From assembly GCF_039851975.1 (NCBI RefSeq), contig NZ_CP156660.1, forward strand, positions 2,423,035 through 2,487,034: a DNA stretch of 64,000 nt. Reading direction: 5' to 3'. Origin of the DNA: Desulfoscipio sp. XC116. Lineage in GTDB: Bacteria; Bacillota; Desulfotomaculia; Desulfotomaculales; Desulfallaceae. Under the pieces are notes generated by a model. The model saw only the letters and a program-made list of their open reading frames with translations, was not told the origin of the DNA and ran no database searches. Position numbers and translations under genes: made by a program. Below are positions 1 through 64,000 of this stretch, piece by piece. Each line of letters begins with the position of its first letter. Positions within the stretch are counted from its first letter, which is position 1.

Positions 1-45
1 GCAATAGGGCGGGCATTTGTTCTTTTATACGGGTGCGCTCACACA

Positions 46-80
46 GCAAAAGACGGCACGCTATCCATACCGCCTTTTGC
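46..80. terminator. Hairpin downstream of the isochorismatase-family gene
   Basis: Arms GCAAAAG-A-CGG and CCG-C-CTTTTGC form a stem with one mismatch. A T-rich tract follows on the plus strand (TTCTTTTTATAG). It lies just past the stop codon of the minus-strand gene, so it could end transcription in either direction. The loop is long (13 nt), so this is a moderate call. Confidence 0.45.
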
Positions 81-86
81 TTCTTT

Positions 87-1061
87 TTATAGAACTGCGT
101 CCATTGCGTTAGAATCAGTACTGTTTACCACACGCATCCCGGCGTCCTTAAATCTTTGCAATGACTGCCGGGCAATAGCCGGGAAGTCCACAACACCCGG
201 GATGCCGGGTACGGGGCTCATGCAGTCCTGTAGAATATAAACCTTATGCACCAGGTTTGGATTAGCCTCATGAATATCCAGCAGATCTTCGATAGTAGCT
301 TTAACACAGTGGCTGGAGGCCTCACCGGCAATATACACCCGATCGTTGCGCATCAATGCGTTAAAAAACTTGGTGTTAAACGAGCCAACATTCAGTGTAT
401 CGGAACCGTCGGTTAACTCTTTAACTTCCGGTGATAGTACGCTATAGTTTTCTGTCAGCGGATGCTCTCCTTTAATTTCGAAATTGGTCCGCACCTTGCG
501 TGCTATCGCGTGAAACAATGCGGCTTCGAAAAGTATCGGCATCAACGCATGGTCTATGCTGCCAAGCATAGTATGAAAGGGCCAGATACACAGGTTATAT
601 TTGCCGGCCGCTTCAAGACGTTTGATATAATCAGCTGCCAAAGCCGGTTGAAACTGCGGCATCCATTTGCCCGACTGAATATCGTTATAAGTTATAATCG
701 TATACGGGGCAGGGTGGAAGCCATTCTTATCAGCCCACCACGACGGATGAAAAATCTGATACGCCCGGTGCGTATCCAGAGAAAGATGGATTTCGCTCAA
801 CTTTTCCAGGTTACCATAGATAAAATCACATAAACGGACCACATCATCAACAGCACCCGGTACTGACAGGCTGCCATCAGGGTGACAAAAACCAATTTGC
901 ATATCAATGACAAATAAGGCTATTTTAATTTGATCGCTGCCAGCCGGCGCTATCTTCCGTTCGTTACGTATTCCGGTGGCTTCTTGAACCACCTTGTCAT
1001 AACGGGGCAGATACAATTCGCTTGCTTTGTTCTTGTTATAATAGCTGGGGAATACCATCAT
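87..1061 (-). CDS. Isochorismatase/nicotinamidase-family cysteine hydrolase
   Basis: A 324-residue alpha/beta hydrolase of the isochorismatase-like fold, the family that includes nicotinamidase. The family nucleophile motif is GEASSHCVKAT with Cys about residue 252, and the N-terminal catalytic Asp lies in FVIDMQIGF (Asp53). A WPFHTMLGS segment near residue 160 matches the WPxHC-like metal/substrate loop of nicotinamidases, but with Thr instead of Cys. The protein is longer than typical PncA (about 180-210 residues), with an extra N-terminal 45 residues and internal insertions. Substrate is therefore uncertain; nicotinamide deamidation is only one possibility. Two adjacent ATG codons (1061, 1058) follow a weak AGG site. 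Downstream lies an unrelated gene scar, so the gene appears monocistronic. Confidence 0.8.
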   Translation of the reverse strand: MMVFPSYYNKNKASELYLPRYDKVVQEATGIRNERKIAPAGSDQIKIALFVIDMQIGFCHPDGSLSVPGAVDDVVRLCDFIYGNLEKLSEIHLSLDTHRAYQIFHPSWWADKNGFHPAPYTIITYNDIQSGKWMPQFQPALAADYIKRLEAAGKYNLCIWPFHTMLGSIDHALMPILFEAALFHAIARKVRTNFEIKGEHPLTENYSVLSPEVKELTDGSDTLNVGSFNTKFFNALMRNDRVYIAGEASSHCVKATIEDLLDIHEANPNLVHKVYILQDCMSPVPGIPGVVDFPAIARQSLQRFKDAGMRVVNSTDSNAMDAVL

Positions 1062-1068
1062 TATTACC

Positions 1069-1262
1069 TCACCTGCTTCACTGCTTTGTTATCCTTTGCA
1101 AAGAGCGCATCGGCAAATTATCGGGCGTTGAAAGAACGCAAGGCGTCTATCCCTTTGCCGGCGCCAAGCATTTTAATGGGTATGTCCAGGCCCTGTTTAA
1201 TAGCAATTACCACGCCGCCTTTGGATGGATGCCGTCCAATTTGGTCAAGGTTACCCAGGCTA
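1069..1262 (-). pseudogene. Decayed second copy of the ftsY 3' end
   Basis: About 190 bp align base for base with the 3' end of the intact ftsY at about 5430-5625. Translated on the minus strand it gives [18 protein letters not shown], as in FtsY, followed by LGAGKGIDALRSFNAR against [16 protein letters not shown]. The next FtsY codon (Glu, GAA) has become a TAA stop, although similarity continues (FADALFAKDNKAV). Upstream, the G domain is missing, so the fragment cannot act as an SRP receptor. It is in the same orientation as the intact gene and adjoins a matching rnc fragment, so it is a relic of a duplication rather than a domain-sized gene. Confidence 0.85.
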
Positions 1263-1340
1263 CCCATCCGGTTAAAACACCATACCCTTTGCATGCATAT
1301 ACACTTGCTGTATGCCAAACCATTCCATCACTATTATCCA

Positions 1341-1422
1341 TTACTTTGCGCATACTTGTCCAGTACTATCCCGGCCGCTTGCTGTTCCGCTTTTTTATCC
1401 GGCCCCGCCCCATGAACAAATA
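1341..1422 (-). pseudogene. Decayed second copy of the rnc 3' end
   Basis: The stretch 1351-1403 matches the 3' end of intact rnc (about 6478-6535), including the codons for the last residues (DKYA). The stop codon TGA is replaced by CAA. At about 1405 the match jumps to rnc sequence near 6848-6865 (CGCCCCATGAACAAATA), which implies an internal deletion of about 310 bp. The preceding 1313-1340 weakly resembles the ftsY-rnc intergenic sequence (TATGCCAAACC against TATGCAAACC). It lies on the same strand and in the same order as the intact ftsY-rnc pair. Confidence 0.8.
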
Positions 1423-1593
1423 TTTGATGTCCCCCAGGGGAAAAATGGTTTTTGGGGTTGTTCCGGCATTGTTATGATATGGCAGTGCCTCGGGATAAAG
1501 GGGTCCAATCCTCCTGCAGCCAAATTATTCCCTTGGTTGTATAAAAACGAAGGAATGAAACAAATTATAGACAGACAAAGGAGGTATGCCTTT
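1423..1593. other. Gene-free stretch between scar and membrane protein
   Basis: About 170 bp after the rnc fragment with no convincing coding or RNA signal. The plus-strand reading frame of the next gene is open back through the scar, but it has no ribosome site there and that extension overlaps the duplicated rnc fragment, so it is not coding. A TATAAA-like box lies near 1540, but I cannot pair it with a good -35. Confidence 0.5.
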
Positions 1594-2055
1594 ATGCAGG
1601 ATGTATTAATACGGTCCCTTGCGGCAGGGCTCGTAGGAGCTCTCATCGTAGACGGTCTGACATTTGCCGCACTGTTATTAGGTATTCCAACCAGCACGCC
1701 ATGGGAGATAGCAGCAGATGTGTTTTTAGTTTCTTCAATAATTAACAGCCCATTAGGATTGACATTGGGGTTAATCGGAACATTTTTTTTGAGCACTGTT
1801 TCCGCGGCTCTAATTTTACTTCTGATGAGAATAACGGGAGGTGACCATCCTGCCTTAAAGGGAATCGCTGCAACCTACTCAATAGGGTTCGTAACCCTGG
1901 GCTTTTTTATGCCCCTTTTGGGAATTGCCCCCTGGGTTCAACGGGAACCTGTTACTTATCTGGTAGCGCTTTTCGTGTTTGCAGTCTTAGGAGCCGTACA
2001 AGGACTGCTGTTAGCAAAATCGGCACTGATATCCTCCCACGGGGTAATTGATTAG
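1594..2055 (+). CDS. Small multi-spanning membrane protein, function unknown
   Basis: The ATG at 1594 is preceded by AAAGGAGG (1577-1584) with normal spacing, so the protein is 153 residues. Four hydrophobic segments are visible: about residues 8-28, 40-75 (probably two passes or a long hairpin), 95-115 and 122-145. The inter-helix loops are short and there is no enzymatic motif. It is the first gene of the AT-rich plus-strand block beside the ftsY scar. I do not recognise the family. Confidence 0.65.
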   Translation: MQDVLIRSLAAGLVGALIVDGLTFAALLLGIPTSTPWEIAADVFLVSSIINSPLGLTLGLIGTFFLSTVSAALILLLMRITGGDHPALKGIAATYSIGFVTLGFFMPLLGIAPWVQREPVTYLVALFVFAVLGAVQGLLLAKSALISSHGVID

Positions 2056-2170
2056 CAATGCGGATACAATCCACCTACGCAAACTTGGGATTTAAATAAT
2101 AGAGCATATCCTTATAATACTGGGGTGCAGCAATTAGTGTAGACAGCTCTAAGTATTAATGCTAAATTAG

Positions 2171-2194
2171 GTTTAGGCTTCATTGGGCCTAAAC
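2171..2194. repeat. 8-bp perfect inverted repeat
   Basis: GTTTAGGC (2171-2178) and GCCTAAAC (2187-2194) flank an 8-nt loop, ending 19 bp before the next gene's start. There is no T-run behind it, so it could be an operator or leader hairpin for the stalk-domain gene or a weak terminator of the preceding gene. Confidence 0.4.
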
Positions 2195-2213
2195 TCAGTT
2201 CCAGAAGAATGGA

Positions 2214-3407
2214 GTGAAGAGATACGAGATGAACAGGTTTATCCTTTTTGCTGTTGCTGTGATCGTTTTTACACTGGCTAACATTGTTCCTGCTATGGCT
2301 GTCGAGCCAATCAGAGTCATTGTGGATGGTAAAGATTTAAGTTTTGATGTTTCGCCCAAGTTGGAAAATGGTCGCCTAATGGTACCAATGCGGGCCATCT
2401 TTGAAGCTTTAGACGTACAGGTTGAGTGGGATAATGTTACCAATACGATTATAGGAGAAAATTTAATAACAAAGGGTAGTAATATTAAACTCGTTGTTGG
2501 CCGGAAAACTGCTTATATAAATGATAAAGCCGTGGAACTAGATATGCCAGCCAAAGTTATTGAAGGCAGAGTATTAGTACCGCTGAGGTTTGTTGCCGAA
2601 GCTTTAGGAGGAAATGTTGAATGGACTGCAGGAAGTAGCGTTGTAAATATTGATAGCGGGTTTTTGCGAACTTCATTAGGCGAATATCGCTTTTGGCTAA
2701 ACAAATCTAATGACGAACTTAACGAACTGTTTGTTGCTGTTGGCAAATCTGTTCCCAAGAAGCTCACTGACTTGAATCTAATCATAAAATACAGACCAGG
2801 CGACGATCCTAGACCAACTTTAACTGCTGAAAAAACGTCGAAAGGTAATGTTTTGTTAACTGCAATAAACAATTATGGCGAACCGCATGTTTTTAATAAT
2901 GTTCACTCAATATATGTAAATTTAGCCAACAATACTCTACAAAAAGCTAGTTTGCATTATGCTTTTCGGTTTGAAGATAACATTAAGTTCTATAAGGAAC
3001 AGATCATCCTTACTGACGGTAAAAAAATTATTTTTATAGATGATAACACAGGAACAATAAGCAAAACGATCAATTATAAGGAACTACCGGGAGAAGGACA
3101 TCAGGAACAAGATGGAGAAGAAGAAAGTTACTTTATAGAAGGAATGGGTGAAAATTACCTTATCATTAGACCCAACAATAGCGGCATATTAACATTGATT
3201 GATCTAAAAAACAATCAAAACATTCAATTGTACAAAAAGCTACTGGGAAAAGAAGAACAGGAATTTGCTGAAACCAACGATGTGCCTTACAAGGGAGATT
3301 GGCTTAAGTTTATAGGTCAAAAGGGAAATTTGCTGCAATTTAAGAACGAAAATACAATCATTGGACCTGATACATCAATTTACACCTATCCAGTACCAGG
3401 TAATTAA
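2214..3407 (+). CDS. Secreted copper amine oxidase N-terminal (stalk) domain protein
   Basis: An N-terminal signal peptide (KRYEMNRF, then a hydrophobic run ending PAMA) is followed by a copper-amine-oxidase-N type stalk domain at about residues 33-150. It has the paired motifs RLMVPMRAIFEALDVQVEWD and RVLVPLRFVAEALGGNVEW typical of these Firmicute surface proteins. The remaining 250 residues are AT-rich in coding and match nothing I recognise. The domain name does not imply oxidase activity; it is a common extracellular module in clostridia. The start could be GTG 2214 or ATG 2229; GGAG at 2211 overlaps the former. Codon use is clearly more AT-rich than in the ftsY side genes. Confidence 0.8.
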   Translation: MKRYEMNRFILFAVAVIVFTLANIVPAMAVEPIRVIVDGKDLSFDVSPKLENGRLMVPMRAIFEALDVQVEWDNVTNTIIGENLITKGSNIKLVVGRKTAYINDKAVELDMPAKVIEGRVLVPLRFVAEALGGNVEWTAGSSVVNIDSGFLRTSLGEYRFWLNKSNDELNELFVAVGKSVPKKLTDLNLIIKYRPGDDPRPTLTAEKTSKGNVLLTAINNYGEPHVFNNVHSIYVNLANNTLQKASLHYAFRFEDNIKFYKEQIILTDGKKIIFIDDNTGTISKTINYKELPGEGHQEQDGEEESYFIEGMGENYLIIRPNNSGILTLIDLKNNQNIQLYKKLLGKEEQEFAETNDVPYKGDWLKFIGQKGNLLQFKNENTIIGPDTSIYTYPVPGN

Positions 3408-3461
3408 TTTGCATTAAAGCTTACCTGCATACATAGTAAGTTGAACACAGGGAGGGCAAAT

Positions 3462-3704
3462 TTGCAAATGGGTTTTAATTGGGTTGGTTTTATTTTTTGG
3501 TTCTTAATTGGAACCTCTGTAATTTTATTTATATGGGGATTATGGGGAAAGTCTTGGAAAATATTATTAAGCAGTGGAGTCGCCTTAACCCTACCATCAC
3601 TATATTTCCTGGGTGCGGAAAATTGGTTTAAAATACTTGCCTTGTTGCCTGTAATAGTTTTTATACTTGCCGCCTATTATTACGCCATGCCCAAAAGAAA
3701 TTAA
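3462..3704 (+). CDS. Small three-helix membrane protein, unknown
   Basis: About 80 residues. GGGAGG at 3450-3455 favours the TTG at 3462 (6-nt spacing); ATG 3468 is an alternative. Three hydrophobic stretches (WVGFIFWFLIGTSVILFIW, ILLSSGVALTLPSLYFLGA, ILALLPVIVFILAAYYYAM) suggest three membrane passes with a short basic tail (PKRN). There is no known motif. It starts 54 bp after the stalk-domain gene on the same strand and may be co-transcribed with it. Confidence 0.6.
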   Translation: MQMGFNWVGFIFWFLIGTSVILFIWGLWGKSWKILLSSGVALTLPSLYFLGAENWFKILALLPVIVFILAAYYYAMPKRN

Positions 3705-3821
3705 AGGATTAAGAGAACAAGATTGTTATATATAGATCCTTTAAATATTATTATCTTTAATAAGTTTCAATCCGGAAATCGCGGGAGGCGCCAGATTCCG
3801 GTTAAAGCCATAGCAATTGAC

Positions 3822-3859
3822 GGTTATAATTCCTTAATTATGATAATAGAATTATAACC
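3822..3859. repeat. Perfect 11-bp inverted repeat upstream of the coiled-coil gene
   Basis: GGTTATAATTC (3822-3832) and GAATTATAACC (3849-3859) flank a 16-nt AT-rich loop that ends 28 bp before the start of the next gene. A second, shorter repeat (CCGGAA/TTCCGG) lies at about 3773-3801. The first looks like an operator or leader hairpin; neither is followed by a T-run on the plus strand. Confidence 0.5.
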
Positions 3860-3887
3860 CTACTTCCACTTAGAGAAGAGAGGGATA

Positions 3888-4382
3888 TTGGTGGGGAGTG
3901 TCAAAAAATCCGAACTTGATGAACTGAGAGATGCAATAATTGAACTACAAAACAAAGTCGCTGTGTTAGAAGAGAATCAGTTAAGGTTAAGGGCAACCAA
4001 ACTGTCCGACTCAAGTTATCCTTATTGGAATTACTTGCTGGGATTTGGCATCCGAGATGAAGTAAGAAGGAATATTGAATACGCTTTATTTATTTTGTCT
4101 GAAAGATTGTCTGGTAATAACATAATAATGGCTGCGAGCGATGAGTTATCTGATAAGATGCTAGATAGCGATGATATCTATGTCACGAAAAATAAAGCGA
4201 ATCTGTATCCTAAAGAATTATTTGATGCGGGAATCCCAACCTATAAAGACACAGTAAATATTATTATGAAAATTATGGAGATTGATGACGAAGTAGTTGT
4301 ATTTGATTTGCTTTTATCAATATATTGGCAGAGTATGTTTAAAGAATTAATGAAACACTTGCTAATTCCCAACCTGAAATAA
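3888..4382 (+). CDS. Coiled-coil hypothetical protein
   Basis: 164 residues starting with TTG at 3888 (or GTG 3891) behind AGAGAAGAGAGGG. Residues about 5-35 have heptad spacing (ELDELRDAIIELQNKVAVLEENQLRL), a likely coiled coil. The rest is a mixed helical, acidic domain without membrane segments or signal peptide. No family recognised. It sits between a palindromic leader and a lipoprotein gene within the AT-rich block. Confidence 0.6.
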   Translation: MVGSVKKSELDELRDAIIELQNKVAVLEENQLRLRATKLSDSSYPYWNYLLGFGIRDEVRRNIEYALFILSERLSGNNIIMAASDELSDKMLDSDDIYVTKNKANLYPKELFDAGIPTYKDTVNIIMKIMEIDDEVVVFDLLLSIYWQSMFKELMKHLLIPNLK

Positions 4383-4425
4383 AGGTTTCAATATAAAGAA
4401 TTAAGAAAAAATGAAAGGATTCATT

Positions 4426-5040
4426 ATGAGTAAGATTTTTACTGCTATTTTATTATTATTGGGACTTGTGCAATTATTTGGATGCAGCATTTTTAATGGA
4501 AAAAGTCCAAATGATTCCAATAACAGCACAATAAAAATAAATGATACAAATCATGTAATTGATTCATCCAACTATGAAAAAGATATTATAGAATTGATTA
4601 AGAACAATATAAAAAATGACTTTGAAAATACTGATCTTACTATAAAAGAAATAAATCCTGTTGAAAATTACTCTTTTGTTATATTTCTCATAAAACAAAA
4701 TAATATATTACATGAGGGATTAGCTTGTATAGAAAAGGAACATAAATTTTACAAACTAAATGAGATGGACATAGCTAAGGTTGATTTAAAGGCCCCATTC
4801 ACAAAACATACTATCATCTCATCGCTAAATGATGGTAGAGATTACATATTAATAGGTGGATATATTAATGATGAGAATATAAATGAAGTACATATTGAAT
4901 ATAAGAATAGCGCTGTTAATGTGATAGAAATCGGCCAAAATCAAAACACATACATGAATTACATGATAGGTGATATAAAATATATTAAGGAAATAGTTGG
5001 ATTTAACGAAACAAACAAGATATATTCATACGAATTTTAG
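4426..5040 (+). CDS. Putative lipoprotein, unknown function
   Basis: ATG 4426 is chosen because GAAAGGA (4413-4419) is well placed before it; ATG 4411 lies at that site itself and is less likely. The 204-residue product begins MSKIFTAILLLLGLVQLFGC, a lipoprotein signal with lipobox LFGC (Cys20). A Ser/Asn/Thr-rich linker follows, then a polar, AT-rich-coded domain with no motif I know. It should be anchored to the outer face of the membrane. The coding is very A+T-rich, the most extreme of the accessory block. Confidence 0.65.
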   Translation: MSKIFTAILLLLGLVQLFGCSIFNGKSPNDSNNSTIKINDTNHVIDSSNYEKDIIELIKNNIKNDFENTDLTIKEINPVENYSFVIFLIKQNNILHEGLACIEKEHKFYKLNEMDIAKVDLKAPFTKHTIISSLNDGRDYILIGGYINDENINEVHIEYKNSAVNVIEIGQNQNTYMNYMIGDIKYIKEIVGFNETNKIYSYEF

Positions 5041-5082
5041 GAAGTATGAATAATTCCGTGTAAAGGAGCGGCGGCGACAAGG

Positions 5083-5283
5083 ATGGCGGGTATTTCAGTA
5101 CATGCATTAGGACGCAGATTAGGAATGTATGTGGCAAATAAGACAGTCAACCCAAACCAAGCGGAATTGCTGGGATACGGAGCCGAAATTATATTGGGGA
5201 GTATTCTTAAACTGGTTGTTCTTTTTTCAATAGCTGCTTTGTTAAAAGTAGTTTATGAAGTATCAATACAAGCTTATTTATGA
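5083..5283 (+). pseudogene. Truncated AgrB-like protein (N-terminal third only)
   Basis: A 66-residue frame from ATG 5083, with AAAGGAG upstream (5062-5068). Residues 24-55 (ELLGYGAEIILGSILKLV and following) resemble the first membrane segment of AgrB, the membrane protease that processes AgrD autoinducer peptides. Full AgrB is about 200 residues; here the frame stops before the region that carries the catalytic His and Cys. No AgrD-like peptide or remaining AgrB sequence lies downstream before ftsY. Probably a remnant left by a deletion or recombination at the block edge, although expression of a short peptide cannot be excluded. Confidence 0.6.
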
Positions 5284-5329
5284 TGTATGATCCTGAACTA
5301 CCTAAAAGTAACCAGACTGCATGACAAGT

Positions 5330-5363
5330 TAACCCGGAAGACCTTGGTCGGTCTTCCGGGTTA
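5330..5363. terminator. Perfect 14-bp hairpin between convergent genes
   Basis: TAACCCGGAAGACC (5330-5343) and GGTCTTCCGGGTTA (5350-5363) flank a 6-nt loop. It sits between the plus-strand accessory block and the 3' end of ftsY (minus), where a bidirectional terminator is expected. No long T-run follows on either strand, so it may work as a stem-only terminator. Confidence 0.65.
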
Positions 5364-5422
5364 GCCCAATGAAGTAACCCCCTCGGCGCATTGCTGCTTC
5401 CCGTCCACTCATTTCGCAAAAA

Positions 5423-6364
5423 TCATCCTGCCTGCTCCGCCGCTTGGTTATCCTTTACAAACAGCGCATCGGCAAATTCCCGGGCGTCGAAAGGACGCAA
5501 GTCGTCTATCCCTTCGCCGACACCGATCATTTTAATGGGTATGTCCAGACCTTGTTTAATAGCAATTACCACGCCGCCTTTGGCGGTGCCGTCCAGTTTG
5601 GTCAGGGCCACCCCGGTCACCCCCACCGCCTCTTTGAAAAGGCGGGCCTGGCTGATGGCATTTTGCCCGGTGGTGGCGTCCAGCACCAGCAGCACCTCAT
5701 GAGGGGCGCCCGGCATTTCCCGTCCCAGCACCCGGTGTACCTTTTTCAATTCCTCCATCAAGTTGCTCTTAGTGTGCAGCCGGCCCGCGGTGTCCACGAT
5801 AAGCACATCAATTTTCCTGGCCCGGGCGGCCTGCAGCGAATCAAAAGCCACAGCGGCGGGATCTGAGCCCTCGGAGTGCTTGATCACGGCCCCCCCCACC
5901 CGGTTGCCCCATATTTCCAGCTGGTCAATGGCCGCCGCCCGAAATGTATCCGCGGCGCTTAGCAGCACACTTTTGCCGCTTTCCTTAAAATAGTGGGCCA
6001 GTTTACCAATGGTCGTAGTTTTGCCCACGCCGTTAACTCCCACCACCATGATTACCGCCGGCTGCTCGCCGTCTATATTGATTGAGCCGGTTTCTTCGCC
6101 CAGAATTCCTTGAATAAGCTCCTTCAGCACGGCCCGTAATTCTTCGGGATCGCCAATCCGGCGTTTTTTCACTTCACTGCGCAGGTTTTCAACCAGCTCC
6201 AACGAGGCGTCAATGCCCACGTCGGCTTGGATCAACGCTTCTTCCAGCTCCTCGTATAGTTCCTCATCGATAACCTTGCGACCGGTGACAATAGCATCAA
6301 TTTTCTCCACGAAATTTTTTCTGGTTTTACTCAGGCCATCCTTTAATTTACTAAATAAACCCAT
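5423..6364 (-). CDS. ftsY: Signal recognition particle receptor FtsY
   Basis: A 313-residue SRP receptor GTPase that docks ribosome-nascent chain-SRP complexes at the membrane. The N domain (about 25-90) precedes the G domain, with P-loop GVNGVGKTT (109-117), DTFRAAA (139-145), DTAGR and the TKLD specificity motif followed by GTAKGG. It lacks the long acidic A domain of E. coli FtsY, as is usual in Firmicutes, and starts [14 protein letters not shown], an amphipathic membrane-targeting helix. It lies 107 bp after rnc on the same strand. In B. subtilis smc lies between these genes; here it is absent. A decayed copy of its 3' end lies at 1069-1262. Confidence 0.97.
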
Positions 6365-6471
6365 TATATAACAGACCTCCCGGTTTAATAGCTATGCAAA
6401 CCGCTGAGCTATCAACGTTTAACGCCACGCATCTACATTGCCAATTGGCCGCTATTTCAGACTTCCGTACT

Positions 6472-7170
6472 TCACGCATACTTGTCCAGCGCCATCCTGG
6501 CCGCTTGCTGTTCCGCTTCTTTTTTGGTCCGGCCCTGCCCCCAGCCAAGTCTTTTACCCCTGTATTCCACCGCCGCTGTAAATATTTTATCATGATCGGG
6601 GCCTTCTTCATCAATAATAAAGTAGTGAATGGGGTCAGCGCTTTTACGCTGCAATATTTCCTGTAGATCTGTTTTATAATCGCGCACTGTCTGACCTGAT
6701 TTTACCTCTTCGATAATATCGGCCAACTGCTGCAAGGCTACCCGGCGGGCTTCTTCCAAACCCGCATCCAGGTAAACAGAACCAAGCAGGGCTTCAAAGG
6801 CGTCCGCCAGCAAAGAAGGTCTTTCCCTGCCACCGGAATGCTCTTCACCCCGCCCCATGAACAAATACCGGCCCAATTCCAGGCGTTGGGCCACCGCGGC
6901 CAGAGAAGGTTCGCATACCGTCAGGGCGCGCATTTTGGTCAGGTCACCCTCAGTCTTATGGGAGAAAGTGCGATAATAATAATCGCTGATGATTAATTCC
7001 AGTACAGCATCTCCTAAGAATTCCAACCGTTCATTGTTCTGCTCTTCCCGGCCCCTGTTTTCATATGTAAAAGAGCTGTGCACGAGCGCCAGGCGCAACA
7101 GTTCCGGGTTGCGCCAAACGAAGTGCACTTTTTTTTGCAAATCATCAATGATACTGTTAAACTGGCCCAT
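6472..7170 (-). CDS. rnc: Ribonuclease III
   Basis: 232-residue double-strand-specific endoribonuclease for rRNA processing and mRNA decay. The signature NERLEFLGDAVLE (46-58) and the second acidic metal-binding segment LADAFEALLGSVYLD (121-135) are intact. A C-terminal dsRNA-binding domain (about 160-230) ends in KKEAEQQAARMAL. ATG 7170 follows AAAGGA with 10-nt spacing, 2 bp after fabF, so it is probably read with the fab operon. A fragment of its 3' end is duplicated at 1341-1422. Confidence 0.97.
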   Translation of the reverse strand: MGQFNSIIDDLQKKVHFVWRNPELLRLALVHSSFTYENRGREEQNNERLEFLGDAVLELIISDYYYRTFSHKTEGDLTKMRALTVCEPSLAAVAQRLELGRYLFMGRGEEHSGGRERPSLLADAFEALLGSVYLDAGLEEARRVALQQLADIIEEVKSGQTVRDYKTDLQEILQRKSADPIHYFIIDEEGPDHDKIFTAAVEYRGKRLGWGQGRTKKEAEQQAARMALDKYA

Positions 7171-7172
7171 GT

Positions 7173-8426
7173 TTAAATATTCCTTTCCGCAGTGAACCTT
7201 TCTATAACCAGTGTGGCGTTATGCCCGCCAAAACCAAAGGAATTGGTTAACGTCACCGCTACATCGACCCGGCGAGCGCCGTTGGACACATAGTCCAAAT
7301 CGCAATCCGGATCAGGCTCGACCAAGTTAATGGTCGGTGGAATTACCCCATCCTTGATAGCCAGCGCACATACCGCCGTCTCCAAACCGCCGGCCGCCCC
7401 CAGCATATGCCCCGTCATGGACTTGGTTGAACTTACTGCCAGCCGCCCGGCATGTTCGCCAAAAACTTCTTTTATGGCCAGGGTCTCCAACTTGTCACCC
7501 AGTAATGTAGAAGTGCCATGGGCGTTAATATAATCCACCTTTTCCGGGGACATGCCGGCATCCTCCAGGGCCATGCGCATGGACAGCACCGCTCCAGCGC
7601 CCTCGGGGTCGGGGGCCGTAATATGATAAGCATCACAGGATGCCCCGTACCCTGTAATTTCAGCCAGTATATCGGCACCCCTGGCCAGGGCATGTTCCAT
7701 TTCCTCCAATACCAGTATTGCCGCACCTTCAGCGATTACAAAACCGTCACGGCCCGAGTCAAAAGGTCGGCTCGCCCCGGTGGGGTCATCATTACGGGTG
7801 GAAAGAGCTTTCATGGAACAAAAGCCGGCCACGGCCAGCGGCGTAATGGGTGCCTCGGTGCCGCCGCTAAGCATTACATCAGCCTGGCCGCGCTGGATCA
7901 CTTTAGAAGCATCTCCAAGAGCATTGGCACTGGAAGCGCAAGCGCTGGTTGTGGTTACATTACAGGCGCGCAGACCGTAATTAATAGCCACCCGGCCGGA
8001 GGCCATATTGGAAATCATCATGGGTATGAAAAGCGGGCTCACCCGGCCCGGGCCACGCTCCACCAGGACCCGGTGCTGATCCTCTAAAGTCTCGATACCC
8101 CCCACACCGGAACCCAAAATCACCCCGGCCCGGGCACGGTTTATTTTAGTTATGTCCAGCCCGGCGTTTTCCACGGCCATGGCCGCCGCCGCCACCGCAT
8201 AGTGAGTGAAGCGGTCCATACGGCGGGCCTCCTTGCGATCAATATAATCCGTGGGGGTGAAGTTTTTCACCTCTGCCGCAATTTTACTGCTATATCCTGT
8301 TGTATCAAACCGGGTGATCGGCCCCACACCACTGATGCCACCGGTCAGATTGCCCCAAAAATCATTCAGGGTATTCCCCACCGGAGTAACCAGTCCGATA
8401 CCGGTAATTACCACTCTTTTAGACAA
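7173..8426 (-). CDS. fabF: 3-oxoacyl-ACP synthase II (FabF)
   Basis: Condensing enzyme of type II fatty acid elongation. Catalytic Cys163 lies in [12 protein letters not shown], with His residues in [11 protein letters not shown] (about 303) and GHMLGAAG (about 340), the Cys-His-His triad of FabF. The start is TTG 8426, 7 nt after GGAGG, giving 417 residues and the usual N-terminus [10 protein letters not shown]; a frame extension to 8474 would run into the upstream terminator hairpin. GTG 8429 is possible but only 4 nt from the site. It is the last fab gene of the operon, separated from acpP by a hairpin. Confidence 0.96.
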
Positions 8427-8472
8427 CACACAACCTCCAGGCAAAAAATTAATTTGGTTAAATATATGATTC

Positions 8473-8506
8473 AAAAAAGCCCACCGGATAACCGGCGGGG
8501 CTTTTT
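8473..8506 (-). terminator. Intrinsic terminator/attenuator between acpP and fabF
   Basis: Read on the minus strand, AAAAGCCCCGCCGG-TTAT-CCGGTGGGCTTTTTT forms a stable stem with a tetraloop and U-run directly after the acpP stop. Because fabF lies 47 bp further on in the same direction, this is probably a partial terminator that gives excess acyl carrier protein mRNA relative to fabF. Confidence 0.75.
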
Positions 8507-8510
8507 ACTT

Positions 8511-8744
8511 TTATTGATGTTCTTTAATATATTGAACAGCTTCTCCCACCTTGCGAATTTTTTCCGCATCCTCATCGGGAATTTGCAATTCGAATGTTTC
8601 TTCCAGAGCCATGACCAGTTCCACAATATCCAGGGAGTCCGCCCCCAGATCATCCACAAAGGAAGCCTCGGCCTTTACATCCCCCGGTTCTACACCCAGT
8701 TGTTCAACTATTATTTCCTTTACCCTTTCAAATATGTCCGCCAC
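8511..8744 (-). CDS. acpP: Acyl carrier protein
   Basis: A 77-residue acidic four-helix carrier of fatty-acyl intermediates. The phosphopantetheine attachment site is Ser37 in [18 protein letters not shown]. The start is GTG 8744, directly behind GGGAGGGGG with 7-nt spacing, giving [12 protein letters not shown]; the longer frame to 8783 adds residues not seen in the family. It lies 54 bp after fabG. A strong hairpin with U-run follows, which fits the high ACP level needed by cells. Confidence 0.96.
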
Positions 8745-8798
8745 AATTTCACCCCCTCCCACGCACCTAATAAAGGTAAGCAAGCAGAAAAACCTTAT

Positions 8799-9542
8799 TT
8801 ACATGGCCATGCCGCCGTCCACCACAATAACCTGCCCGGTTATATAACCGGCCCCTTCCCCGGCCAGAAAAGCCGCCGCGGCAGCTATATCTTCCGGAGC
8901 GCCCAGCCGGCCCAACGGTACGCTTTTTAACAGCTGAGCCTTATTCTCCTCCGTTAAATTGGTGGTCATATCCGTCGCAATATATCCCGGGGCTATAGCA
9001 TTAACTGTTATATTGCGGGAGCCAATCTCCCGGGCCAAAGATTTGGTAAAGCCAATCAGGCCCGCCTTGGCCGCAGCGTAATTAGTCTGTCCGGGGTTAC
9101 CGGTCAGCGCCACCACCGAGCTAATGTTGATGATGCGGCCCCAGCGCGCTTTAAGCATGGGGCGCAGCGCCGCCTTGGCACAGTGATAAGCACCCTTTAA
9201 ATTTGTATTGATCACTGCATCCCAATCCTGCTCCTGCAAGAGCGCCAGAATATTATCACGGGTAATGCCGGCGTTATTGACCAGTATATCAATGCGCTTA
9301 AATTTCTGCAGCACCTGCTGCATCATGGCGCCGACCTGTTCTTGATCGGCTACGTCGGCCCGTATCACCAGTGCTTCGACACCATGCTCGCGCACCAGAG
9401 AAGCCGTTTCCTCGGCCGCGCCGGCATTACCGTTGTAATTCACCGCCACATGGGCGCCCCGCCCGGCCAATGCTATGGCCACAGCCCGGCCGATACCCCG
9501 GGAAGCCCCGGTGACCAAGGCTACTCTACCGCCAAGATCCAT
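8799..9542 (-). CDS. fabG: 3-oxoacyl-ACP reductase (FabG)
   Basis: A 247-residue short-chain dehydrogenase that reduces 3-oxoacyl-ACP with NADPH in each elongation cycle. The cofactor loop TGASRGIG (11-18), NNAG (89-92), catalytic Ser141/142, and YAAAK (Tyr155, Lys159) are all present, and the C-terminus GQVIVVDGGMAM is typical. ATG 9542 follows GGAGG with 9-nt spacing and begins 1 bp after the fabD stop codon, so the two are coupled. Confidence 0.97.
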   Translation of the reverse strand: MDLGGRVALVTGASRGIGRAVAIALAGRGAHVAVNYNGNAGAAEETASLVREHGVEALVIRADVADQEQVGAMMQQVLQKFKRIDILVNNAGITRDNILALLQEQDWDAVINTNLKGAYHCAKAALRPMLKARWGRIINISSVVALTGNPGQTNYAAAKAGLIGFTKSLAREIGSRNITVNAIAPGYIATDMTTNLTEENKAQLLKSVPLGRLGAPEDIAAAAAFLAGEGAGYITGQVIVVDGGMAM

Positions 9543-9543
9543 T

Positions 9544-10479
9544 TTACACCGCCTCCTTCAACCGGGCAATAACCTGTTCCGGTTCCCCCTCACCATTAAA
9601 ATTAATGAATCGGCTATATTTATCAATCTTCTTAAGCAAACCGGTGAGTACCTGTCCCGGCCCCACTTCCACAAACATATCATAACCATCGGACATCAGC
9701 CGGCGTATGCTTTGTTCCCACCTTACCGGGCCGGATACCTGCCGGATCAAAGCATCCCGCACCTCTCCCGCAGTAGCGACATAATCGGCGATAATATTGG
9801 CTACCACCGGTATCGCCGGATCTTTGATCTGTACCCGGGCCAGTTCGGCTACCAGCCTTTCGCCGGCAGGCGTCATCATGCTGCTGTGAAAAGGAGCGCT
9901 GACCTGTAATAATATGCAGCGGCGGGCGCCCATACTTTTAAATATCTCCTGCGCTTTTTTAAGCGCGCGGATTTCTCCGGCTACCACCACCTGCCCCGGG
10001 CAGTTGAAATTAGCGGCCTCCACCGTTCCGGCCTGCGCAGCCCGGCGACAGCCTTCCTCCACTTCGTCGGGTGCAAGTCCCAGCACGGCCATCATGCCGC
10101 CCCGGCCCAGCGGAACGGCCTCCTGCATAAACTGCCCGCGCATCCGCACCAGCCTCACAGCATCGTTAAAATCAACAGCCTCTGCCGCCACCAGCGCGGA
10201 ATACTCGCCCAGACTATGCCCGGCCACCGCCGCCGGTCTGATCCCGGCTCGTTTGATAAGCTCATACATGGCAATACTTGCGGTAAGTATAGCAGGCTGG
10301 GCATTAACCGTTTTCTGCAGCTCATCTGCCGGACCCTCAAAAATTAGTTCAGTCAAGGCAAAACCCAATGCCCGGTCGGCTGCATCAAATATTTTCCGTA
10401 CGAAATCATAACTATCGTACAGTGATTTACCCATACCCACAAATTGCGATCCCTGTCCGGGAAAAATGTAGGCTAGCAT
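9544..10479 (-). CDS. fabD: Malonyl-CoA:ACP transacylase (FabD)
   Basis: Transfers malonyl from CoA to ACP to feed elongation. The N-terminus LAYIFPGQGSQFVGMG and nucleophile elbow GHSLGEYSAL (87-96, Ser89) are diagnostic, and a catalytic His lies in SAPFHSSMM. ATG 10479 (311 residues) sits 10 nt after AAGGTGG; a longer frame to 10503 lies inside fabK. The start is 2 bp past the fabK stop. Confidence 0.96.
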   Translation of the reverse strand: MLAYIFPGQGSQFVGMGKSLYDSYDFVRKIFDAADRALGFALTELIFEGPADELQKTVNAQPAILTASIAMYELIKRAGIRPAAVAGHSLGEYSALVAAEAVDFNDAVRLVRMRGQFMQEAVPLGRGGMMAVLGLAPDEVEEGCRRAAQAGTVEAANFNCPGQVVVAGEIRALKKAQEIFKSMGARRCILLQVSAPFHSSMMTPAGERLVAELARVQIKDPAIPVVANIIADYVATAGEVRDALIRQVSGPVRWEQSIRRLMSDGYDMFVEVGPGQVLTGLLKKIDKYSRFINFNGEGEPEQVIARLKEAV

Positions 10480-10481
10480 GA

Positions 10482-11426
10482 TCAAAGCACCACCTTGCCG
10501 CAAATGTGGCGAATAATATTTTCCGCGTCAGTCACCACATTACTGATAATGTCCCGTGCCGGCTCAACCCGCTGTACCATGGCGGATATCTGCCCGGCCA
10601 TAACCGAACCCATGTCTGTGTCGCCATCAACCATGGCCAGTTTCAGACGCCCCATGCCCAGCTTTTCAAATTCTTCCCCCGGAGCGCAGCACTCTTCAAG
10701 CTCTATAAACTTTTTAGTCAGTTTATTCTTCAATACTCTGACAGGGTGGCCGGTGGGTCGCCCGGTCACGATGGTATCCCGGTCCCTGGCCTTGATGACC
10801 ACTTCCTTGACCCGTTCATGGACAGTGCATTCCCGGGCACATATAAAGCGAGTGCCCATTTGCACACCCTCGGCCCCCAGCATTAAAACCGCAGCCATCC
10901 CCCGACCGTCGCCAATACCCCCGGCGGCAATCACGGGTACATCCACGGCATCCACCACCTGGGGCACCAGTGCCATGGTAGTCAGTTCCCCCACATGGCC
11001 GCCTGATTCCATACCCTCGGCAATTATCGCATCCACCCCGGAGCGGGATAATCTCTTGGCTAAAGCCACCGCTGATACCACGGGAACCACCTTTATACCG
11101 GCATCATGCAATGTATTTAAATATTTGCCCGGATTACCCGCTCCGGTGGTAACCACCGATACCCTTTCCTCCGCAAGCAGCTGAATAATATCTTCAGCGT
11201 GGGGCGAAAGCAGCATTACGTTAACCCCGAAGGGTTTATCGGTCAACTGCTTGACCTTGTGCACCTGCTCCCTCACCCACTGGGGTGGGGCCTGGCCGGA
11301 ACCGACAATACCCAGCCCGCCGGCCTCGCTCACGGCAGCAACCAGCTCAGCGGTAGACACCCAGGCCATTCCCCCTTGCAGAACAGGATATTCTATGCCC
11401 AATAAATCGCATATGCGTGTCCTAAT
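10482..11426 (-). CDS. fabK: Enoyl-ACP reductase II (FabK), probable ATT start
   Basis: A flavoprotein enoyl-ACP reductase of the FabK/nitronate monooxygenase TIM-barrel family, replacing FabI. Seen: LGIEYPVLQGGMAWVS, GAGNPGKYL, AEGMESGGHVGE, PVIAAGGIGDGRG and GAEGVQMGTRF, all FabK-like. The family N-terminus (xxTRIxxLLGIxYP) is encoded here as RTRICDLLGIEYP, but the frame has no ATG, GTG or TTG before the TTG at 11402, which is inside that conserved segment. AGGAGG (11435-11440), overlapping the fabH stop, is followed after 8 nt by ATT at 11426, exactly where homologues begin. I therefore annotate ATT as start (314 residues). A frameshift or base error is the alternative. Confidence 0.92.
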   Translation of the reverse strand: MRTRICDLLGIEYPVLQGGMAWVSTAELVAAVSEAGGLGIVGSGQAPPQWVREQVHKVKQLTDKPFGVNVMLLSPHAEDIIQLLAEERVSVVTTGAGNPGKYLNTLHDAGIKVVPVVSAVALAKRLSRSGVDAIIAEGMESGGHVGELTTMALVPQVVDAVDVPVIAAGGIGDGRGMAAVLMLGAEGVQMGTRFICARECTVHERVKEVVIKARDRDTIVTGRPTGHPVRVLKNKLTKKFIELEECCAPGEEFEKLGMGRLKLAMVDGDTDMGSVMAGQISAMVQRVEPARDIISNVVTDAENIIRHICGKVVL

Positions 11427-11438
11427 GCCTTCTCCCTC

Positions 11439-12458
11439 CTACCCCTGCTTTTTATAATCACACCACCTGATCAGCAGACCGGCCCAAGTCAGACCGGCGC
11501 CAAAACCAACCATGATTACATTATCACCGTCTTTTATTTTACCGCTTTTCAATGATTCCTCCAGGGCCAGCGGAATAGAAGCCGTGGATGTATTGCCATA
11601 ACGGTCTACGTTAACGGCTACCCGCTCCATGGGTAATTTCATCTTTTTAGCGGCGTGTTCTATAATCCGAATATTCGCCTGGTGAGGTATCAAAAAATCC
11701 ACATCGTTATTGGTCAGCCCGGCCCGGCGGAGCACCTTGGCGGCGCCGTCCCCCATGGCGCGTACCGCAAACTTAAATACTTCCCGGCCATGCATGTGAA
11801 CATAATGCAAATCCTGCGCCAAGGTATCGGCACTGGCCGGATGGCGGGAACCACCGGCAGGCAGACAGAGCAAGTGACCGCCGCCGCCGTCGGAGCCCAG
11901 CGCAGTGGATAAAATACCCCGGTCACCCGGCGCCGGACGCAGCACGACCGCACCGGCCCCATCGCCAAAAAGCACACATGTATTGCGATCGGACCAGTTA
12001 ACCACCCGTGACAGTGTTTCCGCGCCGACTACCAGCACGGTATTGGCCGTACCGGCGGAAATAAACTGCGCCCCCACGACGACACCATATATAAAACCGG
12101 TACAACCCGCCAACAAATCAAACGCCCCGGCTCGCTTCGCGCCCAGCTTATCCTGCAGCAGGCAAGCCGTAGCGGGAAAAAGCATATCGGGAGTATTGGT
12201 GGCTGTAATAATAAGATCTATTTCCTCCGGCCGCACACCGGCATCCTCCAGCGCCCTTTGCGAAGCCAGCAAAGCCTGATCCGAAGTGGCCTCTTCTTCG
12301 GCTGCCACTCGTCTTTCGCGAATACCCGTACGAGAATAAATCCATTCATCGCTGGTGTCAAGCGTCTGCTCCAAATCAAAATTGGTTAATATTCGTTCCG
12401 GCACATAAATCCCTATACCTGCAATACCGGCACGGATTCTTTCAACTGCCATCGGCAC
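11439..12458 (-). CDS. fabH: 3-oxoacyl-ACP synthase III (FabH)
   Basis: Initiates fatty acid synthesis by condensing acyl-CoA with malonyl-ACP. Catalytic Cys119 in LLAGCTGFIYG, His in IPHQANIRI (about 258) and Asn in YGNTSTASIPLAL (about 288) form the KAS III triad. 339 residues from GTG 12458; ATG 12452 is an equally plausible start. It overlaps the plsX 3' end by 17 bp. Its own stop codon overlaps the Shine-Dalgarno site of fabK. Confidence 0.96.
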   Translation of the reverse strand: MPMAVERIRAGIAGIGIYVPERILTNFDLEQTLDTSDEWIYSRTGIRERRVAAEEEATSDQALLASQRALEDAGVRPEEIDLIITATNTPDMLFPATACLLQDKLGAKRAGAFDLLAGCTGFIYGVVVGAQFISAGTANTVLVVGAETLSRVVNWSDRNTCVLFGDGAGAVVLRPAPGDRGILSTALGSDGGGGHLLCLPAGGSRHPASADTLAQDLHYVHMHGREVFKFAVRAMGDGAAKVLRRAGLTNNDVDFLIPHQANIRIIEHAAKKMKLPMERVAVNVDRYGNTSTASIPLALEESLKSGKIKDGDNVIMVGFGAGLTWAGLLIRWCDYKKQG

Positions 12459-13461
12459 ACCCCACTTTGCGCACTGTATCGTTTAGCCTATCGCTGATGG
12501 CGCTGATCAGCCCGTTTTCCACCGATTCTTTCGCCCGGTATACGGCATTTTTAATAGCCAGTGATTTGGAGCTGCCGTGACAAACAATGGCTACTCCGTT
12601 TATACCTAACAGTGGCGCGCCACCGTACTCGGAGTAATTTAATTTTTTACCTAATTTTTTCAAAGCCGGTAAAGTCAAAGCAGCGCCGATTTTAGCCAGG
12701 CTGCTCTGCCGCATAGCCTGACCAATCATTCTCATTAATACGTCAGCCAGGCCCTCGCCGGTTTTTAAAACGACATTACCTATGAATCCATCACAAACTA
12801 CTACATCAACGGTACCTTTGAAAATATCCCGGCCTTCCACATTACCGTGAAAATGCACGGGAGCCGCCTGCAGCAGCGGATAAGTTTCCTGGGTCAATTC
12901 ATTACCCTTGGTGCTTTCCTCACCCACGTTTAAAAGGCCCACCCGAGGATGGTCGACACCCAGTATTTTATGGGCATAAAGAGACCCCATAACAGCGAAT
13001 TGGACCAGGTGTTTGGGTTTGCAATCAACATTGGCACCCACATCCAGTAATATAGTAACGCCCCGTTCCGTAGGCAGTACCCCGGCAATAGCCGGGCGGG
13101 CAATCCCGGGTATGCGCCCCCAGCGCAGCAGTGTGGCCGCCATGGTGGCACCGGTGCTGCCGGCTGAGACCAGGGCGCCGGCATGGCCGTCCCGGACAAG
13201 CTCGGCAGCCATCACCAACGATGAGTTCTTCTTACGCCGCACCGCCACGGCCGGTGCCTCATCCATGGCTATTACCTCTTCGGCATGCACGATTTCCAAA
13301 CCGGTATAGCTTTTACCCAGCTGATCTAATTCGTCTGTTAAAATACCCCGGTCGCCTACCATTATAATTTGCTGCCCGGTTTCCCGGCAAGCTTCCCAGG
13401 CACCCCGCACAATTTCCCGGGGCGCGTAATCGCCACCCATAGCATCAATGGCTATTTTCAA
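12442..13461 (-). CDS. plsX: Phosphate acyltransferase PlsX
   Basis: Makes acyl-phosphate from acyl-ACP for PlsY in phospholipid synthesis. The family opening KIAIDAMGGDYAP and internal GNVEGRDIFKG and YSEYGGAPLLG are visible. The start is TTG 13461, 9 nt behind GAGGAGG, giving 339 residues; the upstream frame to 13488 overlaps fapR and lacks family residues. It overlaps the fapR stop by 17 bp, so translation is coupled. The gene order fapR-plsX-fab is the FapR regulon core known from Bacillus. Confidence 0.95.
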   Translation of the reverse strand: MKIAIDAMGGDYAPREIVRGAWEACRETGQQIIMVGDRGILTDELDQLGKSYTGLEIVHAEEVIAMDEAPAVAVRRKKNSSLVMAAELVRDGHAGALVSAGSTGATMAATLLRWGRIPGIARPAIAGVLPTERGVTILLDVGANVDCKPKHLVQFAVMGSLYAHKILGVDHPRVGLLNVGEESTKGNELTQETYPLLQAAPVHFHGNVEGRDIFKGTVDVVVCDGFIGNVVLKTGEGLADVLMRMIGQAMRQSSLAKIGAALTLPALKKLGKKLNYSEYGGAPLLGINGVAIVCHGSSKSLAIKNAVYRAKESVENGLISAISDRLNDTVRKVGCADGS

Positions 13462-14035
13462 GCCGGTTAACCTCCTCGGACAAATCAAACACTAGGAATT
13501 TTCCTTGGAACACCAACTCACCCCGAACATGAGAGCTGACTCTTACCATATATTTGTTACCCCTTCTCCGGGTGACAATCGCCCTGGCTACTACTTTCTC
13601 TCCGCGAAAAACCGGTCTTTTAAAACTAATTTTAGATGTACCGGTAAGCGCCACCTCGGTATCAATAAGGGCCAGGGCCAGTGAATTAGCCTGGGCAAAA
13701 AGATATTGTCCGTCCAGCACCCTGGTCTTGCGCAGGGTCATTTCCTCACTGACCCTAAGCATGGACATACCTTGCAGGCCGATTTCCAGCCCGACCAGCT
13801 CGCCCACCACTTCGTGGTCTTCGATAGCCCTTAGATTTTGGTACGCTCCCCTAGCCATTTTTTTGACGCGCTCTCTCATCTCCGGAATATTTAATTCCGC
13901 TCTGTCCAGCCTGATGGTCTGAATACTTACCGTCAGCAGCTGCGCCAAGTCATCGTCAGTCAGAAAAGGGTTACCGGCCAGGTATATTGTTAGCAATCCT
14001 TGCCTTTCTGTTTTTACTGCATTGTTTTTTCTCAT
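13445..14035 (-). CDS. fapR: Fatty acid biosynthesis repressor FapR
   Basis: A 196-residue repressor of lipid synthesis genes, released from DNA by malonyl-CoA in characterised homologues. An N-terminal helix-turn-helix (LTDDDLAQLLTVSIQTIRLDR) is joined by a linker to a hot-dog fold (about 75-190, with ANSLALALIDTEVALTG and VFRGEKVVARA), the FapR architecture. ATG 14035 follows AAGGTG with 6-nt spacing; GTG 14044 is less likely. It is first in its operon and its leader carries a FapR-type palindrome, so it should be autoregulated. Confidence 0.95.
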   Translation of the reverse strand: MRKNNAVKTERQGLLTIYLAGNPFLTDDDLAQLLTVSIQTIRLDRAELNIPEMRERVKKMARGAYQNLRAIEDHEVVGELVGLEIGLQGMSMLRVSEEMTLRKTRVLDGQYLFAQANSLALALIDTEVALTGTSKISFKRPVFRGEKVVARAIVTRRRGNKYMVRVSSHVRGELVFQGKFLVFDLSEEVNRLENSH

Positions 14036-14066
14036 GTTCAACACCTTGTTAAAAGCACCCTGCTTA

Positions 14067-14117
14067 TTAGCACCAGGTGCTAAAGATGAGTATATCTCAG
14101 CTGGGAAAAAAAAGCAA
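14067..14117 (-). promoter_or_regulatory. fapR operon promoter with FapR-type operator
   Basis: On the minus strand TTGCTT (14117-14112) is followed after 17 nt by TATACT (14094-14089). Immediately downstream, over the expected start point, is the perfect palindrome TTAGCACCAGGTGCTAA (14083-14067), which closely resembles the FapR box TTAGTACCxxGTACTAA known from B. subtilis. The placement predicts blockage of RNA polymerase by FapR when malonyl-CoA is low. Confidence 0.88.
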
Positions 14118-14132
14118 CCATTTCCGCATAAA

Positions 14133-14160
14133 AAAATAAGCCCCTATTAGAGCTTATTTT
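14133..14160 (-). terminator. Intrinsic terminator of rpmF
   Basis: On the minus strand AAAATAAGC and GCTTATTTT pair as a 9-bp stem with a 10-nt loop, extended by a T-run. It separates the yceD-rpmF unit from the fapR promoter. Confidence 0.75.
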
Positions 14161-14173
14161 CGTTAATTCTGTT

Positions 14174-14350
14174 TTATTTTACCGCTACCACTTCTCTTCC
14201 CTTGTAGTAACCACAGTCGGGACAAACCCGGTGCGGCGCCATCAGCTCGTGGCATTGCGGACATTTTGTCAGCTCGGGGGCTTCAATTTTCCAATGTGCC
14301 CTGCGCTGCCGCTTTCTTTGTTTGGAACTTCTCCTCTTTGGTACACCCAT
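14174..14350 (-). CDS. rpmF: 50S ribosomal protein L32
   Basis: A 58-residue zinc-ribbon ribosomal protein, MGVPKRRSSKQRKRQRRAHW at the start and CPQC...CPDC metal ligands (Cys30, 33, 43, 46), so it is the zinc-binding C+ form. It lies just after yceD, as in many bacteria where the two are co-transcribed, and ends before a terminator. Confidence 0.95.
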   Translation of the reverse strand: MGVPKRRSSKQRKRQRRAHWKIEAPELTKCPQCHELMAPHRVCPDCGYYKGREVVAVK

Positions 14351-14371
14351 GCTTCATCCACTCCCTTTAAT

Positions 14372-14887
14372 TTATGACTTCAATAGTTCTTTTAATTTAG
14401 CCAGACGCGGGTCTAGATCATTTTGAACGCAATTACACTGTTTTTGGTTTAAATCCACACCACATACGGGACATAAACCACGGCACTGTTCATGACAAAT
14501 AAAACGCATCGGCAGATTCATTAACACCGTGCCCAAAACCTCCGGCGTAATATCTATACGATCGCCGGAATAAGCAACCCACTCATCATTTTTGCCTTTT
14601 GGCGCAGGCTGATTTTTTTCATAATACGTTTCACTGAAAAGTGGATTCAAATTTAAAACGAAATCTTGCAAACAGCGGCTGCAGGGCACTTTCAAAAAAA
14701 CTTGCAATTTGCCTTCGACATTTATGGCGCTGCTGCCTACATTGGTCAATATGAGGTCAAACCGGGCCGGTTCTACAAATACAAACTCGCTGTCTTCCAC
14801 CTGCAGCGCAGGTAATTCTCCGGTAAAGACAACCCTTTGACGCTCACCATTCGCTTTTTTGAGTTGTTCCACATCCAAAAAGGGCAT
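14372..14887 (-). CDS. DUF177 (YceD/YlbN) family protein
   Basis: A 171-residue protein of the DUF177 family, which is encoded next to rpmF and is linked to 23S rRNA/50S assembly. It has the family's Cys pairs CSRC and CHEQCRGLCPVC with CNC near the C-terminus. ATG 14887 follows GGAGGGG with 5-nt spacing; the longer frame to 14908 starts upstream of that site. It is expressed from the consensus promoter just upstream. Confidence 0.9.
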   Translation of the reverse strand: MPFLDVEQLKKANGERQRVVFTGELPALQVEDSEFVFVEPARFDLILTNVGSSAINVEGKLQVFLKVPCSRCLQDFVLNLNPLFSETYYEKNQPAPKGKNDEWVAYSGDRIDITPEVLGTVLMNLPMRFICHEQCRGLCPVCGVDLNQKQCNCVQNDLDPRLAKLKELLKS

Positions 14888-14916
14888 AAACACCCCTCCA
14901 TAGTTCAACAGGTAAA

Positions 14917-14946
14917 ATTATATAAAACATGGCGGTTATTTGTCAA
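14917..14946 (-). promoter_or_regulatory. Promoter of yceD-rpmF
   Basis: Minus-strand TTGACA (14946-14941), 18-nt spacer, TATAAT (14922-14917). Both hexamers match the housekeeping sigma factor consensus exactly; the leader to the yceD start is short (about 23 nt). Confidence 0.85.
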
Positions 14947-15112
14947 GGAAAAACACTTCATTAACTTCATTATTCAAGAAATAAAACCGCTATTATAAAG
15001 TATAATCTCATAGCGGAAAACAATCAAACCTGTTATATTTTTCAAACCTCATTAATAGTAAATAATTATGGTTTATAACATTTATTATGGTTACTTTTAG
15101 GAGTGGTCTTTT

Positions 15113-16363
15113 TTGCTATCTCGTTTTCATTCAAGAATGCCGATTAGAAAAAACGACCTGTCCGGCCTTTTATGGACGGCCCTGGCAATTTGCTTTGTGC
15201 TGGCTATGGTCACCCAACCCAAGATCACTTTTCAGGGCGCCACAACAGGCCTTACAACCTGGTGGGAAATAGTGTTCCCATCTTTACTGCCTTTTTTTAT
15301 TGCCTCGGAAATATTAATGAAGCTTGGACTGGTGCGATTTATCGGCGTGCTAATGGAACCTGTGATGCGGCCGCTTTTTAACGTGCCGGGCGCCGGGGGC
15401 TTTGTGATGGTTATTGGTTTTACTTCCGGCTTTCCCATTGGCGGCATGGTTACAGCCCAACTGCGCCGGCAGGGCCTGTGCACCAGGTTGGAGGCCGAAC
15501 GGCTGATGTGTTTTACCAACAACTCGAGCCCCCTGTTCATGTTAACCGCCGTGGCGGTAGGTATGTTCGGCAAGCCCGAGCTGGGCTTGGTCATTGCCGG
15601 CTCGCACTATCTGGCCAATATTATAATTGGCCTGGCCTTGCGCTTTTACGGACGCGGTGAACGGACACGCCGATTTACGGCCGATGCCCGCTCCTGGTCG
15701 GTATACAGCGCCTTTGGCGCCCTTTTACAGCACCAACGGGCACAGCGACAGCCCCTTGGAAAATTGCTTGGGGAGGCGGTAGCTTCCTCCATCACCAAGC
15801 TTATTAATATCGGCGGTTTTATTATTTTGTTTGCCGTAATTATCCGTCTGTTAAATGAAGCCGGCGCCATCGGACACATCGCCGCGGCCATGGGAGCTTT
15901 GCTTATTCCCCTGGGCTTTGAGCCGGATATTTTAACCGCCCTGGCCAGCGGTTTTTTTGAAATGACCATCGGAACCAAAATGGCCTCCGAAGCGGCAGCT
16001 TCCGAACTGCAGCAATTGATGGCGGTGAGCATGATCCTGGGCTGGAGCGGTCTATCCATACACGCCCAGGTGGCCAGCATGATCTCACAAACCGACCTCC
16101 GCATGGGCCTGTTCTTCGCTGCTCGTTTAGTCCATGCCCTGCTGGGGACTTGTTTAACCTGGCTTTTTTATAAACCTGCAAGCACAACCGGCCTTCTCAG
16201 CTTGCCTGTAGCGGCCCCTATTATCACTTGGTCAAACTATCACAGCTTAACTGTCATGGCCTACTCTTTACTGGCTTTGATCGCGATGCTGATTTTTTTA
16301 ATATTATTATCAATTGTTTGTAATTTTTTCACATCAATACTCGCCCAAGTTAAAAAGATATGA
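15113..16363 (+). CDS. ylbJ: Sporulation integral membrane protein YlbJ
   Basis: A 416-residue polytopic membrane protein (about eight to ten hydrophobic segments) of the YlbJ family, needed for spore cortex formation and linked to dipicolinic acid handling in B. subtilis, where sigma-E drives it. Seen: WWEIVFPSLLPFFIASEIL, GFTSGFPIGGMVTAQLRRQG and TNNSSPLFML, the family's conserved core. TTG 15113 follows AGGAG with 9-nt spacing. It is transcribed divergently from yceD. I could not identify a convincing sigma-E promoter in the AT-rich upstream 200 bp. Confidence 0.92.
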   Translation: MLSRFHSRMPIRKNDLSGLLWTALAICFVLAMVTQPKITFQGATTGLTTWWEIVFPSLLPFFIASEILMKLGLVRFIGVLMEPVMRPLFNVPGAGGFVMVIGFTSGFPIGGMVTAQLRRQGLCTRLEAERLMCFTNNSSPLFMLTAVAVGMFGKPELGLVIAGSHYLANIIIGLALRFYGRGERTRRFTADARSWSVYSAFGALLQHQRAQRQPLGKLLGEAVASSITKLINIGGFIILFAVIIRLLNEAGAIGHIAAAMGALLIPLGFEPDILTALASGFFEMTIGTKMASEAAASELQQLMAVSMILGWSGLSIHAQVASMISQTDLRMGLFFAARLVHALLGTCLTWLFYKPASTTGLLSLPVAAPIITWSNYHSLTVMAYSLLALIAMLIFLILLSIVCNFFTSILAQVKKI

Positions 16364-16423
16364 ATCCATATAAAAGCTCAGTAATCGTCAATATAAGAAG
16401 ATCGCCGCAATAAAGGTGAACTC

Positions 16424-16520
16424 GTTCAGCTGAAAAGCTGAACATCGGGGCTTCAGATGGGGATTCTACCCCATCTGAAGTAAAAAATAGCAACTCCCAC
16501 TTATAGAAGCGGGAGCGTTG
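16424..16520. repeat. Triple-hairpin element after ylbJ, possible IS200/IS605-type end
   Basis: Three consecutive hairpins: GTTCAGCT-GAAA-AGCTGAAC (16424-16443); a perfect 12-bp stem CTTCAGATGGGG/CCCCATCTGAAG with loop ATTCTA (16451-16480); and CTCCCACTT/AAGCGGGAG (16494-16515, one mismatch). From memory, similar hairpin series occur at the TnpB-side end of IS200/IS605-family elements and their non-coding derivatives. No transposase frame is present here, so this would be a relic or miniature copy. It may also simply serve as terminator between convergent genes. Confidence 0.55.
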
Positions 16521-16571
16521 GAATTCGATACATAATCCGGCGATCAATTCAATCTTATGTAAATTAATTAG

Positions 16572-17024
16572 CTAGTCATTCTTGATACCTCTTAATTCAG
16601 ACCTGTTTTCTTGCACCTGGCCTAAAATGCCATTTAATTTATCCTCCAGCCCGGCCAGCAACTCATCAGCATAGTCCATGGCTCCCTGCTTAATTTGCCT
16701 GGCAATTTCTTCGCTGTGCAAGCGAATTTCTTCGCTTATTTCCTGAGCCTTGCGAGTAATTTCCGAATCTACCGCCTTTTTCTCCAGTTGTTTTTCGGCA
16801 TCCTCAATCATACGTACAGCCTCACGCTTGGAATCAGTAATTACCTTGTCTCTTTCCTGCAACACCCATTTAGCTTGCCGTAATTCCTCGGGCAGTGATG
16901 CTCTGATGCGGTCCAAATAATCAAGCAATCTGTCTTCATCTACTAAAACCCGTTTGGTCATGGGAACTTTGGGGCTGCTTTCAATTAATTCTTCCATTTC
17001 ATTTATAACATTAAACAACTCCAA
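16572..17024 (-). CDS. Coiled-coil protein downstream of coaD, unknown function
   Basis: A 150-residue charged protein, mostly alpha-helical: a helical N-terminus (LELFNVINEMEELIESS), then PMTKRVLVDEDRLLDYLDRIRASLPEEL, then a long coiled coil about residues 55-145. Homologues next to coaD in Peptococcaceae are often labelled ATPase or V-type H-like subunit, but no nucleotide-binding motif is visible. TTG 17024 is 8 nt after GGGAGG. It follows coaD by 19 bp, so it is in the rsmD-coaD transcription unit. Confidence 0.75.
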   Translation of the reverse strand: MELFNVINEMEELIESSPKVPMTKRVLVDEDRLLDYLDRIRASLPEELRQAKWVLQERDKVITDSKREAVRMIEDAEKQLEKKAVDSEITRKAQEISEEIRLHSEEIARQIKQGAMDYADELLAGLEDKLNGILGQVQENRSELRGIKND

Positions 17025-17043
17025 AACAGGCACCTCCCACAAG

Positions 17044-17520
17044 TTATTTAAATTTGCTCTGCATCCTTTCCCGGATTACCGGCGGCACTAAATCCTTTAC
17101 ACAACCGCCAAAGGATGCTACTTCTTTAACAGCGCTGGAGCTTATGAAGGAAAATTCAGCTCGGGTCATAAGAAAAACCGTTTCTACCGAAGTTTGCAGT
17201 TTTTTATTAGTTAAGGCCATCATAAATTCATTTTCGAAATCAGATATAGCCCTTAATCCTCTGATTATAACCTGTGCTTCCTTCTCCCTGGCATAATTAA
17301 CCGTTAAACCGTTAAATGTATCCACTATTACATTATAAAAAGGCTGAGTGACTATTTTAAGCATATCCAGCCGCTCCTCAACAGTGAAAAGCGGTTTTTT
17401 ACCCGGATTCGAAGATACCGCTACAATTAACCTATCGTACATAATCGCTGTGCGTTCTATAATGTCCAGATGTCCATTGGTTACAGGATCAAAGCTGCCC
17501 GGGTAAACTGCTATTCGCAA
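17044..17520 (-). CDS. coaD: Phosphopantetheine adenylyltransferase (CoaD)
   Basis: Fourth step of coenzyme A synthesis: adenylates 4'-phosphopantetheine. The nucleotidyltransferase motif GSFDPVTNGH (8-17), RGLRAISDFENEF and the ISSSAVKE motif are intact. TTG 17520 lies 7 nt after GGAGG and gives 158 residues, normal for the family; the frame upstream to 17571 is not conserved. The order rsmD-coaD-(ylbJ) matches B. subtilis ylbH-ylbI-ylbJ, although ylbJ here is on the opposite strand. Confidence 0.96.
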   Translation of the reverse strand: MRIAVYPGSFDPVTNGHLDIIERTAIMYDRLIVAVSSNPGKKPLFTVEERLDMLKIVTQPFYNVIVDTFNGLTVNYAREKEAQVIIRGLRAISDFENEFMMALTNKKLQTSVETVFLMTRAEFSFISSSAVKEVASFGGCVKDLVPPVIRERMQSKFK

Positions 17521-17579
17521 AAGTTTGTCCTCCTCCGTACCAGGTTTGAAATACCGCCATCTGCAGTTCAATTTGCAAT

Positions 17580-18152
17580 TTACTCAACTGCGGAGGTATT
17601 TTGTAAAAACCGATAAAAGACTAACGCTGTGTCGCCGTATTTAACCCGGCGCCACAACTGATAGATACCCGCTTGGCCGGGCATATCCTCATCCGCTCCA
17701 ATTTCCAATACGATGATGCCATTTAAATGCAAGACAGGACATTTATTTAAGATATTCAACACGTCTGCCGCCAGTCCCTGCCGATACGGCGGATCAGCGA
17801 AAACAATGTCAAAGCTGTTCTGTTTACGCACAGCCGTATCCAAAGCCGTCCGCACATCGCCCAAAACAAGTTCGGCATTCGCCCCAAGCCCGGTTATAGC
17901 CAAGTTATCCTTTAATACACGCACTACCCTGGCGTCCCTTTCCACAAACAAAACCTTTGCGGCTCCGCGACTGAGCGCTTCTATGCCAACTCCGCCGGTT
18001 CCGGCATAAAGATCTGCAAAAAAACTATCGGGCAGCCGGCTGCCAATAATGTTAAACAATGATTCTTTTACCCGATCCGCCGTGGGTCTAACCGGAAGTC
18101 TACCGGGAGATTTAAGCCGCCTTTTTTTGGCCGTTCCGGCAATTACCCGCAA
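17580..18152 (-). CDS. rsmD: 16S rRNA (guanine-N2) methyltransferase RsmD
   Basis: 190-residue SAM-dependent methyltransferase for 16S rRNA G966. The N-terminus MRVIAGTAKKRRLKSPG and RPTADRVKESLFNIIG, the SAM loop LYAGTGGVGIEALSRGA and the catalytic DPPY motif (VFADPPYRQG) are all present. It is first in a short operon with coaD and the coiled-coil gene. Confidence 0.95.
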   Translation of the reverse strand: MRVIAGTAKKRRLKSPGRLPVRPTADRVKESLFNIIGSRLPDSFFADLYAGTGGVGIEALSRGAAKVLFVERDARVVRVLKDNLAITGLGANAELVLGDVRTALDTAVRKQNSFDIVFADPPYRQGLAADVLNILNKCPVLHLNGIIVLEIGADEDMPGQAGIYQLWRRVKYGDTALVFYRFLQNTSAVE

Positions 18153-18338
18153 AATTATCCTACCTTTCTTTACAATCTTTTTAATTATAACACAAGAACA
18201 GCTTTAGCATATAATACTACAGCCGATAAACTAAAAAATACCGCATATAATTACTGAAAAGGGTAAATATATCTTCAAACAGACTTACAAAACAACATAG
18301 ATATATACTTTTATATGAAAAAGGGTGAATGAATAATA

Positions 18339-19289
18339 ATGAACAGTAAATTTTTAAAATCAATGAATATATCATTGGACTTGGCCTTGGAGGCCAGAGA
18401 AGTTATCCGGGGTGAAACCGGCCAGGAAATTCCCGGAGTACGGGTGGACAAGGAAACTTATGACCACGCCGCAGTGACAACTGTACATATTGAAGACCAG
18501 AACGCTCAAGTAATTATGGGTAAGCCGGCGGGTAAATATATCACCGTTGAAGCGCCGTCCATCAAGGAAAATAATCAGCAGGCGCACCGGGAAATTACCC
18601 AGATTCTGGCCGAGCAATTAAAAGGATTGTTTAACCTGCCCATGGAGTTAAATATATTAGTAATTGGGCTGGGCAACTGGAACGCCACACCGGATGCACT
18701 GGGACCCAGAGTAGTGGAACAGTGTCTCGTTACCAGGCATCTATATAATTACGCACCACAGGAGCTGCAAGGCGGTATGCGCCCGGTTAGCGCCCTGGCG
18801 CCGGGTGTGCTGGGCATCACCGGTATTGAAACCGCCGAAATAGTCCGGGGAGTGGTGGAAAAAACACGCCCCTCGTTAATTATCGCCATTGATTCTCTGG
18901 CGGCCCGCAGCGCCGAGCGTATCGCCACTACCATTCAGTTGGCCGATACCGGTATTAATCCGGGATCCGGCATCGGTAATAAAAGGTCCGGCATTAACCA
19001 GGAGACCATGGGAGTAAGGGTTATCGCCATCGGAGTGCCCACTGTTACTCACGCCGCTATAATAGCCCAAGACGCTATTGAAAAATACATCCAAAGCACC
19101 GGAGGCCGGCCCGGGGATGCCAGCGCAGCTATTAAAAAGGTGCTGGAGCCCTTCGGAGGCAATCTTACCGTCACCCCAAAAGAAATCGATACGCTGATTG
19201 AGGATACCGCTCAAATAATTGCCGGCGCCGTTAATATGGCCATGCACCCCGGCATCAGCCCGGATGATTACGCTTATTACCTGCACTAA
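18339..19289 (+). CDS. gpr: Germination protease GPR
   Basis: A 316-residue spore protease (peptidase family A25) that degrades alpha/beta-type SASPs during germination. The N-terminal propeptide region contains LALEAREVIRGETGQEIPGV; the core shows VIGLGNWNATPDALGPRVVE (about 105-124), IIAIDSLAARS and GIGNKRSGINQETMGV. It lies immediately before the gene for a likely substrate (SASP at 19429-19686, convergent). An AAGGGTG site precedes ATG 18339. Forespore (sigma-F/G) expression is expected, but I could not assign a clean promoter. Confidence 0.95.
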   Translation: MNSKFLKSMNISLDLALEAREVIRGETGQEIPGVRVDKETYDHAAVTTVHIEDQNAQVIMGKPAGKYITVEAPSIKENNQQAHREITQILAEQLKGLFNLPMELNILVIGLGNWNATPDALGPRVVEQCLVTRHLYNYAPQELQGGMRPVSALAPGVLGITGIETAEIVRGVVEKTRPSLIIAIDSLAARSAERIATTIQLADTGINPGSGIGNKRSGINQETMGVRVIAIGVPTVTHAAIIAQDAIEKYIQSTGGRPGDASAAIKKVLEPFGGNLTVTPKEIDTLIEDTAQIIAGAVNMAMHPGISPDDYAYYLH

Positions 19290-19303
19290 CCCCTTAAACA
19301 CAA

Positions 19304-19335
19304 AACAAGCGGCGTACCGTTGCGTACCGCTTGTT
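19304..19335 (+). terminator. Hairpin after gpr
   Basis: AACAAGCGG (19304-19312) and CCGCTTGTT (19327-19335) form a perfect 9-bp stem. No clear T-run follows. A second weaker repeat (GCCCTCTG/CAGAGGC) spans 19343-19398. These lie between convergent gpr and SASP genes. Confidence 0.5.
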
Positions 19336-19428
19336 GGCAAAGCCCTCTGCCAGATGACCTTACCGAAACTTAACTTTAACCAGCCACCTGACAGAGGCTT
19401 TATTAAAAATCCAAATATCCATTAACCT

Positions 19429-19686
19429 TTAGGGAGTAGGAGTCTGATTGGTAACCTGCGGAGTAGCGGGCTGCTGACCCTGAGCCAAACTCTGCTCATA
19501 AGCGGCAATCATTTTCTTTACCATGTTGCCGCCGATAGCTCCGTTTACCCGGGAGGGAAGATCACCCATATACCCGCCCTGGGGAACCTGTACCCCCAGC
19601 TCACCGGCAGTTTCCCATTTAAATTGTTCCATAGCCTGGGAAGCTTGCGGTATTAATTTTCTGTTGCTTTTTTGACCTTGTGCCAT
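19429..19686 (-). CDS. Alpha/beta-type small acid-soluble spore protein
   Basis: An 85-residue DNA-binding spore protein. Signature segments are QAMEQFKWETAGELGV (the GPR cleavage region, normally xEIASExGV) and the second helix SRVNGAIGGNMVKKMIAAYE, close to the family motif NGxxGGxMVKKMI. ATG 19686 lies 10 nt after GGAGGT; the frame upstream to 19812 is not part of the protein. The C-terminal Gln/Pro/Thr-rich tail is a lineage feature. Convergent with gpr, whose product would degrade it. Confidence 0.95.
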   Translation of the reverse strand: MAQGQKSNRKLIPQASQAMEQFKWETAGELGVQVPQGGYMGDLPSRVNGAIGGNMVKKMIAAYEQSLAQGQQPATPQVTNQTPTP

Positions 19687-19719
19687 TTCTGTTGTCACCT
19701 CCTTCGTTGTTGTTAAGAC

Positions 19720-19748
19720 TATTATGTGATTTTTTAAATCTTTTATGA
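19720..19748 (-). promoter_or_regulatory. Candidate sigma-G promoter of the SASP gene
   Basis: Minus-strand TCATA (19748-19744), 17-nt spacer, CATAATA (19726-19720). This resembles the sigma-G pattern (GxATA, about 18 nt, CATxxTA), and the gene is one expected in the forespore regulon. Only a pattern match. Confidence 0.45.
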
Positions 19749-19877
19749 GCGGTACATTTTGCCCGCAATGGTTTAGAACTATAGACAAGTTAAGCAAGGA
19801 ATATTTTGCCAAGCATATAATGTTCTTTTTTTCTTATCAATAATAATGTGGTTTTTATTAAAGAAAACGACCCGATA

Positions 19878-21965
19878 TCAGCCTATATGATGATAACCGC
19901 TGCCCTCTTTGTTATAGCGTTCCAGGGCAAGTCTAAGCAAATGATACTCACCGGCCCGCAGTTCAGGATCGTCACCGATTAAAGCTTTCGCCCAGCGGCG
20001 GGCTGTCCCCAATAAATCCCGGTCCCTTATTATATTCGCCAGCCTGAATTCAGGCATGCCGGACTGTCTGACACCGGCCATATCACCCGGTCCCCGGATT
20101 TGCAGATCTCTTTCCGCCAAATAAAACCCGTCCTGGCTGGCCTTCATAGCTTTAATGCGCTCCGCCGCCTCCCGGGAACGCAGCCTGGCCGACAAAATAC
20201 AGTGCGCCTGGCTATCGCCCCGGCCCACTCGTCCTCTTAACTGATGCAGCTGCGCCAAACCAAACCGGTCGGCATCCACGATGACCATCACACTGGCATT
20301 GGGCACATCCACTCCTACTTCAATTACGGTTGTGCTGACCAGCACATCCAAATTTCCGGACCGAAATTGCTCCATTACCAGCTCCTTGTCAGATCTTTTC
20401 ATGCGGCCGTGCAGCAAAGCCACCCGGCATTCATGCAGCTCACCTGCGGCCAATTGCCGGTGTAAATCCACCGCCGCCTGCAGATCCAGTTTTTCCGATT
20501 CTTCCACCAGCGGGCATACCACATAGGCCTGGCGGCCTTCGGCCACCTGGCGGGCTGCGAATTTAAACACCCTGGACAATTCCTCCGGAGCTACATAATA
20601 AGTACGCACGGGTTGCCTGCCGGGAGGCAGGGCATCAATCACCGACATATCCAAATCGCCATAAACCGTCATGGATAGGGTTCGCGGTATGGGCGTAGCC
20701 GTCATAATCAATAAATCGGGATGCACGCCTTTTTGGGGTAAATTTCCCCGCTGCCTCACGCCAAAGCGATGCTGCTCGTCGATTACCGCCACGGCCAGTT
20801 TTTTAAACTCTACATCTTTCTGCAGCAGTGCCTGAGTGCCCACAATAATGGATATTTCTCCAGCGGCAATTTGCTCCAGCAGCGCCCGGCGTTCCTTCGC
20901 CGGTACGCCACCGCTTAAGAAAGCCACCCGCACACCCAATGGAACCAATGAACGTGTCAGCGACAAGTAATGTTGTTCAGCCAACACCTCAGTGGGTGCC
21001 ATAAGAGCCCCCTGCAGACCGCTTTCCACCGCCCGCAGCAGCATCAACACCGCTACCACCGTTTTGCCGGAACCCACATCACCCTGCAGCAGCCTGTTCA
21101 TGGGATGAGGTCCATCCATATCCGCCATAATCTCACCCACCACCCGTCTTTGGGCGGCGGTAAGCATAAAGCCAAGGCCGGCAATATATTTTCGAGTCAG
21201 CTCGCTTACCGGTTCATAACTATGTCCCTTTTGCATACGTACTATATTGCGGCGCAGCAAAGCTAATTGCAGTTGAAATAAGAATAATTCTTCAAAAATG
21301 AAGCGCCGCCTGGCCTGTTCGGCCAAGGCATGACTGTCCGGAAAATGCACCTGTTTCAGCGCCTCGGGCAAGGCCATTAAACCTTCCTCATCCATCACCC
21401 GGCGAGGCAAAAACTCCCGGTAGCCTTGGTGCCACTGTTCCAGGGCCGCATGCACAAAAGTGCGCATCATCCGCTGGGTAACGCCGCCGGTAGACGGGTA
21501 TACCGGGACAATTCGCCCGGCATGCAACGATTCGCCGTCGCCGGTGATTATTTCGTAATCCTGCACCTGCACCTCGAAATGACCGAATCCTTTGTTCAGC
21601 TTTCCACTTATGTACACACGGGTACCCGGTTTTAATAGCTTTTTGATATGTAATTGGTTAAACCACACTGCGTAAAAAACTCCCCGGGCACATTCCATTG
21701 CCGCCTTGGTAACAGTCAGTCCTTTACGGGGTTGATTATGTTGACAGCTTATCACCCGGCCCACCACAGTTACTATATCCCCGGAGTGCCGTTCAAAAGG
21801 AGAAATCAGCCGGCTTCGATCCACGTATTCTCTGGGGAAATGATACAATAATTCATGCACGGTGTATAATCCCAGGCGAGCCAACTGCCCGGCCCGGCGG
21901 GGGCCAATCATTCTTACATATTTCACTTGGGTTAGATAAGGATCTCCGTCAAACATGTTACTCAT
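19878..21965 (-). CDS. recG: ATP-dependent DNA helicase RecG
   Basis: A 695-residue branch-migration helicase that processes stalled forks. An N-terminal wedge/OB domain (about 60-160) precedes a superfamily 2 helicase core: Walker A LLQGDVGSGKTVVA, APTEVLAEQHY, DEQHRFGVRQRG, MTATPIPRTLSMT and the C-terminal ATTVIEVGVDVPNA-like segment with QLRGRVGRG. The start may be ATG 21965 or 21956. It is divergent from rpmB, an arrangement of the same two neighbours also seen in the B. subtilis rpmB-recG region. Confidence 0.96.
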   Translation of the reverse strand: MSNMFDGDPYLTQVKYVRMIGPRRAGQLARLGLYTVHELLYHFPREYVDRSRLISPFERHSGDIVTVVGRVISCQHNQPRKGLTVTKAAMECARGVFYAVWFNQLHIKKLLKPGTRVYISGKLNKGFGHFEVQVQDYEIITGDGESLHAGRIVPVYPSTGGVTQRMMRTFVHAALEQWHQGYREFLPRRVMDEEGLMALPEALKQVHFPDSHALAEQARRRFIFEELFLFQLQLALLRRNIVRMQKGHSYEPVSELTRKYIAGLGFMLTAAQRRVVGEIMADMDGPHPMNRLLQGDVGSGKTVVAVLMLLRAVESGLQGALMAPTEVLAEQHYLSLTRSLVPLGVRVAFLSGGVPAKERRALLEQIAAGEISIIVGTQALLQKDVEFKKLAVAVIDEQHRFGVRQRGNLPQKGVHPDLLIMTATPIPRTLSMTVYGDLDMSVIDALPPGRQPVRTYYVAPEELSRVFKFAARQVAEGRQAYVVCPLVEESEKLDLQAAVDLHRQLAAGELHECRVALLHGRMKRSDKELVMEQFRSGNLDVLVSTTVIEVGVDVPNASVMVIVDADRFGLAQLHQLRGRVGRGDSQAHCILSARLRSREAAERIKAMKASQDGFYLAERDLQIRGPGDMAGVRQSGMPEFRLANIIRDRDLLGTARRWAKALIGDDPELRAGEYHLLRLALERYNKEGSGYHHIG

Positions 21966-22025
21966 AACGCCTTTCTGTACGAGATCATTTTATTTCATTA
22001 ATTAACACTACAGTACAAGCTTTCC

Positions 22026-22054
22026 TTGCACAGCCTGCCGATATCTGATAGAAT
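22026..22054 (+). promoter_or_regulatory. rpmB promoter
   Basis: TTGCAC (22026-22031), 17-nt spacer, TAGAAT (22049-22054): a good housekeeping promoter about 25 bp ahead of the ribosome site of rpmB. Confidence 0.7.
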
Positions 22055-22086
22055 ATAAAAGTGTTGTAAAGGAGGAGGTGTTGACT

Positions 22087-22278
22087 ATGGCCAGGAAATG
22101 CGAAATTTGTGGTAAAGGTGTTGTTGTAGGCATGAAAATCAGCCACTCCCACATCCGCACCAAAAAAACCTGGGCGCCCAATCTACAAAGGGTTAAAGCT
22201 ATTATAAACGGCTCACCGCGTAGAATAATGGTATGTACCAGGTGCCTCCGCAGCGGAAAGGTTCAGCGGGCCATATAG
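22087..22278 (+). CDS. rpmB: 50S ribosomal protein L28
   Basis: A 63-residue ribosomal protein: MARKCEICGKG, then SHSHIRTKKTWAPNLQRVKA and a C-terminal CTRCLRSGKV. Two CxxC pairs (CEIC and CTRC) indicate the zinc-binding form. ATG 22087 follows GGAGGAGGT with 7-nt spacing. Monocistronic between its own promoter and terminator. Confidence 0.96.
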   Translation: MARKCEICGKGVVVGMKISHSHIRTKKTWAPNLQRVKAIINGSPRRIMVCTRCLRSGKVQRAI

Positions 22279-22308
22279 CATTTAACAACCAAACCAAAGT
22301 GAAACAAC

Positions 22309-22330
22309 AAAACGGCGCAAGCCGTTTTTT
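22309..22330 (+). terminator. rpmB terminator
   Basis: AAAACGGC-GCAA-GCCGTTTTTT, an 8-bp stem with a tetraloop and U-run. Confidence 0.85.
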
Positions 22331-22375
22331 ACTTTTATTCAGCAAGTTGGACCTAATCATTACCACAGTCTAAAT

Positions 22376-22415
22376 ACGCTGTTGGCGCCTGTAGCGGTAC
22401 AAACACCAACAGCGT
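22376..22415 (-). terminator. Hairpin at the end of the rib operon
   Basis: ACGCTGTTGG (22376-22385) and CCAACAGCGT (22406-22415) form a perfect 10-bp stem with a 20-nt loop, starting 4 bp past the last stop codon of the minus-strand operon and followed by ATTTAG. The convergent rpmB terminator lies beyond it. Confidence 0.6.
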
Positions 22416-22419
22416 GAAA

Positions 22420-23466
22420 TTACAAAATCTTTTGCAGACGGGGAGCGTCGGTCCGCCCCGGTATACGGCCTCGCTTGGCTACCGGCCTGCCGTCGATTTC
22501 CTTTATATCCATCGTCATATCAATAGCTGAAGCACCCGATATATAACTTCCCACCCCAAAGGCGTCGGCACCGGCGGCAATCAATTGGGTTATCCGCTCG
22601 GGGGTAATGCCACCGGAAACAAATATTTTCACCTGCGGATATCCGGCCTGCCGCAGACGGGCTTTCACTTCCCGCACCAATCCCGGGGTCACACCACCGC
22701 GTTCGCCGGCAGTATCCAGCCTGACACCCTGCAATTTTTCTCCCAGCGCCTCCACCAGACGAAGCGATTCTTCCGCCTCGTCTTTAAACGTATCCACAAG
22801 CATAATTACCGGCGCATCCGCAGGCATGGTTTGCTGGTAAACCCGGGCCACTTCAACCGTGTCCCCCGCAATCAACATTATCGCATGGGGCACCGTACCC
22901 CTGGGCTCTTGCCCGGCCAGTTTGGCCCCCAGTATACAACTGGCTCCGGCGGCACCGCCGACAATAGCCGCCTTCTCCATCACGGGCGCCACCGCCGGGT
23001 GCACGTGCCGCGCGCCGAAACTAATTACCGGATAGTCGCCTGCCGCCTCTCTGCATCTGCGAGCCGCGGTGGCCCAACCGCTGGAACTGGCCAGTATACC
23101 CAGCAAAGCTGTCTCATAAATGCCAAAGTCGTCATATGCGCCGGTAATACGCATAACTACTTCCTTTTCTTTGATTTCAGACCCTTCCGGTATACCCCAC
23201 ACTTCCGCAGGCAATCCGTTTAACAGATTTTTAACTTCTTCCACACCGGCCAAAACACCCGGCCGGCCGGCAAAAACCTCGGCGGTTACCATGGTACGAT
23301 CCAGACCCATGTGGTTTAATAATTCCCTGGTGCGAATAAAATATATATCGGTAGTCAGCCCCTGAATAATTTCATCCTGATCGGCGGAAAACAACCGCTC
23401 CGGCGCTACCTTGTGTGCCGCCACCTCGGCCATATTTTGCACTGTTTGTCTTTTCATCGGCCTCAC
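22420..23466 (-). CDS. Nicotinate phosphoribosyltransferase-like protein
   Basis: 348 residues of the type II phosphoribosyltransferase fold, TIM-barrel family of nicotinate/quinolinate phosphoribosyltransferases. Seen: [67 protein letters not shown] and [13 protein letters not shown] with GADAFGVGS. It is the short nicotinate phosphoribosyltransferase form, making nicotinate mononucleotide from nicotinate and PRPP in NAD salvage. It overlaps the ribH stop by 4 bp, so it is the last gene of the riboflavin operon; NAD salvage is thereby tied to FMN riboswitch control, an inference from position. Its start is either 23466 or ATG 23454. Confidence 0.85.
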
Positions 23467-23933
23467 GCCCCAAGTGCTTTGTTTAAATTGGCCATTTCTA
23501 TAGCAGTTACCGCCGAATCCCAGCCCTTGTTTCCCGCCTTAGTCCCCGCCCGTTCAATAGCCTGCTCAATAGTATCCGTGGTAACCACACCGAATATGGT
23601 GGGAGTACCGGTATCAAGGCCCACCTTGGCCACACCCTTGGACACCTCGGCGGCAACGTAATCAAAATGTGGAGTAGCGCCGCGAATGACCGCGCCCAGA
23701 CAGATAACCGCGTCATACTTGGCCATATTTACCATGCTGCGGGCCACCATGGGTATTTCAAAGGCCCCGGGCACCCAGGCCACTTCCACATCTTGCTCGG
23801 CCACCCCGTGGCGGTATAAAGCATCAAGCGCCCCGGTAAGCAATTTATTAGTAATAAATTCATTGAAACGTCCCACTACAATACCGAATTTAAGGCCCTG
23901 TCCCACCAAATGGCCTTCATAAAACTTTGGCAA
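23463..23933 (-). CDS. ribH: 6,7-dimethyl-8-ribityllumazine synthase
   Basis: Penultimate step of riboflavin synthesis. The product begins [27 protein letters not shown] and contains [27 protein letters not shown] and the C-terminal [17 protein letters not shown]. The start is TTG 23933 behind GAGGAGAGG (156 residues, the usual length); the frame to 23972 has no family residues. Second TTG at 23936 is also possible. Confidence 0.96.
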
Positions 23934-24017
23934 CAATAATCCTCTCCTCACGTTATAAGTTGTTGTATGCATATAGGATTATATCAATTTGTATCGATTC
24001 AAGCCATGCCTTATATA

Positions 24018-25238
24018 TTAGGAAGATTTTTTATTTACATCTTCAATAGATAACAAATGCCCCAGCTTGCGCTTTTTGGTACTGAGATAGAATCTATTTT
24101 CCCGCCCGGGGCAAATCTCTATGGGTACCCGGCCCACCACTTGCAGGCCGTGTCCTTCCAGACCGGCAATTTTTCTGGGATTATTGGTCATAAGCCTGAT
24201 TTTCTTCAAACCCAAATCCGTCAATATCTGGGCGCCAATACCGTAATCCCTCAAATCAGCGGGAAAGCCCAGCGCCTCGTTAGCTTCCACTGTATCCTTG
24301 CCCTGATCTTGTAATTTATATGCTCTGATTTTGTTTACCAGGCCAATACCCCGGCCTTCCTGCCGCATATAAAGCAGCACACCGGCACCCTCATGCTCGA
24401 TCATTTCCAGCGCCCGGGCCAATTGATCGCCGCAATCGCAGCGGGACGAGCCAAAGACGTCACCGGTCAGGCACTCGGAGTGCACCCTGACCAACGGTGC
24501 CTCCACACTGGACAAGTCACCCTTAACCAGGACGATATGCTCTTTTTTATCCAGCAGACTCTCGTAGCCCACCGCCATAAATTTACCGTACTTGGTAGGC
24601 AAATTGGCCGAATCCACCCGGCGGATCAGCTTCTCATGCCGGCGCCGGTACTCGATTAAATCGGCTATAGTCACTAACTTTAAGCCGTGTGTCTTACAAA
24701 ACTCAATTAACTCCGGAACCCTCGCCATAGTGCCGTCTTCTTTCATAACCTCGCAAATAACCCCGGCCGGGTATAAGCCGGCCAGGCGCATTAAATCCAC
24801 CGCCGCTTCGGTGTGCCCGGCCCGCCGCAGCACACCGCCCTCTTTGGCCCGCAGCGGGAAAATATGCCCCGGCCGTCTAAGATCCTCGGGTTTGGTACTA
24901 GGGTCGATTAACGCACGCACAGTGGCCGCCCGTTCATGAGCCGAAATTCCGGTGCTGGTATCCTTATAATCCACGGACACGGTAAAAGCAGTACCATGCG
25001 CATCGGTATTATGAGTAACCATGGCCGGCAGATCAAGCTCGTCCAGCCTGGCCCCGGACATGGGCACGCATATTAGTCCCCTGCCATAGGTGGCCATAAA
25101 ATTAACAGCCTCCGGGGTGGACTTTTCGGCCGCCATAATAATATCCCCTTCATTTTCCCGGTCCTCATCATCGACCACCACTATCATTTTACCTTGCCTG
25201 ATATTTTCAATAGCTTCCTCAATAGTACTGAATATCAT
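24018..25238 (-). CDS. ribBA: Bifunctional DHBP synthase / GTP cyclohydrolase II
   Basis: A 406-residue fusion supplying both riboflavin precursors. The N-terminal half (1-200) is 3,4-dihydroxy-2-butanone 4-phosphate synthase with [10 protein letters not shown] and [22 protein letters not shown]. The C-terminal half is GTP cyclohydrolase II with zinc ligands in [17 protein letters not shown] and [16 protein letters not shown] 25238 is 9 nt from GGAAGG; ATG 25247 is too close to that site. It follows ribE by 43 bp. Confidence 0.96.
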
Positions 25239-25281
25239 TTTTGTCATCCTTCCGTTGATTAATTACAGGCGGCCAATAAGT

Positions 25282-25950
25282 TTATATAAACCCGTGTTCC
25301 GCCAATAAGTCCGCGGTAATGCCGCGCTGTGTCGTTTTTTCACTTTCGTTTTCCTTACGCCCGGCAACACCCATCCAGCGCTCCACGTATTTACCAATCA
25401 TGTCTCCTTCCAGGTTAACCTGATCTCCGGGTTTCTTCCCCCCTAATACAGTGGCATGCGCGGTATGTGGTATTAGGGACACTCTAAATGATTCATCATT
25501 ATGATCCACCACCGTCAGGCTGGTACCATCCACCGCCACCGACCCCTTTTTAATAATATAGCGCATTACCGACGCCGGTGCGGCTATGGTTATCAAAATG
25601 GCGATATCATGCTTTTCCACCTTGGAGATTGTCCCTACGCCGTCAATATGACCGCTGACCAAGTGTCCTCCCAGCCGGTCACCGAGCCGCAGCGCCCTTT
25701 CCAGGTTAACCCGATCACCCGACTGCAGTGCTCCCAGATTGGTTTTAGCCAGCGTTTCAGCCATAACATCAGCGGTAAACGCCCCTATATCATATGCGGT
25801 TACCGTAAGACAAACACCGTTGACAGCAATACTGTCACCAATCCGCATACCGTCCATAACAAGCCCCGCCTTGATCTTGAGCCTGGCTGAGTCCGCGCCC
25901 CGGCGCAGCGAAATCAGATGTCCTTTTTCCTCTACTAATCCGGTAAACAT
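25282..25950 (-). CDS. ribE: Riboflavin synthase alpha subunit
   Basis: 222-residue riboflavin synthase: dismutates two lumazines into riboflavin. Two lumazine-binding repeats are visible, starting MFTGLVEEKGHL with DSIAVNGVCLTV and GDRVNLERALRLGDRLGGHLVSGH, and repeated as GSVAVDGTSLTVV with GDQVNLEGDMIGKYVER. ATG 25950 follows GGAGTG; it starts 1 bp before the ribD stop, so they are coupled. Confidence 0.96.
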   Translation of the reverse strand: MFTGLVEEKGHLISLRRGADSARLKIKAGLVMDGMRIGDSIAVNGVCLTVTAYDIGAFTADVMAETLAKTNLGALQSGDRVNLERALRLGDRLGGHLVSGHIDGVGTISKVEKHDIAILITIAAPASVMRYIIKKGSVAVDGTSLTVVDHNDESFRVSLIPHTAHATVLGGKKPGDQVNLEGDMIGKYVERWMGVAGRKENESEKTTQRGITADLLAEHGFI

Positions 25951-25951
25951 T

Positions 25952-27064
25952 TTAATCACTCCGTTTGACCGTATAACCTTCTATACAAATATCTTCCCCA
26001 TAACGGCGCAACTTAATATCTCTGATTGACAGCGCCTCCCGCAAAGCGATTATACCCGGACCGCCCACCGGACCGGGTGCACTTGAGCCTCCGATCAGCT
26101 TGGGAGCTATAAACCAATATACCTTGTCCGCCAGACCGGCTGTAATAAACGAACCGTTAACGCGGGCACCTCCTTCCACCAATACACTGGTGATTTCACG
26201 CCGCCCCATTTCCCGCAGCAATGCCGCCGGCTCAATACCGCCCTCGCCACCGGACACCTCCAAAATTTGGACACCGGCTTCCTTTAGCAGCCGCACCTTC
26301 TCCGGCGGCGCTCCGGACGTAGTCGCTATAATCGTGGGAGCTGCGGAAGACCGGTTAATTACCCGGGCGTTTATTGGCGTGCGAGCCTTGGAATCAAGGA
26401 TTATTCTGATCGGGTCCTTACCGCCGCCATCCGGCAATCTGGCGGTAAGCGACGGGTCATCAGCCAGCACGGTGCCCACCCCCACCAAAATAGCATCATA
26501 CCTATCCCGCAGCCGGTGGACATATTCCCTTGCCTTTGCACCGGTAATCCACTGGGATTCCCCTTTAACCGTGGCGATTTTGCCATCCAGACTCATAGCG
26601 GTTTTCAATACCACGTAGGGTAAACGGGTGGTGATGTATTTAATAAACACCTCATTGAGCCGGCGGGCGTCCTCTTCCAGCACACCACATTCCACCTGTA
26701 CACCGGCGTCTTTTAATTTTTGAACACCTTTGCCCGCCACCAGCGGATTGGGATCGGTCATAGCCAATACCACCCGGCTGATGCCGGCTTTAATTATCGC
26801 ATCGGTGCAAGGCCCGGTGCGACCGTGGTGACAGCAGGGCTCCAAGGTAACATATAAAATTGCCCCTTCGGCACATTCCCCCGCTTCATTAAGTGCGTGC
26901 ACCTCGGCATGCGGCGTACCGGCCCGGGCGTGATAACCCCGGCCCACCACCCGGTCGTTTTTGACCGCCACGGCACCCACCATGGGATTGGGACTGGTGC
27001 GCCCGGCAGCCCCGGCTGCCAATGCCAAAGCCATTTGCATGTAATATTGATCCCCGGCACTCAA
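25952..27064 (-). CDS. ribD: Bifunctional riboflavin deaminase/reductase RibD
   Basis: 370 residues, first gene of the riboflavin operon. The N-terminal deaminase domain has the zinc site HAEVHALNEAG and PCCHHGRTGPC. The C-terminal reductase domain (from about 145) shows VVLKTAMSLDGKIAT, GESQWITG, LVGVGTVLADDPSLTAR and LVEGGARVNGSF. Both activities should be intact. It lies about 165 bp downstream of the FMN riboswitch. Confidence 0.96.
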   Translation of the reverse strand: MSAGDQYYMQMALALAAGAAGRTSPNPMVGAVAVKNDRVVGRGYHARAGTPHAEVHALNEAGECAEGAILYVTLEPCCHHGRTGPCTDAIIKAGISRVVLAMTDPNPLVAGKGVQKLKDAGVQVECGVLEEDARRLNEVFIKYITTRLPYVVLKTAMSLDGKIATVKGESQWITGAKAREYVHRLRDRYDAILVGVGTVLADDPSLTARLPDGGGKDPIRIILDSKARTPINARVINRSSAAPTIIATTSGAPPEKVRLLKEAGVQILEVSGGEGGIEPAALLREMGRREITSVLVEGGARVNGSFITAGLADKVYWFIAPKLIGGSSAPGPVGGPGIIALREALSIRDIKLRRYGEDICIEGYTVKRSD

Positions 27065-27131
27065 TTATTCACCTTCTTACCTGTAAACATTATATTAGGC
27101 CCGTTATTCCTTCGGCCTGCGCATTAAAACT

Positions 27132-27164
27132 AAAAAACCCCGAAGAATAATAATTTCTTCAGGG
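27132..27164 (-). terminator. Riboswitch expression-platform terminator
   Basis: Minus-strand CCCTGAAGAA and TTCTTCGGGG form a 10-bp stem (one U-G pair) followed by TTTTTT. It lies between the FMN aptamer and ribD and its 5' arm shares CCCTGAA-like sequence with the aptamer's P1 region (TTCAGGG), consistent with transcription attenuation when FMN binds. Confidence 0.85.
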
Positions 27165-27230
27165 CGGCAAACAAGCGTTAACAAGCACATTCTGCCTCTC
27201 CCGAAGCAAAATGAACCCAATAAATTAATA

Positions 27231-27349
27231 ACCTTCTCCCATCCAGACTTTACTGTCGGCTCCGGAATTGCGCCGGATCAGCCCCTTGGGGCTCGCGGGC
27301 TCGGATGTAACCTTACCGCCGGTACGGAATTTCACCAGTCCCTGAAGGT
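27231..27349 (-). promoter_or_regulatory. FMN riboswitch (RFN element)
   Basis: The conserved RFN sequence blocks appear in order on the minus strand: ACCTTCAGGG, GGTGAAATTCC, ACCGGCGGTAA, GAGCCCGCGAGC, TGATCCGG, ATTCCGGAGCCGACAGT, AAAGTCTGGATGGGAGAAGGT. P1 is closed by ACCTTC and GAAGGT. It should sense FMN and repress ribD-ribE-ribBA-ribH and the trailing nicotinate phosphoribosyltransferase gene. Confidence 0.97.
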
Positions 27350-27367
27350 ATATATTATTTTACGTTA

Positions 27368-27396
27368 ATTATATTAACATGCATAATGTATGTCAA
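27368..27396 (-). promoter_or_regulatory. rib operon promoter
   Basis: Minus-strand TTGACA (27396-27391), exactly 17 nt, TATAAT (27373-27368): a full consensus promoter whose expected start lies about 10 bp before the riboswitch P1. Confidence 0.92.
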
Positions 27397-27465
27397 TATT
27401 CATTATAAGTTATCAGCAAAAGCACTGATTTATTTTTATTCTGCAAATTGATAACCGTTCTAATG

Positions 27466-27494
27466 TGGACAATTAAACTACTGTTTGATAGAAT
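27466..27494 (+). promoter_or_regulatory. Candidate promoter of the glycine betaine transporter operon
   Basis: TGGACA (27466-27471), 17 nt, TAGAAT (27489-27494). This leaves a leader of about 190 nt before the ATPase gene. I see no known riboswitch in it. A second TATACT at 27657-27662 lacks a good -35. Confidence 0.55.
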
Positions 27495-27681
27495 AAAGTA
27501 ACGATCCGACAACTTTTGCATTTATATTAATTTGCCGCCATACCAAAACTCCCGCTCGCGTGGCTGACAAACATGTACCGTGTGCCCTTATAAATGGCTA
27601 TGCGGCAGGACAAGCGGCCACAATGCAATACAAACGAATATGTTTACCAAATAAATTATACTGTCTATTGCGAAAGGCTGA

Positions 27682-28890
27682 ATGCTAATGTCTAAAGTAA
27701 CCGTTGAAAATCTGGTTAAAATTTTTGGCGACCATCCAAGTCGCGCATTAAAAATGCTGCAGCAGGGGAAAAGCAAGGAAGAAATACTGGAGTCCACCAA
27801 ACACACCGTTGGTGTTTATAACGTATCATTTCAGGTTCGGGAAGGGGAAACCTTCGTATTAATGGGCCTGTCCGGCAGCGGCAAATCCACGCTGCTGCGC
27901 TGTATCAACCGCCTTATTGAGCCTACCGGCGGACAAGTGCTCATTGACGGCGAGGAATTAACGGGTGTCGATGAAAATAAGCTAAGAGAAATACGGCGTC
28001 AAAAACTGGGTATGGTTTTCCAGCGTTTTGCCCTGTTCCCGCACCGCACCGTGGTGGATAATGTGGCTTTTGGATTGGAAATTCAAGGATTAAGTAAAGA
28101 GGAACGCCTGACCAAAGCCCGTCAGGTGCTGGAGGTGGTGGGTTTAAAGGAATGGGAGAACAGCTCGCCCGCCCAGCTTAGCGGAGGCATGCAGCAAAGA
28201 GTAGGACTGGCCCGGGCGCTGGCCAGCGATCCCGATATTCTATTAATGGACGAAGCTTTTAGCGCGCTTGACCCGCTGATCAGAAAAGGTATGCAGGATG
28301 AATTGCTGTCTTTACAGGCTACATTAAACAAAACCATTATTTTTGTCACCCATGATTTGGACGAGGCACTAAAAATAGGCGACCGTATTGCGCTGATGAA
28401 AGATGGCGCCATCATCCAAATCGGTACTCCGGAAGAAATACTGACCAACCCGGCCAATGACTATGTGGAAAAGTTTGTCGAAGATGTGGACATGTCCAAA
28501 GTACTCACTGCCGAAGGGGTCATGAAAAAACCCGATGTATTTATTACACCTAAAGACGGTCCGCGCACAGCCATGCGCAGAATGCGGGAAAATGGCATTT
28601 CCAGTATATTTATGGTTAGCCGGGACAAGCGATTGAACGGACTGGTAATGGCTGAAGACGCCCTTAAGGCAGCTGAGGAACACAAGGAAAACCTTGACGA
28701 TATTATCCTAAAAGATACTCCCCGGGTGTCCCCCGACACCCCGCTGACGGAATTAATTCCGCTGGTGGCCGAATCCAGATATCCCATAGCGGTCGTAGAC
28801 GAACAAAATTATCTGCGAGGGATTATCGTACGGGGTTCCGTACTGGCCGGTATGGTCCGAAAGGGGGAAAACGGAACTGATGCTGCCTAA
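27682..28890 (+). CDS. Glycine betaine/proline ABC transporter ATPase (OpuAA type)
   Basis: 402 residues. The ABC core has Walker A GLSGSGKST, signature LSGGMQQRVGLARAL and Walker B ILLMDEAFSALDP, preceded by the OpuA/ProV-specific N-terminus KVTVENLVKIFGDHP and the TKHTVGVYNVSF segment. The C-terminal 110 residues form a CBS-domain pair, the part that senses ionic strength (and c-di-AMP in some OpuC types) in characterised homologues. ATG 27682 and 27688 are both usable after GAAAGG. Overlaps the permease start by 11 bp. Confidence 0.93.
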   Translation: MLMSKVTVENLVKIFGDHPSRALKMLQQGKSKEEILESTKHTVGVYNVSFQVREGETFVLMGLSGSGKSTLLRCINRLIEPTGGQVLIDGEELTGVDENKLREIRRQKLGMVFQRFALFPHRTVVDNVAFGLEIQGLSKEERLTKARQVLEVVGLKEWENSSPAQLSGGMQQRVGLARALASDPDILLMDEAFSALDPLIRKGMQDELLSLQATLNKTIIFVTHDLDEALKIGDRIALMKDGAIIQIGTPEEILTNPANDYVEKFVEDVDMSKVLTAEGVMKKPDVFITPKDGPRTAMRRMRENGISSIFMVSRDKRLNGLVMAEDALKAAEEHKENLDDIILKDTPRVSPDTPLTELIPLVAESRYPIAVVDEQNYLRGIIVRGSVLAGMVRKGENGTDAA

Positions 28891-29710
28891 AATATACATT
28901 GGACAATGGGTTGATGCTTTAGTGGTATGGGCCACTAACAACCTTACGCCGCTTTTTGACGCTATTGTGGTGGTCATACAATTCATAGTAGGCAATCTGG
29001 CATTAGCGTTAACTTCCTCTCCCCCCTGGGCTGTTATTATTTTATCAATACCGCTGGTTTGGTTCTTGTCAAACTGGAAGACCGCCCTCGGCACATCCCT
29101 TGGTTTACTGCTTATATATGACCTGAAAATATGGGAACCTTCCATGAACACCCTGGCCATGGTTATTTCCGCCACAATAGTGGCCCTGCTCCTGGGCATA
29201 CCGCTGGGTATCTGGTCGGCCCGCAGCAACACCGCACATAAGATTATTATGCCGGTACTGGATTTTATGCAGACCATGCCGCCATTTGTATACCTGATTC
29301 CGGCGGTACTTTTTTTTGGCACCGGCTCGGTGCCGGGACTGATTGCCACAGTGGTTTTTGCCATGCCTCCCGCCATCCGGCTGACCGGCCTGGGTATCCG
29401 GCAGGTGCCCGTGGAACTGGTGGAAGCCGCGGAAGCGTTTGGTTCCACTGAATTTCAAAAATTAGTCAAGGTACAGCTGCCCGTGGCCATGCCCACCATT
29501 ATGGCAGGCATCAACCAGTGCATTATGCTGTCCCTATCCATGGTGGTTATCGCCGCCATGATCGGAGCCGGCGGTCTGGGTTCGGAAGTATTGCGCGGCA
29601 TTCAGCGTCTGGATATACCCGTGGGCTTTGAAGGCGGTCTGGCTATTGTGATTATCGCTATCATACTGGACCGGATTACCCAAGGCTTTGGCAAGAGGAA
29701 CAGCCAGTGA
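28880..29710 (+). CDS. Glycine betaine ABC transporter permease
   Basis: 276-residue inner-membrane permease with about seven hydrophobic segments and the ProW/OpuAB EAA loop VELVEAAEAFGSTEFQKLVKVQLP before IMAGINQCIMLSLSMVVIAAMIG. A short charged N-terminus (MLPKIYIGQWVDALVVWATN) precedes the first segment. Co-translated with the ATPase (overlapping start) and followed after 104 bp by the binding protein. Confidence 0.93.
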   Translation: MLPKIYIGQWVDALVVWATNNLTPLFDAIVVVIQFIVGNLALALTSSPPWAVIILSIPLVWFLSNWKTALGTSLGLLLIYDLKIWEPSMNTLAMVISATIVALLLGIPLGIWSARSNTAHKIIMPVLDFMQTMPPFVYLIPAVLFFGTGSVPGLIATVVFAMPPAIRLTGLGIRQVPVELVEAAEAFGSTEFQKLVKVQLPVAMPTIMAGINQCIMLSLSMVVIAAMIGAGGLGSEVLRGIQRLDIPVGFEGGLAIVIIAIILDRITQGFGKRNSQ

Positions 29711-29814
29711 CAATAAGGAGATATTATAAACTTAACCTGGTATATAGCCTTGCTAAAAAAGTATGTTCATCGGCGTGTTATGAAGGGATTAATAAAAAGG
29801 AGGAGATATAAGTA

Positions 29815-30699
29815 ATGAGAAAGTCATTCAAATTATTGCCGCTGGCGGCAGCACTGGTACTGCTAACAGCTGTGCTGTTCGGTTGCGGCGGCGGTGGAGG
29901 CGGCGGCACGCAGGGTAAAATCGTGGGCATTGAGCCTGGAGCAGGGATTATGAGCGCCACGGAAAAAGCCGTTGAAGAATATGGGCTGGACTACCAACTG
30001 CAGGACAGCAGCAGCGCAGCTATGGCCGCATCTCTCCAAAAAGCCATTAACAATAAAGAATGGATCGTGGTAACCGGATGGACGCCACACTGGAAATTTG
30101 CCAAGTGGGACCTTAAATACCTGGATGACCCCAAAAAAGTTTACGGCGGTGAAGAGCATGTCGCCACCATCGTGCGCACCGGCTTAAAGGATGATATGCC
30201 GGAAGTCTATGCAATGCTGGATAATTTTTATTGGACCCCCGCTGACATGGAAGCTGTTATGCTTGACATCCAGGACGGCATGACCCCGGATGAGGCGGCC
30301 GACCAATGGATTCGGGACAATCAAGAGGAAGTTAATAAGTGGATACCCGAACAGCAAGCCGCCGAAAAAGGTACAGTAACCCTGGGCTATGTTGAATGGG
30401 ACTCCGAAGTTGCCAGTACCCACGTGGTAAAGAATGTTTTGGAGGACATGGGCTATGAAGTTAATGCGGTTTCCGTGGATGCCGGAATTATGTGGACAAG
30501 TATCGGCACCGGTGAATATGACGCTATTGTTTCAGCCTGGCTGCCCGGGACCCATGGTGATTATTACAACAAAGTAAAAGACAAAGTAGTAAACCTGGGA
30601 CCCAACCTGGAAGGAGCTAGAATAGGCCTGGTGGTGCCGGCTTACGTAACCATAGATTCCATAGAAGAGTTGAACGATGTGAAAGACAAATTCCAATAA
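29815..30699 (+). CDS. Glycine betaine-binding lipoprotein
   Basis: 294-residue substrate-binding protein of the OpuAC family. The lipoprotein signal ends LLTAVLFGC (Cys24), followed by a Gly-rich spacer of seven glycines. The type II binding fold has two lobes; the aromatic cage residues likely lie in VVTGWTPHWKFAKWDLKYLDDP and VSAWLPGTHGDYY. ATG 29815 is preceded by AAAAAGGAGGAG. Completes a three-gene osmolyte uptake system (ATPase-permease-binding protein). Confidence 0.93.
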   Translation: MRKSFKLLPLAAALVLLTAVLFGCGGGGGGGTQGKIVGIEPGAGIMSATEKAVEEYGLDYQLQDSSSAAMAASLQKAINNKEWIVVTGWTPHWKFAKWDLKYLDDPKKVYGGEEHVATIVRTGLKDDMPEVYAMLDNFYWTPADMEAVMLDIQDGMTPDEAADQWIRDNQEEVNKWIPEQQAAEKGTVTLGYVEWDSEVASTHVVKNVLEDMGYEVNAVSVDAGIMWTSIGTGEYDAIVSAWLPGTHGDYYNKVKDKVVNLGPNLEGARIGLVVPAYVTIDSIEELNDVKDKFQ

Positions 30700-30706
30700 A
30701 CAGTTT

Positions 30707-30732
30707 AAGGGTGGCCTACGGGCCGCCTTTTC
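30707..30732 (+). terminator. Terminator of the glycine betaine operon
   Basis: AAGGGTGGCC-TACG-GGCCGCCTTT, a 10-bp stem with two G-U pairs and a tetraloop, followed by TTCATT. Confidence 0.75.
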
Positions 30733-30784
30733 ATTAATTGGCAAAGCGTAACTTTAAGCAGACCGGTCAATGAGCTTTTTAGTT

Positions 30785-30833
30785 AATATGAGATTGCCAC
30801 GTCGCTTCGCTCCTTGCAATGACGCACTCCAGG
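30785..30833. repeat. REP-like interspersed palindrome
   Basis: The sequence AATATGAGATTGCCAC-GTCGCTTCGCTCC-TTGCAATGACG has imperfect dyad symmetry (ATTGC...GCAAT; AGCG...CGCT). Similar GTCATTGCGAGGAGCGAAGCGACG-type repeats are, from memory, common between genes in anaerobic Firmicutes and other phyla. A 15-bp piece (AATATGAGATTGCCA) recurs at about 59187-59201. Confidence 0.55.
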
Positions 30834-30889
30834 CATCCGCAGGTTGTATTCATAGCAATGACAAGATTAAACTGTATTTAAAAGCTCCC

Positions 30890-31594
30890 TTAGGATATTT
30901 CGGGCTTACTTAAGCTGCCTCTGTATTTATGCAAATCTGCAATCATGCCGTTTATACGATCAATGCTAGCTTTACTTTTCCAGTATCCCTGCGCATCGGT
31001 GCACCGGTTCAGGCAGCCATAAAGCACACTAAGACGCAGATGCAGCCTCCGCGGCAAAAGAGCTACATCACCGCCCAGCTTATGCCAGGCTTCGGTAAAA
31101 AAAATGCTCTCCCCGGCATGTTTGTGATGGTTATCGTATAGCTCGCCATTACCCGCTGCCAGATCATTGATGATAGACCGATTTTTTTTAAGCTCCTCCA
31201 ACAGTTCATCTATGACAAAAAGCCTTTTCTCGGTAACCTCCTGCACCCTGATTACCTGGTAATACCACACTGTAACAATTACACCCAGCAACGTCAGCAG
31301 CCCGCCCAAAGCGGCCTCATTAAAGCCTCTGGCAAACTCCGGCGTATTAACATGCTCACCGAGAGCATCAAACAAACTGGGGAAAACATTGGAAAGCCAC
31401 TCCCAGTTGGCCATAATCACAATCAGTTTTCTATTTAAAGACAGTATTATCCATATAATAACCGGGCTAAATATCATGAGCAGGCAAATTAAAAGCCTTT
31501 TAACAAATCGAAGCATTTTGCGCAATAAGCGGTTGGCCATAGTCACCATTATTTTCTTAAAATGCTGTGTTTTTGATAGATTACATTCGTTCAT
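30890..31594 (-). CDS. Hypothetical membrane protein with cytoplasmic helical domain
   Basis: 234 residues. A basic N-terminus (NRLLRKMLRFVKR) precedes a first membrane segment (LLICLLMIFSPVIIWIILSL, about 34-53); a second (ALGGLLTLLGVIVTVWYYQVI, about 92-112) is followed by a helical, charged region (QEVTEKRLFVIDELLEELKKNR) and a soluble C-terminal domain. No enzymatic motif and no family recognised. ATG 31594 has GGGGTG upstream. It lies between the betaine transporter and acs, alone on its strand. Confidence 0.7.
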   Translation of the reverse strand: MNECNLSKTQHFKKIMVTMANRLLRKMLRFVKRLLICLLMIFSPVIIWIILSLNRKLIVIMANWEWLSNVFPSLFDALGEHVNTPEFARGFNEAALGGLLTLLGVIVTVWYYQVIRVQEVTEKRLFVIDELLEELKKNRSIINDLAAGNGELYDNHHKHAGESIFFTEAWHKLGGDVALLPRRLHLRLSVLYGCLNRCTDAQGYWKSKASIDRINGMIADLHKYRGSLSKPEIS

Positions 31595-31653
31595 TCAGTC
31601 ACCCCAAAGGCATATAAAGCCATACAGCCATGACGGATAAAACTTTTTTGAAA

Positions 31654-31688
31654 AAAAATGCCACCGTATATTAACCGGCGGCATTTTT
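31654..31688. terminator. Terminator after acs
   Basis: AAAAATGCCACCG and CCGGCGGCATTTTT pair; the minus strand ends in a long T-run (TTTTTTTTC) past the acs stop. Stem has one mismatch. Confidence 0.8.
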
Positions 31689-31730
31689 ATAATATCCACA
31701 ATCACCTTTTTTATCCCTATCGTAAAAGTT

Positions 31731-33677
31731 TTAACCTTTCATCTTAGAAATAGCGTCTTTGATTTCCGTAATGGAAGCCTCCTCCTCAATCGTGGACAGG
31801 TCGCCCAGTTCCTTGCCGACCCAGAGAGTCTTCATAACCCGGCGCATAATTTTACCGCTGCGGGTCTTGGGCAGTGTGCCTACAAACTGGATATCCCGCA
31901 TCACCACGATAGCCCCCATGGTATTGCGTACGTGGGCAATCAGTTCCTTCCTCATATCTTCAGTAGAGTCATAGCCTTGCTTAAGCACCACAAAGGCGCA
32001 GGCCACTTCACCTCTCAATTCGTCGGGCACGCCGGACACCCCGGCCTCAACAACTGCCGGGTGGGAAATAAGGGCGCTTTCCACCTCCACAGTACCGATA
32101 CGGTGCGCGGCTATCTTAATTACCTCGTCGGAACGACCGGCAAAGAAAATATATCCGTCTTCATCCATATGAGCAGCGTCACCGCAGAGGTATTTGCCCA
32201 TCGTAATAGGCAGGCGCTCCCAGTAGTTTAACTTATACCCTTCAACATCGCCCCACAGTGTGGATACCAACCCCGGGAACGGTTTTTTAATAACTACAAG
32301 GCCTTTTTCGCCGGGCGCCAGGGGCTTGCCGTCTTTTTCATCAAGCACCTCGGCCACCACACCGGGTACCGGTATATGGGCCGAGCCGGGTTTAATGGGT
32401 ATTAAGCCCAGACCGTACGGATTAGCGAAAATAGGGCCGGAGGTCTCAGTCTGCCACATATGATCCATTACCGGAACCTTGTTCTCAAATACCTGCTCTT
32501 GCAACCAGGACCAAGCCGGCGGGTTCAATACTTCACCGGCGACGAATATTCTTGTTACGGAGCTTAAATCATGTTTGCGGGGCTCGTCAATGCCCAGGCG
32601 CATTAATCCCCGCACCCCGGTGGGAGACAGCCACAGCGCGGTAGCTTTATTGCGCGAAGCCACGGACCACCACATGTCCTTGTTGGGGTAATCCGGAGTC
32701 CCCTCGTAGAGCACAGTGGTGCAACCCGTCAACAGGGGACCGTATACATTGTAACTGTGTCCCACGATCCACCCGATATCGGATGTGCAGAACCAAACAT
32801 CGCTTTCCTTAAGGCCATAAATCCACTGACCCATACTATAGATATAAATTTGGTAACCGCCGTGCTTCTGTACCGTTACTTTCGGCTTGGCAGTGGTACC
32901 GGAAGTCGGCAATAAGAACAGCGGATCATTGGCATCCATAATTTCATAAGTATCGCTTTGGCCCTCTCCACCAGTCAAGAATTCTTCCCAATACATATCA
33001 CGCCCGACCGTCATGGAATACCCCTGCCCGGCGCTTTTCTTCAACACGACCACTTTTTTAATTAAATCGGGCGGACACTTGGCAATTCCTTCGTCAACAA
33101 TAGGCTTTAACGGCACCGGCTTGCCCCGCCGGCAGCTCTCATCTTGAGCAAGAATATAGTTGGCGCCGGATATTTGCAGCCGATCGGCCACAGCACTGGA
33201 AGAAAAACCGGCAAAAATAACCACGTGGATAGCGCCTACCCGGGCACAAGCCAGCATTGAGGCTACCGACTCAACCCCGGCCGGCATGTAAATAGCTACC
33301 CGATCACCTTTTTTAACCCCCAAGCCGCGCAGCGCCCTGGTATATTGTTTAACCAAATCAAACAACTGAGCATAAGTGACGGCCCTGATCTCACCCGTTT
33401 CCCCTGATTCAGCTATAATAGCGGCCCGACCGGCCCGACCCTTTTCTATATTATAATCCAGGCAGTTATAGCTAATATTGGTTTGTCCACCAACAAACCA
33501 CTGGAAGGTGGGATATTCCCAATTAAAAGCCTTATCCCATTTTTTAAACCACTTAACTTCACTCATCGCCTGCTCGGCGGCATATCCCCAAAATCCTTCC
33601 GTGTCTTCAGCCGCCCAGTCCATAAATTTTTGTACACTTGGCGGTATCAGCCCGGTGCCGACTTTTTTTTGTTCCAT
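31731..33677 (-). CDS. acs: Acetyl-CoA synthetase (AMP-forming)
   Basis: A 648-residue AMP-forming acyl-CoA synthetase activating acetate or another short acid with ATP and CoA. It has the adenylation motif LPTSGTTAKPKVTVQKHGG, the GWIVGHSYNVYGPLL and MWQTETSGP segments, AGRSDEVIKIAAHRIGTVEVE and the acylation lysine at about 609 in TRSGKIMRR. The GTTAKPK motif differs slightly from the usual GSTGKPK, and HxxGG replaces the common HTTGG, so another short-chain acid (for example propionate) is possible. Lone gene with its own terminator. Confidence 0.88.
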   Translation of the reverse strand: MEQKKVGTGLIPPSVQKFMDWAAEDTEGFWGYAAEQAMSEVKWFKKWDKAFNWEYPTFQWFVGGQTNISYNCLDYNIEKGRAGRAAIIAESGETGEIRAVTYAQLFDLVKQYTRALRGLGVKKGDRVAIYMPAGVESVASMLACARVGAIHVVIFAGFSSSAVADRLQISGANYILAQDESCRRGKPVPLKPIVDEGIAKCPPDLIKKVVVLKKSAGQGYSMTVGRDMYWEEFLTGGEGQSDTYEIMDANDPLFLLPTSGTTAKPKVTVQKHGGYQIYIYSMGQWIYGLKESDVWFCTSDIGWIVGHSYNVYGPLLTGCTTVLYEGTPDYPNKDMWWSVASRNKATALWLSPTGVRGLMRLGIDEPRKHDLSSVTRIFVAGEVLNPPAWSWLQEQVFENKVPVMDHMWQTETSGPIFANPYGLGLIPIKPGSAHIPVPGVVAEVLDEKDGKPLAPGEKGLVVIKKPFPGLVSTLWGDVEGYKLNYWERLPITMGKYLCGDAAHMDEDGYIFFAGRSDEVIKIAAHRIGTVEVESALISHPAVVEAGVSGVPDELRGEVACAFVVLKQGYDSTEDMRKELIAHVRNTMGAIVVMRDIQFVGTLPKTRSGKIMRRVMKTLWVGKELGDLSTIEEEASITEIKDAISKMKG

Positions 33678-33885
33678 CTTTTATAATTCCCCCTAATTAT
33701 TTATTTAATAAATATAATGAAATTTGGCATAGAGTTTATTACATCTAGCGGCGGACAAGTACCTATCCCCCTTTGCGCGTTTGAATTTTCTAAATTCATA
33801 TTATTTTCATTTTATTACAACAACGCCGGTATCATAAATATATTGCCGCTGGAATGCAAAAATTCATCGCCCAACGGTTAATAAG

Positions 33886-33938
33886 GTTATTAAAAAGAAC
33901 TCCCTTGCTAAAAACAAAAAGGAGTTCTTTTTAATAAC
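33886..33938 (-). terminator. Perfect 18-bp hairpin after the 40-residue protein gene
   Basis: GTTATTAAAAAGAACTCC (33886-33903) pairs perfectly with GGAGTTCTTTTTAATAAC (33921-33938) around a 17-nt loop. It begins directly after the stop codon of the small minus-strand gene and holds a T-run in its second arm, so it should end transcription in either direction. Confidence 0.75.
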
Positions 33939-34061
33939 TTATTGATTTATACTGTCCTGCGCTTCCACTGCCGTTAACTGCGGTTCATCAAGTTCTTTGC
34001 GTTCGGTGTCGGCCGACTTTTTATAATCCCGGGCCTTTTTTTCGATGTCTTTAAAACCCAT
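33939..34061 (-). CDS. Small charged protein, 40 residues
   Basis: A short frame, MGFKDIEKKARDYKKSADTE followed by RKELDEPQLTAVEAQDSINQ, highly charged and without a membrane segment. ATG 34061 follows AGGGGGTATTGGTG, so it has a ribosome site. That site lies in the second arm of a 9-bp hairpin (34066-34093), and the gene ends in a perfect terminator stem. These flanks argue that it is a real gene. No function can be given. It lies between acs and the BusR-like regulator, all on the minus strand. Confidence 0.6.
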   Translation of the reverse strand: MGFKDIEKKARDYKKSADTERKELDEPQLTAVEAQDSINQ

Positions 34062-34065
34062 CACC

Positions 34066-34093
34066 AATACCCCCTTGTTTATTTGGGGGTATT
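34066..34093 (-). promoter_or_regulatory. Hairpin masking the ribosome site of the 40-residue gene
   Basis: AATACCCCC and GGGGGTATT (perfect 9-bp arms, 10-nt loop) lie directly before the start; the GGGGG of the 3' arm (minus strand) is the only Shine-Dalgarno-like sequence. Folding would hide it, as in thermometers or ligand- or protein-controlled leaders. Confidence 0.5.
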
Positions 34094-34155
34094 ATTTACC
34101 AAAAGAAAATATGCTATACATAATTGCACATTATTTTCCCATGTATGCTATCAGA

Positions 34156-34830
34156 TCAGATGTTTTGGTATAGGCTGCTTTCCGCATCCTCAAGCGGCAA
34201 TTCCTCACCGGTAACCATCTGATAAACCATTCTTGCCGAATCATGGGTACCCACCATCAGCAGAACGTCTCCGGCCTGCAAGGTAGTTTTTGCTTCCGGG
34301 GAGACCATCTCATGCCCGTTACGGTAAATAGACAATATCGTAGCTCCTGTGCGCGCTCTAAAATCAGCTTCAGTCATGGATTTGCCAAGTAATGGCGAAT
34401 TTTGCGGCACGGTAACTTCTTCCAGCTTTTGCAAACGACCGGCCATTTTAAATGTGTAATCCAAAAGCTGGTTGGTCAGGTGATCGATTTCCGTGTTCAG
34501 ATTTTCTCTTTCCTTCAGTAACCCTGTTAAACGCTCCTGAATATCCAATAGAACCTTTTTTTGATTGTAATCCGCCAGGTATTCACGGGCTGCGACATCC
34601 GACTTAACCACCACACCCACCCCGGGCATAACATCTACAATGCCTCTTTCTTGGAGCAGCGTTAAAGCCCGCCTGATGGTCTCCGGTGAAACATTATATT
34701 TACCGGCCAGCGTAGACCGGCCAAAAATTTTTTGGCCTATGCGATATTCGCCACGTACAATGCGGGTAGCAATGTCCACCGCTATGGTAATGTATCTGGC
34801 CAATTGGACATGGGTTCGATGTTCCTGCAT
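34156..34830 (-). CDS. BusR-like GntR/RCK_C transcriptional regulator
   Basis: 224 residues with three parts: a GntR winged helix (about 8-78; YITIAVDIATRIVRGEYRIG and KYNVSPETIRRALTLLQERG), a coiled coil (about 88-130), and an RCK_C/TrkA_C domain (about 138-212; LGKSMTEADFRARTGATILS and AGDVLLMVG). This is the architecture of BusR, the repressor of the betaine transporter busAB in lactic streptococci, whose RCK_C domain binds c-di-AMP. By eye the HTH and RCK_C segments resemble the BusR sequence I remember. The betaine transporter at 27.7-30.7 kb is a natural target, though not directly adjacent. Confidence 0.85.
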   Translation of the reverse strand: MQEHRTHVQLARYITIAVDIATRIVRGEYRIGQKIFGRSTLAGKYNVSPETIRRALTLLQERGIVDVMPGVGVVVKSDVAAREYLADYNQKKVLLDIQERLTGLLKERENLNTEIDHLTNQLLDYTFKMAGRLQKLEEVTVPQNSPLLGKSMTEADFRARTGATILSIYRNGHEMVSPEAKTTLQAGDVLLMVGTHDSARMVYQMVTGEELPLEDAESSLYQNI

Positions 34831-34964
34831 CGGTTCTTACCCCTTCTTTTTTTATTATATTGCTACATATTATAATATTTAATTCACATTGACTGGTTAT
34901 TATGATAATTCATTTCATGAACACTTAGCGTAGGAGCCGGTTAAGGGGACACCATTAACATTTA

Positions 34965-34994
34965 AGCCGGTTTTCCGCTAACGGATCACCGGCT
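34965..34994 (-). terminator. Hairpin after cheW
   Basis: AGCCGGT (34965-34971) and ACCGGCT (34988-34994), with an inner TCCG-CTAA-CGGA stem, lie 6 bp past the cheW stop; the minus strand continues TAAATGTT. No strong U-run. Confidence 0.55.
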
Positions 34995-34999
34995 ATGCT

Positions 35000-35413
35000 T
35001 TACATTACCTTGGCCAGATTTAGCAATAGCCAAAGGCTTTCCCCTTTTTTCACCACACCGCTAATGTAATCTACATGATCGCCATCCACTACCGGCGGAT
35101 CTACTTCATCCGCCGTGTACCTGCCTACTTCCTGCACATTGTCGACAATCATACCCACCTTTTGCCCGTTGTACTCCACCACGATAATCCGCGTGGAGTC
35201 GTCGTAATCTTTCACCGGCAGGCCCAGCCGACGGTTAAGGTTAATAACCGGTACTATACTGCCCCTGAGGTTGATAATACCCTCGACATAATCGGTCGTA
35301 TTGGGTACTTTTGTAATAACTGCCATGCGAATAATTTCCTGAGTTTCCTGTATCGGCAAGGCATACAGTTGTTCGGCCAGTTCAAAAATTACCAGCTGTC
35401 CTTCATTTTGCAT
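35000..35413 (-). CDS. CheW-like chemotaxis coupling protein
   Basis: 137 residues, a single CheW domain: QLVIFELAEQLYALPIQETQEIIRM, VEGIINLRGSIVPVINLNRRLGLP and VGMIVDNVQEVGRY are typical. It should bridge a chemoreceptor and CheA. No other chemotaxis gene is in the window, so it acts with partners encoded elsewhere or with another receptor-type system. ATG 35413 follows AGGTGG. Confidence 0.92.
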   Translation of the reverse strand: MQNEGQLVIFELAEQLYALPIQETQEIIRMAVITKVPNTTDYVEGIINLRGSIVPVINLNRRLGLPVKDYDDSTRIIVVEYNGQKVGMIVDNVQEVGRYTADEVDPPVVDGDHVDYISGVVKKGESLWLLLNLAKVM

Positions 35414-35556
35414 TTATACCACCTGCTTCCGGTATTTGTTTATCATTTAATATATGACAATTTTTTTAATTATCCTTTTAATTAGCTGTATAGTATTTAA
35501 AAAATTTTTATTTTCTATGGCAAGGCTTCCACTTCCATAAGTGAAAGTTCCTATTT

Positions 35557-36210
35557 TTACCGCAAGGCTTCCCTAAGCGCTCGTATCGCTGCCGACGGAT
35601 CAGCGGCTCCAAATATCGCCGACCCGGCCACTAATACGTCGGCGCCGGCTTCAACCGCACTGCAAGCGGTCTCCGCATTTATCCCGCCATCCACTTCCAG
35701 CCAAACGGCGGGTTTTTGCTCCTTTATATACCGGCTGATCCACTGTATTTTAGGCAGCATTTGCCGTATAAAACTTTGCCCCCCGAACCCCGGGTTCACA
35801 GTCATTACCAGCAGCAAGTCCAGAAAAGGCAATACATAATCCAGTCCGCCGGGCGGCGTAGCCGGATTCAAAGCCAGGCCGGCCTTTTTGCCGGCCTGTT
35901 TAATTTTTTCCAAAGTACGATGCAGATGGGTACAGGTTTCGGCATGCACGGTAATAATATCCGCACCGGCATCGGCAAAATCGTTTATATACCTGTCGGG
36001 GTTTTCAATCATCAAATGCACGTCAAAAACCAAACCCGATAGCGGACGCAGTGCCCGCACCACCAGGGGGCCAATAGTTATGTTGGGCACAAAATGCCCG
36101 TCCATGACATCAATATGTAAAATATCAGCGCCGGCTTCTTCAACAATCCGCACCTGTTCACCCAGGACCGCAAAATCAGCGGATAGAATTGACGGAGCAA
36201 TTTTAACCAA
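35557..36210 (-). CDS. rpe: Ribulose-phosphate 3-epimerase
   Basis: 217-residue TIM-barrel pentose-phosphate epimerase. Metal and substrate motifs include IAPSILSADFAVLGEQV, HIDVMDGHFVPNITIGP, VMTVNPGFGGQSFI and LEVDGGINAETA. TTG 36210 follows AAAGGAG with 8-nt spacing. It overlaps nothing but starts 1 bp after the rsgA stop; the rsgA-rpe pair is the order of B. subtilis yloQ-yloR. Confidence 0.96.
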   Translation of the reverse strand: MVKIAPSILSADFAVLGEQVRIVEEAGADILHIDVMDGHFVPNITIGPLVVRALRPLSGLVFDVHLMIENPDRYINDFADAGADIITVHAETCTHLHRTLEKIKQAGKKAGLALNPATPPGGLDYVLPFLDLLLVMTVNPGFGGQSFIRQMLPKIQWISRYIKEQKPAVWLEVDGGINAETACSAVEAGADVLVAGSAIFGAADPSAAIRALREALR

Positions 36211-36211
36211 A

Positions 36212-37081
36212 CTAGTATCTCCTTTCCGCCTCCATAACTTCCTTTAAAAAATCCAGGTAATTCCGGTAACGCAGTTCCGCTATTCGCCCCCTTTCCACAG
36301 CATCTTTTACCGCACAGCCCGGTTCCCGGTAATGCAGACAGCCCGCAAACCTGCATCGTTCCTCATGTTCGGCAAATTCAATAAAATAACCGGCCAGTTC
36401 TTCCCGCCGCATGGAAGGGAGATGCATACTGGAAAAGCCCGGGGTATCCGCAACCAGACCGCCACCTGCCAGGGGAATTAATTCTACGTGCCTGGTGGTA
36501 TGTTTACCCCGTTTCAACTTATTGCTAATATCACCGGTTTTAAGACTCAAACCAGGCTGCAGGGCATTCAGCAGGCTGGACTTACCCACCCCGGAAGGAC
36601 CGGCGAGCACGGTAACGCGCCCTTTTAAGACCTCCCTCAACTCATCTATACAGGCGCCGGTCTTAGCACTTGCCAATAATACGGTATGCCCGGTTTTCCG
36701 GTACCGGTTCACAATATTAGGCTCAGCTTCATCAAACAAGTCATTTTTGTTAAAACAAATCACCGGAGTAATGCCCGCCACTTGAGACTGCACCAGAAAG
36801 CGGTCCAAAAGCGACGGGTTGGGTTCCGGGTTGCCAATGGCAAATACTATAACGGACTGTTCCACATTAGCTATCGGCGGCCTAACCAATTCTGTGCCGC
36901 GTGGAAGAATATCCTCCACAACACCCTGGGCGTCATTGACCGACCTCAGACGCACCCGATCGCCCACCAAAACTTGACCGCGCTGCCGGCGAATTTTCCC
37001 CCGGATGGCGCATTCTAAAACTTTATCCTCCGCCCGGACGAAATAAAAACCGCCGTAGGCCTTTATTATCACTCCGTCCAT
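36212..37081 (-). CDS. rsgA: Ribosome small subunit-dependent GTPase RsgA
   Basis: 289-residue circularly permuted GTPase assisting 30S maturation. An N-terminal OB domain (to about 65) is followed by the permuted G motifs CFNKNDLFD (G4), GPSGVGKSSLLNALQP (G1) and DTPGFSSM (G3), then a C-terminal zinc motif CRFAGCLHYREPGCAVKDAV. ATG 37081 is preceded by AGGAGG. Part of the kinase-to-rpe gene run. Confidence 0.96.
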   Translation of the reverse strand: MDGVIIKAYGGFYFVRAEDKVLECAIRGKIRRQRGQVLVGDRVRLRSVNDAQGVVEDILPRGTELVRPPIANVEQSVIVFAIGNPEPNPSLLDRFLVQSQVAGITPVICFNKNDLFDEAEPNIVNRYRKTGHTVLLASAKTGACIDELREVLKGRVTVLAGPSGVGKSSLLNALQPGLSLKTGDISNKLKRGKHTTRHVELIPLAGGGLVADTPGFSSMHLPSMRREELAGYFIEFAEHEERCRFAGCLHYREPGCAVKDAVERGRIAELRYRNYLDFLKEVMEAERRY

Positions 37082-37091
37082 AAAGGCCCTC

Positions 37092-38966
37092 CTATTTTAA
37101 TGACCGTTCCCATTTTAAATCTTTATCAACATACAACTTAACGACTCCGCTGCCCACATATGTTATACTTCTTTCTATCTGGCCACCACCCTTATGAGAA
37201 TCGGCATATTGTACCTGGCGGCCCCGGGCGTCTTCCACCTCTATCTCCACCAGATGCTCCTTACCGTCATTGGGGATCTCATCCGATATTGGTATCTCGG
37301 CTGTCTTTTCCAATGGTCCGGGACCGTTATTCAATACCACACTGACCAGCGCCCCTTCTTCCACCTCTGTGCCGGGCGCGGGAGTCTGATCGATAATTTG
37401 CCTCGGTAAAAAGTCCGGTGCAAATTCCTCTTTGATATCATCTTCATTTAGCACTAGATTTATATCCTCCAAAATAGACCGGGCCTCATCCAGGGTATGC
37501 CTTTTTAAATCGGGCACCTGCTGTTTTTGGGGTTCCGGGCCCTTGCTAATAGTAACCTTTACCTCGGTATTTTTGGGAACCCGTTCCCCGGCGCTCGGGG
37601 ACTGCGTTACAATTTTCCCTTTTTCTACTTCGGCGTGGAATATTTCATCAGGATTACGAGCCAGCTTAAACCCGTCCTCACTTAGTCTGTGTTCAGCCTC
37701 GTATTGCGTTACATTATATAAATTGGGCACTTCCCGCAGCTCCGGTCCTTTGCTTACCGTAAGGACAATATCCCGGGGCGGTTTGACCTTGGGATTTTCC
37801 GGTCCAATGCTCTGCTTTGTGACTAGCCCTTTCTCCTTATCGCTGTACTCTTCATTAACCTCACTAACGTTAAGCCCCAGCGCCTCCAGTTCCTCACGGG
37901 CTTTCTCCTCGGTCATGCCGATAACACTGGGCACTCTTACCGGAGTTACATTCGTATACTTGTATAACCCGTATAAACCACCGGCCCCCAGTCCCGCAAT
38001 CAGCACCAGCACCATAGCCCAAATCCACGCCCGCCTGGTCAAACCGCCGGTTTTGCGGGGCGCTTTAACCGCGGTGTCTTTATTAGCCGCGCCGGAGGCC
38101 GCCCTGGCCGCCAGTTCATCGGTTGGAATAACCACCGTGGCCTGATCGGTATCTTCCAGGGCCAACTCCAAATAGCGGGCCAATTCCGCAGCGCTTTTAT
38201 AGCGGTTTTCAGGTTTCTTTTCCATAGCCCGCATAACTACCGCAGCCAATTCGGCAGGCACATCTTTATTAACCTCGTCGACAGGCTGCGGGGTTTCCTG
38301 GATATGCTTCAAGGCCACGGCGATGGGACTGTCCCCGGAGTAGGGCTGCTTTCCGGTCAACATTTCGTATAATAAAATACCCACTGCGTAAATATCCGAC
38401 TTGGCCGTGGCGGTTTCACCCCGGGCTTGTTCAGGGCTTAAATAATGCACCGAGCCCATAATAGTATCCGTGCGGGTAATAGTGCCTGAAGTAGCCTCCA
38501 TAGCAATGCCAAAATCAGTCAGCTTAGCCCTTCCGTCATCTGTAATCAATATATTGTGCGGTTTGACATCCCGGTGTACAATATGGTTCTCATGGGCATG
38601 TTCCAGCGCCCCACAGACCTGCACAGCAAAACGCACGGCGTGGTCAGGCTTAAGATGACCGTTTTTGCGAATGACAGCCTTCAGGTTATCCCCTTGGATA
38701 TACTCCATGACCAGGTAATGGATGCCTTCTTCCTGGCCCACATCATGAATATTTACAATGTTGGGATGAGATAAGCTGGCTACAGCCTGGGCTTCGCGTC
38801 TGAAACGCCTGATAAAATCCTCATCCGAAGTAAATTCGGGACGCAGGACCTTAACGGTTACATAGCGGTTTAAAAAAGTGTCCCGGCTTTTGTAAACGAT
38901 AGCCATACCACCGCCACCGAGTTTTTCCAGTATCTCATACCTGTTTCCCAGCATCTTGCCAATCAT
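37092..38966 (-). CDS. prkC: PASTA-domain Ser/Thr protein kinase (PrkC/PknB type)
   Basis: 624 residues. A cytoplasmic Hanks-type kinase domain (about 10-270) has GGGGMAIVY, invariant Lys in VKVL, HRDVKPHN, DFGIA and SPEQARGE. A juxtamembrane linker leads to one membrane segment (AWIWAMVLVLIAGLGAGGLYGL, about 317-338). Three extracellular PASTA repeats (about 345-555; VPSVIGMTEEKA, VPNLYNVTQYEA, VPDLKRHTLDEA) bind peptidoglycan fragments in homologues. A C-terminal 70-residue domain follows. The partner phosphatase, FHA readers and wall-synthesis genes are in the same run. Confidence 0.96.
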   Translation of the reverse strand: MIGKMLGNRYEILEKLGGGGMAIVYKSRDTFLNRYVTVKVLRPEFTSDEDFIRRFRREAQAVASLSHPNIVNIHDVGQEEGIHYLVMEYIQGDNLKAVIRKNGHLKPDHAVRFAVQVCGALEHAHENHIVHRDVKPHNILITDDGRAKLTDFGIAMEATSGTITRTDTIMGSVHYLSPEQARGETATAKSDIYAVGILLYEMLTGKQPYSGDSPIAVALKHIQETPQPVDEVNKDVPAELAAVVMRAMEKKPENRYKSAAELARYLELALEDTDQATVVIPTDELAARAASGAANKDTAVKAPRKTGGLTRRAWIWAMVLVLIAGLGAGGLYGLYKYTNVTPVRVPSVIGMTEEKAREELEALGLNVSEVNEEYSDKEKGLVTKQSIGPENPKVKPPRDIVLTVSKGPELREVPNLYNVTQYEAEHRLSEDGFKLARNPDEIFHAEVEKGKIVTQSPSAGERVPKNTEVKVTISKGPEPQKQQVPDLKRHTLDEARSILEDINLVLNEDDIKEEFAPDFLPRQIIDQTPAPGTEVEEGALVSVVLNNGPGPLEKTAEIPISDEIPNDGKEHLVEIEVEDARGRQVQYADSHKGGGQIERSITYVGSGVVKLYVDKDLKWERSLK

Positions 38967-39156
38967 ATTTTAATCTCCTTGAAAATCATCTGGCTTATTC
39001 ATAAATGGTTACAAACAAATTCTTGGTTCAGATGAGGTTTTAAACGTATCCCTTGCCGCTGAATCTTAGAAGTTGTTGCGCAGGAGCTTGGCGCCGCTCT
39101 CGTACCCGGAGGATATATCTCCCTTTAAAAAAGCGGAAGTGTTCTGTTAGAGACGG

Positions 39157-40545
39157 TTAGCTGCCGGATAAATCCAGTGCCTGCCGGATAACCTCCCGGG
39201 CCAGCGGAGCCGCCACAGCTCCACCCGACCCGGCGTTTTCCAGCAACACCGCCACCGCCACCCGGGGATCCTCCGCCGGAGCAAAACCTACAAACCAGGC
39301 GTGGCTCCGGCCATGCGGGTTTTCTGCCGAGCCTGTTTTTCCAGCCACAGTTATTCCCGGCAGTGCCGCCGCCTTTCCGGTACCTTGTTTTACCACAGCC
39401 GCCATGTTTTCACTTAAGGCCGAGGCCACCACCGGTTCCATAGCTGTAAGCCATTGCTCCGGCTGCTTGTGGGTTGCACCCCCTGCCGCATCATTGTAGC
39501 CGGACACCAAATATGGCTTCATAATAACGCCGTCATTGGCCACAGCGGCGGCCAGCAAGGCAGCTTGCAATGGACTGATCAGCACTTCGGCCTGCCCGAT
39601 AGCACTGGAAGCCAGGTTCGGCCCGTCCATTTTATCAGCCGGGGTAATGTTTCCGCTGTATGTCGGCAGGGGAAATGACAGCTGTTTACCTATACCAAAC
39701 GATTGGGCCTGTCGGACGAATTGCTGCGCACCTATTGCCAGCCCGTACCGCGCAAAGGCCACATTGCAGGATTCGGCAAAGGCATCTTTAAAATCAACAT
39801 TGCCATGCACCGCATTATCATGAAGTGTAAAACCGCTTATTTCCAACTGCCCTGTACAATTTATCGTATCCCCCGCCATTTCCGGTAAATTGGTCAACAA
39901 AGCCGCCGCCGTAACAATCTTGAAAACCGAACCCGGGGGATAGGCGCCCTGTACAGCCCGGTTTAGCATAGATGATTCCGGACTGTTCAAATAATCCGCC
40001 ACCCGCGCGGGGTCATAGTCGGGGTAACTGGCCATGGCCAGTATTTCTCCCGTAGCGGGGTCCAGCACTACCACGGCGCCTTTTCGGCCGGCCAGCAGGT
40101 TGGTGATACTTTTTTGCAGCTCGGCATCAATGGTGAGCATAACATCATTGCCAATACCGGGGTGACCCAGAATCCGATTGCGCAAATTATTTAATTCATT
40201 ACCACCCTCAAGACCCAACAGAACTGTGGCCATGGATTTTTCAATACCGGCGGCTCCGTATTTATTTGAGCTATAACCGATAATATGCGAGGCCGCGCCG
40301 CCCAGCGGATATTCTCTTGCATAACCGCCTGCAGCCGGCACGCTGCGTGCCAGTACTGTGCCGTGCCTATCCAAGATATCCCCGCGCTTAATTTGACTTT
40401 CCCGGACGGCAATGCGCGGGTCGGCCGGAGCAACACCACTATCGGCCACACGATCGATATAGACCGGAATCAGGGCCAGGTACACGCAAATTAACGCCAG
40501 ACCCGATAATATCAAATAAGCCAGCCTGCGCACGTTACCTTTCAT
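39157..40545 (-). CDS. Class B penicillin-binding protein (PbpA type)
   Basis: 462-residue peptidoglycan transpeptidase. An N-terminal anchor (about 9-30) precedes a short pedestal (RGDILDRHGTVLARS) and the transpeptidase domain with all three motifs: SVFK (nucleophile Ser206), SCN (about 260) and KTGS (about 404). It is shorter than SpoVD or PBP2B and has no PASTA repeats, matching the PbpA type that is encoded beside rodA in actinobacteria. ATG 40545 overlaps the FtsW/RodA stop (ATGA). Confidence 0.92.
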   Translation of the reverse strand: MKGNVRRLAYLILSGLALICVYLALIPVYIDRVADSGVAPADPRIAVRESQIKRGDILDRHGTVLARSVPAAGGYAREYPLGGAASHIIGYSSNKYGAAGIEKSMATVLLGLEGGNELNNLRNRILGHPGIGNDVMLTIDAELQKSITNLLAGRKGAVVVLDPATGEILAMASYPDYDPARVADYLNSPESSMLNRAVQGAYPPGSVFKIVTAAALLTNLPEMAGDTINCTGQLEISGFTLHDNAVHGNVDFKDAFAESCNVAFARYGLAIGAQQFVRQAQSFGIGKQLSFPLPTYSGNITPADKMDGPNLASSAIGQAEVLISPLQAALLAAAVANDGVIMKPYLVSGYNDAAGGATHKQPEQWLTAMEPVVASALSENMAAVVKQGTGKAAALPGITVAGKTGSAENPHGRSHAWFVGFAPAEDPRVAVAVLLENAGSGGAVAAPLAREVIRQALDLSGS

Positions 40546-41795
40546 AGCGTATCGGCCTCACCGGAAATATTAAGCAGCATTCCGGCTAAAATAAAATTGG
40601 CCACCATCGAACTACCTCCGTAACTTATAAATGGTAAAGTAATACCCGTCATAGGCAACAGCTTAGTTACCCCGGCTATGATGATGAACACCTGCAAGCC
40701 CAATATAGTTGTAAATCCGGCAGCCATCAATCCGGCATATTCATCCCGCGCCGCCAGAGCAATTTTAAAACCGCGGTAAATCAGCAGCATAAACAAAATC
40801 ATAAGGCCAATGCCGCCCAGTAAACCGGTTTCTTCACAAATAGCAGAGAAAATAAAGTCCGTGTGTACCGCCGGAATAAACCCCGGCCATCCGGCCCCCA
40901 GCCCGGTACCAAATATACCGCCATCGTTAATGGCGTATAAGGACTGAATAATCTGGTAACCCGAGTCCTGAGCCGTAGCCCAGGGGTCCAGCCAAATAGC
41001 CACCCGGGTATGCACATGACTAACCACCGTATAGGCAGCCGCCGCTCCGGCAAAAAACATCAGCGCACCCAGCAAAATATAGAGCCACCGGGCTGTGGCC
41101 ATGTATACCATGGCTAAAAAGGTGCCAAAATAAATCAGTGCGGTTCCCAAATCCTTTTGAAACACCAGAACCAACAGCGCCGTCAGCCACATACCTAAAA
41201 GCGGCCCCCATTGCTGAGCACCGGGTAAAAAATAAACCCGCCGCTCGCCCGCTTGCAACAGCATGCGGCTTTCCATCAAATAGCTGCCCAGGAAGAATAC
41301 CAGCAACAGCTTGACAAATTCAGAAGGTTGCAAATGAAATAGCCCCAAATCCAGCCAGCTTTTCGCACCACCCAATTCAACGCCGAACAATATGGGCGTT
41401 AGCAACGCTACAATACCGGCCAGAGCCAGCAAATATTTATAGTCGGCCAAAGCGCGGTAACGGCGCAGCAAAGTAGTGGTAAAATATAAAGTTACCAGAC
41501 CGATAATCACCCAGCATAATTGTCTATACCCGTAGCCGGGATTCAAACGGAACAGAAAAACTACCCCCGTACCGGCCAGAAAGCTAATAATAGGAGTTAT
41601 ATACAGATCAGATTTAACCTTTCCGTACTGCCACAGCACACTAAGCAGCATAAGGCCAATAAACATTATCAAAGCGGCGGCCATAGCCCATAGCCCGTCA
41701 CGGCCGGGTTCCCGCAGGTAAAGGATCACTCCCCCGGTGAGGGTGTAAAGGAAAGCCACAACCAGTAATTTACGCTCTATGCCTCGTCCATGCAA
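40542..41795 (-). CDS. FtsW/RodA/SpoVE-family peptidoglycan polymerase
   Basis: A SEDS-family glycosyltransferase, polytopic (about ten hydrophobic segments), 417 residues from TTG 41795, which lies 6 nt after GGTGG and 1 bp past the phosphatase stop; the longer frame to 41843 overlaps that gene by 47 bp. Conserved: LGGAKSWLDLGLFHLQPSEFVKLLLV, DLGTALIYFGTFLAMVY, GAGWPGFIPAVHTDFIFSAICEETG and GITLPFISYGGSSMVANF. It pairs with the class B PBP encoded next to it. Division, elongation and sporulation roles cannot be separated by sequence alone. Confidence 0.93.
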   Translation of the reverse strand: MHGRGIERKLLVVAFLYTLTGGVILYLREPGRDGLWAMAAALIMFIGLMLLSVLWQYGKVKSDLYITPIISFLAGTGVVFLFRLNPGYGYRQLCWVIIGLVTLYFTTTLLRRYRALADYKYLLALAGIVALLTPILFGVELGGAKSWLDLGLFHLQPSEFVKLLLVFFLGSYLMESRMLLQAGERRVYFLPGAQQWGPLLGMWLTALLVLVFQKDLGTALIYFGTFLAMVYMATARWLYILLGALMFFAGAAAAYTVVSHVHTRVAIWLDPWATAQDSGYQIIQSLYAINDGGIFGTGLGAGWPGFIPAVHTDFIFSAICEETGLLGGIGLMILFMLLIYRGFKIALAARDEYAGLMAAGFTTILGLQVFIIIAGVTKLLPMTGITLPFISYGGSSMVANFILAGMLLNISGEADTL

Positions 41796-41796
41796 A

Positions 41797-42513
41797 TTAA
41801 TCCACCGCCAAAAAAATGATTGTAATATTATCGTTGCTGCCAAACTGAATGGCTTCCTTTATCAACAAACGTACAGCTTCATGCGGGTTGGGGGCCAATA
41901 CCATTAAATCGCCAATCCGCTGTTTCGGCACAAAACCGGTTAATCCATCCGTACAAATAAGCAATCGGTCGCCTTTGGCAATATTATACTCGAAAATATC
42001 TACATCCACCCGTGGACCGGTGCCAAGCGCCCTGGTCAAAATATTGCGCTTCGGGTGCTTCAGGGCCTCCCGCTCGGATATTCCTCCTCCGTCAATTAAC
42101 TCTTGCACCAGCGAGTGGTCAACGGTTAATTTATTTATTTCACCGTCCCGCAGCAACAAAGCCCTGCTGTCTCCCACATTGGCCACAGTAATATGATAAT
42201 CTTCAACCAGACAAGCCGTTATAGTCGTCCCCATCCCCCGCAGCTTTGCGTCATCCCCCGCGGCAAAAAAGATCGCTTCATTAGCCTGCCTTATTCCACC
42301 GGTCAGCCTGTCACAGCCGGTAATATTCTTATACTGATTTTCCCGCAGATAATTCTCCAGCACCCCAAGGGCCAGCTTGCTTGCCACATCCCCGGCCAGG
42401 TGCCCCCCCATACCGTCCGCCACGGCAAATAAGCCCAGATCGGGGCAAACGCAAAGCCAATCTTCATTTCTTCGGCGTACCGGCCCGCATTCGGTGATCT
42501 GACTCCAATTCAT
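41797..42513 (-). CDS. prpC: PP2C-type Ser/Thr phosphatase (Stp/PrpC/PstP)
   Basis: 238-residue metal-dependent phosphatase that reverses PASTA kinase phosphorylation. Metal ligands lie in VADGMGGHLAGD, SRALLLRDG, LICTDGLTGF and GSNDNITIIF, and the opening contains PVRRRNEDW. ATG 42513 lies directly after GAGGTGGGG inside the 3' end of the FHA gene, so the two frames overlap by 50 bp and are translationally linked. Confidence 0.95.
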   Translation of the reverse strand: MNWSQITECGPVRRRNEDWLCVCPDLGLFAVADGMGGHLAGDVASKLALGVLENYLRENQYKNITGCDRLTGGIRQANEAIFFAAGDDAKLRGMGTTITACLVEDYHITVANVGDSRALLLRDGEINKLTVDHSLVQELIDGGGISEREALKHPKRNILTRALGTGPRVDVDIFEYNIAKGDRLLICTDGLTGFVPKQRIGDLMVLAPNPHEAVRLLIKEAIQFGSNDNITIIFLAVD

Positions 42514-43012
42514 AACCCCACCTCACAAACTTAAAAATTATTTCACCTATTCTTATTTGATCACCATTAGCCAGCACCGCGGGCCCGGTAAGGAGTTTAC
42601 CGTTCAAAAAGGTACCGTTCTTGCTTCCCAAATCCTCCAGCCAATACTGCCCCTCCCGGTTATACAATCTGGCATGGCTGTTGGAAGCAAACCTATCGGG
42701 CAAAACAATTTCGTTCTGCTGCCCGCGGCCTAACTTCAACTCCCGGGCCAGGGCAAACTCCGCACCTTCCATAGCATATTCTTTAGGCGCGGACTCAATC
42801 ATTAACATACCTACACCGCTTTTTTCGGTAATGGCCGGGCCGGCTTCCCGGTGACCCGTGCCAGCATTCACTGTATTAACCGTGTTCGTTTGATGACTTG
42901 TTGTATTGTGTAAATCCTTAATTAAATGAATTAGAACTATAAATATAAATACGTATATCAGTATCATAAAAGCGGTGCGCAATACAAACAAAATAATATC
43001 CAAAAAAATCAT
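42464..43012 (-). CDS. FHA-domain membrane protein (FhaB type)
   Basis: 182 residues with an N-terminal membrane segment (IILFVLRTAFMILIYVFIFIVLIHL, about 5-30) and a C-terminal FHA domain (about 85-170): LGRGQQNEIVLPD, SNSHARLYNREGQYWLEDLGSKNG-type core and NGDQIRIG. FHA domains bind phosphothreonine, so it is a likely reader of the PASTA kinase. Position matches fhaB of actinobacteria. It overlaps both neighbours slightly. Confidence 0.9.
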   Translation of the reverse strand: MIFLDIILFVLRTAFMILIYVFIFIVLIHLIKDLHNTTSHQTNTVNTVNAGTGHREAGPAITEKSGVGMLMIESAPKEYAMEGAEFALARELKLGRGQQNEIVLPDRFASNSHARLYNREGQYWLEDLGSKNGTFLNGKLLTGPAVLANGDQIRIGEIIFKFVRWGYELESDHRMRAGTPKK

Positions 43013-43755
43013 TCCACCTTAAAAATCAATACGGTATTACCCATCTTGATTATATCACCATCGGCAAGTTCTTTTTTGGCAACCCTTACTCCATTTACAT
43101 AGGTGCCGTTTGTGCTTGACCGGTCTTGAATAACGAACTTTCGGCCCGTGCGGCTTAAAGCGGCATGCCGCCTGGAGATACTGCTGTCCGGCAGGCATAT
43201 GTCGCATATTTCTCCGCGGCCGATCACCGCCTGGTTGACGGCCAATACAAATTTTTTACCGGCAAGTACACCCTCAACAACCTCCAGCGACACACCGGCA
43301 CTTAAATCGGGCTCGGGCACACCACGCACCGGAGTGAAACGCATAGTCTCTTCCACAGCCATCTGCCTCGGTTCGTCCTCGACACTCTCGTCAAAAAAGC
43401 TTTTTACCTGCAGCTGACCACGGGAAAGTTCTTGCCTTTCCTCAAAAGACACCGCTGCCGACCCCAGCATCGTATACTTTTTTTCAGCCGCCTTGCCTCT
43501 TACATAGTCGGTCATCTCCGCCGACAGACGATCAATAAGCGGGCTGACCGCGGCAAAGTCCCCCGGCCCCAGAAAAACCTCAAACCGATTAGGCACATAA
43601 ATATCCTTAAGCCCGGTTCGCCGACGGTCACGCATTTCCCGGGCCAGTTTTTTGGCTATATCAACAGGCTGCAAACCGCCGCTGCTAAATTTATCTTTAA
43701 AAAAACCTTCAATATATTTTTCTAAACTACCTTCCAGCCCTGAGAAAAAACCCAC
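43009..43755 (-). CDS. FhaA-type protein (DUF3662 plus FHA domain)
   Basis: 248 residues. The N-terminal DUF3662 domain (about 1-115; LEGSLEKYIEGFF, DIAKKLAREMRDRR, VPNRFEVFLGPGD) is joined through a linker with a TMRFTPV-type threonine site to a C-terminal FHA domain (about 165-248; VIGRGEICDICLPDSSISRRHA, DRSSTNGTYVNG). This is the FhaA arrangement of actinobacteria, where it links kinase signalling to lipid II flipping and wall growth. GTG 43755 is the start after GAGGTG. Confidence 0.92.
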   Translation of the reverse strand: MGFFSGLEGSLEKYIEGFFKDKFSSGGLQPVDIAKKLAREMRDRRRTGLKDIYVPNRFEVFLGPGDFAAVSPLIDRLSAEMTDYVRGKAAEKKYTMLGSAAVSFEERQELSRGQLQVKSFFDESVEDEPRQMAVEETMRFTPVRGVPEPDLSAGVSLEVVEGVLAGKKFVLAVNQAVIGRGEICDICLPDSSISRRHAALSRTGRKFVIQDRSSTNGTYVNGVRVAKKELADGDIIKMGNTVLIFKVE

Positions 43756-43761
43756 CGTTGC

Positions 43762-44817
43762 TCACCTCGTTACGGTTTCTTCGCTCTCCGTCAGACGCCG
43801 GCGCAGCTGGCCGCACGCGGCATCAATGTCCAGTCCCATTTCCCGGCGTATGGTTACCGGATAGCCGGCTTTTTCCAATATCAACTTAAAAGCTTGTATA
43901 TCCTTGGCGCCACTGCCGCCAATACCACGCTCAGGTACCGGATTGGCCGGTATTAAATTAATGTGACAGTGAATACCGCGCAATACATCTGTTAATTCCC
44001 CGGCATGTGCCGGGGTATCATTTACCCGTCCCAGCAGGGCATATTCAAAAGATACCCGGCGGCCGGTAGTATCGGCGTAGGCCCTGCAAGCCGGAAGCAG
44101 CTTTTCGAGCGGGTAGGCATTGTTAACAGGCATTAATTTGCTGCGCAGCTCATTATTGGGGGCATGTAATGAAACCGCCAGGGTAATGGCTAAACGCAAT
44201 TGCATCAGATCATAAATACGCGGTACGATACCGCAGGTCGATAAAGTTATATGCCGGTGGCCGATACCCAAACCATAGGGCGCGCTGACCAATTCTATAA
44301 ATTTAACCGTGTTTGCGTAATTATCCAGCGGCTCGCCCGAACCCATTAATACAATACGCCCGATGCGCTCGCCGGATGCATTCTGCATAGCCCATATTTG
44401 ATCGATCAATTCACCCGGGGTCAGGTTGCGAACCAGTCCATTAAGGCCGGAGGCGCATAGCTGACAAGCCATGCGACAACCCACCTGGGTGGAGAGACAA
44501 GCGGTGCAGCCATAGCGATATCTCATCAGCACGCTTTCCACAGCCTGGCCGTCCTGCAATACAAGCAGATATTTGGCGGCATCGCCGCCGCGTGAAACTC
44601 TTTTTTCCAGCACCGCCAAACCACCGGGGCTATACTTGCCGGCTAACTTCTCACGTACTTCTTTAGGTACATTGGCCATATCCGCAAAGGAGGCCACCCC
44701 CTTGCGGTGCATCCAGTCAACAACCTGAGCGGCCCTGAATTTAGGCATACTCAGGGCTGCAACCGCACGTTCAAGTTCCTTCAATGTCAGGTCTTTAATA
44801 TTGAGCAAATCCGGCAT
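43762..44817 (-). CDS. rlmN: Dual-specificity rRNA/tRNA methyltransferase RlmN
   Basis: 351-residue radical-SAM enzyme methylating C2 of A2503 in 23S rRNA and A37 in some tRNAs. The radical-SAM cluster motif is GCRMACQLC (Cys about 110, 114, 117), with ESVLMRYRYGCTACLSTQ before it and VLMGSGEPLDN after. A C-terminal Cys (about 339, DIDAACGQLRRRL) is the methyl-carrier site. Follows rsmB by 54 bp. Confidence 0.96.
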   Translation of the reverse strand: MPDLLNIKDLTLKELERAVAALSMPKFRAAQVVDWMHRKGVASFADMANVPKEVREKLAGKYSPGGLAVLEKRVSRGGDAAKYLLVLQDGQAVESVLMRYRYGCTACLSTQVGCRMACQLCASGLNGLVRNLTPGELIDQIWAMQNASGERIGRIVLMGSGEPLDNYANTVKFIELVSAPYGLGIGHRHITLSTCGIVPRIYDLMQLRLAITLAVSLHAPNNELRSKLMPVNNAYPLEKLLPACRAYADTTGRRVSFEYALLGRVNDTPAHAGELTDVLRGIHCHINLIPANPVPERGIGGSGAKDIQAFKLILEKAGYPVTIRREMGLDIDAACGQLRRRLTESEETVTR

Positions 44818-44871
44818 AAGAATCCCCCGTCGACATGTTTGGTGTTTCTACATTCCGCTGCATAAATCCTG

Positions 44872-46233
44872 CTAAGCACTGCTTTTACGCAACCTGGCCA
44901 TAAAAAAACCGTCCAAGCCATGCAGGTGAGGCAGTATTTGCAGGTAACCCCGGCCCATGGTAGTCTCGTGGTCAAGACTGTCCGGCAATAACCCAGCCAG
45001 CGAATCCCACTTAAAGTCCGGATGTCTGTGCAAAAAAGACTCTACCTGACCCAAATTCTCTTCCCGGGTAATGGTGCAGGTACTGTATACCAGAACGCCG
45101 CCGGGCTTCAACGCCACAGCAGCGGCATCTAAAATCTGCGCTTGCAATTCGGCTAAAGAGTTGATCTGCTTTTCATCCTTACGCCACCTGGAGTCCGGGC
45201 GCCGGCGCAGTACGCCCAACCCGGAGCAAGGGGCGTCAACCAATACGTAATCAGCCCATTTTGCATATTCTTCCGGTATCTCCCGGGCATCGGCCAATAC
45301 GGGACGCACAACTTGCACCCCCAGACGCCGACAGTTCTCTTCAATTAGCCTGATTTTATGTTCATGCACGTCCAGGGCCAGTATTTCGCCCTGATTTTGC
45401 ATTAACTGGGCCAGATGAGTGGCTTTACCGCCGGGAGCACTGGCCGCGTCCAGTACCCGGTCACCCGGCGCGGGACTTACGGCCTGCCCTACCAGTATGG
45501 AACTTTCATCCTGAGCCTGTAATAACCCCTCTTTAAATGGTGACAGGCCGCCCAGTGATACAAATCCCCGCAGCTGCAGACAATCAGCGGCATATTGACC
45601 TTTTTTAGCATGCACTCCCAAAGCCTCAAGCCTTTTCGTCAGCTCCGCCGCACTGGTCTTCAGTGTATTCACCCGCACGGTATTGGGCGCAGGTTGGTTA
45701 TTAGCCATACAAAGGGCTTGGGTATTCGCATATCCAAAGTCATTGAGCCACCGGCGCACCAGCCAGGCCGGATGTGAGTGACGCAAAGCCAAATACTGTA
45801 CCGGGTCCTCATCGGGATCGGGATAATTCAATTTCTCCTTACCCCGGACCAAATTGCGCAGCACACCGTTAACAAATTTAACAATACCTTCGTGACCGTG
45901 TTGGCGGGCCTGGGTTGCCGATTCATTAACAGCGGCTGAATCCGGCACCCGGTCCATAAATAAAATCTGGTAAGCCCCCAAGCGCAAAATATTCCGCACC
46001 GCGGCGGAAAGGCCGGGAAGCGGTCGACGCAAATAATGACTTAGGGCCCAATCCAGGGTATTTTGGGTACGCAGGGTTCCGTAGACCAACTCGGTAATAA
46101 ATGCCCGGTCCAATTTGCCGGGATGCACCTTTTCCAGCAGTGAACCCAGAGCCAGATTAGCATAAGCGTCCCGTTCATCTACCGCCAACAGCACTTTTAG
46201 AGCAGTTTCCCTGGCGCTCATTCCAGGTCTCAA
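44872..46233 (-). CDS. rsmB: 16S rRNA (cytosine-C5) methyltransferase RsmB
   Basis: 453 residues: an N-terminal NusB-like RNA-binding domain (about 1-150; ARETALKVLLAVDERDAYANL) joined to a Sun/NOL methyltransferase domain with SAM loop VLDAASAPGGKATHLAQLM, DAPCSGLGVLRRRPD and YSTCTITREEN (both catalytic cysteines). It overlaps the DUF116 gene by 4 bp. Confidence 0.96.
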   Translation of the reverse strand: MRPGMSARETALKVLLAVDERDAYANLALGSLLEKVHPGKLDRAFITELVYGTLRTQNTLDWALSHYLRRPLPGLSAAVRNILRLGAYQILFMDRVPDSAAVNESATQARQHGHEGIVKFVNGVLRNLVRGKEKLNYPDPDEDPVQYLALRHSHPAWLVRRWLNDFGYANTQALCMANNQPAPNTVRVNTLKTSAAELTKRLEALGVHAKKGQYAADCLQLRGFVSLGGLSPFKEGLLQAQDESSILVGQAVSPAPGDRVLDAASAPGGKATHLAQLMQNQGEILALDVHEHKIRLIEENCRRLGVQVVRPVLADAREIPEEYAKWADYVLVDAPCSGLGVLRRRPDSRWRKDEKQINSLAELQAQILDAAAVALKPGGVLVYSTCTITREENLGQVESFLHRHPDFKWDSLAGLLPDSLDHETTMGRGYLQILPHLHGLDGFFMARLRKSSA

Positions 46234-47021
46234 ATACTATCACTTCCATTACGTAAAAAATATTGTATGGCTTCATCAACCCGCTGATAAGAAAACTGCG
46301 TGTCATGGCACGGCCCGTGAGGCCTTAAATTGGTTACACCCAGCACCGGTATGGGATTGGCATCTAAAATACCGCTGGTTAAATCCCGCTCACAGGCAAT
46401 AGCCACAATAGCTTTAGGGCGATAATCGCGCACATACTTGCGGGCCAAAGTACCCCCGGTGGCCATCCCCACCCGGATACCGTAAAAGTCCCGGAGCTTA
46501 AGCAAATCGCTTACCATACACCGGCCACAGCGGCGGCAATTATCGACACTGCCCGTTACTTTGTGCACACAAGCACTGTTCTGCAAGCAATGCGGGGCCA
46601 GCAACAACAGTTCTTCAGGGGTAACACTGATATGCATGGCCAGGATCAGGTTATTGTTGACCTCAATAAAAGATCGTTTAATCCGGTTCATATCAATTCT
46701 AAGCAACCTGCCCAGTATAAGTACCAGCGGGAAAAAGGTATTAAGAGCCACCCGCACCGGACCCTTTAATAACGCCAGAGGCCTTGAGCTGATAATCGTC
46801 AAAACTATGCCGGCCAATCCAAAACCGGCCAGTGTGATGGAGATCACCATTACCGCGGCCACCGCCAGCAGCACCAGTTTGTAAATTAACGAACGTTCAG
46901 GACAAAAAACCAGGTACCAGATGGCTGCGGCCAGCATACCTACCACCAGCAGACTGACTATCAACAAGCCTATAAAAAGACGTTTGCGCTCGTGGATCAC
47001 CACGTTATGCACCGCCTTCAC
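46230..47021 (-). CDS. DUF116-family membrane protein
   Basis: 263 residues of the DUF116 family. Two N-terminal membrane segments (about 14-34 and 44-75) precede a domain rich in cysteine: CLQNSACVHKVTG, NCRRCGRCMVSDLL, IACERDLTSGI and GPCHDT, with LGVTNLRPHGPC near the end. The CxxCGxC pattern suggests metal or Fe-S binding, but function is unknown. It overlaps fmt and rsmB by 4 bp each, so it is part of the translation-related run and its conserved place there hints at a role linked to those genes. Confidence 0.88.
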   Translation of the reverse strand: MKAVHNVVIHERKRLFIGLLIVSLLVVGMLAAAIWYLVFCPERSLIYKLVLLAVAAVMVISITLAGFGLAGIVLTIISSRPLALLKGPVRVALNTFFPLVLILGRLLRIDMNRIKRSFIEVNNNLILAMHISVTPEELLLLAPHCLQNSACVHKVTGSVDNCRRCGRCMVSDLLKLRDFYGIRVGMATGGTLARKYVRDYRPKAIVAIACERDLTSGILDANPIPVLGVTNLRPHGPCHDTQFSYQRVDEAIQYFLRNGSDSI

Positions 47022-47977
47022 TCCCGATCACCTGTCTCTCCCCCCAGCTTAATACCGGCGTCCAGCGAGTGCCCCCGCAAAAATTCGGACGCTGTCATCT
47101 GTTTTTTACCTTGCAGCTGCAATTCATCAATTTTTAATATTCCATTACCGGTTTGCACCAAAATTCCTTGATTAAAATGGGCTTTCAGTATCCGACCCGG
47201 CTCGGCGCCGCCGGTCGGGCCATCCTGAGCAATTGATACCCGCCAAATTTTTAGTATTTTCCCCTCCAGGACAGTGCGTGCGCCCGGCCAGGGATTAAGA
47301 CCCCTGACCTGATTTTTAATGTTCAGTGCATCACGTTCCCAGCGGACTAGCTCATCTGCTCGGGTAAGCATGGCGGCATAGCTGGAACGGCTGTCATCCT
47401 GCGCTGCGGGCCGCGCCCGACCGTTTTTTATCAAATCCAACGCTTCCGGCAGCAATTGCCCGCCCAGCTCGGCCAGACGGTCATGCACCATCCCTACGGT
47501 GTCGTCCGGGTCAATGGGTACCTTACCTTGCAGCAGCATAGCGCCTGTGTCCAGACCCGTAGCCATTTGCATAATGGTAATACCGGTTTGTTTCTCTCCA
47601 TTGATTACAGCCCGGTGAATGGGGGCCGCTCCCCGGTAGGCCGGTAACAGCGAAGCATGCACATTAATACAACCATACTGAGGCAGATATAATATTTCAG
47701 CAGGCAATATTTGTCCAAAGGCGGCTGCCACAATAATATCGGGACACAAACCCCGCAACACTTCAATAAAAGAAGGTTCACGTACTTTTGCAGGCTGATA
47801 TACCGTCAAACCCGCGGCCCGGGCTGCCGCTTTCACAGGCGACGAACGCAGCTTTTTCCCTCGCCCCCCGGGCTTGTCCGGCTGGGTAACCACTGCCGCG
47901 ATATCATAATTGTTTTGCATAAGCGCCTGCAGTGACAGTACCGCAAAGTCGGGCGTACCCATAAAAACAATTCGCAT
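47018..47977 (-). CDS. fmt: Methionyl-tRNA formyltransferase
   Basis: 319-residue enzyme formylating initiator Met-tRNA. N-terminal MRIVFMGTPDFAV, the formyl-THF site NVHASLLPAYRGAAPIHRAVINGE (with catalytic Asn-His-Asp environment) and DTVGMVHDRLAELG are diagnostic, followed by the C-terminal tRNA-binding domain. ATG 47977 is 7 nt after AAGGAG. It follows def, whose product removes the formyl group later. Confidence 0.96.
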   Translation of the reverse strand: MRIVFMGTPDFAVLSLQALMQNNYDIAAVVTQPDKPGGRGKKLRSSPVKAAARAAGLTVYQPAKVREPSFIEVLRGLCPDIIVAAAFGQILPAEILYLPQYGCINVHASLLPAYRGAAPIHRAVINGEKQTGITIMQMATGLDTGAMLLQGKVPIDPDDTVGMVHDRLAELGGQLLPEALDLIKNGRARPAAQDDSRSSYAAMLTRADELVRWERDALNIKNQVRGLNPWPGARTVLEGKILKIWRVSIAQDGPTGGAEPGRILKAHFNQGILVQTGNGILKIDELQLQGKKQMTASEFLRGHSLDAGIKLGGETGDRE

Positions 47978-48031
47978 ATTATAACTCCTTAAGCAACCAC
48001 TTATCACACTATTTATCCAAAGCCAATATTA

Positions 48032-48484
48032 CTATATCTTTTTTAAATTCTTTGCCTTATCAATAAATAAAATTCCGTTTAAATGATCTATTTCATGCTG
48101 CAGCGCCCGGGCAAAATAGCCATGAGCTTCAACTTCTTTTTCGTTACCGGCCCGGTCCAAACCGCTAACCTTAACCCGTTCAGCCCGGGCAACTTCACCT
48201 GTCACACCTGGGATACTAAGGCACCCCTCGCTATCGACTTGCGTACCATCGGCATACTCAATCACAGGGTTTACCAGCTCTACCAAACCATCGCCCACAT
48301 CAACCACAATCACACGCTTGGATATCCCAATTTGTGGAGCGGCCAGTCCCACCCCCTGATTGGCGTACATGGTATCACGCATATTATCTATCAGTTTTTC
48401 AATATGCGGTCCCAGTTTGGTAACCTGCACCGCTTTTCCCCTTAATACCTCATCCCCGACTTCCACAATTTTGTATACAGCCAA
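48032..48484 (-). CDS. def: Peptide deformylase
   Basis: 150-residue metalloenzyme removing the N-formyl group from new proteins. All three motifs are present: [15 protein letters not shown] and QHEIDHLNG (metal ligands Cys, His, His). TTG 48484 lies 9 nt after GGAGG; the frame to 48532 overlaps priA and is not conserved. The order priA-def-fmt-rsmB matches B. subtilis. Confidence 0.96.
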
Positions 48485-48506
48485 TGTTACATACCTCCTT
48501 CGTTTG

Positions 48507-50747
48507 TTACGTAATATACATTGGATCAACATCTATGCTCATTTTTAAAGCTTTGCCCGGTGCGGCCCCACCGGTGGCCAGCCAAAACCGTTTTACGGCC
48601 AAACGCAATTGCCGGTAATCCGCACTCCAAAGAATGATATGCCACCGGTAATCTTCCTTCAATCGTGGCAGCGGCGCCGGAGCGGGCCCTACTATCATTA
48701 TCTTTCCCCCGTCCTGCTCCTGGACAAACCCGTTCAACCGGGTGTATATTTTTTCCGCTGCCTCTTGCACAGCGGTATCATCCTTGCCATACACTAATAA
48801 CCTAACCATTTTGGCAAATGGCGGATACCCCATTTCTTTGCGCACGGCAATTTCACTTTGAAAAAAGGCCTGGTAATTATGCCGGGAAGCGGCCCGCACC
48901 GCGTAATGCTCCGGCGTATGTGTTTGAATCAACACCTCGCCGGGTTTATCTCCCCGACCCGTTCGGCCGGCTACTTGAGCCAGCAGCTGAAAAGTACGTT
49001 CTCCGGCCCGAAAGTCCGGCATGTGCAGCGTACTGTCGGCATTAACAACCCCTACCAGGGTTACCCCGGGCAAATCCAACCCTTTGGCCACCATTTGCGT
49101 ACCCACTAAAATATCCGCCCCGCCATTGCCAAACAACCCCAGTATTTGTTCATGTGATCCCTTGCGGGCGGTAGTATCCGCATCCATACGCAAAATTCGC
49201 GCCCCGGGCAAAGCCGCTGCCAATTCCATTTCCACCCGCTGGGTTCCCGTACCGAAATAACCCACCTGGCTGCCGCCGCAATCGGGGCATCGCTTAGGCG
49301 CCTGCACACGGTAATTACAATAGTGACAGCGCAAACGTCCATCGGTATGGTAGGTCAGGGAAATATCACAGCGGGGACATTTGAGCACCAGTCCGCACTC
49401 CCGGCAAACCACCAATGTTTTAAATCCCCGCCGGTTTAAAAAAATAATGGTTTGCTCATTATTATGCAGCTTTTCCCGCAGCTTCTGCAATAGCGTCAAA
49501 CTAAAAATACCACTGTTGCCGGATTGCACTTCCCTGCGCATATCCACTAATTGTACGCTGGGCATGCCCTTGCCGTTAATTCTATTGGGCATATTAATTA
49601 AATTATAGGCGCCGCCCGGCAGCGCCCGGCAATAGGATTCCAATGACGGAGTGGCACTCCCCAGTACCAGTACTCCCCGGCTCTTCCGGGCCCGAAAAAG
49701 GGCCACCGCACGAGCGTGATAGCGCGGCGCCTCATCTTGTTTATAAGATGGCTCGTGCTCCTCGTCGATAATTATTAAACCGGGATCAGACACCGGCGCC
49801 AGTATGGCTGAGCGCACTCCCAGCACTACCGGTGCGCTGCCGTTTTCAATGCGTGACCATTCATCACATCTCTCGCCGTCGGACATGCGGCTGTGCAGCA
49901 CCGCTACATCACGTCCAAAACGGGCCTTATACAAACGGACCATTTGCGGAGTTAAGGATATCTCGGGCACCAGGGTGACAGCCTGTCGTCCGGCGCGCAA
50001 TACTTGTTCGATGCAGCGCAGGTAAACCTCGGTTTTACCGCTGCCCGTAACGCCGTGCAGCATAAATACCCGGTGTCCGCCTTGATGTACGGCGGCCGCA
50101 ATATCCTGTACAGCCCGGCTCTGCTCACCGGTTAGCCTGACCCGTGCTTGATCGGTAATTTTATACTGCGGATAAGGGTCCCGTACAGGCAGGTCGGCTT
50201 CCACCCTCAGTATACCCCCTGTACATAATTGATTCACCACATATAGTGATACGCCGGCCAGTGCCGCCAGTTCCCGCTTGTTCAGTCCCGGATGCCGCAA
50301 TGCCGCTTCCAGAGCCGCCAATCTTTTAGGCGACCGGGCCATTTGCTTTTGCACTTCCGGCAACTGACCCGGCTCCACATTGCTATAAAGCCTGACCACC
50401 GGCCTGGCGGAAGTTTTTTTGAGCGCCGGGGCAATGACAGACTGCAGTGCCTTAACGGTGCTGCAAAGGTAATAATCCGCCAACCATTTGGCCAGGGCAA
50501 GTTGATCTTCCCGAAACAAAAGACTTTCATCCACCAGGCCGATAATTTCCTTGACCCGCGCCACAGTCTTTTGTTCACTCAATCCTACCACAAAACCGGT
50601 AACCCGCTGCTTGCCAAAGGAAACCTTCACCCGGTTGCCGAATTGCACGGAACCCGCCAGTTTTTGTGGTACCCGGTATTGATAAGTACGGTCAGTCTGC
50701 AGACCCGGCACTTCCACCAATACATCGGCATATAAATGATTGTTCAT
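48507..50747 (-). CDS. priA: Primosomal protein N' (PriA helicase)
   Basis: 746-residue replication restart helicase. N-terminal DNA-binding domain starts [23 protein letters not shown]; the helicase core has [15 protein letters not shown] (Walker A), [10 protein letters not shown] and [10 protein letters not shown]; a paired zinc site follows with [13 protein letters not shown] and CHYC...CPDCGG. The C-terminal part ends in the domain that binds the gap fork. Motif order and length match PriA. Confidence 0.96.
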
Positions 50748-50825
50748 ACATATCCCTCAAGTTTGTCAAACATTAGCTGATAGTTATCCGCCTTTGATAA
50801 TTATAGACTATAATAATATGCCATC

Positions 50826-51212
50826 TCAATCCATTTTCTGGCACATGACAGGCAAGCGTCCGCTCTCTGCCGGCGGATGCTGTGGAGCATGCACGATAGT
50901 AAGACTGCTTAAGATCATCTCTTTTTCGTATTGCAGTTGATTGTCTCGATAATATCGCTGCCTGATTTCCACACGAGGTACGTAAACTGAGAATTCATGG
51001 GGCACCGTATTGGAAACATGACGGGTCATTGTCACCACGACATCTTCTATTTTTATAACGGCCATATCCGTTTGCGGCGGCCCAACCAATGACCTATTAG
51101 AAAGCAATTTGGGACACCGGCTAATTAATTTTTTTAATTTACCAATCAGCATAATCATCACCCGGCAGCTTTTTAACCATGTTATGACATTGCAGTGTGA
51201 TTGTGTGTTCAA
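50826..51212 (-). CDS. Hypothetical protein
   Basis: A frame of up to 128 residues; ATG 51158 or 51152 (MIMLIGKLKKLI) are internal alternatives, with no strong ribosome site for any. The later part (TDMAVIKIEDVVVTMTRHVS, YVPRVEIRQRYYRDNQLQYEKE) looks like beta-rich protein sequence rather than a shadow, and nothing coding is on the other strand. No family recognised. Stand-alone between priA and cysK. Confidence 0.4.
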   Translation of the reverse strand: MNTQSHCNVITWLKSCRVMIMLIGKLKKLISRCPKLLSNRSLVGPPQTDMAVIKIEDVVVTMTRHVSNTVPHEFSVYVPRVEIRQRYYRDNQLQYEKEMILSSLTIVHAPQHPPAESGRLPVMCQKMD

Positions 51213-51222
51213 GAATATAAAA

Positions 51223-51251
51223 AATGCGCTCAGATCTTATGCCGGCGCATT
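51223..51251 (-). terminator. cysK terminator
   Basis: AATGCGC (51223-51229) and GCGCATT (51245-51251) form a 7-bp stem; the minus strand continues TTTTTATATT. The gene stop is 43 bp upstream. Confidence 0.7.
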
Positions 51252-51293
51252 CTTTTTTACTGTTTATCAGGTTTGCCGCCAACACCATGCTAC

Positions 51294-52217
51294 TTAGGCC
51301 TCGAAAACCGGGGTGCTTAAGTAACGCTCGCCGGTGTCCGGTAAAATTGTAAGCACTGTTTTACCCGGCCCCAGCTCCCGGCCCACAGCCACCGCCGCAA
51401 ACACGGCGGCACCGCCTGAAAAGCCCACCAGCAAGCCTTCTTCCCGGGCCAGACGCCTGGTCATATTAAACGCATCTTCATCGGATACGGCAAAGGGCGC
51501 ATCCACCAATTCCAGGTCCAGGTTGGCGGGCACGAAACCATCCCCGATACCTTGAATACCGTGTCTTCCCGGCTTGCCTCCGGATATCACCGCTGACTTT
51601 TGGGGCTCTACGGCGTAGATCTTAATTTGCGCATATCTTTCTTTCAGCACCCGGGCTACTCCGGTCAAAGTGCCGCCGGTACCCACGCCGGCCACGTAAG
51701 CGTCTATGCCGCCTTCCACCTGCTCCAATATTTCTCCGGCCGTAGTATGCGCATGGAACGCCGGATTATCCGGGTTGGTAAACTGATCGGGCATCCAGGC
51801 CCCGGGTATCTGTTTAACCATTTCCCGGGCCTTTTGTACGGCCCCGTTCACATCCTCGGCGGCAGGTGTCAGTACTACCTCCGCTCCATAAGCACGGGCC
51901 AGCAGCTTTCTTTCTTTACTCATTGAATCAGGCATTACCACAATCACCCGGTACCCTTTTACCGCGCCTACCATGGCCAAGGCAATGCCCTGGTTGCCGC
52001 TGGTGGGCTCTACAATTACCGTTCCCGGCTGAATTTTTCCCGCTTTTTCCGCAGCGATAATCATACCTAACGCAGCTCTGGCCTTGGCACTGCCGCTGGG
52101 ATTGAGCATTTCAAGCTTGGCCAGTATTTGCGCGGCACAGCCATCAGTTACCTTGTTAAGTCTCACCACGGGAGTATGCCCCACCAGTTCCAGGACATTG
52201 TCAAAAATTATGCTCAC
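51294..52217 (-). CDS. cysK: Cysteine synthase (O-acetylserine sulfhydrylase) family
   Basis: 307-residue PLP enzyme making cysteine from O-acetylserine and sulfide. The PLP lysine lies in NPSGSAKARAAL (Lys45), the substrate loop is EPTSGNQGIAL and the phosphate loop is GVGTGGTLTGVAR. Both loops deviate from the usual NPGGSVKDR and SGNTG, so substrate choice (thiosulfate, cystathionine or O-phosphoserine types) cannot be fixed by eye. GTG 52217 is the start. Divergent from a MarR regulator that may control it. Confidence 0.88.
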   Translation of the reverse strand: MSIIFDNVLELVGHTPVVRLNKVTDGCAAQILAKLEMLNPSGSAKARAALGMIIAAEKAGKIQPGTVIVEPTSGNQGIALAMVGAVKGYRVIVVMPDSMSKERKLLARAYGAEVVLTPAAEDVNGAVQKAREMVKQIPGAWMPDQFTNPDNPAFHAHTTAGEILEQVEGGIDAYVAGVGTGGTLTGVARVLKERYAQIKIYAVEPQKSAVISGGKPGRHGIQGIGDGFVPANLDLELVDAPFAVSDEDAFNMTRRLAREEGLLVGFSGGAAVFAAVAVGRELGPGKTVLTILPDTGERYLSTPVFEA

Positions 52218-52245
52218 TATCTAATTCTTCCCTTCCAATTATTTG

Positions 52246-52275
52246 TTGACAGATACTCATACTGCTATTTACAAT
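52246..52275 (+). promoter_or_regulatory. marR promoter
   Basis: TTGACA (52246-52251), 18 nt, TACAAT (52270-52275); the Shine-Dalgarno site follows within 7 bp, so the mRNA leader is very short. It lies in the 77-bp divergent region shared with cysK, so MarR binding here could control both. Confidence 0.7.
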
Positions 52276-52294
52276 CTATGTGGAGGTATTTACA

Positions 52295-52750
52295 TTGTCT
52301 AAAAACGAGTCCAACGATGCTTATTTGGCAATTCGGACCATCATTGAACTTACCAGGACATACGATACGCTGGAGGATATAATGGGCCGGCATTTCGCTC
52401 GCTTTGGGTTGTCCCAGCCCAAGTTTAACGCTATGATGCAAATGCGCCAGGCAGGTGGCCGGGGTCTGGCTCTGTCCGAGCTGGGTGAGCGCATGCTGGT
52501 AACCAGGGCCAACATCACCGGTCTAATCGACCGCATGGAAAGAGATGGCCTGGTTATACGGGAAGCCGACCCTAAAGACCGGCGCGTGTACCGGGCCAGA
52601 CTCACAGCCAAGGCATCAAACTTACTGGATAACATACTGCCGATACATGCGGATTTTACCCGCCGGGTTATGTCGGTTTTAAGCATACCCGAAAAAACAC
52701 AGTTAACCGAGTTGCTGCAAAAACTGCGCATGGAAATGGAAAAGATATAA
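52295..52750 (+). CDS. MarR-family transcriptional regulator
   Basis: 151 residues with the winged-helix MarR fold: LSQPKFNAMMQMRQAGGRG, LALSELGERMLVTRANITGLIDRMERDGLV and the wing READPKDRRVYRARLTAKA. TTG 52295 is 8 nt from GGAGG; the upstream GTG overlaps that site. It is transcribed away from cysK. MarR regulators usually repress their own and divergent genes; its ligand is unknown. Confidence 0.92.
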   Translation: MSKNESNDAYLAIRTIIELTRTYDTLEDIMGRHFARFGLSQPKFNAMMQMRQAGGRGLALSELGERMLVTRANITGLIDRMERDGLVIREADPKDRRVYRARLTAKASNLLDNILPIHADFTRRVMSVLSIPEKTQLTELLQKLRMEMEKI

Positions 52751-52753
52751 TAT

Positions 52754-52789
52754 GACGCAGCAAATTTAGTCTGCTGCGTCTATTTTTTT
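52754..52789 (+). terminator. marR terminator (overlaps coaBC 3' end)
   Basis: GACGCAGCA and TGCTGCGTC form a perfect 9-bp stem with a 9-nt loop, followed by TATTTTTTT. The second arm encodes the last residues of the convergent coaBC gene, so the hairpin may work for both strands. Confidence 0.85.
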
Positions 52790-53983
52790 ACCTGCCTTTA
52801 ATTGTTGCACTTTATCCCAAATAACCTCACTCAGGGTTAACTTGTCCATAAGCGGCAGCGGTTCCACCGTTCCGTCCGGATATAAGATATTTACCACATT
52901 GGTATCGGAACCGAACCCGGCCCCCGGCCTGGTGACGTCGTTGGCCACCAGCATATCCAAATTCTTTTTATTTATTTTGGCTTGGGCATGCTTTATTAAA
53001 TCCTCGGTCTCAGCAGCAAAGCCCACCAGCAGCTGGTGTTTTTTTTGTTTGCCCAGCTCCATTAAAATATCCGGGTTTTTTTCCAGCTCCAGCACTAAAT
53101 CGTCATCATTCTTTTTAATCTTTTGTTCGGCCGCCACCCGGGGACGATAATCGGCAACAGCGGCCGCCTTTATTACCACATCCACCCGGGGATACAGTTC
53201 CATGACCGCCCGGTACATTTGCCGTGCTGTTTCCACATTAATTATATGTACCCCGGCGGGCACCGCCAGCCGGGTAGGAGCGGATACCAGGTAAACTTCG
53301 GCCCCCCTGTTGGCAGCCGTTTCAGCCAATGCATAGCCCATTTTGCCCGAACTGCGATTGCTGATATATCTTACCGGGTCAATCGGCTCCCGCGTGCCCC
53401 CGGCGGTAACCAAAACCGTGCTGGGCAGCAAATCTTTTTTCGGTTCAAACATCATCCGGATTTGTTCTAAAATCACCGCCACATCCGCCAGACGTCCCGG
53501 CCCCTCATCCCCGCAGGCCTGACGCCCCACAGCCGGCTCCACCACCTTAAAGCCTATCCGGCGCAGTCGGCTCAGATTGTCCTGTACCGCCCGGTTGCGG
53601 TACATGTACACATTCATAGCCGGACAGATCAGTACGGGACAAACCATAGCCAGTACCGCGGTAGTAAGCAAATCATCGGCCAGCCCGCAGGCAAGTTTGG
53701 CCAAAATATTGGCGGTAGCCGGCACTATCAGTGCCATATCAGCCCGTCGGGCCAGTTCCAGGTGCGGGTAGCGCCAACCCGGCGGCGTTTCAAAGGTATC
53801 GAAGTGCACGCGGTGGCCCGATATGGCTTCAAACGCCAGAGGCTTTACGAATTGCTGCGCCCCGGCAGTCATTATTACGTGCACCTCGGCGCCGGCCTTA
53901 ACCAGGCCGCTTACCAAATCCAGGGCACGGTAAGCGGCAATTCCGCCGGTAACTCCAATAACAAAATACTTACCCGCAAGCAT
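52766..53983 (-). CDS. coaBC: Phosphopantothenoylcysteine decarboxylase/synthase (CoaBC)
   Basis: 405-residue bifunctional coenzyme A enzyme. The N-terminal flavin decarboxylase domain (about 1-180) contains GVTGGIAAYRALDL, PATANILAKLACGLADDLL and CPAMNVYMYRN. The C-terminal synthase domain has VTAGGTREPIDPVRYISNRSSGKMG and AAVADYRP. It is next to rpoZ and gmk as in B. subtilis. Confidence 0.96.
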   Translation of the reverse strand: MLAGKYFVIGVTGGIAAYRALDLVSGLVKAGAEVHVIMTAGAQQFVKPLAFEAISGHRVHFDTFETPPGWRYPHLELARRADMALIVPATANILAKLACGLADDLLTTAVLAMVCPVLICPAMNVYMYRNRAVQDNLSRLRRIGFKVVEPAVGRQACGDEGPGRLADVAVILEQIRMMFEPKKDLLPSTVLVTAGGTREPIDPVRYISNRSSGKMGYALAETAANRGAEVYLVSAPTRLAVPAGVHIINVETARQMYRAVMELYPRVDVVIKAAAVADYRPRVAAEQKIKKNDDDLVLELEKNPDILMELGKQKKHQLLVGFAAETEDLIKHAQAKINKKNLDMLVANDVTRPGAGFGSDTNVVNILYPDGTVEPLPLMDKLTLSEVIWDKVQQLKAGKKIDAAD

Positions 53984-53995
53984 GAGTCACCCCCG

Positions 53996-54220
53996 TTATT
54001 TAATACCCTGTTTGGTTCTCCGGTACGTTACATTCCCCCGGACAACTTCATGCAACGCCGCCGAAACAGGCTTACCGGTGATCCAGGGTCCTTCCTCCTG
54101 ATCTTGCTGTAAAGCTATTTCAGTTATTTGACGCGCCCGCTTGGCCGATATTACCACCAGGGTATACCGGCTATCCACCTTATCCATTAAATTGTCCAGA
54201 GAAGGTTTATTCATGGCCAT
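53996..54220 (-). CDS. rpoZ: RNA polymerase omega subunit
   Basis: 74-residue omega subunit with LDNLMDKVDSRYTLVVISAKRARQI and the tail segment KPVSAALHEVVRGNV typical of Firmicute omega. ATG 54220 is 11 nt from GGGAGG; ATG 54214 gives the more usual opening NKPSLDNL. It follows gmk after 139 bp of AT-rich sequence with no clear signal. Confidence 0.95.
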   Translation of the reverse strand: MAMNKPSLDNLMDKVDSRYTLVVISAKRARQITEIALQQDQEEGPWITGKPVSAALHEVVRGNVTYRRTKQGIK

Positions 54221-54359
54221 CGGAGCTTAAACCTCCCAATATCCTAATTGTATTTTTATAACTTGCTCATATTTTAAGTATATATAACTAATATTATTAT
54301 ATAGTTATTCTCAGCCGTTAACCAAATGTTATTCTGTAACCATCCGGTCATCAGATAAT

Positions 54360-54965
54360 TTAATAGCTTTGCAAAAGCAGGTCAATATCAAAAAGCCCGG
54401 CACGACATCTCTCGGCGGTGATGATCGCACACACCTTTTGGGTGGCGGCAGTCAGGTCGTCGTTAATAACCAGATAATCGTATTTGCGTACTTCTTTTAT
54501 CTCCCTTTCCGCCCACTGCAGCCGGTGCTCAATTTCCCCGTTGCTGTCCGTAGCCCTGTTCTTCAAACGCATGGCCAGCTCAGCCCGGGACGGCGGGATT
54601 AAAAAAATCAGCACGCAATCGGAATATTTACTTTTAACGTGCAGCGCACCCTGCACGTCAATTTCCAAAATAACGTCCAGACCGCTATTGACAGCATCCA
54701 GCACAGGCTGCCGAGGTGTCCCATAGTAATTTCCGTATACATTGGCCCATTCGAGTAATTGATCTCCGGCAATCATCGACTCAAATTGCTCCCGGGCTGA
54801 AAAATAATAATCAACGCCATGTTTTTCCCCACCCCGAGGTTTTCTGGTCGTCGCCGAAACGGAAAGATGCAAATTATCCAACTTTCTGAAAAGGCCCTGA
54901 CAAACCGTCCCCTTGCCGGACCCGGACGGACCGGATATCACTATTAAATTTCCCCTGGTTTTCAT
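54360..54965 (-). CDS. gmk: Guanylate kinase
   Basis: 201-residue GMP kinase. P-loop GPSGSGKGT (11-19), SVSATTRKPRGGEKHGVDYYF, LLEWANVYGNYYGTP and VILEIDVQGALHVK are conserved. It follows remA by 15 bp, the same order as B. subtilis yloC-remA-gmk-rpoZ. Confidence 0.96.
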   Translation of the reverse strand: MKTRGNLIVISGPSGSGKGTVCQGLFRKLDNLHLSVSATTRKPRGGEKHGVDYYFSAREQFESMIAGDQLLEWANVYGNYYGTPRQPVLDAVNSGLDVILEIDVQGALHVKSKYSDCVLIFLIPPSRAELAMRLKNRATDSNGEIEHRLQWAEREIKEVRKYDYLVINDDLTAATQKVCAIITAERCRAGLFDIDLLLQSY

Positions 54966-54980
54966 ACTCCCCGTTCCCCG

Positions 54981-55250
54981 TTAATCTTCATCATTTCCCG
55001 TGGCACTGTCCTTGTTAACCAGACGGTGGGCCACCGTTTCGGGCTGCACAGCGGAAAGAATGACGTGATCGCTATCCGTAATAATAACCGCCCTGGTACG
55101 ACGGCCATAAGTAGCATCCACCAGCATGCCCCTGTCCCTGGCCTCGGTGATAATTCTCTTAATTGGCGCCGATTCAGGACTAACAATAGCGATGATCCGG
55201 TTGGCCGAAACAATATTGCCAAACCCAATATTAATTAATTTTATTTCCAT
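54981..55250 (-). CDS. remA: DUF370/RemA regulatory protein
   Basis: 89 residues of the RemA family, a DNA-binding regulator of biofilm matrix and osmoprotection genes in B. subtilis. The motif [31 protein letters not shown] and [27 protein letters not shown] covers nearly the whole protein. ATG 55250 follows GGGGAGG with good spacing. Confidence 0.93.
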
Positions 55251-55267
55251 TTTTACTGCCTCCCCTG

Positions 55268-56146
55268 TTATTCAATATTCTGAACTTGTTCCCTTACCTT
55301 TTCCAATTCGCTTTTAACTTCCACAACCGTACGGTTGATAGCCAAATCTGAAGCTTTAGAGGCGATTGTATTAATTTCACGGTTTAGTTCCTGAAGTAAA
55401 AAATCCAATTTTCTGCCTACCGGAGCGCTTAGCTCCAGGCAATCACCCAACTGCGTCAGGTGACTTTTCAGTCGCACAATTTCCTCCGCAATACTTGATC
55501 GCTCGGCAAATATCACCACTTCGGCATCCAGCCGGGCCGGGTCCGGTGTTCCGGATTCCAGCAAATCGTGCAGCCGCTGACGCAGCCGTTCACGGTATTC
55601 CTCCACCACCACCGGAGAGCGCCGTGCTATTTCATCAACAAACGCGTTTATACGCCCGGTTCTTTCCTTGATATCAGCAGCCAATAATTGTCCCTCTTTA
55701 ACACGCATATCCATTAATCCCGCCCGGGCCTGCTCCAAGGCCGCCTTAAGCTGGGGCCACCATTGCTCTATATCTTCTTCAGGCTCTTCCAAAGAAAATA
55801 CACCGGGTAACTGCAACAATTCCGTAACAGTTGCCTCCCCTGTCAATGGCAGCTTGCTTTTAAGCTCTTTGACCGCCTGCATGTAGGAAGCGGCCAAAGA
55901 TTCATCCACTTTTACCGTTGCTCTGTTCCGGCCGCATGCAATTATATTTATATATACATCCACCCTGCCACGGGCAATTTCTTGCTGTATTACCCGCTTG
56001 ATACGGTCTTCCAGAACATTCATGGACCGGGGCATGCGCAGAACGATTTCACAATAGCGATGATTTACCGACTTCATTTCAATATTTATTTTGGATATTT
56101 CCGAATTTGTTTCTCCTCGTCCGAACCCGGTCATGCTTTTTATCAA
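55268..56146 (-). CDS. YicC-family endoribonuclease-like protein
   Basis: 292 residues of the YicC/YloC family, recently linked to RNase activity in homologues. Opening [11 protein letters not shown] and the domain ends with [40 protein letters not shown], the highly conserved C-terminal DUF1732 part. TTG 56146 follows GGTGG; ATG 56134 is internal. First gene of the run yicC-remA-gmk-rpoZ-coaBC. Confidence 0.93.
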
Positions 56147-56336
56147 TATTCCACCACCCAGCCTTGTTTAGTTGTATATATAGTATTGACTTTGGTTACT
56201 AAAAATAATTTTTCTACCTAAAAAAAGAAATTCCTTTTAAAAAAAAGAAAACCAATGATATTCTTTGCTCTTCGTGTTAAATATAATATATTTGCACACT
56301 CCGGCGGGAAAATTCATTAAGATTTTAAATTAATTT

Positions 56337-56375
56337 AAAAACGCGCCGGGGTAAATATAACCACAACGCGTTTTT
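56337..56375. terminator. Hairpin after the aminotransferase gene
   Basis: AAAAACGCG (56337-56345) and CGCGTTTTT (56367-56375) pair around a 21-nt loop, with T-runs on both sides. It lies between yicC (minus, upstream start) and the 3' end of the aminotransferase. Confidence 0.7.
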
Positions 56376-56410
56376 TCAAAGCCTTCTTGCATAGTGTTAA
56401 TGTTTAAATA

Positions 56411-57604
56411 CTACTGCAGCTCTTTAAACACCTTTTCAATGAGATCCAGCCCCGCGCGGATATTATCCATAGAAGTGGCATAAGAGAGACGGAAGCAGGT
56501 GTCATCACCAAAGGCCACACCAGGCACAATAGCCACGTGCTCTTTTTCCAAAAGCACCCCGGCCAGGTCGGCGGCACCGTTTATAGTCACACCGGCATAA
56601 CTTTTGCCCAGCAGCGGCTTGATTTCCGGGAAAACATAAAATGCCCCGCCCGGGCGATTGCACTTGACGCCGGGTATAGCACTTAATCTTTCCACCATGT
56701 AATCCCGCCGCTTGACAAACTCGGCTACCATCTGCCGCACGGGTTCCTGAGTACCGCTAAGCGCTTCCAGGCTGGCCGCCTGAGCTATGGAAGTCGGGTT
56801 GGATGTTGAGTGACTCTGCAAATCCGCCATAGCCTTGGCCACCGGCTGCGGCGCGGCAGCATAACCAATACGCCACCCGGTCATGGCATAGGATTTGGAA
56901 ACCCCGTTGATTACCACTGTCAAATCTTTCAATCCCGGGCTTAAAGAAGCAATACTGACATGCTCGCCGCCGTCATAAATTAACTTTTCATATATTTCAT
57001 CGGAAATAATGGCTATATTGTTTTTTTCCAGCACTTCTCCCAGGGCCGCCAGCTCATCCCCGGTATACACCGCGCCAGTGGGGTTGCTGGGACTGTTTAG
57101 TATTATCAACCTGCTGTTGGGGGTGATGGCGCTTTGCAATTGTGCAGGTGTCAGCTTAAAGCTGTTTTCCACCGTTGTGGGTACAATTACCGATTTAGCC
57201 CCCGTCAATTTTATTTGTTCCAGATAGCTCACCCAGTAAGGAGCCGGCAAAATTACCTCGTCCCCTTCCTGGCACAGCACCTGAAAAGCATTATAAAGTG
57301 AATGCTTGGCCCCGGCGGAGACTACTATCTGCCCGGGTTCATATCGCAGTCCGTTATCATCAGACAGCTTTTTGACTATAGCCTTACGCAAAGGCTCAAT
57401 ACCGGCCACCGGGGTATATTTGGTCATACCATCGGCAATAGCCTTTACCGCGGCCTGCTTAATATTTTCCGGTGTATCGAAATCCGGCTCGCCAACCCCA
57501 AAGTTAATTACTTTAATTCCTCCGGCCATCATTTTCTTGGCCTGGGCATCAATGGACAAAGTGGGGGAAGGGCTTATATTTTGAGCCCGCTCAGCAAGTT
57601 TCAT
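56411..57604 (-). CDS. Class I PLP aminotransferase (aspartate type)
   Basis: 397 residues of the AspB/aspartate-prephenate aminotransferase type. Opening RAQNISPSPTLSIDAQAKKM, GVGEPDFDTPENIKQAA, SPSNPTGAVY, and the PLP lysine in INGVSKSYAMTGWRIGYAA (about 237) with RLSYATS at the end (substrate carboxylate Arg). Likely makes aspartate from oxaloacetate and glutamate, the entry to lysine and DAP synthesis. Same strand as dapL and dapF, 270 bp apart from dapL. Confidence 0.92.
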   Translation of the reverse strand: MKLAERAQNISPSPTLSIDAQAKKMMAGGIKVINFGVGEPDFDTPENIKQAAVKAIADGMTKYTPVAGIEPLRKAIVKKLSDDNGLRYEPGQIVVSAGAKHSLYNAFQVLCQEGDEVILPAPYWVSYLEQIKLTGAKSVIVPTTVENSFKLTPAQLQSAITPNSRLIILNSPSNPTGAVYTGDELAALGEVLEKNNIAIISDEIYEKLIYDGGEHVSIASLSPGLKDLTVVINGVSKSYAMTGWRIGYAAAPQPVAKAMADLQSHSTSNPTSIAQAASLEALSGTQEPVRQMVAEFVKRRDYMVERLSAIPGVKCNRPGGAFYVFPEIKPLLGKSYAGVTINGAADLAGVLLEKEHVAIVPGVAFGDDTCFRLSYATSMDNIRAGLDLIEKVFKELQ

Positions 57605-57874
57605 ATTTCTTTCCCAGTTTCTAAAACCTATCGAAATCTACAAATAAGCTTTCACCCATCCGACAATGGGCGGTGGCCCCTATACACTCTTGGCATGGAA
57701 CAACCGAGAAACCAGGTATTCACTCCTCTCATATTTTAAATTTTTTGGGACGACTAAAATACGTTAACTACTACAACAGGTAAATTCACATACTTAGTTT
57801 GCTAAAATTACATATTATTTCAGCAAACAATAAGAAGCTTAAGCTTGAATAAAGCTGTCCGGACCCGACTCCGG

Positions 57875-59059
57875 CTAAAATTTAACCGTACCGATGTTTT
57901 TCTTCATCCGCTCCAGCGCTTCCATCATCCGCTCCTTTTCCACCGTCAGCGCAATGCGGCAAAAGCCCGCGCCATTGGCGCCATATCCCGTGCCCGGAGT
58001 GATAACCACGCCCGCTTTATCCAATACAAGCTCGGCAAAAGATTCCGAAGTATGCCCGGCGGGTACAGGCGCCCACACATAAAACGTAGCCCTGGGTTTT
58101 TCCAGCTGCCAGCCCATACTGTTCAGGGCGTCCACCAGTATATCCCGCCGCTCCTGGTAGACTTTCTGCATCTGCAGCACGGCATCCCGAGGTCCGGTCA
58201 AACCCTGTATGGCAGCATATTGAACGGCTTGAAACTGACCTGAATCAATATTGGACTTGAGTCTGCCCAACGCTTCTACCACCTGGGCATGTCCGGCGGC
58301 CCAACCGATGCGCCATCCGGTCATATTGTAGGTTTTGGACACGGAATGAAACTCAATGCCTACTTCTTTGGCACCGGGAAACTGCAAAAAGCTGAGCGGC
58401 TTATAGCCGTCATACGCCATTTCCGAATAAGCGGCATCGTGGCAAACTAAAATATTATATTCCCTGGCAAAAGAGATAACTTGCCGGTAAAATTCCTCGT
58501 CCGCTACAGCACCGGTGGGATTATTGGGATAATTGATAAACATCATTTTGGCCCGGCGAGCCACAGCGGCGGGAATAGCACTTAAATCAGGCAAAAAGCC
58601 CTTTTCCGCCGTCAAAGGCATGTAATACGGCTCGGCGCCGGCCAGGATGGCGCCGCCGGCATACACCGGGTACCCCGGATCGGGCACTAAAACAACATCG
58701 CCGGGGTTCAAATAGCAAAATGATATGTGCGCAATTCCCTCTTTGGAACCGATAAGGGAAACAACTTCACTAGCCGCGTCAAGCTCCACGCCAAACCGAT
58801 TGCCATACCAACGGGCCACGGCCTGCCGGTAAGCCGGCAGACCCACCGAAGAAGGATATTGGTGGTTAACCCGGTTCTCAGCCTGTTTTTGCAACTCTTC
58901 TATAATGTAACCGGGAGTGGGCATATCGGGATCGCCAATACCCAGGCTAATAACATCCACTCCCGCCGCCCGCTTTTCGTCAATTAATTTTTCGATACGG
59001 GCGAACAAGTAAGGCGGCAAATTTTTAATCCTTTGGGCCTGTTCAAATTGCAAGCTCAA
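57875..59059 (-). CDS. dapL: LL-diaminopimelate aminotransferase-like protein (DapL)
   Basis: 394 residues, class I aminotransferase. It begins [28 protein letters not shown] and [15 protein letters not shown], the DapL/AlaT-like subfamily opening; [11 protein letters not shown] and PLP Lys in [18 protein letters not shown] follow. DapL converts tetrahydrodipicolinate directly to LL-DAP, and the dapF gene next door fits this. TTG 59059 is 9 nt from GGAGG. A different amino-acid aminotransferase of this subfamily cannot be excluded by eye. Confidence 0.85.
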
Positions 59060-59186
59060 AACCAAAAACCTCCTATTTTTAAATTCGTTATATCCCGAAA
59101 AACTCAGGTCGCTAATTTCCGTATGGTCGATGGAAATATTATCGGGAAAAGCAGCAAAGCAATCTTAAATGCTATAAACAGCCCAA

Positions 59187-59201
59187 TATGAGATTGCCAT
59201 G
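59187..59201. repeat. Half copy of the REP-like element
   Basis: AATATGAGATTGCCA is identical to the first 15 bp of the element at 30785. The rest of the repeat is missing (TGACAGG follows), so it is a truncated copy in the dapL-dapF gap. Confidence 0.4.
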
Positions 59202-59224
59202 ACAGGTTAATCTATATATTATTT

Positions 59225-60064
59225 TTACTCAATTGGATAATCGCCGACAAAAACCTGCTCTGCCGGGCCGGTCATATATAGGTGATTATCCGCCGCCCAC
59301 TCTATATCCAGTGCCCCGGCGTACAGGTGCACCCTAACATTTCTGCCGGTATATCCGTTAAGCACCGCCGCCACCGCTGTGGCGCAGGCACCGGTGCCGC
59401 AGGCCATTGTGGGTCCGGCGCCGCGTTCCCAAACCCGCATGCGCACCTCTTTATCATTTAAAACCTGGACAAACTCCACATTGGTTTTACGGGGAAAAAC
59501 CGGATGCGTTTCCACACCTGTGCCCCAATTCCCAAGAGGTACCGCATCAACCTCCGGCACGAAAATTACGCAATGGGGATTACCCATGGATACCGTGGTA
59601 ATATTGAAAACATCGCCGCCAACCGCCAGAGGTTCATTGACTACCCGGCCCGCCGGTCCGGTCATGGGGATTTGCTCCCTTTCCAAAGACGGAGTGCCCA
59701 TATCCACCCGCACCGCCTTAATAGCATCATTTTCCATGACCAGCTCGGGCACGATGATGCCCGCCCCCGTTTCCACGGCCATTTTAGTTTTGCGCACTAT
59801 TCCCCGCTCATAAGCATATTTAGCCACGCAGCGAATAGCGTTGCCGCACATTTCCGCCTCGCTGCCATCGGAATTAATTATCTGCATAGCCATGTCGGCC
59901 TCTTTACCCGGTTTTATCAGCACCAGCCCGTCCGCGCCCACCCCGAAATGGCGGTGGCAAACCTTTACGGCCAGCCCGGCTAAATCCGCGGGTAAATTTT
60001 TCTCCTCGTTTACGTTGACCAGAACAAAATCGTTGCCCAATCCATGCACTTTAGTAAAAAGCAA
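59225..60064 (-). CDS. dapF: Diaminopimelate epimerase
   Basis: 279-residue PLP-independent epimerase converting LL-DAP to meso-DAP for lysine and peptidoglycan. The two active-site cysteines are in [15 protein letters not shown] (Cys73) and [12 protein letters not shown] (Cys222). TTG 60064 follows GGAGG with 11-nt spacing. Adjacent to dapL, with an intergenic repeat remnant between. Confidence 0.96.
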
Positions 60065-60234
60065 AACTATATTTCCTCCCCCGACATTTTTCTCCCGTAT
60101 ATTTTATACTATACTTCCCTACCAGTCTAATCTTTCCTGCCAATTATTTTTCATGTATACAGGATATCTTTTTAGAACAACCGGTTTATCAACAGTAAAC
60201 AACGTACTCATATAACCGCACGATCCGCTAATAA

Positions 60235-60269
60235 AAAGCCCTTGAAGTCAATGAAACTCCAAGGGCTTT
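60235..60269 (-). terminator. Terminator after the calcium ATPase gene
   Basis: AAAGCCCTTG (60235-60244) and CAAGGGCTTT (60260-60269) form a 10-bp stem; the minus strand continues TTATTAG. A short inner pairing AGT/ACT extends it. Confidence 0.8.
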
Positions 60270-60285
60270 GTGTCAAGCTTTAGAA

Positions 60286-63030
60286 TTATACCTTCAGGTA
60301 AGTCACTCTTTCCCGCAGCCGATTGCCCACTTGTCCCTTTAGGGCACCGGCTATGGCAGGCAATAGAGCCACGCCGATAACGGTCAGCCATTGATGCAGA
60401 CTGAGCGGCACTGTGTGAAAGATGGGTTGCAAAAATGGCAGATAATTAACTCCCGTCTGCAGCCCGGCGGAAATTAGCACCGCCCATACCAGATGCGGGT
60501 TGGAGGTTACTCCCAGTTCCCGAATGCTCAGATGTTCCGACCGGCAGGAGAACACATAAAACAGCTGTAAAAACACCAATGTGTTAAACGCCATGGTACG
60601 GGCCAGATCCAGGTTATACCCATCAGCGTAAGCCAAACCGAAAACAGCCAGGGTTAACACAGCGATAACCGTGCCGCTGCCGACAATTCTCCAGCCCAGT
60701 CCGTGGGAGAACACGCTCTCCTGTGGGTTCCGAGGCGGACGGCGCATAATATCACGATCAATGGGGTCAAGCCCCAGCGCCATGGCGGGCAAACCGTCGG
60801 TAACCAGGTTCATCCACAGTATTTGAATGGGTAAAAGCGGCAGCGGCATGCCTCCAAGCACGGCCAGCAACATAACCAACACTTCTCCCACATTGCAGGA
60901 AAGCAGGTAACGAATAAATTTGCGGATGTTATCGTAAATACCCCGTCCTTCTTCCACCGCTGCCACAATAGAGGTGAAATTATCGTCCATAAGCACCATT
61001 GCCGACGCCTCCCTGGTGACATCGGTACCCGTTATGCCCATGGCAATGCCAATATCCGCCTCTTTTACAGCGGGAGCGTCATTGACCCCGTCGCCCGTCA
61101 TGGCCACCACATGCCCTTTGCCTTTCAACGCCCTGACTATCCGCAGCTTATGTCTGGGCGAAACCCGGGCATAAACGCGTACATCCTCCGCCACACCGGC
61201 CAGTTCCGCATCACTCATTTGCTCCAGCTGTTCCCCCGTGAGCACCCGGCTATCCCAGCCGGCTATGCCCATTTCACGGGCTACGGCCCGGGCGGTTAGC
61301 TGGTGGTCACCGGTAATCATAGCCACCCGGATACCGGCCCGCCGACAGGTGTGAACCGCGCTGATGGCCGAAGGCCGGGGCGGATCGATCATACCGGCCA
61401 GCCCTACAAAAACCAGATTACGCTCAACATCTTTCGCATCAGCCTGTTCGGCATTAAACCCAACCGGCAGCTCGCGATAAGCCAGTCCCAGTACACGCAG
61501 AGCGTTTTCCGCCATAGAGGAATTGGCTTTCATAACAGCGGTCCGTGTACGGTTGTCCAATGCCACCGGGCGACCCTCCCGCAAGTAGTGGGTGCACAAT
61601 TCCAGCACCACGTCGGGCGCCCCTTTGACCAGGGATTCAATTTTTCCGGCTCCTTTGTATATAACCGTCATACGTTTGCGTTCCGAATCAAAGGGTATCT
61701 CCGCCAGGCGCCGCGCCTTTTTTTCCAAACGCTCCCGCCAGAAACCCGCCTTAGCCGCCAGTACCAGCAGCGCCCCTTCGGTGGGATCGCCCGCAATATG
61801 CCATGATGTATCTTTACCCTGTCTCGTCTTTCTAAACAAACCACCAATAGAAATGTCATCCTTATATAAGGTGGCATTATTGCATAAGGCTGCCAGGCTC
61901 ATTAGTTTGTCAAAATCAGGCCCCTCATGCGCACTTTCACCTGTAAACTTACCCTTGGGGTCGTAGCCTTCCCCACTTACCTCTAATTCCCGGCCGGCCA
62001 GGTATACTCGGCGCACGGTCATTTCATTTTGCGTCAGGGTACCGGTTTTATCGGAACAAATAAATGTGGCACAGCCCAGTGTTTCCACGGCGGGCAAGCG
62101 TCTTATGATGGCATGTTTTCTAATCATGCGCTGCACCCCGACAGCCAAAGCTACAGTCACTATGGCCGGCAGCCCCTCGGGAATAGCCGCCACCGCCAGG
62201 CTGACACCGGTAAGAAACATCTGGTAAACTGCCTCACCGCGCAGTACACCCGCCACAACCACCATGGCGCACACAGCCAGGCAAAAAAGCACCAGCCCGC
62301 GACCCAACTGGGCCAGCCTTTTCTGCAGCGGCGTAGGCTCCTGTTCGGCTTCCTGTATCATGCCGGCAATTTGTCCCATTTCCGTAGCCATACCCGTGGC
62401 CACCACAATACCCTGGCCACGGCCTCTGGTCAGCGCCGTACCCATGAACACCATGTTGCCGGCATCCGCCGGGCCCGCTGTTTTTTCCAGCGCGCGAGTA
62501 TGTTTGCGCACAGGTGTGGATTCCCCCGTTAAAACAGCTTCCACGGCTTCCAGATCCACTGTCCGGGTTAGGCGAATATCCGCCGGTACCCGATCGCCCG
62601 CCTCCAGTAAAACTATATCCCCCGGCACAAGCTCGGCAGCGGGTATTTTTCTTTCCATGCGATTTCGAATCACTCTGGCCTCAGGGGAAGCCAATTCCCT
62701 GAGCGCCTCCATGGAACGCTCGGCCCGATATTCCTGCGCCACCCCCAATACGGCATTGAGCAATACAATAATAGAAATGGTAACGGCATCGGACCATTCC
62801 CCCAAAAAGCCGCTTACAGCTGTGGCTGCCAGCAGGACTAAAACCATAAAATCCTTAAACTGATTTAATAACATCTGCCACATGGCTACACCGGGGCCCC
62901 TTTCCAGCATGTTGGGGCCTACTCTTTCCAACCGGCTGCGGGCTTCGCCGTCAACTAAACCCTTGGTTGTATTCACTTCTAAGCGCAGAGCCGTTTCTTC
63001 GGCACTAAGCGTTTGCCAAATATCGGGCAT
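60286..63030 (-). CDS. P-type calcium-transporting ATPase
   Basis: 914 residues, type IIA P-type ATPase (YloB in B. subtilis at this place). Motifs: TGES (dephosphorylation), PEGLP in M4, SDKTGTLTQNEMT with the phosphorylated Asp, KGAPDVVLELC and GDGVNDAPAVKEADIG. About ten membrane segments with a cation N-terminal domain (about 1-60). It should export Ca2+ with ATP. ATG 63030 follows AGAGGTGAGG. It is 378 bp from the divergent rqcH gene. Confidence 0.95.
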   Translation of the reverse strand: MPDIWQTLSAEETALRLEVNTTKGLVDGEARSRLERVGPNMLERGPGVAMWQMLLNQFKDFMVLVLLAATAVSGFLGEWSDAVTISIIVLLNAVLGVAQEYRAERSMEALRELASPEARVIRNRMERKIPAAELVPGDIVLLEAGDRVPADIRLTRTVDLEAVEAVLTGESTPVRKHTRALEKTAGPADAGNMVFMGTALTRGRGQGIVVATGMATEMGQIAGMIQEAEQEPTPLQKRLAQLGRGLVLFCLAVCAMVVVAGVLRGEAVYQMFLTGVSLAVAAIPEGLPAIVTVALAVGVQRMIRKHAIIRRLPAVETLGCATFICSDKTGTLTQNEMTVRRVYLAGRELEVSGEGYDPKGKFTGESAHEGPDFDKLMSLAALCNNATLYKDDISIGGLFRKTRQGKDTSWHIAGDPTEGALLVLAAKAGFWRERLEKKARRLAEIPFDSERKRMTVIYKGAGKIESLVKGAPDVVLELCTHYLREGRPVALDNRTRTAVMKANSSMAENALRVLGLAYRELPVGFNAEQADAKDVERNLVFVGLAGMIDPPRPSAISAVHTCRRAGIRVAMITGDHQLTARAVAREMGIAGWDSRVLTGEQLEQMSDAELAGVAEDVRVYARVSPRHKLRIVRALKGKGHVVAMTGDGVNDAPAVKEADIGIAMGITGTDVTREASAMVLMDDNFTSIVAAVEEGRGIYDNIRKFIRYLLSCNVGEVLVMLLAVLGGMPLPLLPIQILWMNLVTDGLPAMALGLDPIDRDIMRRPPRNPQESVFSHGLGWRIVGSGTVIAVLTLAVFGLAYADGYNLDLARTMAFNTLVFLQLFYVFSCRSEHLSIRELGVTSNPHLVWAVLISAGLQTGVNYLPFLQPIFHTVPLSLHQWLTVIGVALLPAIAGALKGQVGNRLRERVTYLKV

Positions 63031-63408
63031 GTCCTCACCTCTTGCAGTTTATTTCCATAATTATCTAATAGCATATTCAAGCACCCGGAAAAAATTACTA
63101 CAAGTTTGGACATACTCTTAATTTGTTAAACAACTGTCCGTTAATAATGAAAGCTTTCTATTTTACCAACCCCCGAGGTTGTAAAAAATTTACCACACCT
63201 TTTAAGCGATTGTTTCCGGCCCCGCCCAACAACCCAAATCATTTATTTAGTTACAACAGCACTCATGAAAATGGTTTTTCACTCACTATTCTCCGCAGAG
63301 ATTACAGAGCGTCTCGCATCCAAAGACCGTTTGACCCTCTTTAAGCCCCGGTGTTATACTGTTAACGTTAAAGATATTAACTTAGAACCAAAGCCGGAGG
63401 TAACCGCC
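63031..63408. other. Divergent intergenic region before rqcH
   Basis: 378 bp without a credible gene; the plus-strand frame at 63123-63344 is Pro/Asn-rich with no ribosome site. It holds the rqcH promoter near its right end. No other structure was recognised. Confidence 0.5.
63331..63360 (+). promoter_or_regulatory. Candidate rqcH promoter
   Basis: TTGACC (63331-63336), 18 nt, TATACT (63355-63360), leaving about 40 nt to the start codon. Confidence 0.65.
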
Positions 63409-64000
63409 ATGCCCTTTGACGGTCTTTTTTTATACAATGTATGCCACGAGTTAAACGATAATTTGCGTCAGGGACGCATTGAAAAAATTTATCAGCCCGC
63501 CCGGGAGGAGATAGTTTTAATTATTAGCAAGCCCGGGGGCAAATACCGCTTAATCATCAATGCAAACGCTCAAAACGCCCGGTTACACCTCACCGGGAAG
63601 TCCGCGCCCAATCCTACCGCCCCCCCCATGTTTTGCATGTTACTGCGCAAACACCTGGAGGGCGGTAAAATAAGCGGCTTCCTTCAGTCCGGCTTAGACC
63701 GGGTATTGAATATACAGGTGGACTGCCGCGATGAACTGGGCCGCCCGGCCGTTAAATCACTGATTTGTGAAATAATGGGCCGCCACAGCAACATCATACT
63801 GGTATCGCGACCGGACAACACTATACTGGATGGCATAAGGCGGTACGGCCACGCCGTCAGCCGCCACCGGGAAGTGTTACCCGGTCAGCCCTATATACCC
63901 CCGCCCGAGCCACAGAAGGTCAACCCGCTGATGGTTTCGGAGGAGGATTTCCGAGAAGCCGTCATGAACGGCCAACTGGAAGACAATCTGGCTGTAGCCC
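63409..64000 (+). CDS. RqcH/FbpA (Rqc2-like NFACT protein), N-terminal part
   Basis: ATG 63409 after CCGGAGG (8-nt spacing) opens a frame that runs off the window end, so at least 197 codons are seen. The opening MPFDGLFLYNVCHELND, then GRIEKIYQPAREEIVLIIS, FCMLLRKHLEGGKISGF and CEIMGRHSNIILV match the NFACT-N domain of RqcH (B. subtilis YloA), which adds alanine tails to stalled nascent chains; it is also called FbpA. yloA-yloB-yloC order is the same as in B. subtilis, with YloB being the calcium ATPase. Confidence 0.93.
   Translation, partial: MPFDGLFLYNVCHELNDNLRQGRIEKIYQPAREEIVLIISKPGGKYRLIINANAQNARLHLTGKSAPNPTAPPMFCMLLRKHLEGGKISGFLQSGLDRVLNIQVDCRDELGRPAVKSLICEIMGRHSNIILVSRPDNTILDGIRRYGHAVSRHREVLPGQPYIPPPEPQKVNPLMVSEEDFREAVMNGQLEDNLAVA

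Follow-up and report, generated by a model that had tools for sequence, protein, structure and literature searches.

A decayed ftsY–rnc copy and the remains of an agr locus in a variable interval of the Desulfoscipio sp. XC116 chromosome

The window analysed here is a stretch of 64,000 nucleotides from Desulfoscipio sp. XC116 (strain L in the following; replicons of 4,259,676 and 1,530 bases), C1:2423035-2487034. On the minus strand it carries intact ftsY (5423..6364) and intact rnc (6472..7170), and at its left end an isochorismatase-like accessory gene (87..1061), also on the minus strand. The PF00857 match of this gene scores 21.6 bits and does not reach the cut-off of 27, and no match at E 1e-40 occurs in any of the six same-genus relatives (6/6). 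Right behind it on the same strand, outside the window, C1:2421527-2423002 encodes a protein of 491 aa that contains an HTH domain and resembles HipA_C weakly, with a score below the cut-off.

Between the isochorismatase-like gene and ftsY lies a block of plus-strand genes. The 165-aa membrane protein (1558..2055) belongs to no Pfam family and is found, besides itself, only in genome G003 (best 33%). It is followed by a stalk protein with a copper amine oxidase N-terminal domain (2229..3407), a region encoding a small membrane protein, TM78 (3403..3723), an orphan protein of 163 aa, or 164 with an upstream start (3891..4382), and a lipoprotein-like protein (4411..5040). For the 163-aa protein, no match at E 1e-8 was obtained in 112 other genomes of the order and none in phages. 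The lipoprotein has no match in plasmids and none confirmed in viral contigs. Searching the stalk protein against plasmids gave 59 records, mostly to the stalk domain, with one covering 86% of the query at 28% identity; it also accounts for the only match, a weak PHROG match, of the seven accessory proteins against NCBIfam, PHROGs and PADLOC. At 36.5% GC, the block (1423-5412) is undercut by none of 121 sliding 4-kb windows of the 64 kb, some of which overlap it. The first-pass annotation had described six AT-rich accessory genes here. The low GC content of the block stands, but the first of these genes (1558-2055) has 46% GC and the last (5083-5283) is a fragment of agrB.

Positions 1064-1422 are a decayed, internally deleted duplicate of the ftsY-rnc end in which the order and strand of the pair are kept. 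The decayed ftsY 3' end (1064..1265, minus strand) aligns from 1072 to 1265 with 5431-5622 of the strain's own ftsY in 165/194 columns (85%, E 1e-52), and by eye the homology extends to the old stop codon at 1064-1066. The decayed rnc 3' end (1342..1411, minus strand) aligns with 6468-6541 in 61/74 columns (82%, E 8e-15). It is joined at a 9-nt near-microhomology to an exact 20/20 copy of the rnc interior (1403..1422, minus strand; source 6848-6867), for which about 2e-7 such matches are expected by chance. Positions 1403-1411 belong to both rnc pieces, and as the two source sites are identical there at 8/9 bases, we place the 315-nt deletion inside the rnc copy on microhomology. Agreement of source sites at a junction is the usual mark of a deletion of this kind. 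The local score is 244 for the whole dead copy and 88 for the part after 1265; 200 shuffles of the full copy never exceeded 31. A linker (1266..1341) occupies the place where the ftsY body and the ftsY-rnc gap would be; in the comparison of 1265-1341 no homology was detected, the score being reached by 252/300 shuffles for the strain's own region and by 286/300 for D. gibsoniae. Positions 1423-1600 show nothing beyond shuffles against the intact ftsY-rnc region, and a search of the strain L genome with the dead copy listed no matches apart from itself and the ends of the intact ftsY and rnc. The dead ftsY end carries a nonsense codon, TAA replacing Glu at codon -18 from the end, and a 2-nt insertion that shifts the frame. 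The likeness of 1069-1262 to the ftsY 3' end, the two rnc pieces within 1341-1422 in intact order and strand, the internal deletions and the TAA had all been noticed in the first-pass annotation, and they are borne out by these alignments, which extend the ftsY part to 1064 and add the insertion.

The dead copy groups with the ftsY of its own genome. In a quartet of the copy, the strain's own ftsY and the ftsY of D. gibsoniae Groll (genome G013) and genome G015, 11 sites pair the copy with its own ftsY and 3 and 1 support the alternatives. Trees give the same placement with ultrafast bootstrap values of 86, 89 and 90, and in the tree grouping the two the dead copy has a branch of 0.21, compared with 0.00-0.01 for the intact gene. 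Forcing the copy together with the D. gibsoniae ftsY fits more poorly, at an AU p of 0.067 that falls short of formal rejection. With no more than about 200 columns available from the copy, support for this parentage is moderate. Counted over codon positions 1/2/3, the copy has 11/3/5 changes of its own and the intact ftsY 1/0/2. Together with the collinear homology to the intact pair, the nonsense codon, the insertion and the large deletions, this relaxed constraint marks a pseudogene, and the proposed duplication followed by decay of one copy is thereby supported. The pattern fits copies that would have split after the lineages of strain L and D. gibsoniae had parted, with one of them remaining under selection. 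The intact ftsY itself has changed at five sites (codons -57, -43, -11, -7 and -2), with no clear clustering.

At its left end the dead copy runs directly into the neighbouring gene. The old ftsY stop sits 2 nt before the ATG (at 1061) of the isochorismatase-like gene, and with this spacing the likely ribosome-binding site of that gene (GAGG) falls inside the old last codons of ftsY. The old ftsY end may thus supply the ribosome-binding site of an unrelated gene. A promoter-like TGGACA-18-GATAAT on the minus strand (1362-1333) spans the rnc scar and the linker and faces the isochorismatase-like gene; in the promoter scan, 21 sites were found compared with 17.3 in shuffles, so that matches are hardly commoner than chance.

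Part of the AT-rich block is a demolished agr (quorum-sensing) locus that, judged by its sequence, was formerly convergent with ftsY. The TM78 region, the start of agrA, the lipoprotein gene and pieces of agrB and agrD match the agr neighbourhood of D. gibsoniae at 73-93% on the same strand. The individual values are 85% for the TM78 region, 75% for the agrA upstream region and first codons (3716..3822, plus strand), 89% in amino acids and 93% in nucleotides for the lipoprotein, and 92% for a truncated agrB (5062..5267, plus strand; PF04647), which retains the 5' third with its leader. An internal deletion has fused this agrB to the agrD 3' end (5267..5306, plus strand), as seen in the alignment to D. 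gibsoniae. The remainder of agrA was not found here, and the window contains no complete agr gene, only the agrB 5' third, the agrD 3' end and the agrA start. Since only fragments remain, agr cannot function there. At the nucleotide level, the genes of the 165-aa, stalk and 163-aa proteins match nothing in the agr locus of D. gibsoniae. Beyond the left edge of the window, about 10 kb from the dead ftsY, there are further remains of agr: a pre-agrB fragment (89%) and an agrC fragment (86%), in the same orientation, flank an IS200-type transposase gene (C1:2413356-2414332). Pieces of agr are thus present on both sides of the dead ftsY.

In D. gibsoniae, a protein encoded at 3.084 Mb is 89% identical to the lipoprotein of 4411-5040, and an agr locus surrounds it. 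Domains of AgrB (PF04647, 1.4e-35), AgrC (PF14501 and PF02518, GHKL) and AgrA (PF00072 and PF04397, LytTR) are encoded close together. The agrD candidate is a 49-aa ORF overlapping the end of agrB; it has no Pfam match, and we take its tail to be AgrD-like. The order is agrB1-agrD1-terminator-ftsY remnant-agrA-agrC-...-agrB2-agrD2. Window positions 5267-5641 align in a single piece with C1:3071445-3071807 of D. gibsoniae (73%, E 5e-55), and the shared stretch there comprises the agrD end, the terminator and a decayed ftsY 3' end, the intact ftsY being about 240 kb away. From this collinearity we infer that agr once adjoined ftsY. In the window, the aligned terminator-like hairpin lies between the convergent agrD and ftsY (5328..5365) and is strong on both strands (-30.2 and -28.6 kcal/mol, z -6.1 each). 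The D. gibsoniae remnant agrees with its own ftsY in 168/216 columns and with the ftsY of strain L in 155/216, and its score against the latter is 92, with a maximum of 23 in 500 shuffles. No rnc remnant was detected next to it. The search of 16 genomes with the dead copy missed this remnant, which was found by locus alignment, so scars of ftsY in other genomes may be missed as well. Among 80 ftsY loci of other genomes, the search for agr genes returned weak two-component matches only. The two D. gibsoniae agrBD units are 93-96% alike where shared, and agrB2 is internally deleted, without approximately codons 69-178. The deletion joining agrB to agrD in strain L begins at nearly the same codon, perhaps a common weak point.

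The surroundings of these scars are variable throughout the genus. Both ftsY and mtnA are present in 16/16 genomes of the family, and the distance between them could be measured in 10/16, the other 6/16 having the two genes on separate contigs. Within Desulfoscipio the gap is 7.2 kb (G015), 32.9 kb (D. gibsoniae), 34.3 kb (strain L) and 88.3 kb (G014), and in three further genomes of the genus (G010, G011, G012) the ftsY contig continues for 25.7, 39.1 and 24.4 kb without mtnA. In other genera the gap is 0.9-1.2 kb in five of the six measurable genomes (G005-G009) and 7.6 kb in G003. Constant core flanks thus enclose cargo that varies among genomes and is nearly absent elsewhere (five genomes with a gap of 0.9-1.2 kb, five with 7.2-88.3 kb), and the interval is an insertion hotspot, in a comparison made between species with one genome per species. 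Between strain L and D. gibsoniae, a blastn comparison of the ftsY-mtnP interval at E 1e-5 gave as sole matches those of the dead copy to intact ftsY and rnc. In genomes from beyond the family, the flank retrieved downstream of ftsY contains mtnA at 6/80 loci, including those of Pelotomaculum and Desulfofundulus. The scan of relatives kept the best 80 of 579, none of them named as Desulfoscipio. The suggestion that gene acquisition recurs downstream of ftsY therefore holds, but the ftsY 3' end as a defined target does not, the site being the whole ftsY-mtnP interval.

For the cargo of strain L, 36/43 ORFs of the interval were scanned with Pfam. The matches are to transporters, two-component genes, sigma factors and IS remnants, and those of transposon type are limited to a fragment of IstB, a Y1_Tnp of IS200 type and a piece of Y2_Tnp. 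No integrase, site-specific recombinase or phage gene was found in these 36/43 ORFs, and a phage or conjugative origin of the interval is unsupported by them. Left of the window, the same hotspot holds a direct repeat (92% over 468 columns; C1:2416263-2416706 and 2420248-2420715, about 4 kb apart) that brackets ECF sigma factor, zf-HC2 and LiaF-like genes, a second duplication bracketing cargo.

How many duplications the two scars record can be addressed by constrained trees. One duplication with no conversion is rejected, since trees constrained to unite the two dead copies have an AU p of 0.0027, or 0.0014 if the two live genes are united as well. Either two duplications took place, or one followed by gene conversion while the copies were still whole. 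The agrB piece of strain L has 12 sites in common with unit 1 alone (8 in the leader) and 5 with unit 2 alone, and at 11 sites where the two units agree it departs from both. It is thus about equidistant from the two D. gibsoniae units, with no clear orthologue among them.

We lean towards reading 1064-1422 as the dead copy of a tandem agr-ftsY-rnc duplication that arose within the insertion hotspot and later decayed. The agr locus would formerly have stood tail to tail with ftsY inside the ftsY-mtnP interval, and a segment from agr through ftsY into rnc would have been duplicated to give agr-ftsY'-rnc'(cut)-agr-ftsY-rnc. If its two endpoints fell upstream of agrA and within ftsY or rnc, the duplication would have placed a truncated ftsY end between two agr units. 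Redundant, truncated at the 5' end and probably lacking a promoter, the left copy would then have decayed through point changes, the frameshift and the microhomology deletion, with loss of most of ftsY'. The agr copies would have eroded as well, agrA being reduced to its start, agrB fused to agrD and a piece of agrC left further to the left. Other genes, including the isochorismatase-like gene, would have arrived, and the old ftsY end would have become the likely ribosome-binding site of that gene. An ftsY end between two agr units, as found in D. gibsoniae, is the architecture that a tandem duplication leaves and supports this reading; strain L shows the eroded form. Against it counts that the agr unit left of the dead copy in strain L consists of two fragments only, that two duplications or a gene conversion have to be assumed, that the D. 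gibsoniae scar comes with no detected rnc remnant, that the agrB piece of strain L favours neither D. gibsoniae unit, and that three genes of the block lack a nucleotide counterpart in the D. gibsoniae locus. Later shuffling is also needed, because the agr gene order differs, the lipoprotein gene and TM78 preceding agrB1 in D. gibsoniae. The tight 2-nt junction with the isochorismatase-like gene and the ribosome-binding site in the ftsY end, as if both had been neighbours in a donor, are explained somewhat better by a Campbell-type or one-sided homologous integration than by the tandem route; such an integration would account for the strain L scar itself as well. DNA of a near relative carrying an ftsY-rnc end and other cargo would have recombined at ftsY or rnc, and a truncated second copy would have decayed. 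The unrelated cargo of the hotspot in strain L and D. gibsoniae, with integrase unseen, would agree with such an event, as would a lipoprotein gene that, at 93% of nucleotides, is closer to D. gibsoniae than ftsY is (808/939, 86%). The tight grouping of the dead copy with its own ftsY, however, requires the donor to be a very close relative, and the five changes of the intact ftsY, which are not clearly clustered, give no clear sign of a foreign 3' end. We regard this integration as rather unlikely.

The same high identities, with shared pieces up to 93% identical and thus above ftsY, would be expected if the block and the ftsY end had been transferred horizontally between a strain-L-like lineage and D. 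gibsoniae, which would give both scars one origin. A tree in which the D. gibsoniae remnant branches from the stem of the strain L pair is indeed tolerated (AU p 0.38, compared with 0.50 for grouping with its own ftsY), and two quartets that include G010 show no preference (3/4/4 and 3/4/5). Such a transfer is nevertheless improbable, as the remnant is nearer to the ftsY of D. gibsoniae than to that of strain L, a further quartet favours D. gibsoniae (6 vs 2 and 3), and grouping the remnant with the intact ftsY of strain L alone is rejected (AU p 0.0026). Entry of a site-specific integrative element into the ftsY 3' end, with a replacement end brought along and the old one displaced, would account for the presence of a directly oriented, decayed 3' end beyond foreign DNA and for an agrD-terminator directly against the ftsY end in both species. 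We consider it very improbable and unsupported: the duplicate extends past ftsY into the rnc interior, beyond an attachment core, the 36/43 scanned ORFs contain no integrase or site-specific recombinase, and the sequence behind ftsY differs between the species.

The interval resembles known hotspots between core genes. Oliveira et al. 2017 (PMC5635113) describe horizontal-transfer hotspots that lie between core genes; many of these hotspots lack mobile elements, and recombination occurs at the flanking core genes. The present interval is alike in its constant core flanks (ftsY and mtnP-mtnA), its varied cargo, the unseen integrase with IS remnants only, and the involvement of a flanking core gene in recombination. 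It differs from the hotspots described there in being compared between species, with one genome each, rather than between strains within a species, and in the duplicate of a flanking core gene left behind in two species. Duplication of a gene 3' end beyond foreign DNA is shared with 3'-end integrative elements such as SGI1 at trmE, as described in PMC8409611, but here the duplicate includes a second gene, rnc, and an integrase was not found in the scanned ORFs. With the agr locus (AgrB, AgrD, AgrC, AgrA), D. gibsoniae shares an AgrB, an AgrD-like peptide, a GHKL kinase and a LytTR regulator encoded close together; the window differs in keeping fragments only, and none of the other loci tested showed agr arranged tail to tail with ftsY. 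Among the matches listed for ftsY as a genomic-island site or for agr in Desulfotomaculum, no paper title concerned this locus. The agr wreck in the AT-rich block and the second ftsY scar in D. gibsoniae go beyond what the first-pass annotation had noticed.

The class of event is ordinary, namely segmental duplication, erosion and turnover in a hotspot, and the locus does not reveal a new molecular system, but the event is unusually well recorded. Hotspots of insertion that lack mobile elements are common (PMC5635113), but their remodelling is seldom visible. Here two species keep dead copies of a flanking housekeeping gene, in each case beside agr, and the live gene is available for comparison. 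As a doubtful extension, the agr locus of Desulfoscipio might behave as a cassette that is amplified and relocated again and again, picking up the convergent ftsY end at each duplication, with two captures in two species and one of them reused as a translation start region. The scars suggest that this stretch has been repeatedly duplicated and rebuilt. They indicate that the cargo of the hotspot was rearranged by duplications extending into the core genome, with relocation and destruction of a quorum-sensing locus along the way.
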